A stretch of 29,699 nucleotides of DNA. It comes from a virus. The notes under the pieces are model-generated. The model worked only from the letters and a program-made list of their open reading frames with translations. It searched no databases and was not told the origin of the DNA. Made by a program: the position numbers and the translations under genes. Positions within the stretch are counted from its first letter, which is position 1; each line of letters opens with the position of its first letter. The stretch is from positions 1-29,699 of IMG/VR virus record IMGVR_UViG_3300042351_000333; one strand, given 5' to 3'. This document shows, in pieces, positions 1 to 29,699 of the stretch.

Positions 1-63
1 GGGGCCAAAGCAGACCGAGGAGCCCCCGAGCGTAAACTTTTGACCGTTTAATAAACCCCACCC
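1..63 (+). other. Leader before the first gene; may hold the 3' end of the last gene
   Basis: Short stretch before the first start codon. It contains an AT-rich patch with a weak inverted repeat (TAAAC at 33-37, GTTTA at 46-50). TTGACC at 40-45 resembles a -35 box but leaves no room for a -10 box before the start at 64. If the window is circular, the gene starting at 29453 continues in frame through the junction and ends with TAA at 33-35. No confident promoter or cos site can be read here. Confidence 0.3.
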
Positions 64-288
64 ATGCCCCTCAGCACCGCCGCCTATTACGTCTCCCTCA
101 ATTACGGCCACCACCTCATCAAGTGGGCTATCGGCCGGATCCGGGCCGGGAGCATGACCCCGGAACAGTTCGCCGAGAGCCAGACTGCGGACGCCCACCC
201 GCGGGATCCGAAGCGGGCCACCATCGCCCGGGGACTCCGGGAGATCATGGGAGAGAAGCCCGAGAACCTTCCCGAAAGCCTCCGATGA
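64..288 (+). CDS. Small hypothetical protein at the head of the packaging operon
   Basis: A 74-residue soluble protein that I do not recognise. It is mixed alpha-helical, with a basic middle (residues 47-60, rich in Arg and Lys) and no membrane segment. The ATG is preceded directly by CACCC, the same start context seen at many genes here. Its stop overlaps the small terminase start by ATGA at 285-288, so the two are probably translationally coupled. Being the first gene before the terminase, it could be a packaging or early accessory protein, but nothing in the sequence shows a function. Confidence 0.6.
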   Translation: MPLSTAAYYVSLNYGHHLIKWAIGRIRAGSMTPEQFAESQTADAHPRDPKRATIARGLREIMGEKPENLPESLR

Positions 289-929
289 CCCAAGCCGACT
301 ACGCAAGGGCCACCGGACTGACTAAGGGCCGAGTCTCCCAGTTGGTGAAGGCAGGAATGCCCCTAGCTTCCCGGGAGGCTGCCGACAAGTGGCGCGGCAT
401 GAGTACCCGCGCCCGCCCCACCGCAGGGGCCAAGGGAAAGCCGGCCGCACCGATCATCCCGAAATCCGCTTCGGGATCATCCGCGGAGCCGGGACCGTAC
501 CGACCGCCCGAGGCCCAGGCACCCACTGACCCCGCATTGATTTCGGCCGACACCCCGGCGGGCTCATACGAACGGCAAAAAGGCATCGAGAAAGCCGCTT
601 ACGCGTTGTCCGTCCGGGCGCTAAAGGCAGGGCAACCTGACGCCGGCCGCCTTGTTCAGATCCACAACCTCGCCGCCCGAAACCTGACCGCAGCCCGGGA
701 GGAAGTTCTCGCGCTGGCCGAACGGGAGCGGCACCTTGTTTCCGGTGACTGGGTCCGCAAAGCCATGATCGAACACGACGGAGCGGTCGCCACTTTGCTC
801 CGAGCAATGCCCAAGCAACTCGCCGGCCGCATCGCCCCTCACGACCCCGAACACGCAGAAAAGGAACTGGACCGCTGGGTCCAAGAAGTCGCCCTTGCCA
901 CTCTCCAACAAACCGATCCCTGGAAATGA
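285..929 (+). CDS. terS: Terminase small subunit, Nu1-like
   Basis: A 214-residue protein. Residues 2-35 form a helix-turn-helix (QADYARATGLTKGRVSQLVK), like the DNA-recognition domain of lambda Nu1. A Pro/Ala-rich linker follows at about 45-95, then a helical, charged C-terminal half (about 100-214) of the kind that forms oligomers and contacts the large subunit. Small terminases bind the packaging site and load the large subunit. The frame is open upstream to 123, but ATG 285 is preferred because it overlaps the previous stop by ATGA and starts the helix-turn-helix. Separation from the large subunit (2346) by two unrelated genes is unusual. Assignment rests on fold pattern and position. Confidence 0.72.
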   Translation: MTQADYARATGLTKGRVSQLVKAGMPLASREAADKWRGMSTRARPTAGAKGKPAAPIIPKSASGSSAEPGPYRPPEAQAPTDPALISADTPAGSYERQKGIEKAAYALSVRALKAGQPDAGRLVQIHNLAARNLTAAREEVLALAERERHLVSGDWVRKAMIEHDGAVATLLRAMPKQLAGRIAPHDPEHAEKELDRWVQEVALATLQQTDPWK

Positions 930-1564
930 AGACCAAGCCAACCATCGAAAACGTACCAATCGGGAAGCTGAAAGCCTACGACAGCAACGCCCGGACCCAT
1001 TCGCCGGAACAGGTCGCCCAGATCGCCGCTTCCATGGTGGAGTTTGGTTTCACCAACCCGGTGTTGATCGACAAGCGCGGGACCATCGTGGCCGGTCACG
1101 GTCGAGTCGAGGCCGCCCGGTCGCTTGGATTGGAGGAGGTGCCTTGCATTCGACTTGAACACCTCACCGAAGACCAAGTCCGGGCCTATTGTTTGGCCGA
1201 CAATAAATTGGCCCTAAATGCGGGGTGGAACATGGACACCCTCGCCGCGGAATTGAAAGGCCTCGAGGCGGTCGGGTTCGACATGAGCCTGACAGGTTTC
1301 AGCCCGGAGGAACTCGCCGAAATCATGGGGGACACCGTCGAAGACACCGACCCGGAGGAGCCCGCCCCGGAAGTCGAGTTCTCCGAGGAGTTGCTCCACG
1401 CCCACAACTACGTCGTGCTGTACTTCGACAACCCATTGGACTGGCAGGTCGCCCAGGAAAAATTCGGACTCAAGGAGGTGAAAGACCTCATCCCAAGAAA
1501 GGGACAACCCACCGGAATTGGCCGGGTCATCCGCGGCTCCGAATGGCTCAACCGCATCGCATGA
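926..1564 (+). CDS. ParB/sulfiredoxin-fold protein
   Basis: A 212-residue protein. Residues 1-110 look like a ParB N-terminal domain: a start typical of phage ParB-like proteins (IGKLKAYDSNARTHSPEQVA), then the box II-type loop G57-H58-G59-R60 followed by VEAARSLGLEEVPCI and a DNKLAL segment. The domain binds DNA or nucleotide; some ParB proteins are CTPases and some phage relatives partner DNA-modifying enzymes. An acidic linker (about 137-152) leads to a separate C-terminal domain with NYVVLYFDNPLDWQVAQEKF, which I cannot name. It overlaps both neighbours by ATGA, so it is co-translated with the small terminase and the glycosyltransferase. A plasmid-partition role is unlikely because there is no ParA. 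Confidence 0.78.
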   Translation: MKTKPTIENVPIGKLKAYDSNARTHSPEQVAQIAASMVEFGFTNPVLIDKRGTIVAGHGRVEAARSLGLEEVPCIRLEHLTEDQVRAYCLADNKLALNAGWNMDTLAAELKGLEAVGFDMSLTGFSPEELAEIMGDTVEDTDPEEPAPEVEFSEELLHAHNYVVLYFDNPLDWQVAQEKFGLKEVKDLIPRKGQPTGIGRVIRGSEWLNRIA

Positions 1565-2346
1565 AAGACCCCACCGTCTCCGTCATCATCCCGTCGTTTC
1601 GTCGGGCGCATCCAGACCGACTGCCCGGCCGAGATTATTTCAAGTCCGCCCGATACTGCGTCCCGGAATCCCAGGCCGCGGACTACGTCAACGTGGTCGG
1701 GGCGTCCCGGGTGTTGGCGATCCCGGACTCAGCCGACGGTAACATCGCCCGAAAACGGAACTGGATCCTTCGAAACATCCCGCGGCCGTTGCTCATGATC
1801 GACGACGACGTCAGCGGGCTTTGCCATACCGAAGGCGTCTACAAGCGCGGCCGGTGGACGGGCAAGAGCGACCAAAAGATCATGCTGACACCGGAGGAAG
1901 CCGACGACCTCATTGTCCGCGGGTTCAACCTCGCCCATCAGTTTGGGTGCGTTTTGTGGGGTCTCAACCTCAACGAGGACGGGCGCATCTACAAACAGTT
2001 CAAGCCGTTCTCGCTGTCCGCTCCGGTATTGGGGCCGTTCACCGGACACTTGGCGCACCGATACCTAAACGACGAAAGGATGGGATCGAAGGACGACTAT
2101 GACTTCGCGCTCCAGGTGTTAAACAGGGAACGAAAGATTCTCCGCCTCAATAAGTACGCCTACGTCTGCGAACACGGGGACAATGCGGGCGGGATCGTGT
2201 CGAGCCGAACAATTGAGTCCGAAACCAAATTCTGCCGGGCCATTGAAAGGAAGTGGGGGCGGCACGTCATCCAATACTCACTGCAACCGAAACGAATGGC
2301 CGACTTGTTGAACGCCCGAGTCGCCGTCCCGATTGGGAACGTCTGA
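1561..2346 (+). CDS. Glycosyltransferase of the TET-associated (TAGT/GREB1-related) type
   Basis: A 261-residue protein with a GT-A-like pattern: an N-terminal strand VSVIIPSFRR, a pyrophosphate/base region with ARKRNWIL, and a DDD cluster at residues 81-83 (LLMIDDDVSGL), the expected metal and nucleotide-sugar site. The C-terminal half has GSKDDYDFALQVLN, then LRLNKYAYV, a His-Gly patch and a Gly-Gly pair, as I recall for the TAGT family that glycosylates hydroxymethyl bases in phage DNA. No TET/JBP oxygenase, base methylase or hydroxymethylase is visible in the window, so the acceptor is unknown. Start ATG 1561 is chosen from the ATGA overlap, although the frame is open to 1225. A different glycosyltransferase target, such as protein, is possible. 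Confidence 0.68.
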   Translation: MKDPTVSVIIPSFRRAHPDRLPGRDYFKSARYCVPESQAADYVNVVGASRVLAIPDSADGNIARKRNWILRNIPRPLLMIDDDVSGLCHTEGVYKRGRWTGKSDQKIMLTPEEADDLIVRGFNLAHQFGCVLWGLNLNEDGRIYKQFKPFSLSAPVLGPFTGHLAHRYLNDERMGSKDDYDFALQVLNRERKILRLNKYAYVCEHGDNAGGIVSSRTIESETKFCRAIERKWGRHVIQYSLQPKRMADLLNARVAVPIGNV

Positions 2347-4166
2347 TGCTCACCGACTTACAACGTGACTTGCTCGAGTTCCGCCGCGGCCTGTACCGCC
2401 CGACCCCGCGGCAAACGGTCGTCGAGTGGACCGAGGCAAATCTCAAACTGACCGCCCGGCAGACCGAGAACCCGGGGCCGTTCTCGACCAGCGTCCGCCC
2501 CTACACAAGAGAGCCGTTGGAATGCTGGAAGGACTCCGGGGTCGTCGAGATGACTTTGTGCTGGGGATCCCAGACCAGCAAAACGACTACGCTGATGGCT
2601 GGCCTTGCGTGGCTCATCGACAACGAGCCGAGCCCGGCGCTTTGGCTGATGCCCACCGAAAACCTCGCCCGGTCGTTCTCGAAATCCCGGTGGCTTCCAA
2701 TGCTGGAGGATTGCCCGGCAATCGTGGCGCACTTTCCGCAGGATCGGGACAAGCTCACCAACCTCGAACAGCACTTCGACCGATCAACGCTGACGTTCGT
2801 TGGCAGCAACAGCCCGGCAAACCTCGCCTCTCGCCCCGTCCGGGTATTGGTGGCTGACGAGGTTGACAAGTTCGCCCAGGCCACCGAGCGGGAAGCCGAC
2901 GCCCTCGACTTGGCCGAACAGCGCCTCAAGGCGTTCAGTTCGTCCAAACTGTTCCTGACATCTACGCCGACCACCACCGACGGGCGCATCTGGCAACGGT
3001 TCCTCCGTGGTGACCAGCGCCGATTCTACCTCCCGTGTCCGCATTGCAAACAGCCGATCCGACTGGAGTGGAGACAAGTCAAATGGGACGAGACCGCCAA
3101 ACTTGAGGACGGCAAATGGGACTTTGGACGGGTTCGCGCCTCCGCCCGGTACGAATGCCAGCTTTGCAAGGGCAACATGACCGACGCCCAGAAGGTTGCC
3201 GGACTCAGACATGGGCAATGGATCCCGGAGAACAAAGGGGCGCTGCCCGGGGTGCGGTCTTACCATCTGTCGAGCCTCTACAGCCCGGACCGGAAATGCA
3301 CTTGGGGCCATCTTGCCGTGCAGTTCCTCGAAGCCAAGGAATCGCTGTTGGGCCTCCAGTCGTTCGTCAACGGTAACTTGGCCGAACCATGGGAGAACCA
3401 AGCCGCGCCACGGCAACGGGAGGAACTCATCGTGTCGGGCACCGAGGGCCTGACGGACAAGTGCGTGAAGTTCTTGACCGTGGATTGCCAAGCCTCCAGC
3501 CCGCACTTCTGGTTCGTGGTTCGAGCATGGAACGAAGACGGATCCTCCCGGGCGGTTGACGCCGGACCCCTCGATACTTGGCACGACGTGCGCGAGAAAC
3601 AGCGGGAACACGGGGTCGGGGACGTCCACGTCGTCATTGATTCAGGGTATGATGCCCCGACGGTTTACGCCGAATGTCTCCGGTGGGGGAGGTTCGTGGC
3701 TCGCACCGGGCGGGTGCCCCTTTGGGTCGGGTGGATGCCCTCAAAGGGAATGCCCCGCAAGGGATGGCGCAACCCGAAGACCGGGGTGGACGAGCCATTC
3801 TTCCTCCGAGGGATCGACCCGCGGGTGGGCGACAATGCCGGCAACCAAGGACGTCTCGAGCTCAAGCTTTTGGAGTTCGGCACCGACGTGACCAAGGACA
3901 TCCTCGAGCGCCTCCGCAAGGGCAAGGTCAGCACCCGGTGGGAGGTCGCCGAAAAGGTCGCCACCCCGGACTATTGGAGGCACCTCGACTGCGAACAAAA
4001 GGTCGCCCGCCTCTCGAGCGCCACCGGCCGAACGACGTGGACGTGGCTACCCAGGTCGTCAAAATGGCCGAATCACCTTGCCGACTGCGAAGTCATGCAG
4101 GTGGCCGCCGCGGTTTTCTTCAACCGACTCCGCATGACCGCCGCCTCATCGAACGATGCAAACTGA
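2346..4166 (+). CDS. terL: Terminase large subunit, GpA family
   Basis: A 606-residue packaging motor and DNA-cutting enzyme. The ATPase half has a variant Walker A at residues 74-81 (GSQTSKTT) and Walker B VLVADE at 167-172. A zinc-ribbon-like pair follows: C231/C234 (CPHC) and C271/C274 (CQLC), typical of the GpA family. The nuclease half has acidic residues at D380 (LTVDCQ) and D432 (VIDSGYDAPTVY). Length fits lambda gpA (641). GpA-type terminases usually make cohesive ends, but no cos site could be identified. ATG 2346 shares its A with the stop of the glycosyltransferase (TGATG); an earlier in-frame start at 2253 would overlap that gene deeply and is not preferred. Confidence 0.93.
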   Translation: MLTDLQRDLLEFRRGLYRPTPRQTVVEWTEANLKLTARQTENPGPFSTSVRPYTREPLECWKDSGVVEMTLCWGSQTSKTTTLMAGLAWLIDNEPSPALWLMPTENLARSFSKSRWLPMLEDCPAIVAHFPQDRDKLTNLEQHFDRSTLTFVGSNSPANLASRPVRVLVADEVDKFAQATEREADALDLAEQRLKAFSSSKLFLTSTPTTTDGRIWQRFLRGDQRRFYLPCPHCKQPIRLEWRQVKWDETAKLEDGKWDFGRVRASARYECQLCKGNMTDAQKVAGLRHGQWIPENKGALPGVRSYHLSSLYSPDRKCTWGHLAVQFLEAKESLLGLQSFVNGNLAEPWENQAAPRQREELIVSGTEGLTDKCVKFLTVDCQASSPHFWFVVRAWNEDGSSRAVDAGPLDTWHDVREKQREHGVGDVHVVIDSGYDAPTVYAECLRWGRFVARTGRVPLWVGWMPSKGMPRKGWRNPKTGVDEPFFLRGIDPRVGDNAGNQGRLELKLLEFGTDVTKDILERLRKGKVSTRWEVAEKVATPDYWRHLDCEQKVARLSSATGRTTWTWLPRSSKWPNHLADCEVMQVAAAVFFNRLRMTAASSNDAN

Positions 4167-4341
4167 CCTGCTGACCACCAAGGAACTGGCCGCCATGCTC
4201 AAGCGGGCTCCGTCCTACGTCTACGCCATGAAGGCCCGCGGGTTCCCAATGCCCGGGGGCCGCGCCCGTCTCACCGAGGCGCTGACATGGCTCACCCGAC
4301 ACCCACAACCGAGGGCAGAACGCCGGCACGGGCTCAAATGA
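4156..4341 (+). CDS. Small winged-helix/helix-turn-helix protein
   Basis: A 61-residue basic protein made almost only of a helix-turn-helix: TTKELAAMLKRAPSYVYAMK, then a wing-like Gly-rich turn (PMPGGRARL) and a helix ending TWLTRHP. This matches the Nu1/excisionase (MerR-like) layout. It overlaps the terminase end by 11 bases. It could be a second DNA-recognition subunit for packaging or a small regulator. No integrase is present, so an excisionase role has no partner here. Confidence 0.6.
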   Translation: MQTDLLTTKELAAMLKRAPSYVYAMKARGFPMPGGRARLTEALTWLTRHPQPRAERRHGLK

Positions 4342-4457
4342 GCAAGGACGGGCCAACGCCCCGGTGGCGTCCGGTCCCGGATCGTGCGGACCTTAAATCG
4401 TGGCAGTTTCCTCAGCATTCGCCCGCGGCCTCCTGCGTCACGTCTATTCGACGGTGA
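4338..4457 (+). CDS. Predicted 39-residue microprotein
   Basis: A very short reading frame supported mainly by its edges. ATG 4338 overlaps the previous stop by ATGA, and its TGA at 4455-4457 overlaps a GTG start at 4454 (GTGA) for the gpW-like gene. Both junctions match the coupling used across this genome. The product begins MSKDGPTPRWRPVP, contains DLKSWQFPQHSP and has no membrane segment. No function is recognisable. It may act only to carry ribosomes to the next gene. If the next gene actually starts at GTG 4400, this frame would overlap it by 58 bases and would be less likely to be real. Confidence 0.45.
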   Translation: MSKDGPTPRWRPVPDRADLKSWQFPQHSPAASCVTSIRR

Positions 4458-4759
4458 CCCATGGGGCTACGTTGCTGGACAAGCTCAACTCGCTCAACAA
4501 CGAGGCGGTCCACGCGCTTGAGTCGGGAAAGGTTCTCCAGCAAACCACGGGCAATGGTCGCTCGGTGACGTTTCAGGTCAACGCCAGTGAGGGCGTGACT
4601 CCCACCGAGATGTCGGAGATTTACAGCCGGCTCTTGGACCTGTATGACGACGCCGTCGCCGCGGGGAACGTGACCGACGCCACCCGCTACGCCTACATGA
4701 TGGCCCGGTTGAAGCCGATCCGGTCCTTCCGAAACGATTTCTCGAACCTGATCCGATGA
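4454..4759 (+). CDS. gpW-like head-completion protein
   Basis: A 101-residue protein. Its core ALESGKVLQQTTGNGRSVTF, followed by a helix SEIYSRLLDLYDDAV, parallels lambda gpW (a short helix, a GK..V hairpin with a GR.V.F strand, then a helix). gpW seals the filled head and prepares the neck for the tail. Its place between the large terminase and portal is the same as in lambda. The frame is also open from GTG 4400; GTG 4454 is preferred because it gives a GTGA overlap with the upstream microprotein and starts nearer the conserved region. The extra C-terminal helix makes it longer than lambda gpW (68). The homology is by eye. Confidence 0.62.
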   Translation: MTHGATLLDKLNSLNNEAVHALESGKVLQQTTGNGRSVTFQVNASEGVTPTEMSEIYSRLLDLYDDAVAAGNVTDATRYAYMMARLKPIRSFRNDFSNLIR

Positions 4760-6192
4760 ACCTCCTTCGACGCCTCCAGGCAGCTACCCGGTTCGTCGTC
4801 GCTCCCAAGGCACGATATGAGGGGGCTCGGCATTCGACTCAGCGGTCAACCCTCCACGGTTCGGTCCAGTCCGCCGCCTACGACATCGACCCGTACAGTC
4901 GCTACGAGTTGGTCCGGCGGTCCCGGTACTTTGAGCGCAACAACGCGTTTGTGAACCGGATCGCTGACCTTTTCGAGCAATACACCGTAGGACAGGGGCT
5001 CGCGTTCTTCCCGTCATCGTCCAGCCCGACTTGGAACGAGGCCGCCCTCAATTACTGGCGAGACTGGCAACGGTTCGCCGACCTGTCGTCCCGGCTGTCG
5101 TTTGGATCCCTCCAAGGCATCATCGCCCGGGCGCTTTTCGTCGATGGCGAGATCTTCGTCATCCTCACCCGAGGCGACTCCGGCAACCCTCGGATCCAGT
5201 TGGTGGAATCCCACCGAGTGAAGACCCCGCCCACCCAGGACGGCCGGACGATCATCGACGGAATTGAGGTGGACGACCGCGGCCGCCCGACCGCCTATTG
5301 GATCACCAACGAGGACGCAAAGCGAAAAGAGACTTTCCAACGGGTGGCTGCCGAGTTCGTCGTCCATGTCTTCGAGCCCGGCCGCCCGGGGCAGTACCGA
5401 GGCCTCCCGGCGCTTTACCCGGTGATGAACGACCTCCACGACCTCGACGATCTTCAGATCTTCGAGATGCAAGCCGCCAAGGCCGCCTCGAAGGTTCAGA
5501 ACGTCATCAAGACCAAGGAGGGAGAGGTCACCGACGACGACATCATCCGCGGCACGGTCACCGGATCCGATGGCGTCGAGCGGGCCGACTATTACAAGGA
5601 CGTCTTCGGTGGAGAGGTCGCCGTTCTCAAGCACGGGGACGAGTTCAACCAGTTTCAAGTCGAGCGCCCGTCCGCGGCCACCTCGGGATACTGGGATTAC
5701 CTGACCGCCAAGGTCTGCGCTGGAATCGGGGTGCCCAAAGAAATCGTGCTGCCCACTTCGATGCAGGGGACCTCGATGCGGTCGGTGTTGGACATCGCCA
5801 ATGCGTTCTTCCGGTCCCGGTCTGCCGTGATCGCTGATCACCTCCGCCGGGTCTACGAGTACGTCATCGAGACCGGCATCCGCACCGACCCCGCGCTCCG
5901 CATTCCGCCGGCTGACTGGTATCGGTCCACCTTCCGGGCTCCGCGATCCATCAACGTGGACGTGGGACGCAATTCCGCCGCCGCGGTCGCTGAGTTCAAG
6001 ACGGGGATGCGAACCCTCCAGAGTATCTACGCCGAGACCGGGGAAGACTGGCGCGAGCAGCTACGGCAAAAGGCGGCAGAGATTGCCTATGCCCAAGAGC
6101 TTGCCCAAGAGTTCAACGTGGACCGGGCCGAGATCATGACTCTCGACCCCAACGAGCTTTCGAGCAACAACGCCGCAGCCGCCAACCCGTGA
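4756..6192 (+). CDS. Portal protein, lambda family
   Basis: A 478-residue protein that forms the ring through which DNA enters the head and to which the neck attaches. Recognisable features are YSRYELVRRSRYFERNNAFV near the N-terminus, the VDGEIFVILTR strand, IVESHRV-like nucleotide-facing loops, and the C-terminal stretch MQGTSMRSVLDIANAFFRSR. These are typical of the lambda gpB-type portal family. It starts by ATGA overlap with the gpW-like gene and ends by GTGA overlap with the head protease. Length is close to lambda gpB (533). Confidence 0.92.
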   Translation: MNLLRRLQAATRFVVAPKARYEGARHSTQRSTLHGSVQSAAYDIDPYSRYELVRRSRYFERNNAFVNRIADLFEQYTVGQGLAFFPSSSSPTWNEAALNYWRDWQRFADLSSRLSFGSLQGIIARALFVDGEIFVILTRGDSGNPRIQLVESHRVKTPPTQDGRTIIDGIEVDDRGRPTAYWITNEDAKRKETFQRVAAEFVVHVFEPGRPGQYRGLPALYPVMNDLHDLDDLQIFEMQAAKAASKVQNVIKTKEGEVTDDDIIRGTVTGSDGVERADYYKDVFGGEVAVLKHGDEFNQFQVERPSAATSGYWDYLTAKVCAGIGVPKEIVLPTSMQGTSMRSVLDIANAFFRSRSAVIADHLRRVYEYVIETGIRTDPALRIPPADWYRSTFRAPRSINVDVGRNSAAAVAEFKTGMRTLQSIYAETGEDWREQLRQKAAEIAYAQELAQEFNVDRAEIMTLDPNELSSNNAAAANP

Positions 6193-7541
6193 ACACCTGG
6201 TTCGACATCCAAGCGAAGGCCAACGACGAGGCCGAGATTTATCTCTACGACGAGATCGGTGGTTTCGGCGTGAACGCGAAATCGTTCATCGACGCCGTTA
6301 AGGCGACCGGGGCCAAGCGAATCAACCTCCGCATCAACTCGCCCGGCGGGTCGGTGTTCGACGGCATTGCCATCTACAATTTCCTCCGCGGCCAGGACGT
6401 CACCGTCCAGATTGACGGACTCGCCGCGTCGATCTCCTCGATCATCGCCTTGGCCGGCAAGACGGTCCGCATCGCCGGCAACGGGTTCTTCATGATCCAC
6501 AACCCGTGGGGCGGGGCCATCGGTGAGGCCGACGAAATGCGCCAGACGGCCGACTTGCTCGACAAGATCCGGGACAGCCTCGTGGGCACCTACGCCGCCA
6601 AGACCGGCAAGGACTACGACACCATCAAGAAATGGATGGACGCTGAAACTTGGTTCACCGGAGCCGAGGCCAAGGAAGCCGGTTTCGTGGACGAAGTGAC
6701 CGACGAAATCGCCTTCGCCGCTTCGACCCGGTCGTTCCGCAACGCTCCCGACGCCCTCAAGGCCGTTTCCAAGACCGCGCCCCAGGCTGCCCGCCGCGCA
6801 TTTGACAAAGGGGTCCAGCAGGTCGAGGACGGCAAGGGGGGCGACGGACTCGAACCCGCCACCGTCAAGGAAGCTCGAAGCCTCAAGGCCGGTGAGACTC
6901 CGACCGAGGCGAAGGTCCGCAAAGCTTACCGTTGGTGGGCTCGCAACGAGCGGTTCCTCGAAGCCGAGGCCGACAGCCCGGCCGACGTGGCTGCCAATCT
7001 GTGGGGAGGGGCCGCGGGCCGTGACTGGTTCCGCGCCTTGTACGCCCAACTGGACGAGGACAACGACTCGCCCGAGACCCCGGACAATTCCGAAACCCAA
7101 CCCCAACCCATGACCAAACTACTCCAGAGCCTCGCCGCCGCCGGGCTCATCTCCTCCGCTGACGTTGCCGAGGACACCGCCGTCACCGAGTTCGAACATT
7201 TCTTCGCCGCCTTCAAAAAGGCCAAGGACGACGCCCAGGACGCGCTCGACCAGATCGCCAAAGCCAAGGTCCTCTCGACCGTTGACGCCGCCATTGCTGA
7301 TGGCCGCATCGCCGCCAGCGTCAAGGATGCCTGGGTCGCCCAGATCCAAGCTGACGCCAAGGCCGCCGAGTTGCTGGCCGCGATCCAGACCCCGAAGCCC
7401 GGAGCCGACCCCGTTGGGGCACCGGCCGGAGCGGGTGGCAAAGCTTCCGACGAACTCCGCGCTGAGTTTGATCGGATCACCGATCCGAAACAGCGCACGG
7501 CTTTCTGGTCCCAACACAAGGCCCAGTTGCTGAAAAAGTAA
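6189..7541 (+). CDS. ClpP-type head maturation protease with scaffold-like C-terminus
   Basis: A 450-residue protein. Residues 15-175 form a ClpP/S14-type serine protease: INSPGGSVFDGIAIY, catalytic Ser81 in GLAAS, His104 in MIHNPWG and Asp151 in MDAETWFTG, followed by AKEAGFVDEV. It processes head proteins inside the prohead. After residue 190 comes a charged linker region, then from Met308 a helical Ala/Lys/Asp-rich domain like a scaffold. This copies the lambda C/Nu3 arrangement, where the scaffold is read from an internal start. The gene begins with GTG at 6189 inside a GTGA overlap with the portal stop. The ORF ends 24 bases before the capsid gene. Confidence 0.9.
   Translation: MNTWFDIQAKANDEAEIYLYDEIGGFGVNAKSFIDAVKATGAKRINLRINSPGGSVFDGIAIYNFLRGQDVTVQIDGLAASISSIIALAGKTVRIAGNGFFMIHNPWGGAIGEADEMRQTADLLDKIRDSLVGTYAAKTGKDYDTIKKWMDAETWFTGAEAKEAGFVDEVTDEIAFAASTRSFRNAPDALKAVSKTAPQAARRAFDKGVQQVEDGKGGDGLEPATVKEARSLKAGETPTEAKVRKAYRWWARNERFLEAEADSPADVAANLWGGAAGRDWFRALYAQLDEDNDSPETPDNSETQPQPMTKLLQSLAAAGLISSADVAEDTAVTEFEHFFAAFKKAKDDAQDALDQIAKAKVLSTVDAAIADGRIAASVKDAWVAQIQADAKAAELLAAIQTPKPGADPVGAPAGAGGKASDELRAEFDRITDPKQRTAFWSQHKAQLLKK
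7110..7541 (+). CDS. Predicted internal-start scaffold (Nu3-like), in frame with the protease gene
   Basis: ATG 7110 is in frame within the protease gene and preceded directly by CAACCC, the context found before many real starts here. The product would be 143 residues, beginning MTKLLQSLAAAGL, with long Ala/Lys/Asp-rich helices, a Pro/Gly-rich hinge (about 98-112) and a basic C-terminal helix. These fit a capsid scaffold whose C-terminus binds the coat protein. In lambda, Nu3 is made the same way from inside gene C. The evidence is start context, composition and analogy, with no scaffold family match that I can confirm. Confidence 0.42.
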   Translation: MTKLLQSLAAAGLISSADVAEDTAVTEFEHFFAAFKKAKDDAQDALDQIAKAKVLSTVDAAIADGRIAASVKDAWVAQIQADAKAAELLAAIQTPKPGADPVGAPAGAGGKASDELRAEFDRITDPKQRTAFWSQHKAQLLKK

Positions 7542-7565
7542 CCTCACAACCAACCCAAACACACC

Positions 7566-8456
7566 ATGCCCAATACCCTCGACTCCGGCCTGAATGGGAC
7601 GCTCATCTCCCAAGCGGGCCTCGATGCCTTCGTCGGAGCTTTCGCTCCCATGTCGGCCTTCACCACCGACTTTGACCCGGCTCCGGCCTCGAAGTCTGAC
7701 ACCATCCAGGTGCCCTACGTTCCGGCCGCCTCCGCCGCCGCGGACTTTGCTGGCACTTACACCCGCCAGGACTCGACCCTAAACAAGCGCACCATCACGC
7801 TGAACAAGCACAAGTTCGTGTCTTGGTATCTGTCCGACGTGGCCATCGCCAAGAGCCCGGCCGTCACCCTCGAACGCTTTGGAATGCAGAAGGGTTTCCA
7901 GTTGGCCAAGGCCGTCTTCCAGGACGTTCTGTCCGCGGTCACCCTGGCGAACTACGGTGCCGCCGCCCACACCGGCCTCGCCGCAAACTTCGACTACGCC
8001 GACATCGTTGACATCAAGGACGCGTGCGACACCGCCGAGATGCCCGAGATGCCCCGGAGCCTGGTGCTGTCGTCCAGCTACTACAACGCCCTGCTGAAGG
8101 ATTCCGTCATCAAAGATGCGGGTGCCCTCGGCGCGACCGCCAACCAGACCGGCAGCCTCCCGAACCTGTCCGGGTTCATGACTTACCGTTCGAGCTTGGT
8201 CCCGGCCAACGCCCAGAACCTCGTTGGCTTCGCCGCGTTCCCGTCCGCCTTGGTCACCGCGATGCGTTACCTCCAGCCCTCGGGCCGCAGTCAGGACGGC
8301 ATCTATCGCCCCGTGGCCGACGAGTCCACCGGCATCACCCTCGGATACCGCGAGTTCTACGACAACGACAAGGGCGAGGTTGTCGCCGTGCTGGAGTGCT
8401 TCTATGGCTACGCCCTTGGCGAGGCCGCTGCCCTCAAGCGCATCGTGTCGGCCTAA
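7566..8456 (+). CDS. Major capsid protein
   Basis: A 296-residue protein placed directly after the protease/scaffold gene, the usual coat position. It opens with a flexible, Ser/Thr-rich N-terminus, then SDTIQVPYVPAA, a strand-rich region KRTITLNKHKFVSWYLSD and a long helix region. The C-terminal part has a typical coat pattern, GITLGYREFYDNDKGEVVAV and LECFYGYALG. I do not recognise the exact family, so HK97-fold membership is inferred from position and pattern. The start ATG is preceded by ACACACC in a 24-base gap without a Shine-Dalgarno site. No separate decoration gene is obvious. Confidence 0.82.
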   Translation: MPNTLDSGLNGTLISQAGLDAFVGAFAPMSAFTTDFDPAPASKSDTIQVPYVPAASAAADFAGTYTRQDSTLNKRTITLNKHKFVSWYLSDVAIAKSPAVTLERFGMQKGFQLAKAVFQDVLSAVTLANYGAAAHTGLAANFDYADIVDIKDACDTAEMPEMPRSLVLSSSYYNALLKDSVIKDAGALGATANQTGSLPNLSGFMTYRSSLVPANAQNLVGFAAFPSALVTAMRYLQPSGRSQDGIYRPVADESTGITLGYREFYDNDKGEVVAVLECFYGYALGEAAALKRIVSA

Positions 8457-8461
8457 TCGCC

Positions 8462-8683
8462 ATGCGACTGGGTATTCTCATCGCTGACGGCAAGGTCGTC
8501 CTTGGACCCGCTCCGGCCTCAAAGGTCGAAGCTGAGTTTAAGGCGGCCGTGCAGTCGGGCGCAAACGGTGTGGGCGTCATCGAGCTTTGGTCTGAAGACC
8601 GAGGCCGCGAGAAGCGCCACAAGTTCACCCAGGGGACCGCGCCGGTCTCCGCGCCTGTGGCTGACAAGCCGCGGAAGAAATAA
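8462..8683 (+). CDS. Small hypothetical protein after the capsid gene
   Basis: A 73-residue protein, basic at the C-terminus (ADKPRKK), with an N-terminal strand MRLGILIADGKVVLGP, a helix and a strand GVGVIELWSE. It lies between the capsid gene and the head-tail joining gene, where lambda-like phages often carry a small packaging or neck accessory protein. I do not recognise the family. The frame is open further upstream inside the capsid gene, but ATG 8462, six bases after the capsid stop, is the sensible start. Confidence 0.62.
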   Translation: MRLGILIADGKVVLGPAPASKVEAEFKAAVQSGANGVGVIELWSEDRGREKRHKFTQGTAPVSAPVADKPRKK

Positions 8684-8697
8684 CACCGAGCCAACCC

Positions 8698-9006
8698 ATG
8701 AACGCGGCCGACACGGCACTTGCGACCGGATTCACCACCTTGCTGGCAACGGCAGGGGACACGGTGACTTTCCGGGGTGCTTCCGTGTCGGCCGTGGTCA
8801 ACTGGGTGCCGTTCGACGAAAAGCCGTTCCCTAACAGCCCTGACTTTGACCGCGAGGCCACCTCCCGGGTCGAGTTCGTGGACGGTGCGGTAAGTCCCGC
8901 GCCCCGGGTCGGTGAGATCATCACCCAAGGCACCAAATACCATCGCATCCAGTCGGTCCGATTCAACGGTCTGGCTTGGTTGATGGATTGTGAGGTGACA
9001 ACGTGA
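8698..9006 (+). CDS. Probable head-tail joining protein (gpFII-like position)
   Basis: A 102-residue, strand-rich protein with GDTVTFRGASVSAVVNWVP and a C-terminal GTKYHRIQSVRFNG strand pair. Size, order and the pattern of an N-terminal helix followed by a beta-barrel fit lambda gpFII, which joins the neck to the tail. The start is preceded by CCAACCC. It ends by a GTGA overlap with the next gene. Assignment is from position and pattern only. Confidence 0.55.
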   Translation: MNAADTALATGFTTLLATAGDTVTFRGASVSAVVNWVPFDEKPFPNSPDFDREATSRVEFVDGAVSPAPRVGEIITQGTKYHRIQSVRFNGLAWLMDCEVTT

Positions 9007-9710
9007 CTCTGACCTTCCAGACCAACCTCGACGAGTTCAACGCAGCGCTGACCCGCTACGCCGCGCTATCGAGCAAAGGGGCGGCCGAGGCCGTCGCCAA
9101 AAAGGGAGCCGACTTCGGTTTCCGGTTGTCCCGCAAACTGCTGACTCTCGCCCCGGACAAAGGGTCCGTCCGCGAGAGCCGACTCGCCGCGCTGGCTTCA
9201 GGTGGAGGCCTCAAGATCCGAGACAAGATCCGCCAACGGGTCTACGCCAAGCTGGGCGTCTCCCAGACCCTCGCCGGTCGCAAGCTCCGCATGGGCGGCA
9301 AAAAGCTGACCGCATCCAAGTTGACCGGTGGTAAGCGCCTCAATCTTCAGGCCCTCTTGGTCCGCGCCGAACTCAACGCCCGTGAAAGCGGCCGCGGGTT
9401 CTCGGCGTTTTCTGCCCGGTACAAGTCCCTTTCCCAGCAACTGGCCGCTGACCGTTTCGGTGAGCAGCGCCGGAAGATCATCGACCGCTACAGCCGGTTC
9501 CTGTCCGAGGTTGGTTTTAAGCGGGACCGTGATTCGTCCAACCTGACGTTCCGATGGGGCGGCAACGAGTCGTCCGGCAAGATGGCCGTGGCGCTCCAGA
9601 AACCGCGCCAACAGGCCGCTATCGCCGCCGCGCTCGACGAGGCCCGCGCCGACATGATGGAATACATCATCCGCAAACAGACCCAAGCCGCCCGGACGAT
9701 GGCAATCTGA
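9003..9710 (+). CDS. Probable minor tail/neck protein (gpZ- or HK97 gp10-like)
   Basis: A 235-residue basic protein starting with GTG in a GTGA overlap. The N-terminal pattern (MTLTFQTNLDEFNAALTRYA, then a helix with KKGADFGFRLSRKLLTLAP) is typical of tail-completion proteins that follow the head-tail connector. A long Lys/Arg-rich middle (residues 60-140) and a helical C-terminus with many Gln and Ala follow. Such proteins help the tail to dock on the head. The exact family cannot be settled by eye. Confidence 0.55.
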   Translation: MTLTFQTNLDEFNAALTRYAALSSKGAAEAVAKKGADFGFRLSRKLLTLAPDKGSVRESRLAALASGGGLKIRDKIRQRVYAKLGVSQTLAGRKLRMGGKKLTASKLTGGKRLNLQALLVRAELNARESGRGFSAFSARYKSLSQQLAADRFGEQRRKIIDRYSRFLSEVGFKRDRDSSNLTFRWGGNESSGKMAVALQKPRQQAAIAAALDEARADMMEYIIRKQTQAARTMAI

Positions 9711-9713
9711 CCC

Positions 9714-10166
9714 ATGCTTTCCCTCGCTTCCATGCAGTCAACGGTGGCCGCGGCAATTACTGCCAACGCTTTTTTCTCGGCAAGCCCGGCCGTGCTGTGC
9801 ATTGCTGACGACGGTCTTCAGGACTCAGCCATCGAAACCCAGCTTCGTTCCGTTGGCTGCGTCGTGGTTGTCCCTCCGATCCTCCGGGCCATGCGTCGAG
9901 ACCTCGGTGCAGGGAAGTTGCTTCTGGACGCCGAGATCGTTGTCCGGGTGTTGGTCAACCCGCACGTCAACGCATCGGTCGGAGGAGCCAACCGCAACGT
10001 CTATTCAGCCGTGGCCGCCGCAACTCAGGCCGTCTTGTCGTGGGTTCCAGCAACCGCCGGGGACCGTCGCTTCGAGACTTCCGAGGATTTCCTGCAGATC
10101 GCAGTCAACGACACGGGCCTCCTCGGCTACCATCTCCTTTTCACCAAACTCTCAACCCTGAACTGA
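9714..10166 (+). CDS. Probable tail terminator (gpU-like)
   Basis: A 150-residue protein just before the tail tube gene, the lambda gpU position. It has an N-terminal helix, a central strand region GCVVVVPPILRAM and VVRVLVNPHVNAS, a helix with AVAAATQAVLSWVP, and a C-terminal strand segment. Tail terminators cap the tube at its final length and connect it to the head. The start is preceded by TGACCC. The call is based on order, size and strand pattern. Confidence 0.58.
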   Translation: MLSLASMQSTVAAAITANAFFSASPAVLCIADDGLQDSAIETQLRSVGCVVVVPPILRAMRRDLGAGKLLLDAEIVVRVLVNPHVNASVGGANRNVYSAVAAATQAVLSWVPATAGDRRFETSEDFLQIAVNDTGLLGYHLLFTKLSTLN

Positions 10167-10179
10167 TCCCAACCAACCC

Positions 10180-10713
10180 ATGAACACCGCCCCAGTCATC
10201 CTCGGCAATCACGGCTTTTTCTTCCGCGATGGCGCGAGCTTCACCGTCCCGTCTGCCGGCACTGCCAGCCGCACTTCCAAGCCCGGAGCCGCTGACACCG
10301 GATGGATTGACCTTGGCATTCTGTCCGAGGCCACGATTCAGCACGAACGCGAAGAGCGCGACATCTTCGCCCCGACCCCGGGCGTGATGCGTTTGTACGA
10401 CGTCATCGAGACCAAGCGCCAATTGTCCATCAACCTGACCGCGCAGGAACTCAGCCCGCTGGCGTTCGAATTGATTTTCGGCACGCTTGCCCTGACCTCG
10501 GCCTCGACCCAGTACAACCCACTCGAAGGCGCGACCAAAAAGGGCTGGCTCAAGATGCAGCAGTACAACCAGACCGACGCCATCGTAAACACGGTGGACG
10601 TGTACGTTCAGATCAAGGTCTCCGGGGAAATCACCTTCGGAGACAACGTGGTGACCGCCCAGTTCGAGGCTCGCGTTCTCCACTCGACGTTGAACACCGG
10701 CACCTTGGCTTAA
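10180..10713 (+). CDS. Major tail tube protein
   Basis: A 177-residue protein after the terminator gene. It has features common to tube proteins of siphophages: TGWIDLGILSEATIQHE followed by REERDIFAPTPGVMRLYDVI, then KRQLSINLTAQELSPLAFEL, and a C-terminal beta-rich part with GEITFGDNVVTAQFEARVL. It would form the hexameric rings of the tail tube around the tape measure protein. The ATG is preceded by CCAACCC. There is no C-terminal Ig-like extension. Confidence 0.8.
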   Translation: MNTAPVILGNHGFFFRDGASFTVPSAGTASRTSKPGAADTGWIDLGILSEATIQHEREERDIFAPTPGVMRLYDVIETKRQLSINLTAQELSPLAFELIFGTLALTSASTQYNPLEGATKKGWLKMQQYNQTDAIVNTVDVYVQIKVSGEITFGDNVVTAQFEARVLHSTLNTGTLA

Positions 10714-10726
10714 CCCACCCACCGCA

Positions 10727-11896
10727 ATGCCAGCCGATCCAATCACGCCCGGCTTGGCCGCGGCATGGAACAACACAGGCCCGACGATTTACGGTGTTCC
10801 TTCAAGGTTCACCGCGGCCGTTCGGGCGCAGAGCAACCTAACCTTGGCAACAGCCCTGTCCGGTACATTGGACGGGGTGAGCTTGCAGGGCACCGCGGCC
10901 ACGGTTTCAAGCCGGGCCGTGTTGCTGACCGCCCAATCGACGACTACCCAAAACGGAATCTACGTCACGTCAGCAAGTGGGACATCGGTCAACATCTCGG
11001 CTTCGTTTGGTACGGGAACAAAGGTTGTCACCGGATTGACCGCTGGCCGGCTTTACTATTGGAGCCAGTCCAACGGCTACAATGCCACCAACGGCACCGA
11101 AACACTCACCGAAAGCGGCTACATCGCCGCGTCTCCGTCGGGTACATTGACCTTTCAGGGACCAGCATCGACCGCGCAAAACGATCAACTAAACGAGTCC
11201 GTTCTGGCTCGGTTGAACTTGTTCGACGCGCCCAACGAGTTCCCGGTGGAATTGGTCGTCAACGTTACCAGTGGCACGTCTGCAGCAACTTGGTGGCAGT
11301 TGGTGTCCGTGGTGACCACGGTGGGCTCTTCGCCGATCACCTTCAGTCAGATCACCGTTGGAAGCCTCGACATCGGCTTCGAGGACAACCCGTTTGACAA
11401 TACGCCTCCGGGAGCCGCCACGCCCAGCAACGCGGCAGGTTTTGACAACACCCTGCCGGTTCCGGTGATGCCGAGTCTGTCCCAGTCGTTCGTCAACGCC
11501 ACGCCCGACGGCAAGACCCCGGGCACCGCGGCCGCGTTCGACAACACGCCAGCCACCGCGCTGGTCCTCCAGGGCGAGACAAGTCCGGTCGCTGGCATTA
11601 CCACGCCCGCCAGCCCGACGGCTGTCACCCACCTAGCGACGCTCACCGCGGGGACCAATTACCTTGTCCAGGTTGGAGCCCGACTCGCTCCGGTCACGAT
11701 TACGCTGCCCGACCCTGGCAGTCTGGCCCAGCGAATCGAAATCGCGGACATCACCGGCCAGGCTGCGACCTACGCGGTCACGGTCAACGCCGGAACAAAA
11801 GACATCGAGACGGCAGGTCAAACGTCTTACATCATCGACCGCAACGACGCGGTCCTTGTGCTGAGTTACACCGGAACCAAGTGGAAAATTCTCTGA
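10727..11896 (+). CDS. Modular virion adhesin/appendage protein
   Basis: A 389-residue Ser/Thr/Gly-rich, probably beta-structured protein. Residues about 30-140 carry a phage appendage module (LSGTLDGVSLQGTAATVSSR, then QNGIYVTSASG). Residues about 220-285 hold a low-complexity linker in which FDNT recurs (NPFDNTPPG, AGFDNTLP, AAFDNTPA). The C-terminal 80 residues resemble a small appendage domain seen at the ends of phage fibres (VTITLPDPG through LSYTGTKWKIL). It sits between the tube gene and the assembly chaperone, where cell-binding accessory proteins may be inserted. Its exact place in the virion is unknown. Confidence 0.6.
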   Translation: MPADPITPGLAAAWNNTGPTIYGVPSRFTAAVRAQSNLTLATALSGTLDGVSLQGTAATVSSRAVLLTAQSTTTQNGIYVTSASGTSVNISASFGTGTKVVTGLTAGRLYYWSQSNGYNATNGTETLTESGYIAASPSGTLTFQGPASTAQNDQLNESVLARLNLFDAPNEFPVELVVNVTSGTSAATWWQLVSVVTTVGSSPITFSQITVGSLDIGFEDNPFDNTPPGAATPSNAAGFDNTLPVPVMPSLSQSFVNATPDGKTPGTAAAFDNTPATALVLQGETSPVAGITTPASPTAVTHLATLTAGTNYLVQVGARLAPVTITLPDPGSLAQRIEIADITGQAATYAVTVNAGTKDIETAGQTSYIIDRNDAVLVLSYTGTKWKIL

Positions 11897-11900
11897 ACCC

Positions 11901-12185
11901 ATGATCTCAAAAATTGCCGTGGCGACGACCGCCACCCTCGTCGATGCAGCCACCGAAAGGCAGTGGCTGATGATTCAAAACCAGTCGGACACCCCAATCT
12001 TCCTCTCGTTCGATGGCACCGCCGCGGTGACCACCGACGCCGGAGCCAGCCCGGGCATCCGCCTAGCCCCGTGGGACACGATCATGTCCACGGACATTTC
12101 CGGCCGGTTCACCGGCAACAACTACGCGATCTACGCCATTCACGGCGGGACTGGAACCAAGAACCTTGTAATTCAGGAGGCCTAA
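11901..12185 (+). CDS. Small virion-associated beta protein
   Basis: A 94-residue protein with a pattern often seen near phage fibres: a strand with RQWLMIQNQSDTPIFLSFDG, a Gly-rich loop SPGIRLAPWDT and a final strand KNLVIQEA. It likely folds as a small beta sandwich and may decorate the tail or tip. The ATG is preceded by GAACCC. Its last codons contain AGGAGG, which is also the ribosome-binding site of the next gene. Confidence 0.55.
   Translation: MISKIAVATTATLVDAATERQWLMIQNQSDTPIFLSFDGTAAVTTDAGASPGIRLAPWDTIMSTDISGRFTGNNYAIYAIHGGTGTKNLVIQEA
12175..12180 (+). promoter_or_regulatory. Strong Shine-Dalgarno site for the fibre gene
   Basis: AGGAGG lies 8 bases before ATG 12189. This is the clearest ribosome-binding site in the window, whose other uncoupled starts mostly lack one. 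It overlaps the end of the upstream coding region. It sits beside the AT-rich fibre gene, so it may have arrived with that cassette. Confidence 0.6.
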
Positions 12186-12188
12186 AAC

Positions 12189-13169
12189 ATGAGCTGGAAC
12201 ATTCAAAAACCCGGGGACTACATCAACGGCCCGCTCACGGTGACCGGAACCTTGTCGGTGACTGGAGCCGGGCCTCATTCCATTGCTGGTCAAGTTGCCA
12301 GCAGCGGAGCAACTGCCGGTTTCCAGATGCAACCGCGTGACGGTTCTGGTGCAAACTGGTTGTGGTACAACCCAACAGGAGACGACGCTCGGCTTTACAA
12401 CAACGTTGGAAACGATGTTTTAATTGTAAATAATATTGGAAACTTGGGGCTTGGAATTGCTCCGAGCGCGTGGCAAACCACATCATACAAAGTATTTCAG
12501 ATTGGATCTACAGTTGCGATGTATTGCGACAGCAATGCGTATTCCGTAATATCAAATAACACTTTTATTAACGCTTCCTATTCGGAGCGTTACCTTGTTA
12601 ATTCGTTTGCGACCAAGCAAACTACCTTTCAAGGAACTCACAGTTTTTGGACTGCTCCTACAGGTATTGCTGGAGACCCGATTTCATTTACTGAGCGTGT
12701 TGTTTTTGAAAACCTCGGTGACGTAAATGTAAAAACAGGAAATGTCAAAGTTTCCTCTGGAAAAGGCATCGACTTCTCCGCTGCTTCCAATGTGGCCGGA
12801 ATGACCTCCGAGTTGCTCAACGATTACGAGGAGGGGACTTGGACGCCGACGATTACGGCTGAAACTGGAACGCCTACGTCTGTCACTGTAAACACTGCAG
12901 TCTACACAAAAACAGGGCGACTTGTTTGTGTTGGTTTTGATTTTACAGTTGTGGATAAAGGTACGGCATCAAACAGTCTGAGATTCACTTTACCGTTTAT
13001 AATGTCAGTGGGATCACAATGCGGTGCTTTTAGGGAAACATCAAATATCGGGTGGATGGGAATGGTTACCGCAGCAACAACTTCCATCGGATCTTTGAAC
13101 TTGTACAACAACGGAACTCCTTGGGTAAACTCGTACAGATTCCAAGGGAGTTTCACTTATTTTGCCTAA
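12189..13169 (+). CDS. Chimeric tail fibre/receptor-binding protein, AT-rich
   Basis: A 326-residue protein. The N-terminus (GPLTVTGTLSVTGAG) is a short beta-repeat used at fibre stems. The middle carries NIGNLGLGIAPSAW and a run ending VVFENLGDVNVKTGNVKVSS, then GIDFSAASNVAGM followed by LNDYEEGTWTPTI, a module I associate with fibres of aquatic and marine phages. The C-terminal 100 residues are beta-rich and probably the receptor-binding or trimerising head. Base composition drops sharply from about 12400 to 13160 (sample lines are 33 to 40% GC against about 60% nearby), with AAA, TTT and ATT codons that its neighbours avoid. This indicates recent exchange. Confidence 0.68.
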   Translation: MSWNIQKPGDYINGPLTVTGTLSVTGAGPHSIAGQVASSGATAGFQMQPRDGSGANWLWYNPTGDDARLYNNVGNDVLIVNNIGNLGLGIAPSAWQTTSYKVFQIGSTVAMYCDSNAYSVISNNTFINASYSERYLVNSFATKQTTFQGTHSFWTAPTGIAGDPISFTERVVFENLGDVNVKTGNVKVSSGKGIDFSAASNVAGMTSELLNDYEEGTWTPTITAETGTPTSVTVNTAVYTKTGRLVCVGFDFTVVDKGTASNSLRFTLPFIMSVGSQCGAFRETSNIGWMGMVTAATTSIGSLNLYNNGTPWVNSYRFQGSFTYFA

Positions 13170-13173
13170 TACC

Positions 13174-13428
13174 ATGATAACAGAAAAAACCGTTCTCTCG
13201 CTCGTCGAAGTAACGCCGACCGGCTTTGTCCAAGTCCGCCTTGCCAACCAGATGCTGGACGGTGAGACGGTCAAGGCGCAGACCTTCAACCGCTACTGCC
13301 TTGCCCCTGGTTCAGACCTGACGGGTCAACCAGACCAGGTGGTCAACATTGCCAACGTCGTCTGGACACCTGAGGTGGTCGCCTCCTACGAGGCCCAGAT
13401 TGCCAACCAAAACCCCATCGGAGCCTGA
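13174..13428 (+). CDS. Fibre-linked small protein, paralog A
   Basis: An 84-residue protein following the fibre gene. It aligns along its length with the next gene: MITEKTVLSL against MIETKTLCAV, LAPGSDL against LAPGDSL, and IANVVWTPEVVASY against IANALWTPEVIAAY. The frame also opens at TTG 13162, but ATG 13174 matches the paralog start and is preferred. Similar short proteins follow fibre genes in environmental phages; a role in fibre folding or attachment is only inference. Confidence 0.58.
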   Translation: MITEKTVLSLVEVTPTGFVQVRLANQMLDGETVKAQTFNRYCLAPGSDLTGQPDQVVNIANVVWTPEVVASYEAQIANQNPIGA

Positions 13429-13431
13429 ACC

Positions 13432-13773
13432 ATGATCGAAACCAAGACCCTCTGCGCCGTCACTGTGCGGCCCGATTGTAGCCTCCTAGTTCAGGAGACC
13501 CTCGCGTATCTGAAGGACGGCGTTCAAATCTCCGTGGAGCCGGTGGGCACCTACGACCTTGCCCCGGGTGATTCGCTCGAAAACAAGCCGGCCGATGCTG
13601 TCCGCATTGCCAACGCGCTTTGGACTCCCGAGGTCATTGCAGCCTACGCCGCGGCGCATCCGATCCCGGAGCCCGATGTCATCGTCGTCGAGGAGCCTGT
13701 CGTCGATGCTTCTGTCTCGACAGAGTCAACCTCCGAGGTTGAAATCGTCACGGAGACTTCCTCCGAAAACTGA
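13432..13773 (+). CDS. Fibre-linked small protein, paralog B with acidic tail
   Basis: A 113-residue paralog of the preceding gene, sharing the LAPGDSL, VRIANALWTPEVI pattern over residues 1-75. It adds a very acidic, Val/Ser/Thr/Glu-rich C-terminal extension (from about residue 80) that looks disordered. The start is ATG three bases after the upstream stop, preceded by GAACC. The two genes probably arose by tandem duplication and have diverged strongly. Function unknown. Confidence 0.58.
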   Translation: MIETKTLCAVTVRPDCSLLVQETLAYLKDGVQISVEPVGTYDLAPGDSLENKPADAVRIANALWTPEVIAAYAAAHPIPEPDVIVVEEPVVDASVSTESTSEVEIVTETSSEN

Positions 13774-13774
13774 C

Positions 13775-14035
13775 ATGGAAAACGCCCCTGCACTCACCCC
13801 GAAACCCGCCACCGTCAAAATCTTCGTTCTGAAGTTCACCGAGGCCGAGGCCCAAAAGGCTTTGGACATCTTCGAGTGGACCGTCAGAAACGGTGGGCTT
13901 CCGTTGGCCAAGGAGGTTCTGCCCCTGGCTGAGAAGTTCATGCAAGCCGCTGTCAAAGCGAAGGAAGCCGAGGAGGCTGCCAAGGCTGCAAAGAACGCCG
14001 AAGACGCCAACACTGTGGAAAAAGTGAAGGCCTGA
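13775..14035 (+). CDS. Helical hypothetical protein
   Basis: An 86-residue protein. A short N-terminal Pro-rich segment is followed by KIFVLKFTEAEAQKALDIFE, a helical region, and a C-terminal Lys/Ala/Glu-rich helix that could form a coiled coil (residues 52-84). No membrane segment and no recognised family. It starts at ATG 13775, one base after the stop of paralog B; a longer frame from 13559 would overlap that gene deeply and is not used. It lies between the fibre accessory genes and the probable lysis genes. Confidence 0.55.
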   Translation: MENAPALTPKPATVKIFVLKFTEAEAQKALDIFEWTVRNGGLPLAKEVLPLAEKFMQAAVKAKEAEEAAKAAKNAEDANTVEKVKA

Positions 14036-14039
14036 CAAA

Positions 14040-14216
14040 ATGACGACCAACCACAACGAAATCCGGGACGGTTCAATCGGCATCGGATCCGGGTTCACCT
14101 CCGCGATCATGGGCATCTTGAAACCTCTTGGCGAGGTGGCGTCGTCCATCGGTTCCATCGTCGGATGCATCATCGCTTGCGTGATGCTCTACAGACTGCT
14201 GCGAAAGAAAGACTGA
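14040..14216 (+). CDS. Small single-span membrane protein, holin-like
   Basis: A 58-residue protein. The N-terminus is polar (MTTNHNEIRDGS), a Gly/Ser-rich segment follows, then a hydrophobic segment at about residues 37-53 (SIVGCIIACVMLYRLL) and a basic tail RKKD. Short membrane proteins with a charged tail near a lipoprotein gene suggest a holin, antiholin or other lysis role. It starts at ATG 14040, four bases after the previous stop. No family match is claimed. Confidence 0.5.
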   Translation: MTTNHNEIRDGSIGIGSGFTSAIMGILKPLGEVASSIGSIVGCIIACVMLYRLLRKKD

Positions 14217-14220
14217 CCCC

Positions 14221-14430
14221 ATGAACGTGAAAACCACCCTGGCCGGAATCGGCTCCATCTTGGCCGCTGTTGGATTCGCCCTAAAGGCGATCTTCGACGG
14301 CGACCCGACAACCAACGTGGACATTGGCGCGACCATCGCCGCGGTGACAGCCGGCATCGGCCTCATCGCCGCCAAGGACGCCAAGCCGACCGGACCGAAA
14401 CTGCCCGAGCCTACCGAACCCAAGGCGTGA
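14221..14430 (+). CDS. Two-span membrane protein, probable holin
   Basis: A 69-residue protein with two hydrophobic segments: about residues 6-25 (TLAGIGSILAAVGFALKAIF) and 36-51 (IGATIAAVTAGIGLIAAK), separated by a polar acidic loop (DGDPTTNVD). The C-terminus is Lys/Pro-rich. This layout is common among small phage holins. Its stop overlaps the following GTG start by GTGA. The adjacent membrane and lipoprotein genes support a lysis cassette, yet the likely muramidase is 14 kb away at 28915. Confidence 0.52.
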   Translation: MNVKTTLAGIGSILAAVGFALKAIFDGDPTTNVDIGATIAAVTAGIGLIAAKDAKPTGPKLPEPTEPKA

Positions 14431-14600
14431 ATTGGGTCGAACAGATCGTCACCGCCCTAGTAAAGTTCCTCTACGGCCTGACCAAGGAAACCCCGACCGC
14501 CCAAAATGCTGAAACTCCTCCAGAGGTTCGCCGTGGTTGGGATGCTTGGATTCGTGGCCGGTTGCGGGACAAGGGCGGTGATGATCGACCCCAGGGCTGA
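14427..14600 (+). CDS. Small protein overlapping the lipoprotein gene (possible inner spanin-like)
   Basis: A 57-residue protein begun by GTG in a GTGA overlap. It has an amphipathic hydrophobic N-terminus (NWVEQIVTALVKFLYGL), a polar linker and a basic helix PPEVRRGWDAWIRGRLRDK. It overlaps the lipoprotein gene by 95 bases in another frame, the arrangement used by Rz/Rz1-type spanins. The hydrophobic stretch is short for a true membrane span, so an inner-spanin role is not established. Confidence 0.45.
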   Translation: MNWVEQIVTALVKFLYGLTKETPTAQNAETPPEVRRGWDAWIRGRLRDKGGDDRPQG

Positions 14601-14736
14601 CGTTGTCCGCCTTGGGCCGGGAGTGCGTGGGCCGGTTTACGTCTTCATTGACGGCCGGTGGACGCTGACCCGGAAAGTAACTCTGCCCGAAGGCTGGTTC
14701 GCCGGTCCCGGGCCTCAACAAGAAACCAAACCCTAA
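14506..14736 (+). CDS. Small lipoprotein, o-spanin/Rz1-like
   Basis: A 76-residue protein with a lipoprotein signal: basic start (MLKLLQR), hydrophobic core (FAVVGMLGF) and lipobox VAGC with Cys20 as the lipidated residue. The mature part is about 57 residues, strand-rich with VYVFIDGRWTLTRK and a C-terminal LPEGWFAGPGPQQ. Outer-membrane lipoproteins of this size beside holin-like proteins usually take part in the last step of lysis. It begins inside the previous gene in the +1 frame relative to it. This implies a host with an outer membrane. Confidence 0.6.
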   Translation: MLKLLQRFAVVGMLGFVAGCGTRAVMIDPRADVVRLGPGVRGPVYVFIDGRWTLTRKVTLPEGWFAGPGPQQETKP

Positions 14737-14745
14737 AGAAAACCC

Positions 14746-15126
14746 ATGACTGACAGCATGGCCACACTGATGGGCGGCAAACAGATTGTCGCCTACCACC
14801 TCGACGGAACCCAGGAGATCGTGACCCTGCGGCAACTGCCCGTTCGAGCCCTGCCGCAATACCTCGCCACCATCGACGACGAGGCCGCCCGATTGGAACT
14901 GCTGGCCGACAAGCCCGCGGGGTGGGCGGACAAGATCAAGCCCGACTCGCACGTCGAGCTTTTGGAGGCCGGGGAGGGCCTCAACTCCGATTCTTTTTCC
15001 GCGTGGCTCCGTCGCAGAGTGCAGCGACAGGAGCAACTGGTTCCGGGATCAAGCGGAGAGCTGGGCAAGCAGTTGCTGTCAGCCTCGCCGACTGGGTCGC
15101 AGAGTGCGCGGTGCGCTGTGGTCTGA
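14746..15126 (+). CDS. Tail assembly chaperone, unshifted product (gpG-like)
   Basis: A 126-residue protein immediately before the tape measure gene, where lambda has G and GT. The N-terminal 80 residues (HLDGTQEIVTLRQLPVRALP, LELLADKP) are strand and helix rich. The C-terminus after about residue 85 is basic and low complexity. A second frame, -1 relative to this one, stays open to 15323 and has no good start of its own. This matches the frameshifted chaperone arrangement in which the extended form binds the tape measure protein. The start is preceded by AAAACCC. Confidence 0.72.
   Translation: MTDSMATLMGGKQIVAYHLDGTQEIVTLRQLPVRALPQYLATIDDEAARLELLADKPAGWADKIKPDSHVELLEAGEGLNSDSFSAWLRRRVQRQEQLVPGSSGELGKQLLSASPTGSQSARCAVV
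14994..15033 (+). promoter_or_regulatory. Probable -1 programmed frameshift signal
   Basis: Slippery run TTTTTCC at 14994-15000, read as T TTT TCC in the chaperone frame, so the P-site Phe codon can re-pair perfectly after slipping back one base. After a six-base spacer (GCGTGG) comes a hairpin: CTCCGTCGC at 15007-15015 pairs with GCGACAGGAG at 15024-15033, nine base pairs with one bulged A and an eight-base loop. Spacer and stem fit known -1 stimulators. The A-site codon re-pairs poorly (TCC to TTC), so it is not a canonical heptamer. Confidence 0.55.
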
Positions 15127-15323
15127 CGCTCGCCCAGGCCGTCGAACACAGTCCGGGCCAGTTGCGGCTTTTGGCGGCTGCGGCCTCGCGCATTGACGCG
15201 GGGGCAGGGCTGCTCAATCTGCACACAACTTACGCGGCAACGGCTGCGACGGTTGCAAAGGAAGGGCGGACCGTGTTGGAACGCCTCCAGAAGCAACTGA
15301 CGAAACAAGCGAAAGGCGGCTGA
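14997..15323 (+). CDS. Frameshift extension of the tail assembly chaperone (T-like domain)
   Basis: This is the -1-frame part that would be joined to residues 1-84 of the chaperone, giving about 192 residues in all. The region encodes KRRAGQAVAVSLADWVAE, then TLAQAVEHSPGQLRLLAAAA and a C-terminal helix ending KQLTKQAKGG. In lambda the T domain of gpGT recruits the tape measure protein, which fits the position directly before that gene. An independent start at GTG 15003 is possible, but it has no ribosome site and would create an orphan. The stop at 15321-15323 is one base before the tape measure start. Confidence 0.6.
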   Translation, partial: FRVAPSQSAATGATGSGIKRRAGQAVAVSLADWVAECAVRCGLTLAQAVEHSPGQLRLLAAAASRIDAGAGLLNLHTTYAATAATVAKEGRTVLERLQKQLTKQAKGG

Positions 15324-15324
15324 C

Positions 15325-17787
15325 ATGGCAGACACGAATCTACGGATCAAAATCGGGATGCAGGGGGCCGCGGACGTCAACGCGGGCCTCCGGGCTATCG
15401 GGTCGGCTGCGTCGAGCCTCAAGGCAACGCTGGCCGGCATCGCTGCGTCTGTGGGCGGCCTGGTCAGCCTGGGGGCTGCAATCCAGCAGTCCGTCAAGTT
15501 CAACGCCGAACTCGAACAACAGGGGGTCGCATTCAAGACCTTGCTGGGCAACGCCGAGGCCGCAAGCCGACGGATGGCCGAGTTGGCCCGGTTCGCCGCT
15601 CAAACCCCGTTCGAGCTTCCCGAGATCGTCCAGGCGTCCAAGGTTCTCCAGAGCCTAACCAACGGTGCATTGGCCTCCGGTGAAGGACTCCGTCTCGTCG
15701 GTGACGCCGCTGCCGCGACGGGGCGACCGCTGGAGGAAGCCGCAATGTGGATCGGTCGATTGTACGCCGGACTCCAATCGGGGACGCCAGTGGGCGAGGC
15801 CACGGTTCGGTTGTTGGAAATGGGTCTGATCTCAGGCACCACCGCCCGCAAGCTCAACGACCTGGCCGAGTCTGGTCAGGGTGCCGGTGAAGCAATGACG
15901 ATCCTGCGGGACACGTTCGGCCGCCTCGGTGGGGCAATGGCTGACCAGTCCCAGACGTTCAGCGGGTTGCTCTCGACCCTCAAAGACACGTTCAACATGG
16001 CCCTAGCCGACATCGGCAAGCCGTTGTTTGACGCGCTGAAGATCGGCATTGCGGAACTCATTCCGGTCGTCGAGGAAGTCGGAACCCGCATCGGTGCGTT
16101 TACACGGTTGGCGGTTCAATCGTGGCGCGACGGCCGGTTTGCGGAACTCATCGGACTGACCATCGAGGCAGGGGTCGAGTACGGGGTCGAAGCTTTTGTC
16201 GATCTTCGCGACAAGGTTCTGTCGTTCTTCACCGACGAAAGGATCGCCAACGCAATCGGTAACTCTGCGGCAACTTTGGTGGCTGGCACCGCTAGGGCAT
16301 TCATCGAACTCAATACGTTCTTTCAAAGCTATTGGAACTCAGTCGGGGTCTACGCTGCCCAAGCAATCGGGTCCGCAATCCGCCTTTCAATCAACGCGGT
16401 TCTGGCATCGGTTTCCGTCGCCACGTTGGGGCGGGTCAATCTTCCACTTATCGAGCAGACGACCCCCAACTTTGACGAAGCTTTGGCTGGTGGGACCGCA
16501 ATTGCCCAGGCCAACGCCGCAAAGCAGAGGGAAATCGTTGACGCATTGCTGGGCACTTACCGCGAGTTTATCGGGGTTGAGTCCGGCATCACCGATGAAA
16601 GCGGGAAGCAGGTCACCGCTCGCGAGAAACTCAAGGCACTCATTGACCAAGTTTTGGCGGTCGAAAAAGCCCGCAAGGATCTCACCGGAGGGGCTCAGAC
16701 CGTCATTGAGAACGAGGCGAAGCTCATCAACGTAAAGTTGGAACTTCAGAAGCTCGAACTCGCCTACAACCGGCAGTTGCAGCAAATCAACCAAGCCCGC
16801 GGCGCTGTTGAATCGAGTTGGCTGATGACCAACTTGGAGAAATACCAAGAGAAGAAGCGACTGTTGCAGGGGGAGATTGACCTCATTGGCCGGCAAATCA
16901 TCGAACTCGAAAAGCTCAAGACCACCGCGAACGAGACCGAGCGGATGCAGATCGAACAGCGCATCGTCGGTCTCCAGGGCACCGCGGGCGGTGTTCAAAA
17001 CCAGATGACCGGAATGGGACCGGATCCCGAATCGTTCCGGCAACAGTTCCAATCCACGCTGGTTGACTTGCAGAATCAATGGGGAAGCTGGGCGCAACAG
17101 ACGGCCGCAACGTTCTCCAACGTGTTCAACACCGCGATCTCATCCATCTCGAACGGAATCACGGGGCTCATCATGGGAACGATGACTTGGGGTCAAGCGC
17201 TTGCCGCCATCGGAAATACGATTCTGACCACGATCATCCAGTCTATCGTTCAGATGGGTGTCCGGTGGGTGGCGACTCAGATCCTAATGGCGACGGTCGG
17301 AAAGGCACTTGCCGCCGCATCGGTCGCCGCGACGGTCCCGATGGCTGCTGCTCAGGCTGCCGTATGGGCAACTCCGGCAACTTTGGCAACGATTGCGTCT
17401 TACGGTACGGCAGCCGCGGCCGCTCCGGGAATGATTGCCGGAGCCCAGGGGCTTGTCCTGGCTCAGTCGCTGGCCGCATTCAAAACGGGCGGCTACACGG
17501 GCGACGGCAACCCCAACGACGTGGCCGGCATCGTTCACCGGGGCGAGTTCGTGGTCCCGGCTGATGCTGTGGATCGGATCGGGTTGTCCACACTTCAATC
17601 CATGACCGCCGCGGGCGCATCGGATCCCGGTGCCTTCACGTCGCCGGCCGCCCCGGGTCCGATCACGCTCAACATGGGGGTCTTTGACAACCCGGGCCGA
17701 TTGGCCGACTGGGCAAAGTCCAACGAGGGCCGGACGGTGCTGGTGGACATCATGCGCCAACACGCCCACGAGTTTACCCGCTCATGA
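15325..17787 (+). CDS. Tape measure protein
   Basis: An 820-residue protein that sets tail length; by the rule of about 0.15 nm per residue the tail would be near 120 nm. It opens with an Ala/Gly-rich N-terminus (RAIGSAASSLKATLAGIAAS), then a conserved tape-measure domain at about 55-270 (AQTPFELPEIVQASKVLQSL, LYAGLQSGTPVGEATVRLLE, LSTLKDTFN). A coiled-coil rich part spans about 440-560, hydrophobic segments span about 590-715, and the C-terminus has the usual GGYTGDGNPNDVAGIVHRGE and FVVPADA patch. It starts one base after the chaperone extension ends and overlaps the hub gene by ATGA. Confidence 0.93.
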   Translation: MADTNLRIKIGMQGAADVNAGLRAIGSAASSLKATLAGIAASVGGLVSLGAAIQQSVKFNAELEQQGVAFKTLLGNAEAASRRMAELARFAAQTPFELPEIVQASKVLQSLTNGALASGEGLRLVGDAAAATGRPLEEAAMWIGRLYAGLQSGTPVGEATVRLLEMGLISGTTARKLNDLAESGQGAGEAMTILRDTFGRLGGAMADQSQTFSGLLSTLKDTFNMALADIGKPLFDALKIGIAELIPVVEEVGTRIGAFTRLAVQSWRDGRFAELIGLTIEAGVEYGVEAFVDLRDKVLSFFTDERIANAIGNSAATLVAGTARAFIELNTFFQSYWNSVGVYAAQAIGSAIRLSINAVLASVSVATLGRVNLPLIEQTTPNFDEALAGGTAIAQANAAKQREIVDALLGTYREFIGVESGITDESGKQVTAREKLKALIDQVLAVEKARKDLTGGAQTVIENEAKLINVKLELQKLELAYNRQLQQINQARGAVESSWLMTNLEKYQEKKRLLQGEIDLIGRQIIELEKLKTTANETERMQIEQRIVGLQGTAGGVQNQMTGMGPDPESFRQQFQSTLVDLQNQWGSWAQQTAATFSNVFNTAISSISNGITGLIMGTMTWGQALAAIGNTILTTIIQSIVQMGVRWVATQILMATVGKALAAASVAATVPMAAAQAAVWATPATLATIASYGTAAAAAPGMIAGAQGLVLAQSLAAFKTGGYTGDGNPNDVAGIVHRGEFVVPADAVDRIGLSTLQSMTAAGASDPGAFTSPAAPGPITLNMGVFDNPGRLADWAKSNEGRTVLVDIMRQHAHEFTRS

Positions 17788-19808
17788 TCTCAACCACGTT
17801 TGCCGGTCAATCGGTTCTCTTGCTTAACGACGCCCCGGATTGGGGATCGCCGGTCGGGGTGACCTTCGACTTGGTGAGCCAGTTCGAGGAGGGATTGACC
17901 GGCCGCGAGGCTCGACGCCCCCACGCCGCAACGCTACGGGCCAAGGTGCGGTTCCGGCTAACAATCCAAGGGACAGACGCCTTCACGCTCAAGAACGCGC
18001 TACGGGGCTACCAAGCGCAACCCGTCATCGTTCCGTTGTGGCCGCTGGCCGAGACATGGGCAAACCGGGCAAACATCGCCGCAACCGGGCTCCGGGTGGC
18101 CTACAAGGCGGACTGGTCAACGTGGGAACTCTACACGACGGTGGAACCCGGCTGGGTGCTGGCCGACGACATGGTCGCCCCTGCGTTCTGGGGGCGCCTT
18201 GAAGACCCGGAAATGCTCTGGCTAAACGCCACGGTCGCCCAGTTCGACGTGGAGTTCACCGAGACGGGGCCGACCACCTACGCGCTCATCCCGGGGAGCC
18301 AGACGTTCCAAGGCGGTCCCAACCTCGCCGGCTACGCAACCAACCCGCGCCTTTGGCCGACCGCGTTGGACTGGCGGGACGTTCCCGAATCGTTTTCCGT
18401 CCGCATCATCCGGGAACAATTGGGATTTGGTCGGGCACCGTTCGAGACGATTTATCCTCAGACCAACGTCCGCGAAGCCCAGTTTCGCACGATCACCCAG
18501 TCGTCCGCCGAGTGCTGGAAATTGCTTCGATTCTTTAGCGACCACGGGGCCGGCAAGGCGTTCTGGACCCCGACGTGGCATTCCTCCGCAGTAATGACCG
18601 CCGACCTCTCCGCGGGGTCGTCTGCGCTTTCGGTACAGTCCGCCGTGGGTATTCAAGCGGGTGACTACCTCGCATTCATTCAGGGCACTGGGATCCAAGC
18701 AACCTCCCGGACATCGACCATCGTCGGGACCGCGGTCAATCTAAACAGCGCTCCGGGGGCATTCACCGCAGCCGACACCGTGGTTGCTACGTTGGTGCTT
18801 GCCCGGTTCGACAAGCCGCGCATCGGTCTCGAGTTCATCATGGGCAGCGTTGCCCAGGGAGCGGTTTCCGTAGTCGAGCTTCCGCCCGAATATTCACCGG
18901 CCGCTGACGAGACCCTCGGGACAACCATCGGGCTCCTGACGACCCGTGGCTACATTTACGAGCTTACTCAGACCATCGGGGTCACGACAACGATCACCCG
19001 GCTCACCAGTTACGAGGCCAACTTGACGGTCTCTGGAAACACCTACACCGCCCGAAAAATGGACCACGGGACGGTCAAGCAGTCACTTTTCCTCGACCGG
19101 GACGAAATCGAGATCCGGTCCGAGGTCATCGCCGGGGATCCACTGGTCAAACTCGCCACGGTCCAAGCCGAGGCCCCTGTCCGGCTCACGATCAAATCTG
19201 TAGACGTGTCCGGGGCGACCGGATCCAACGACACCGTGCTTTTCACTGGGGACATCATCGGGTTGGCGGTCCGTGGATCCCGACTGACCGCAAAAGCCGT
19301 GTCCGCGGGGACGGTGTTCGACCGTATCTATCCAAGGTTCAGGATGCAGGTCGGCTGCAACCACGCGCTGTTCTCCCCGGGCTGCGGACTAGCAAGCGCC
19401 GCGTGGCAATTCACCGCCACCCTCAGCAACCCGGGCACTGTCGGCTACCCGTTCACGTTTGACCTCACGGGACTCGCCCGGACCATTGGCACCGTCCCGA
19501 CGATCACCGCGGGCTGGTTTGCTGGCGGGTGGGCGGAGTTTCAATCGGGTTCTTTGCTGAGTCGCCGGGCCATCATCGACAACACCGCCGCGGTCTCCGG
19601 TGCCCTGACGATCACGTTGGCCCGGGATCCAAACCCGTTCCCGCCGCCATCCTCAGCCGTGAAGCTTTTCCCGGGCTGCAATGGGGCACGGACAACGTGC
19701 GTGGACAAGTTCGCCAACTACCTCAACTTCGGTGGGCATCCATTCACGCCCGCAACCAACCCGTCGCTCATCAAGGTCTCGCAAAACGTCGGAGGGGGTA
19801 AGAAATGA
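17784..19808 (+). CDS. Tail hub protein with Fe-S cluster motif (DUF2163/BR0599, gpL-like)
   Basis: A 674-residue protein. The N-terminal half (about 1-290) resembles distal tail proteins with WELYTTVEPGWVLADDMV and a repeated domain around EAQFRTITQSSAECWKLLRF. The C-terminal half carries four cysteines: C525 and C534 (CNHALFSPGC) and C632 and C639 (CNGARTTC), then FANYLNFGGHPF. The CX8C and CX6C spacings equal those I recall for the Fe-S site of lambda gpL; the middle insert here is much longer (97 residues). It thus looks like a fusion of gpM-like and gpL-like parts. It overlaps the tape measure and NlpC genes by ATGA. Confidence 0.85.
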   Translation: MISTTFAGQSVLLLNDAPDWGSPVGVTFDLVSQFEEGLTGREARRPHAATLRAKVRFRLTIQGTDAFTLKNALRGYQAQPVIVPLWPLAETWANRANIAATGLRVAYKADWSTWELYTTVEPGWVLADDMVAPAFWGRLEDPEMLWLNATVAQFDVEFTETGPTTYALIPGSQTFQGGPNLAGYATNPRLWPTALDWRDVPESFSVRIIREQLGFGRAPFETIYPQTNVREAQFRTITQSSAECWKLLRFFSDHGAGKAFWTPTWHSSAVMTADLSAGSSALSVQSAVGIQAGDYLAFIQGTGIQATSRTSTIVGTAVNLNSAPGAFTAADTVVATLVLARFDKPRIGLEFIMGSVAQGAVSVVELPPEYSPAADETLGTTIGLLTTRGYIYELTQTIGVTTTITRLTSYEANLTVSGNTYTARKMDHGTVKQSLFLDRDEIEIRSEVIAGDPLVKLATVQAEAPVRLTIKSVDVSGATGSNDTVLFTGDIIGLAVRGSRLTAKAVSAGTVFDRIYPRFRMQVGCNHALFSPGCGLASAAWQFTATLSNPGTVGYPFTFDLTGLARTIGTVPTITAGWFAGGWAEFQSGSLLSRRAIIDNTAAVSGALTITLARDPNPFPPPSSAVKLFPGCNGARTTCVDKFANYLNFGGHPFTPATNPSLIKVSQNVGGGKK

Positions 19809-20257
19809 AGCCTACATGGTTCACCGAGGAGCGCATCGACGCGCTCGAAGCCGAAGCCGCCACTTGGATCGGGACGCCGTTTGCGGCTAACTCATCCGCC
19901 AAAGGGCTGGGCGTTTCCTGTCATACCCTTGCGGGCGCTCTCTACGCGGCCGTCGGGTGGGGCGACATTGCCATCCCGGAAGTTCCGATATCCCACGGGC
20001 GGTTCGGGGAGGATTCCCTCGCCAACCCGTTCTTCGATGCCATGGCCGAGCGGTTCACCCAGCTTCCGCATGACTCGGAGGTGTTGCCCGGGGACGTTCT
20101 CGGGTTCCGCATTGGCCGCATCGTCCACCACCTCGGGACCGCGCTTCGCAACGGCCGGTTCATCCATGCGCTCGACGGCATCGGCACGACTGTGTCCACC
20201 ATCGAGGACGCAACCTATCGGTCGAGACTCACGACCATCTGGAGACCCCTACCGTGA
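19805..20257 (+). CDS. NlpC/P60-type peptidase, tail tip (gpK-like)
   Basis: A 150-residue protein with the NlpC/P60 triad: Cys39 in GVSCHTLAGALY, His109 in VHHLGTAL and a third polar residue His121 in RFIHALDG. These enzymes cut peptide crosslinks in peptidoglycan and, in tail tips, help DNA cross the cell wall. Its place between the hub and the tip gene is the gpK position of lambda. Unlike lambda gpK it lacks an N-terminal JAB/MPN metalloprotease domain. It overlaps both neighbours (ATGA, GTGA). Confidence 0.88.
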   Translation: MKPTWFTEERIDALEAEAATWIGTPFAANSSAKGLGVSCHTLAGALYAAVGWGDIAIPEVPISHGRFGEDSLANPFFDAMAERFTQLPHDSEVLPGDVLGFRIGRIVHHLGTALRNGRFIHALDGIGTTVSTIEDATYRSRLTTIWRPLP

Positions 20258-20451
20258 AAGGCGAAACCCGAAACCAGCCAGACCCCGAGATCAACGACGG
20301 CAACACCGAGCCCGAGGACTTCTCGACCAACCAAGAGGCGGCCTCGATCCCGTGGTTCTGCGGGGAGCGCAAACTCGCCCTCCGTTGGATCTCACCGATC
20401 TACAACCAGTTCACCAAGGAAGCTCCCCAAGAGCGACCCGGCAAGAAATAG
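20254..20451 (+). CDS. Small conserved tail-tip accessory protein
   Basis: A 65-residue protein, starting with GTG in a GTGA overlap. The N-terminal half is acidic and polar; the C-terminal half has a compact pattern, ASIPWFCGERKLALRWISPI, then YNQFTKEAPQERPGKK. I have seen similar short proteins before gpJ-like genes, but I cannot give the family a name. Position between NlpC and gpJ-like genes suggests a role in tip assembly, in the place of lambda gpI. Confidence 0.6.
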   Translation: MKGETRNQPDPEINDGNTEPEDFSTNQEAASIPWFCGERKLALRWISPIYNQFTKEAPQERPGKK

Positions 20452-20460
20452 GACAAGACC

Positions 20461-23385
20461 ATGGGAAAAGGTGGAGGAGCAGGAAGCAAACTTTACGACT
20501 ACTACGGAACCCTCGCCGGCATCGTTTGCGCGGGGCCGGTGGACGAACTTGTCGCCATTCTGGTGGACGGCCGGATCGTCTGGCCAACCGCGACGTTCTG
20601 GAACGCCGGGCAGACGGTTGCCGTCAACGACCTCCGGCAATATCTAGGCGTCGTTTGGAAGGCCACCCAGGCGCACACAACGAGCAACGCGAACAAGCCG
20701 CCGGCCTCAACCCATTGGGTCCGCTATTCGTTGGTCCGAACCGTGGGACCGAGCGCCACAAATCCGTACCCGTTGACCGTGACCGGCTACGGGGCCGCGT
20801 ATTTCTACTGGGGCACCGACGACCAAGTTCTCGACACCGTCGGGGAGGCCCGCCTTGCAGCAAACGGGCACCCGCCCTACCGCCGGCAGGCCGTTCTTGT
20901 TCTCAAGGACTTCCTTTTTGGCCGGGAGCGCACTTCCGCGCCCAACGTCGAGGTCGTCGTCCGCAGGAAGCCCAACCAGACAATGCTGACCGGGGATCCG
21001 GCCGCGTTGATCGACGGACAGGCCAATCCGGTGGCCGCCATGGCTGACCTTTACACCGACCCGGTTTTCGGGGCCGCTCTGACGCCCGACACCCCGGGAG
21101 GCCCGGACACGACAACGTGGCAGTCCGCCGCAAACGCGATCCAAACCAGCATCGACGAGGCCGGCATATCGCCTGTTCTCACTCAGGCAAAAAGCCTCCG
21201 CCAGATCACCGCCGACATTCTCGCCTATTGCGACGGGTGGGTCCGGTTCTCCGCGGCCGGTGAGATCGAGGCCGGGCGATTCCCACACAACGCGGCGCCA
21301 CCGACATTCACCGACGCCACGACCATTGACTACAACGATCTCATCGACGAGGTGAGCTACACGGCCGACGGATGGGCAACGACCTACAACCAAACCCAAG
21401 TCAAATTCGCCGACCGGGAGCGGTCTTACCGGGACGGATCGGTCGCTGTGGTGAGTGGATACAACCTCACCGTGACCGGGGAGCCGCGTACCGCGAAGAT
21501 TGACCGCCCGTGGATCACCCGCCGAACCCAGGCATCCGAACACGCAGCAGAACACCAGAAAATCGTCGGGGAGCCCAAACTTTCCGGGTCGCTGGTCGTC
21601 CGCGCCGAGAAGGCCGCCAGCATTCGCCCAGGTGACTTGTTCCTGCTAACCCACGACGCGCTTTCCATTTCCATCGTCTGCCGGTGCATTGGAAAAGACA
21701 TCGCACAACCTCCGGCCGGCCGCGCCACGATCCGCTTCGAGTCTGACCGCGCATCCGCACCGGTGCCGTTCGCCCCTACGGGAGCCGCGGACGAGGGCAG
21801 CGCCTACCCGGACAACGAAACGCTGTCGATCCAACAGTTCTTCCAGCCTCCGCCTACAATGTTTCAGGGGGACACCGACGCAGCCGTGGTCCCGTTGATC
21901 GCTCGGACGTCGCCGGTCACGATTGGGGCCAATATTCATCTTCGAAAAGAAGACGCTTCGGGGTTCTACGAACTCGGGTCTATCGACCAGTTTGCAATTC
22001 ACGGAACCGTCCAAGCCTCTTGGTCGTACTACAGCCGGGCGACATCAACCCGGAGCCGATCCACCAACGTGGCGACGGTGACAACCTCGGCTGCGCACAA
22101 TCTGGCAACCGGGGACGTGGTGACCATCTACGGGTTTGTGGACGCGACCTTCGACGGTGTTTTCACGGTGACTGTGGTCAACTCGACGACGTTCACCTAC
22201 CCGAACACGGGATCGTTCGTTTCGACGACCACCGACACGGCTGGAACCGTGACCACTGGCAACGAGGACAACACCGAAAACCTTCGGGTCACGCTCGATG
22301 CGGGCACGGTCGGTGCGGACTTGTCCAAGATGCTGGACACTCAGACCGAGGACGCGATCAACGACAACGCGGTCTACGTCGTAATCTTCAAGGATTCCGA
22401 CCGAAAAGTCTTCGAGGTTTGCACCCTGCGGGCCATGCGAATCATTTCCGGGGATTCGTTCTATCGGCTCAAGGTTCGCCGCGCTCGGTACGGGACCGAA
22501 ACAAGGACGGCCGCCATCGGTGACAAGGTTTGGATCGGCTACCGGACCGACATTGCACCGATGACCCACAATTCCTTCGTGGGCTATCTGGAAGGGCTTT
22601 CGACCGCTACGTTCCGGCTTCAATCGGCAAACGCTGAGTCGGTGGCTGACCTGTCAAACACCACGCTTTGCCCAAACATTTCCTACACTTTTGCCGATCC
22701 CTATGCTCCAACGACAACCTTCACTTCGGTCCAAAGGCTGACCAACGTCACGGCAAACACTTGGACCGAGATCACGGACTTTACGGGTCACTTTGAGGTG
22801 ACGGACCGCTTCCGCGTTGACGCCAGTCTTGTCGATTCATCTGGGGACCTAACCGCGGCGCGACTGTACGCAAAAAACGGATCGTCCGAACTGACTCTGT
22901 GGTCTGCAAGTTACACGGAATCATCGACCCAAAAAATCACAGCCGAGTTCACCATTCCTACCAAAGGGGCATGGCAAGTCTTCATGGCTGGCATCGACAA
23001 GTCGGGACGAATCCGAATTAAACAACTCACTGCCGGGGGCGGGTCTGCATCGGTCACCATCAACATCAAACAGAACAACACCGAGACATCCGCGCCGAGT
23101 TTCACTCCTCCAGGCATTGGTTTTCGATCAAATCAGTTTCCGATCACCGTCACGCTCACGACGACGACCGCAGGGGCGCAAATTAAGTATTCCATCGTGG
23201 ACCTCGGTCAACCAGCCGGCACCTTCACAAACGTCGCAGCAACCACCGCAACGGTTGTCGTCGGTCGCAACAAGCGTCTCTGGGCCAAGGCCGACGTAGG
23301 CGAATCGAACGAGTCAATCCTGATTTACCACGAGTACTACATCGAGATTGACGACTACTATCCGCCCCGTGGCTCGTTGCCATGA
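20461..23385 (+). CDS. Tail tip/host-specificity protein, gpJ-like
   Basis: A 974-residue protein. The N-terminus (KLYDYYGTLAGIVCAGPVDE, then LVDGRIVW) is typical of tip proteins. Residues about 44-90 form an inserted module resembling the chitin-binding CBM5/12 fold (FWNAGQTVAVNDLRQYLGVV followed by WKATQAHTTS and a W at residue 86). The central part (about 210-440) has FNIII-like and gp27-like patterns, including QITADILAYCDGWVRFSAAG. Residues about 530-600 hold a common beta insert (VATVTTSAAHNLATGDVVTI). The C-terminal 250 residues are beta-rich and end KADVGESNESIL. It likely forms the central tip and recognises the receptor. Confidence 0.85.
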   Translation: MGKGGGAGSKLYDYYGTLAGIVCAGPVDELVAILVDGRIVWPTATFWNAGQTVAVNDLRQYLGVVWKATQAHTTSNANKPPASTHWVRYSLVRTVGPSATNPYPLTVTGYGAAYFYWGTDDQVLDTVGEARLAANGHPPYRRQAVLVLKDFLFGRERTSAPNVEVVVRRKPNQTMLTGDPAALIDGQANPVAAMADLYTDPVFGAALTPDTPGGPDTTTWQSAANAIQTSIDEAGISPVLTQAKSLRQITADILAYCDGWVRFSAAGEIEAGRFPHNAAPPTFTDATTIDYNDLIDEVSYTADGWATTYNQTQVKFADRERSYRDGSVAVVSGYNLTVTGEPRTAKIDRPWITRRTQASEHAAEHQKIVGEPKLSGSLVVRAEKAASIRPGDLFLLTHDALSISIVCRCIGKDIAQPPAGRATIRFESDRASAPVPFAPTGAADEGSAYPDNETLSIQQFFQPPPTMFQGDTDAAVVPLIARTSPVTIGANIHLRKEDASGFYELGSIDQFAIHGTVQASWSYYSRATSTRSRSTNVATVTTSAAHNLATGDVVTIYGFVDATFDGVFTVTVVNSTTFTYPNTGSFVSTTTDTAGTVTTGNEDNTENLRVTLDAGTVGADLSKMLDTQTEDAINDNAVYVVIFKDSDRKVFEVCTLRAMRIISGDSFYRLKVRRARYGTETRTAAIGDKVWIGYRTDIAPMTHNSFVGYLEGLSTATFRLQSANAESVADLSNTTLCPNISYTFADPYAPTTTFTSVQRLTNVTANTWTEITDFTGHFEVTDRFRVDASLVDSSGDLTAARLYAKNGSSELTLWSASYTESSTQKITAEFTIPTKGAWQVFMAGIDKSGRIRIKQLTAGGGSASVTINIKQNNTETSAPSFTPPGIGFRSNQFPITVTLTTTTAGAQIKYSIVDLGQPAGTFTNVAATTATVVVGRNKRLWAKADVGESNESILIYHEYYIEIDDYYPPRGSLP

Positions 23386-23400
23386 AATAGGTCTGGACAA

Positions 23401-23418
23401 AAACCCAACGTTGGGTTT
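23401..23418. promoter_or_regulatory. Perfect 18-base palindrome between the structural and early operons
   Basis: AAACCCAACGTTGGGTTT equals its own reverse complement. It starts 15 bases after the tip gene stop and ends 12 bases before the GTG at 23431. As RNA it would form a seven-pair stem with a four-base loop. No T-tract follows on the + strand, while a short run of A precedes it. It could be an operator, a dyad for a regulator, or a factor-dependent or minus-strand terminator. Confidence 0.45.
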
Positions 23419-23430
23419 AGGTGGGGCCGC

Positions 23431-23574
23431 GTGAAGTGCCCTGTCTGCAATTCAATTTTTGCTGCAAGCCTTGCCGATTTCGGCCGGGAGATGGGGCGCA
23501 GCACGTCAAAATCAAAGGCCGCCGCCGCTCGCCGCAATGGCAAGAAAGGCGGACGGCCAAGGAAGAAACAATGA
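23431..23574 (+). CDS. 47-residue Cys-pair/basic small protein
   Basis: A 47-residue product, beginning with GTG. It has one Cys pair at its start (MKCPVCNSIF), a short linker, and a basic tail with ARRNGKKGGRPRKK, a signature I know from small phage and plasmid proteins. It overlaps the next gene by ATGA. The single CxxC suggests half a zinc site, perhaps completed by a dimer or partner. It is the first gene of the DNA-metabolism operon, right after the palindrome, so a DNA-binding regulatory role is possible but unproven. Confidence 0.62.
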   Translation: MKCPVCNSIFAASLADFGREMGRSTSKSKAAAARRNGKKGGRPRKKQ

Positions 23575-24644
23575 CTGACGAAACAATGCCCGTGGAGATC
23601 GTCCAAAACGACGCTCTCGCTTCAATCGAACGCGCCCAGGTGGACGTTCAAATCTCAACCGCTCGGAAGTACCCGCGCACCTTGTCCAAGGTAAAGGAAC
23701 GGATGCTGTCATTCGCCACGCTCGACGAGGAGACCGCATCGTCGTGCTTCTACACGCTACCCGCCCGCCGGGGTGGAGACGACAAGCCGATTCAGGGACC
23801 GAGCGTCCGCATGGCCGAGATCGCTCTAGCCTCGTACCAACACGTCAAAGCGGGTTCCCGCATCATCGCAGACGACGGCAAGTTCCTGACCGCTCAGGCC
23901 GTGGTCCACGATCTCGAAAACAACGTGGCGGTCTCCATCGAGGTCCGCCGCCGAGTCACTTCGAAGTCCGGGGCTCGGTATTCCGACGACATGATCGCAG
24001 TCACCGGCAACGCGGCTTGCTCAATCGCGCTTCGCAACGCCGTGTTCCGGGTCGTTCCCCGGGCGCTTATTACGCCGGTCTACGAGGCCGCCAAGCGGGT
24101 GGCCGTTGGGGACGTCAAATCACTGACCTCGAAGCGGGCGCAGATCATCGCCCGGCTGAAGCAGATGGGAGCCAAGGACGCCGCCATCCTCGCAGCCGTT
24201 GGGGCCGACAAGATCGAGGACATCGACCTTGCCCGGTTGGAGGTGCTGATTGGCCTTGGGACCGCAATCAAGGACGGTGAGATCACCCTCGAAACCGCCT
24301 TCCCGGGCGCATCACCGAAGGAGGAGGGCAAGCCTATCTTCAAGGACGCGCCGAAGCCCGAGGTAACGCCGGCACCGGAGCCAGTCAAAGAGCCGGCCGT
24401 CGCGCCCACCCATGTCGTCGCCGATCCAAAGGCCGAAGAGCCGGCCGGGTCGCCCCAGGAACGCCTGGCCGCTGTCGTGACTGGTGCCGGGTTCACGCTC
24501 AAACAGTTCAGTCAATGGGCCATTGCCATCGGCTTCCACACGGCTGCAATCGCCGAGTGGTCTGAGGTCTCCGATCAGGTCGCCAACCGGATCCTCCGCA
24601 GCCCGACGGGTCTCATCACCCAACTGAAGGCGGTGGCCAAGTGA
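23571..24644 (+). CDS. Conserved phage protein, probable recombination/annealing protein
   Basis: A 357-residue protein. Residues 20-235 are the conserved core: QISTARKYPRTLSKVKERML, DEETASSCFYTLPARR, KPIQGPSVRMAEIALASY, then VVHDLENNVAVSIEVRRRVT and MIAVTGNAACSIALRNAVFR. A Pro/Glu-rich linker (about 240-285) leads to a C-terminal helical domain. The core looks like a widespread phage protein often beside PD-(D/E)XK nucleases, as here, so a single-strand annealing role is inferred. No catalytic motif is seen. ATG 23571 is chosen because it overlaps the previous stop by ATGA and has AGGAAG-like bases upstream; the frame is open to 23421. Confidence 0.6.
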   Translation: MTDETMPVEIVQNDALASIERAQVDVQISTARKYPRTLSKVKERMLSFATLDEETASSCFYTLPARRGGDDKPIQGPSVRMAEIALASYQHVKAGSRIIADDGKFLTAQAVVHDLENNVAVSIEVRRRVTSKSGARYSDDMIAVTGNAACSIALRNAVFRVVPRALITPVYEAAKRVAVGDVKSLTSKRAQIIARLKQMGAKDAAILAAVGADKIEDIDLARLEVLIGLGTAIKDGEITLETAFPGASPKEEGKPIFKDAPKPEVTPAPEPVKEPAVAPTHVVADPKAEEPAGSPQERLAAVVTGAGFTLKQFSQWAIAIGFHTAAIAEWSEVSDQVANRILRSPTGLITQLKAVAK

Positions 24645-25408
24645 ACGCACTGGAACTTCGAAATGTCGGGTCGGTGGAAATCGCTATTGCGCCATCGGCC
24701 GCCATCGTCCGAGACGACGCAATCGCCGCGGCCGGATGGGTTGCACAGGTCGCAAGTCACGCCCAGTTTGGTGCCGCCGCTGAAGCCCTGAAAGGTCTCC
24801 GCTCCGTTGCAAAATCCGTCGAGGTTTCACGGACCGCGATCAAGGCTCCGGTGCTGGACCTTGGGAAGAAGATCGACGCGACCGCAAAAGCATTCGTGGC
24901 CGAGGTTGACCAAGAGATCACCCGTCTTACCGGGCTCATGACTCAATGGGAAATCGAACAACGCCGCCTTGCCGCCGAGGCAGAACGCCAGCGCCAAGAG
25001 GAGGAAAGAAGGGCCAGAGCCGCCGAGGAGGCCAAGCTCGCCGAGATCCGCCGACAGCAGGAAGCCGCCGCTCGGGCCGAAATGCTCGCCAACACCGAGG
25101 CCGAACGTGCTGCCGCTGAAGCCCGCCGCATCGCCGCCGAACAGGCCGCAGCAATCGAACGAGCCGCCGCGGCAGAGAGACAAGCCAACCTTCCGGCAAT
25201 CGTCGAACCGCCGAAGGTCGCCGGAACCGTGGTCCGCGAGGAATGGACATTTGATGTGACCGACCTCCGAGCATTCGCCCAGGCCCACCCGGACCTTGTC
25301 GAGATCACCGTTCGCCGGGCTGACGTATTGAAAATGATCCGCGGAGGCTGCCGGCAGTTGGCTCACGCTCGGATCTACACCGAGACCAAGGTGGGGGTCC
25401 GCGTATGA
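24641..25408 (+). CDS. Coiled-coil protein of the recombination operon
   Basis: A 255-residue protein. After a helical N-terminal part, residues about 95-185 form a long Ala/Glu/Arg-rich coiled coil. The C-terminal 70 residues form a compact domain with VREEWTFDVTDLRAFAQ and RRADVLKMIRGGCRQLAHAR, ending IYTETKVGVRV. Proteins with this plan are common next to phage recombination genes and have no clear biochemical role. It begins with GTG in a GTGA overlap and ends by an ATGA overlap. Confidence 0.6.
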   Translation: MNALELRNVGSVEIAIAPSAAIVRDDAIAAAGWVAQVASHAQFGAAAEALKGLRSVAKSVEVSRTAIKAPVLDLGKKIDATAKAFVAEVDQEITRLTGLMTQWEIEQRRLAAEAERQRQEEERRARAAEEAKLAEIRRQQEAAARAEMLANTEAERAAAEARRIAAEQAAAIERAAAAERQANLPAIVEPPKVAGTVVREEWTFDVTDLRAFAQAHPDLVEITVRRADVLKMIRGGCRQLAHARIYTETKVGVRV

Positions 25409-25821
25409 ACGAAGACATCAACCGCATCGAGGAACTCGCCGCGCTCATCCAAGCCGAGGTTCCGCGCCTCATCGGGGAGGCGACCGACGCAATCAACGAG
25501 TCAATAAACGTGGCGCTGGAGGAAGCCCAAGAGGCCGAATCCGACGCCCCGGCCAAGCTTCGGCTCGCGATCACCGCAACGTGGAATCTCGACACCAACA
25601 CCGTCGAGGTTTCCATGCCGGTGGCCGTGAAAAGGAAGTTTACCAGGACGGTCAAACTGCCGGATCACAACCAAGAGGACCTTCCATTCATTGACACCGA
25701 GGAAGCCACCGAAACCACCGAGGCATCAAAGGCTGTTAAAAAGATCGTTGGTTCGCTCCGCGCTGCCGGGGTCAAGGTCATCACCAACTCCAAACTTACA
25801 ACGGGGGGCGTCAATGAGTGA
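25405..25821 (+). CDS. Acidic hypothetical protein of the recombination operon
   Basis: A 138-residue acidic protein. Its N-terminal half is helical (IEELAALIQAEVPRLIGEAT), a strand segment follows (LRLAITATWNLDTNTVEVSM, then PVAVKRKFTRTVKL), and the end is Thr/Glu-rich with a final helix. No recognised family. It starts by ATGA overlap and overlaps the nuclease start by 8 bases. Its strict co-location suggests it works with the recombination proteins, but nothing shows how. Confidence 0.55.
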   Translation: MNEDINRIEELAALIQAEVPRLIGEATDAINESINVALEEAQEAESDAPAKLRLAITATWNLDTNTVEVSMPVAVKRKFTRTVKLPDHNQEDLPFIDTEEATETTEASKAVKKIVGSLRAAGVKVITNSKLTTGGVNE

Positions 25822-26908
25822 CGAACGCCACGGACTCCCGTCCGCCTCATCCGCGCATCGCTACGCGCTTTGCCTAGGCTCATTCCTTCTGGAGCAGTCA
25901 ATCCAGCAACCAGACGTCTCCGGGGCCGACGCCCAGATTGGAAACCGCATCCACGGCTACCTCGCCGGGGAGGGCATCGCCCTCAACGAGGAGGAAACAA
26001 GGATCGCAACTGACTCCCGACTTCAGGAGATCGAACTCGTCAAGGCCGTCTTCCCGTTCCAAGACCGCCTTCAGATCATGCGGGAAAAGCGCCTCTGGGA
26101 TTACGACGCGGACTTTTCCAAGTCATGGTCCGGCAAGCCAGACGTGGTCTATCACGACGCAAGCCGAGCCTTGGTGATCGACTACAAGACCGGGCGAGGA
26201 GAAGTCCAACACGCAACCGGCAACGTCCAGCTTCGAGCCCTCGCCGTGCTGGTCCAAATCTCACGGGGACCGTTCTCCGAGATCACGGTCGCCATCATCC
26301 AACCGCTGGCCGGGGAGCCCACGACCTGCACATACGGGGCCGAGGACTTGGTTCGCGCATCGTCGGAGATGACGACGCTGATGGACGACATCCGCAAGCC
26401 TGACCAACCGCGCAACCCATCGACCGAGGCTTGCAAATACTGCAAGGCCAAGGAGGTCTGCCCGGAGGCCCGCGGGGTGGTTCAGAAACTGCCCGCGCTC
26501 GTTCCGCGGGATGGGCTCGAAATCGTCATGACTCCCGAGCAGATCGCCGAGTTCCTCGCGGTTGCTCCGCTGGCCGAGGCGGTCATTGAATCCGTCCGCG
26601 GCAAGGCCCGCCGCATGATCGACGCCGGACAGGAAATCCCGGGATGGAAGCTCAAGCCCGGAGCAATCCGCGAAAGCATCACCAACCCGGAACTCGCTTT
26701 CGCCCGGTTCATGGACGCGGGTGGGACTCAAGCCCAGTTCGTTGGAGCCATCACCGTGGCCAAGACGAAGTTCAAGGACGCGGTCAAGGCGGCCACCGGA
26801 AAGAAAGGCCGAGACCTCGACGGGTTCGTCGAAATCATGTTGGATGGCTGCACCGAGGCCAAGGCCACCGCCCCGTCGCTTGTCCAGGACAAGGAGGTGG
26901 CAAAGTGA
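25814..26908 (+). CDS. PD-(D/E)XK nuclease, Cas4/DUF2800-like, with four-Cys cluster
   Basis: A 364-residue protein. It has the DUF2800-type start (LPSASSAHRYALCLGS), a GNRIHGY segment, the nuclease core GKPD (D110) and VIDYKTG (D123, K125), and then QLRALAVLV (QxxxY-like region). Cys20 with C207, C210 and C216 (CX2CX5C) form the layout of the Cas4/AddB-type 4Fe-4S cluster. The role is probably 5'-to-3' resection to feed the annealing protein. The C-terminal 120 residues are a helical extra domain. ATG 25814 is chosen as it begins the conserved segment; the frame is open to 25691. The next gene overlaps by GTGA. Confidence 0.82.
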   Translation: MSDERHGLPSASSAHRYALCLGSFLLEQSIQQPDVSGADAQIGNRIHGYLAGEGIALNEEETRIATDSRLQEIELVKAVFPFQDRLQIMREKRLWDYDADFSKSWSGKPDVVYHDASRALVIDYKTGRGEVQHATGNVQLRALAVLVQISRGPFSEITVAIIQPLAGEPTTCTYGAEDLVRASSEMTTLMDDIRKPDQPRNPSTEACKYCKAKEVCPEARGVVQKLPALVPRDGLEIVMTPEQIAEFLAVAPLAEAVIESVRGKARRMIDAGQEIPGWKLKPGAIRESITNPELAFARFMDAGGTQAQFVGAITVAKTKFKDAVKAATGKKGRDLDGFVEIMLDGCTEAKATAPSLVQDKEVAK

Positions 26909-27357
26909 CCCCCATCATGGAACCGGAGGACGCCCACCCGATGGAGTTCGTCCGGGAGTTCATGCGCCAGTTCGGGCAACCGATCCCTGAGCAAATCGAA
27001 ATGCCATGCCCGTTGACGCAGAACTTGCGCTATCGGCTCATCGACGAGGAGGCCCAAGAACTGCGGGACGCGACCAACTTGATTGAGTACCTCGACGCCG
27101 TCGGGGACCTCCTTTATGTGGTCTACGGGGCCGCCATCGCCGCAGGGTTCACTGCCCAGCAAATCGAGGCCACGGTCTACGAGATCCACCGGAGCAATAT
27201 GTCGAAACTCTGGAGCGCTGACGAGATCGACAGCATCCCGGCAGACTGCCGAGCCAGCCACGTCGGGGACGGGCGCTACATTGTCCGACGCAACGATGGC
27301 AAGGTCATCAAGAGCCCGACTTACAGTCCGGCCAACCTCCAACCCATCATCGAATGA
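26905..27357 (+). CDS. MazG-like nucleotide pyrophosphohydrolase
   Basis: A 150-residue protein with an all-alpha NTP pyrophosphohydrolase pattern: LIDEEAQELRDA (E48, E49, E52) and EYLDAVGDLLYVVYGAAIAA (D64, D68), then TVYEIHRSNMSKLW. These acidic groups bind magnesium and the substrate. Phage MazG-like enzymes hydrolyse nucleotides and may adjust alarmone or non-canonical dNTP pools. The C-terminus (DGRYIVRRNDGKVI then SPTY) resembles tails seen in phage members. Start GTG 26905 gives a GTGA overlap. The substrate cannot be read from sequence. Confidence 0.78.
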   Translation: MTPIMEPEDAHPMEFVREFMRQFGQPIPEQIEMPCPLTQNLRYRLIDEEAQELRDATNLIEYLDAVGDLLYVVYGAAIAAGFTAQQIEATVYEIHRSNMSKLWSADEIDSIPADCRASHVGDGRYIVRRNDGKVIKSPTYSPANLQPIIE

Positions 27358-27692
27358 GAAGCCTGAGAGGTGGCGGGTTCGCCAAAATATTACACGCCGC
27401 CGAGATTCACACTGCCGACTCCGGCAATCCGGTGATGCTCCTGACGGTGGAGTTCGAGACACGGACACTGGCCAAGGGGGCGCTCTACGCCCAGCGGGTG
27501 CAGTTCCGATCCTTCGCCGCCGAAGACCACGCGCTTGTGGACAAACTCAAGGCCGGGGCGTTCATCGCATTCGACGGGGACTGCGACGCGGTCAGTGAAA
27601 AGAGCCAGACGGGCTGGTGGTACGCCAACCCTCGGGTGACCGGCCGCATCCTCAGCGTCATCGACACCGAACCCGGGAGACACGGTGAGTGA
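27354..27692 (+). CDS. SSB-like OB-fold protein
   Basis: A 112-residue protein with alternating strands typical of an OB fold: GGGFAKILHAAEIHTADSGN, PVMLLTVEFETR, YAQRVQFRSFA, LKAGAFIAFDGD and NPRVTGRILSVI. This is the order of single-stranded DNA-binding proteins, but it lacks the usual acidic C-terminal tip for partner binding (it ends PGRHGE). It lies between the pyrophosphohydrolase and RusA genes in a recombination operon. It starts by ATGA overlap. Family assignment is by pattern. Confidence 0.6.
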   Translation: MRSLRGGGFAKILHAAEIHTADSGNPVMLLTVEFETRTLAKGALYAQRVQFRSFAAEDHALVDKLKAGAFIAFDGDCDAVSEKSQTGWWYANPRVTGRILSVIDTEPGRHGE

Positions 27693-28155
27693 CATTCTTC
27701 AGTTTCTCGTCGTGGGCCATCCAAAGGCCCAACCGCGGGTCAAAGCGTTCAAGCGGGGCAACCACGCGGGCGTCTACGATCCGGGCACGGCAGACGGCTG
27801 GAAGCTCGCCGTTGGGGCCACCGCCCGCATTCACTGGAACCGGGTGCAGTTCCTTGGGCCGCTACGCCTCGTCCTTGGGTTTTTCATGCCGAGGCCAAAG
27901 GCGCACTTCAACCGACACGGAGACCCCAAACCCGGGGCTCCAGTGTGGCACGAATCAAAGCCTGACGCTGACAACCTTGCCAAAGCCGTGATGGACGCGC
28001 TGACACAACTCCAAGTCTGGCGCGACGATTCGCAGGTCGTCCAACTGGAGGTCTCGAAAGCATACGGAGCCCGGGCGGGATGCATCGTTATCCTTGGTCC
28101 GGCATCATCGCCGGATCCGCTCTTACGCCTCGACATGGGGCGTTTCATCGACTGA
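27685..28155 (+). CDS. rusA: RusA-type Holliday junction resolvase
   Basis: A 156-residue protein. The RusA core is clear: KPDADNLAKAVMDAL with D94 and D96, and VWRDDSQV with D115, plus K100. These spacings (2, 19 and 4 from D96) equal the catalytic D70, D72, D91 and K76 of E. coli RusA. The N-terminal strand LVVGHPKAQPRVKAF is also typical. It cleaves four-way junctions made by recombination or replication before packaging. Start GTG 27685 overlaps the SSB-like stop. It is the last gene before the AT-rich gap. Confidence 0.92.
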   Translation: MSDILQFLVVGHPKAQPRVKAFKRGNHAGVYDPGTADGWKLAVGATARIHWNRVQFLGPLRLVLGFFMPRPKAHFNRHGDPKPGAPVWHESKPDADNLAKAVMDALTQLQVWRDDSQVVQLEVSKAYGARAGCIVILGPASSPDPLLRLDMGRFID

Positions 28156-28287
28156 CAGCACGGGGGCCGCGCATCCGAAACACGCGGGCAAAATCTTTTT
28201 GAAAAAGTTCTTTCCAACCACGTTTTCCTCGTTAAATTAAGCGCATCGAAGGCAAGCACGCCTGAGAAAAACAGAACGAATCGAATC
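28156..28287 (+). other. AT-rich intergenic gap, possible promoter region
   Basis: One of the few real gaps (132 bases). It holds CTTTTTGAAAAAG at 28195-28207, a near-palindrome, and TTAAATTAA at 28232-28240. TTGAAA (28199-28204) and TTAAAT are 27 bases apart, too far for a standard sigma-70 pair, so no defined promoter is called. The AT-rich patch in a GC-rich genome upstream of a separate gene block suggests a promoter, or a terminator after rusA without a clear T-run. Confidence 0.35.
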
Positions 28288-28596
28288 ATGAACAACGCCA
28301 AGAAAATCACACTCACCACGATCAAGTCCTTCATCCGCAAGTCCGGTGAGCAACTGCACTTCGTCAAGCGGACTGCGTTTGACGGGATGCAGGACATGGT
28401 CTGCGCCACCGGCAACAAGGAGTTGGTGAAGGCGATCCGCTGCAAAGAGAAAAGCCACAACCACGGAGTGACTGGTGCGTGGTTCGTCGGATCCAGCCGG
28501 GATTACTTCCAGCCCTACAACGACGGAAAGTTTCAAGGTTTCAAGGTTTCAAACTGCTGCGGCGAGTTCATCCTGGCGGTTCCGTTCGCCGGCTGA
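28288..28596 (+). CDS. Conserved phage protein of unknown function (KSFIRK family)
   Basis: A 102-residue protein. The N-terminus TTIKSFIRKSGEQLHFVKRT, then FDGMQDMV, and the later segment AWFVGSSRDYFQPYNDG with SNCCGEFI resemble a family found in many phages and plasmids with no known function. It follows the AT-rich gap, so it probably heads a separate transcript. The start ATG has ACGAATC upstream and no Shine-Dalgarno site. Near its end the DNA has three GTTTCAAG/A copies in tandem. Confidence 0.68.
   Translation: MNNAKKITLTTIKSFIRKSGEQLHFVKRTAFDGMQDMVCATGNKELVKAIRCKEKSHNHGVTGAWFVGSSRDYFQPYNDGKFQGFKVSNCCGEFILAVPFAG
28530..28553 (+). repeat. Short tandem repeat, three copies of GTTTCAAG/A
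   Basis: Three adjacent eight-base units (GTTTCAAG, GTTTCAAG, GTTTCAAA) lie inside the coding region of the preceding gene and encode KFQGFKVSN. Eight-base units change the frame between copies, so slippage would break the gene. It is probably a chance or young duplication. Confidence 0.5.
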
Positions 28597-28649
28597 TTTA
28601 CAAACCGGGGGCGCGACCGGCCAACGCGCACAACTTCAACACCTACCGA

Positions 28650-28910
28650 ATGACTTCTATGATCACCGTCCAACTTCCGACCGATCCCGCCTATTGGAGC
28701 TGCTTCTGGGGCAGCGACTACGAGGAAGGGGTCGCCCGCGCCAACGACAACCTTGAGGCCATGATCCGCAGCGAGTTTGCCGACGCCCCGTTCGAGATCC
28801 GTTTCGAGCGCACCGCCACTCCAGCACCCCGAGGAGTCCTAGGACACGACGAGGAAGCCGTGGAGGCCGTCTTCGAGTTCATCGCCACCAACTGGACCAA
28901 CGCACTTTGA
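28650..28910 (+). CDS. Acidic hypothetical protein
   Basis: An 86-residue acidic protein: MTSMITVQLPTDPAYW, then YEEGVARANDNLEAMIRSEF and a C-terminal helix EAVEAVFEFIATNW. I do not recognise it. The start may be ATG 28650 or ATG 28659; both lack a Shine-Dalgarno site. The frame extends upstream to 28479, but that part overlaps the preceding gene and has a shadow-like composition. It is followed after four bases by the lysozyme-like gene. Confidence 0.52.
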   Translation: MTSMITVQLPTDPAYWSCFWGSDYEEGVARANDNLEAMIRSEFADAPFEIRFERTATPAPRGVLGHDEEAVEAVFEFIATNWTNAL

Positions 28911-28914
28911 TCTC

Positions 28915-29262
28915 ATGAACCTGACCAACCTCATCAGCGCATTGATCGCCGTGGAAAGCAGCGGCAACGACCTAGCCATCGGTGACCAAGGCCGGGCCAT
29001 TGGGCCGCTTCAGATTCACCGGGCCGTGGTGCTCGACGTGAACCGATTCACCGGGGCGCACTACCGGCACCAAGACATGACCAACCGAGCCATCGCCCGG
29101 AAAGTTTGCCAGGCTTACCTCGAACACTACGGCAAGGGCTGCACGACTGAGCAACTCGCCCGGAAATGGAACGGTGGAGGTCCGGCCGGGGACCGCAAAA
29201 CCGCCACGATGCCGTACTGGCGCAAGGTCGAGGCCCAACTCAAGAAAGGAACCAAGCAGTGA
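28915..29262 (+). CDS. Lysozyme-like/lytic transglycosylase domain protein, probable endolysin
   Basis: A 115-residue protein of one compact domain. Its N-terminus has the SLT/lysozyme-like pattern ISALIAVESSGND with Glu14 as the likely catalytic residue, then GDQGRAIGPLQIH, a long helix and ARKWNGGGP, ending in a basic helix. No signal peptide or membrane segment is seen, so export would need a holin. It cuts glycan strands in peptidoglycan and is the best endolysin candidate in the window, although the holin-like genes lie 14 kb away. It overlaps the next gene by GTGA. Confidence 0.72.
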   Translation: MNLTNLISALIAVESSGNDLAIGDQGRAIGPLQIHRAVVLDVNRFTGAHYRHQDMTNRAIARKVCQAYLEHYGKGCTTEQLARKWNGGGPAGDRKTATMPYWRKVEAQLKKGTKQ

Positions 29263-29456
29263 AACTCCACGAACTGCCTTCGGATCACCGGCTCCGAAAC
29301 ATCGCGATCCAGTCCATCGAAGGGCTCCGCATCCACTGCCGGAAAACGACCTACAAGGCCAAGCCCGCGACGTGGAAGATCGGCCGCGAGACCTACAACC
29401 GCCTCGGGGAGACATGGCGCACCAACTTCGACTTCATCGTGGAGGAGCCCAAGTGA
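29259..29456 (+). CDS. Small basic hypothetical protein
   Basis: A 65-residue basic protein begun by GTG in a GTGA overlap. It contains LPSDHRLRNIAIQSIEGLRI and CRKTTYKAKPATWKIGRETY. No membrane segment or recognised family. It ends with a GTGA overlap with the next gene. The frame opens upstream at 29166 but that part is inside the lysozyme-like gene. Confidence 0.55.
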   Translation: MKLHELPSDHRLRNIAIQSIEGLRIHCRKTTYKAKPATWKIGRETYNRLGETWRTNFDFIVEEPK

Positions 29457-29699
29457 ACTCCACCACCGAACAAATCGTCTCCGCGCTCCGGGTGTTGTCC
29501 GTCGAGATCCACTCCGAGGACGGGGTTGCCAACGCCGTGGTTGCCGAGGCCGCCGACCGCCTGACGCTTATGGCCAACCTAGTCGCCAAGCATGTCCAGG
29601 AGACCAAAGAAGACGTCGAGCAAATGGCCGTCGCTTCCGAGACAATGGTCGAAGCCACGGCAAAGATTCAGAACCTCCGCGCCCGGATTAAGCGGCTGG
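29453..29699 (+). CDS. Helical protein running off the window end (partial)
   Basis: Begun by GTG in a GTGA overlap; 82 full codons are present and no stop occurs before the window ends. The product is mostly helical, with VVAEAADRLTLMANLVAKHV and a heptad-like C-terminal region (MVEATAKIQNLRARIKRL) that could form a coiled coil. If the two ends of the window are contiguous, the frame continues for 11 more residues and stops at 33-35, giving 93 residues. Function unknown. Confidence 0.5.
   Translation, partial: MNSTTEQIVSALRVLSVEIHSEDGVANAVVAEAADRLTLMANLVAKHVQETKEDVEQMAVASETMVEATAKIQNLRARIKRL

Follow-up and report, generated by a model that had tools for sequence, protein, structure and literature searches.

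Between the genes for the small and large subunits of terminase in the stretch of viral DNA analysed here (29,699 nucleotides, hereafter the window) lie two genes, encoding a ParB-domain protein and a glycosyltransferase, and this raises the question of what such a pair does within a packaging cluster. The window is a fragment of a tailed-phage genome of about 34 kb, with a gap of about 4.6 kb that was read from a relative (L002). The first-pass annotation had placed the pair at 926-2346, coupled by ATGA and TGATG overlaps, and both coordinates and junctions were confirmed: terS, parB, the transferase gene and terL overlap head to tail in that order (Table 1), through ATGA at 926-929 and again at 1561-1564, and through TGATG at 2344-2348. 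Both inserted genes are under purifying selection, with dN/dS ratios of 0.04-0.10 for the transferase (six comparisons) and 0-0.10 for ParB (five comparisons). A Pfam scan of 54 hand-picked ORFs, 38 from the window and 16 from L002 (about 12 of the latter falling in the 4.6 kb absent from the window), placed the pair among the structural and packaging genes.

Table 1. Features of the terS-terL region, in window coordinates
Feature	Position	Strand	Evidence or remarks
terS (small terminase subunit, 214 aa; flanks the slot on the left)	285..929	+	phrog_57, E 1.7e-6
ParB/Srx-domain protein (212 aa)	926..1564	+	PF02195, 27.3 bits (cut-off 26.3); phrog_620, 1.2e-58; 6sdk, 2e-14
ParB N-domain, approximate border	926..1330	+	56-68% identity to ParB proteins with other partners
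ParB C-terminal tail, approximate border	1331..1564	+	Conserved where this type of glycosyltransferase is the partner
TAGT-family GT-A glycosyltransferase (261 aa)	1561..2346	+	PF20691, 38.6 bits (curated cut-off 27.5); phrog_842, 3.7e-12; pLDDT 93.1
DDD motif (D81-D83), putative metal/nucleotide-sugar site	1801..1809	+	Invariant in 82-row alignment; role suggested by GT-A enzymes
Segment swapped as a unit relative to Mom-carrying phages with 99% identical TerL	1232..2345	+	Borders inside parB and at terL start
terL (large terminase subunit of GpA type, 606 aa; flanks the slot on the right)	2346..4166	+	PF05876, 1.7e-62; PF20454, 4.2e-19

Profile searches and structure prediction brought the two proteins to the ParB_N and TAGT families, respectively, and upheld the GT-A-like DDD motif and TAGT pattern noted in the first-pass annotation. 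The transferase clears the curated cut-off of the TAGT family (PF20691), matches PHROG 842 (beta-glucosyl-HMC-alpha-glucosyltransferase), and has a confidently predicted GT-A fold with an acidic DxD-type motif, all three aspartates of which are invariant. Among viral folds, the nearest ones that carry an informative name were mainly TAGTs, one of them a beta-glucosyl-HMC-alpha-glucosyltransferase (E 1.2e-10), and the closest folds in the PDB were GT-A enzymes acting on sugars or proteins. A PDB sequence search with the single protein revealed no solved relative at E 10, and a search with its profile gave just two matches, at E 0.69 and 0.82. Profile comparison aligned this group of transferases with a second TAGT group over 84 columns at the N-terminus, at a probability of just 81% (E 1.3e-5).

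The acceptor of a TAGT might be expected to be a hydroxymethylated base, and the first-pass annotation had seen no route to one, a view that our searches bear out. The thymidylate-synthase/hydroxymethylase family PF00303 was found in none of 32 records, whereas the control matched in 9 of 14; the dCMP hydroxymethylase that marks the T-even glucosyl-hmC system was thus missing from these records, and we reject, for them, a precursor pathway of the T-even kind. PF00145 was present in 2 of the 32 records, and the 54 scanned ORFs of the window and L002 contained no cytosine methylase, hydroxymethylase or thymidylate synthase. TET was likewise found in none of the 32 records or 54 ORFs, but this proves little because the positive control never gave a match either. 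The TET/JBP-TAGT and base J pathways, reportedly set out by Iyer et al. in 2013, have in common with the window a TAGT-type glycosyltransferase, but differ in that no TET/JBP gene was seen here, with the same reservation about the control. Association with TET had been taken as the mark of TAGTs; this does not hold, because passages of PMC13216743 assign PF20691 to the T2/T6 enzyme, which acts after dCMP hydroxymethylation and places a second glucose on the glucosyl-hmC of DNA. The window enzyme shares with the T2/T6 TAGT its Pfam family, the phrog_842 match and a GT-A fold (reported for the T6 model in the same passages), but the T2/T6 enzyme belongs to a glucosyl-hmC route, whereas here PF00303 was not seen and the enzyme has ParB as its partner, next to terS and terL. 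By the count given in those passages, 288 of 753 phage genomes have solitary TAGTs, which are suggested there to be novel transferases.

The partner protein matches solved ParB/Spo0J structures, and exceeds the ParB_N cut-off narrowly. In a 74-row alignment G57 in its pocket is invariant and R60 is at least 90% conserved, and the pocket arginine together with the ParB_N score places it in the ParB/sulfiredoxin superfamily. A role in partition was rejected, because Pfam detected neither an HTH nor a ParA family in the scanned ORFs of the window and L002: ParB_N is the only family to reach its cut-off in the 212-residue protein, and ParA is not among the families of the 50 other scanned ORFs. 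In a Psychrobacter phage, a passage of PMC10434257 reads a ParB-domain ORF shortly before terS/terL as a partition gene; that phage carries Mom elsewhere in its genome. The two parts of the window's ParB have different distributions. Its N-domain is common to cassettes with Mom, an N6/N4 methylase, another TAGT or an ABC-GNAT protein, and its alignments to seven ParB proteins with other partners stop at residues 126-165. The tail, in which the same alignment shows W173 and R200 to be invariant and conservation of 90% or more at F152, N161, Y162 and other positions, gave a profile that matched none of 10 ParB proteins having other partners. Pfam found no fused PF01555 methylase in the window's ParB; such a fusion is present in two sister cassettes (L206 and L223).

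The pair had been viewed as an odd insertion in a single phage, but it proved to be a recurrent module. Of 72 testable loci found with the transferase, 71 had a ParB gene no more than 2.7 kb upstream, and in 54 it lay within 60 nt (testing required at least 650 nt of upstream sequence, and 8 of 80 loci had no room). Starting from the ParB tail, the transferase lay downstream in all 79 loci with room (one of 80 had none). Contigs of close relatives were counted singly, so these counts do not represent independent events; nevertheless, the pairing is far beyond chance and near-obligate across other phages, often just ahead of the terS/terL genes. In one locus (L020) the gene ahead of the transferase encodes a radical SAM/SPASM protein instead of ParB, although the contig begins 78 nt before that gene. 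Phage Javan291 also carries this type of transferase, and in Microbacterium phage Paschalis, a distant relative that infects M. foliorum NRRL B-24224, a related pair (ParB gp83, transferase gp84), with a transferase below the Pfam TAGT cut-off, is located away from the terminase genes. Closer carriers than Paschalis would be prophages of Roseibacillus ishigakijimensis KCTC 12986 and Bacteroides stercorirosoris DSM 26884. In a search of 387 genomes from the phylum to which the Roseibacillus genome belongs, the transferase profile matched in 8 (E 1e-10) and TerL in 3 (E 1e-60).

What the pair does is suggested by what replaces it. We surveyed the terS-terL slot in phage contigs picked by TerL alone (57-100% identity); of 80 fetched, 13 were set aside, leaving 67 with terS, the family identities of the occupants being checked on representatives. 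ParB with this transferase occupied the slot in 15, ParB with another TAGT in 14 (L238 being counted here), a ParB-N6/N4 methylase in 10, ParB with Mom in 6 (TerL identity 73-99%), and ParB with an ABC-ATPase-GNAT in 1; QueC and/or TGT-like genes were found in 4, and no recognised modifier in the remaining 17. This survey, together with the pairing counts, led us to reject chance or a one-off insertion. The exchange is sharply bounded. Compared with three Mom-carrying relatives (L189, L190 and L191), the window is 89% identical in DNA over positions 1-1231 and 92-93% over 2346-6500, while between 1231 and 2346 there was no blastn match at E 1e-10. One border thus lies inside parB and the other, in the majority of the compared loci, coincides with the start of terL or misses it by a few bases, so the ParB tail and the enzyme are swapped as a unit.

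Similar arrangements occur in named phages. ParB proteins lie beside terminase genes as a methylase fusion in Verrucomicrobia phage P8625 and with an ABC-GNAT in Javan523 and Pmp13; in X29 and RcKvothe ParB precedes the terminase genes, and a modifier is not recognisable. In Streptococcus phage Javan254, the ParB before the terminase genes has another C-terminal domain; the protein is annotated as a DNA modification methylase but lacks a DPPY-type motif, and was not counted as one. The ParB-N6/N4 methyltransferase fusions (phrog_498; P8625 gene 3) resemble the window's pair in their position next to terminase genes and in an N-domain 56% identical between P8625 and the window, but differ in their ParB tail and in that the window has, as catalytic part, a glycosyltransferase encoded by a gene of its own. 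The cassettes with Mom (PF25680), found in the same slot of the six relatives, have the same ParB N-domain, but Mom is an acyltransferase acting on adenine N6 (described in a passage of PMC7824862), as opposed to a sugar transferase. The mom gene of Mu is a late gene, according to the abstract of PMC4461284. The titles, abstract openings and some passages covered by our literature search contained no description of a ParB paired with a TAGT, and an earlier mention is possible.

Because the ParB tail and the enzyme are exchanged together in a slot for DNA modification, glycosylation of phage DNA is the transferase's most likely activity. The DNA-modification role proposed in the first-pass annotation thus stands as likely, through exchange at the same site with Mom, N6/N4 methylases and other modifiers, whereas the glycosylation of DNA itself we infer from that exchange. 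We consider it probable that the pair is an exchangeable cassette of the packaging cluster, in which a ParB-type adaptor and a TAGT add sugar to phage DNA before encapsidation, making the injected DNA resistant to restriction. Several observations speak against this reading: the searches gave no origin for a hydroxylated base; the PDB folds closest to the model belong to enzymes that act on sugars or proteins; some loci with the pair have glycan-type neighbours; L020 has no ParB directly ahead of the transferase; ParB occurs before terminase genes without a recognisable modifier (X29, RcKvothe) or a methylase motif (Javan254); the Paschalis pair lies elsewhere; and a recognised modifier is missing from 17 of the 67 related loci. 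Judging from gene order, terS, parB, the transferase gene and terL would be transcribed together late in infection. By homology, the N-domain, as the part common to ParB cassettes, would bind NTP and load on DNA, and the tail, given its co-exchange with the enzyme, would recruit the cognate partner. The enzyme, with its GT-A fold, motif and family, would then use a nucleotide sugar as donor to glycosylate a base or a group attached to one, and the marked DNA would be packaged and, once injected, would resist restriction in the next host. A bolder proposal, tentative and rather unlikely, is that the pair glycosylates DNA in one step without a hydroxymethylated precursor, terS-terL being a socket for a common ParB loader and interchangeable heads with their own tails; the argument is by analogy with the slot-mates Mom and the N6/N4 methylases, which act on unmodified bases.

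Other functions must be weighed against DNA glycosylation for protection. The pair might be a weapon resembling restriction-modification, in which ParB attacks DNA that lacks the mark, whether of the host or of a rival, by nicking or degradation, while the transferase marks phage DNA as protected. According to a passage of PMC5512222, nonspecific nicking activity resides in the ParB domain of Bce_0392, a fusion with an adenine methylase, and the window's ParB keeps the pocket residues G57 and R60. However, the slot adjoins packaging genes, whose expression would probably come late for host takeover, and the representative cassettes have ParB either joined to a modifier in one protein or adjacent to one, Pfam detecting no other nuclease in those proteins; we regard this function as improbable. 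Slightly less probable again is that the transferase alters a host surface glycan and so excludes superinfection. Its GT-A/GT2-like fold would suit such a role, as would neighbours of the pair in some other carriers: GT2 glycosyltransferase, nitroreductase or cytidylyltransferase-like genes at some loci, and a UDP-glucose dehydrogenase family gene adjoining the pair in Paschalis. At one locus (L134), a sulfotransferase-like gene, read directly from the letters of the sequence, also lies beside the pair. All but the dehydrogenase gene were counted by us as also suited to glycan assembly, but a surface target gives no reason for the near-obligate coupling to ParB or the exchange with Mom and DNA methylases. 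Least probable is decoration of a virion or packaging protein with ParB as a scaffold, because, although the gene is located among structural and packaging genes and the top PDB chain by Z is a polypeptide GalNAc-transferase (Z 13.8, rmsd 4.3, 222 residues aligned), GalNAc-transferases, cellulose synthase and chondroitin polymerase fall within about 1.5 Z, so that the list reveals fold and not substrate, and the remaining recognised genes of the slot have known or predicted DNA-modifying roles.

With DNA glycosylation as the preferred reading, one group of solitary TAGTs gains a defined partner and context, and the exchanges at the terS-terL slot provide a natural series of closely related phages differing in their DNA-modifying head. 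They also suggest that ParB is a component which different phage DNA-modification systems have in common. Should the enzyme prove to act on unmodified bases, its reaction would be DNA glycosylation of a new kind, and the enzyme itself a new tool.

The first-pass annotation had described coupled ParB-domain and TAGT-family glycosyltransferase genes between the small and large terminase genes (terS and terL) of this 29,699-base virus record. Both assignments passed their Pfam cut-offs, and there was an overlap of a few bases at every junction of the four genes (see table).

Window genes, and selected contents of other viral loci (L-numbers)
Gene or locus	Coordinates	Assignment	Match
terS	285-929	left end of window	
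parB	926-1564	ParB_N, above Pfam cut-off	27.3 vs 26.3 bits
glycosyltransferase	1561-2346	TAGT, above Pfam cut-off	38.6 vs 27.5 bits
terL	2346-4166	GpA type (Pfam)	
L189		Mom PF25680	E 1.9e-55
L200, L217, L233		TAGT PF20691	E 5.4e-35, 3.7e-34, 3.1e-38
L206, L223		N6_N4_Mtase PF01555	E 1.2e-25, 7.3e-23
L215		PF01555, weaker match	E 1.3e-7
L242		QueC PF06508	E 3.3e-45
L045, L046, L054, L055, L069, L072, L094, L097, L098, L104		transferase between ParB and glycosyltransferase	

In an 82-row alignment of the glycosyltransferase, D81-D83 and D179 were invariant, and dN/dS against six relatives was 0.04-0.10. The predicted model (pLDDT 93.1, pTM 0.90) had a GT-A fold, with VIA-align Z scores of up to 13.8 against GalNAc-T2 (rmsd 4.3, 222 aligned) and cellulose synthase. 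Among fold matches to viral models with informative names, the best were mostly TAGTs; one match was the beta-glucosyl-HMC-alpha-glucosyltransferase of a Klebsiella phage (E 1.2e-10). The names at ranks 3 and 6 were glycosyltransferase and KfiA, and GT-A/GT2-like labels came mostly from about E 1e-4 on. These fold results fit the TAGT family; they do not prove a DNA substrate.

Related contigs were circularly permuted, and one of them, L002, matched the last 1.9 kb of the window, continued for ~4.57 kb absent from it, and then matched its first bases. Pfam was used to scan 38 window ORFs and 16 L002 ORFs (~12 of them in the ~4.57-kb gap), which were hand-picked with some overlapping ORFs omitted. 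Among the Pfam and PHROG matches listed were portal, Clp protease, tail-related, RusA, PD-(D/E)XK nuclease, nucleotide pyrophosphohydrolase, metallophosphoesterase and DnaC-like proteins. In agreement with the earlier remark on absent base-modification genes, none of these ORFs matched TET, a cytosine methylase, a hydroxymethylase or a thymidylate synthase, either by Pfam or in the 25 of 47 PHROG families listed. A wider search took in 32 records: the window itself, relatives with various types of cassette, other carriers of the pair, and the phages Javan291 and P8625 (IMG/VR entries may be fragmentary). None of the 32 gave a match to the thymidylate-synthase/hydroxymethylase family, with a control that gave matches in 9 of 14 genomes; nor did any match TET, in a search without a working control. 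A C5 cytosine methylase was present in two, one being G006, a relative with the window-type enzyme. Candidates for the sugar acceptor are an unmodified base, a modification made by the host, and the product of an unrecognised phage enzyme.

A survey of other phages, proposed with the first-pass annotation, found the pair to be recurrent. When viral contigs were scanned with the glycosyltransferase alignment (best 80 of 171 matched loci), a ParB gene lay ≤2.7 kb upstream in 71 of the 72 glycosyltransferase-found loci with at least 650 nt upstream, and ≤60 nt away in 54 of these 72; the sole miss, L049, is at a contig edge that begins with another transferase. The remaining 17 loci had between the two genes another transferase (ten; see table), a methyltransferase (four: L063, L070, L071 and L091) or a short gap (L096), or else a matched part that started late, the glycosyltransferase gene itself following ParB (L100 and L101). 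The intervening genes at L070:5439-6014 and L091:1268-2038 encode SAM methyltransferases (Methyltransf_11/23 families). In a scan with the ParB alignment (80 loci), whose search patterns sit in the C-terminal tail, the glycosyltransferase was present in all 79 ParB-found loci with room; many loci come from closely related phages, so these counts of distinct contigs are not independent events. The ParB-glycosyltransferase pair is a real module, carried among named phages by Streptococcus phage Javan291. Terminase families were frequent just downstream (150 ORFs, 77 loci, E 1e-5): the TerL family phrog_2 accounted for 32 of the 150 ORFs, phrog_3717 for 27, and the TerS family phrog_309 for 23.

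Upstream of one pair is a gene (L125:1769-2806) with an HNH-like part and a cytidylyltransferase-like part, as read from the letters. Radical SAM proteins precede glycosyltransferase homologues near terminase genes at L019:7294-8765 and L020:79-1847 (DUF5131/PF07505 and Radical_SAM with SPASM/PF13186, respectively). L020, outside both scanned sets, has no ParB, and its contig begins 78 nt before the radical SAM gene; such proteins are a possible further partner type.

A search by TerL alone made the choice of loci independent of ParB and the glycosyltransferase. Among the best 80 of 195 matched loci, a terS match was visible in 67. ParB was accompanied by the window-type glycosyltransferase in 15 of these, a second TAGT group in 13, a methylase in ten, Mom in six and an ABC-ATPase-GNAT protein in one; in another (L238), the partner, at first left unclassified, was a third TAGT (E 1.1e-48), bringing the other TAGTs to 14. 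QueC and/or TGT-like genes were found in four loci and a ~165 aa protein alone in seven; nothing was recognised in the slot in ten. In L203 and L204 (TerL 90%) there was no cassette, terS leading directly into terL. PHROG agreed on the Mom-like (phrog_1384, 7.8e-48) and ABC-GNAT (phrog_11143, 4.6e-142; a family without a named function) proteins, and PMC7824862 notes that a DNA-base-modifying role had been predicted for a GNAT paired with an ABC ATPase. The QueC and TGT-like genes, the latter assigned from a PHROG match of 6.1e-05 only, suggest 7-deazaguanine DNA modification in relatives; in L242 and L257 they lie before terS, outside the terS-terL interval. They adjoin terS/terL at L242:293-868 and L248:171-1423. 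The ~165 aa protein directly precedes terL (e.g., L246:2057-2551 and L249:898-1398) in relatives with 57-58% TerL identity; the L246 copy had no Pfam or PHROG match and the L249 copy no Pfam match. A 226-264 aa protein is also found directly before terL (L206:3827-4507, L236:3695-4489), in L206 after ParB-methylase; the L206 copy matches phrog_20533, a family without an assigned function.

The borders of exchange were located by comparison with L189 (ParB plus Mom, TerL 99% identical): DNA identity was 89.3% at 1-1231 and 91.6% at 2346-6500, with no blastn match at E 1e-10 in the intervening stretch. L190 gave the same figures, and L191 89.2% and 92.9% on the two flanks. The match also resumed at base 2346 in L213 and L205 (Mom), L201 (second TAGT), and L206, L207 and L221 (methylase), at 2352 in L217, 2349 in L231 and 2345 in L238, and further in for L233 and L242. 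The left border fell within parB in the Mom cases, L201, L206, L207 and L217, so that the N-domain is retained and the tail is exchanged together with the enzyme. In seven ParB proteins with other partners the N-domain was 56-68% identical to that of the window, the alignments stopping at residues 126-165, and the tail profile matched none of ten such proteins.

Similar arrangements occurred in other lineages. Verrucomicrobia phage P8625, whose TerL is only 20% identical to that of the window, has ParB-methylase before its terminase region. In Streptococcus phage Javan523 and in Pasteurella phage Pmp13, the terminase genes are preceded by ParB and an ABC-GNAT relative. Vibrio phage X29 and Rhodobacter phage RcKvothe have ParB at the terminase genes, with no recognised modifier. 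Javan254, annotated as a methylase, was rejected: its ParB protein (L263:3489-4586) has a different C-terminal domain, perhaps DUF4417 by analogy with the annotation of a similar phiBHN167 protein. Microbacterium phage Paschalis carries a related pair away from its terminase genes (L261:8907-11082), which matched the glycosyltransferase profile at 7e-27 and the ParB tail profile at only 9e-4. The gene after this pair belongs to the UDP-glucose dehydrogenase family and may supply the sugar donor.

PMC12704722 describes frequent fusions of phage ParB folds with N6/N4 methylases, and a conserved arginine through which certain proteins of this fold bind ATP, CTP or GTP; given such binding, it is plausible that ParB is a putative NTP-gated DNA loader. 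A putative nuclease role, touched on in PMC5512222, is possible. With all readings drawn from sequence and models, the most economical account would be a swappable DNA-modification cassette, probably expressed late, in which the ParB part is common and the enzyme head variable, the head in the window being a TAGT.
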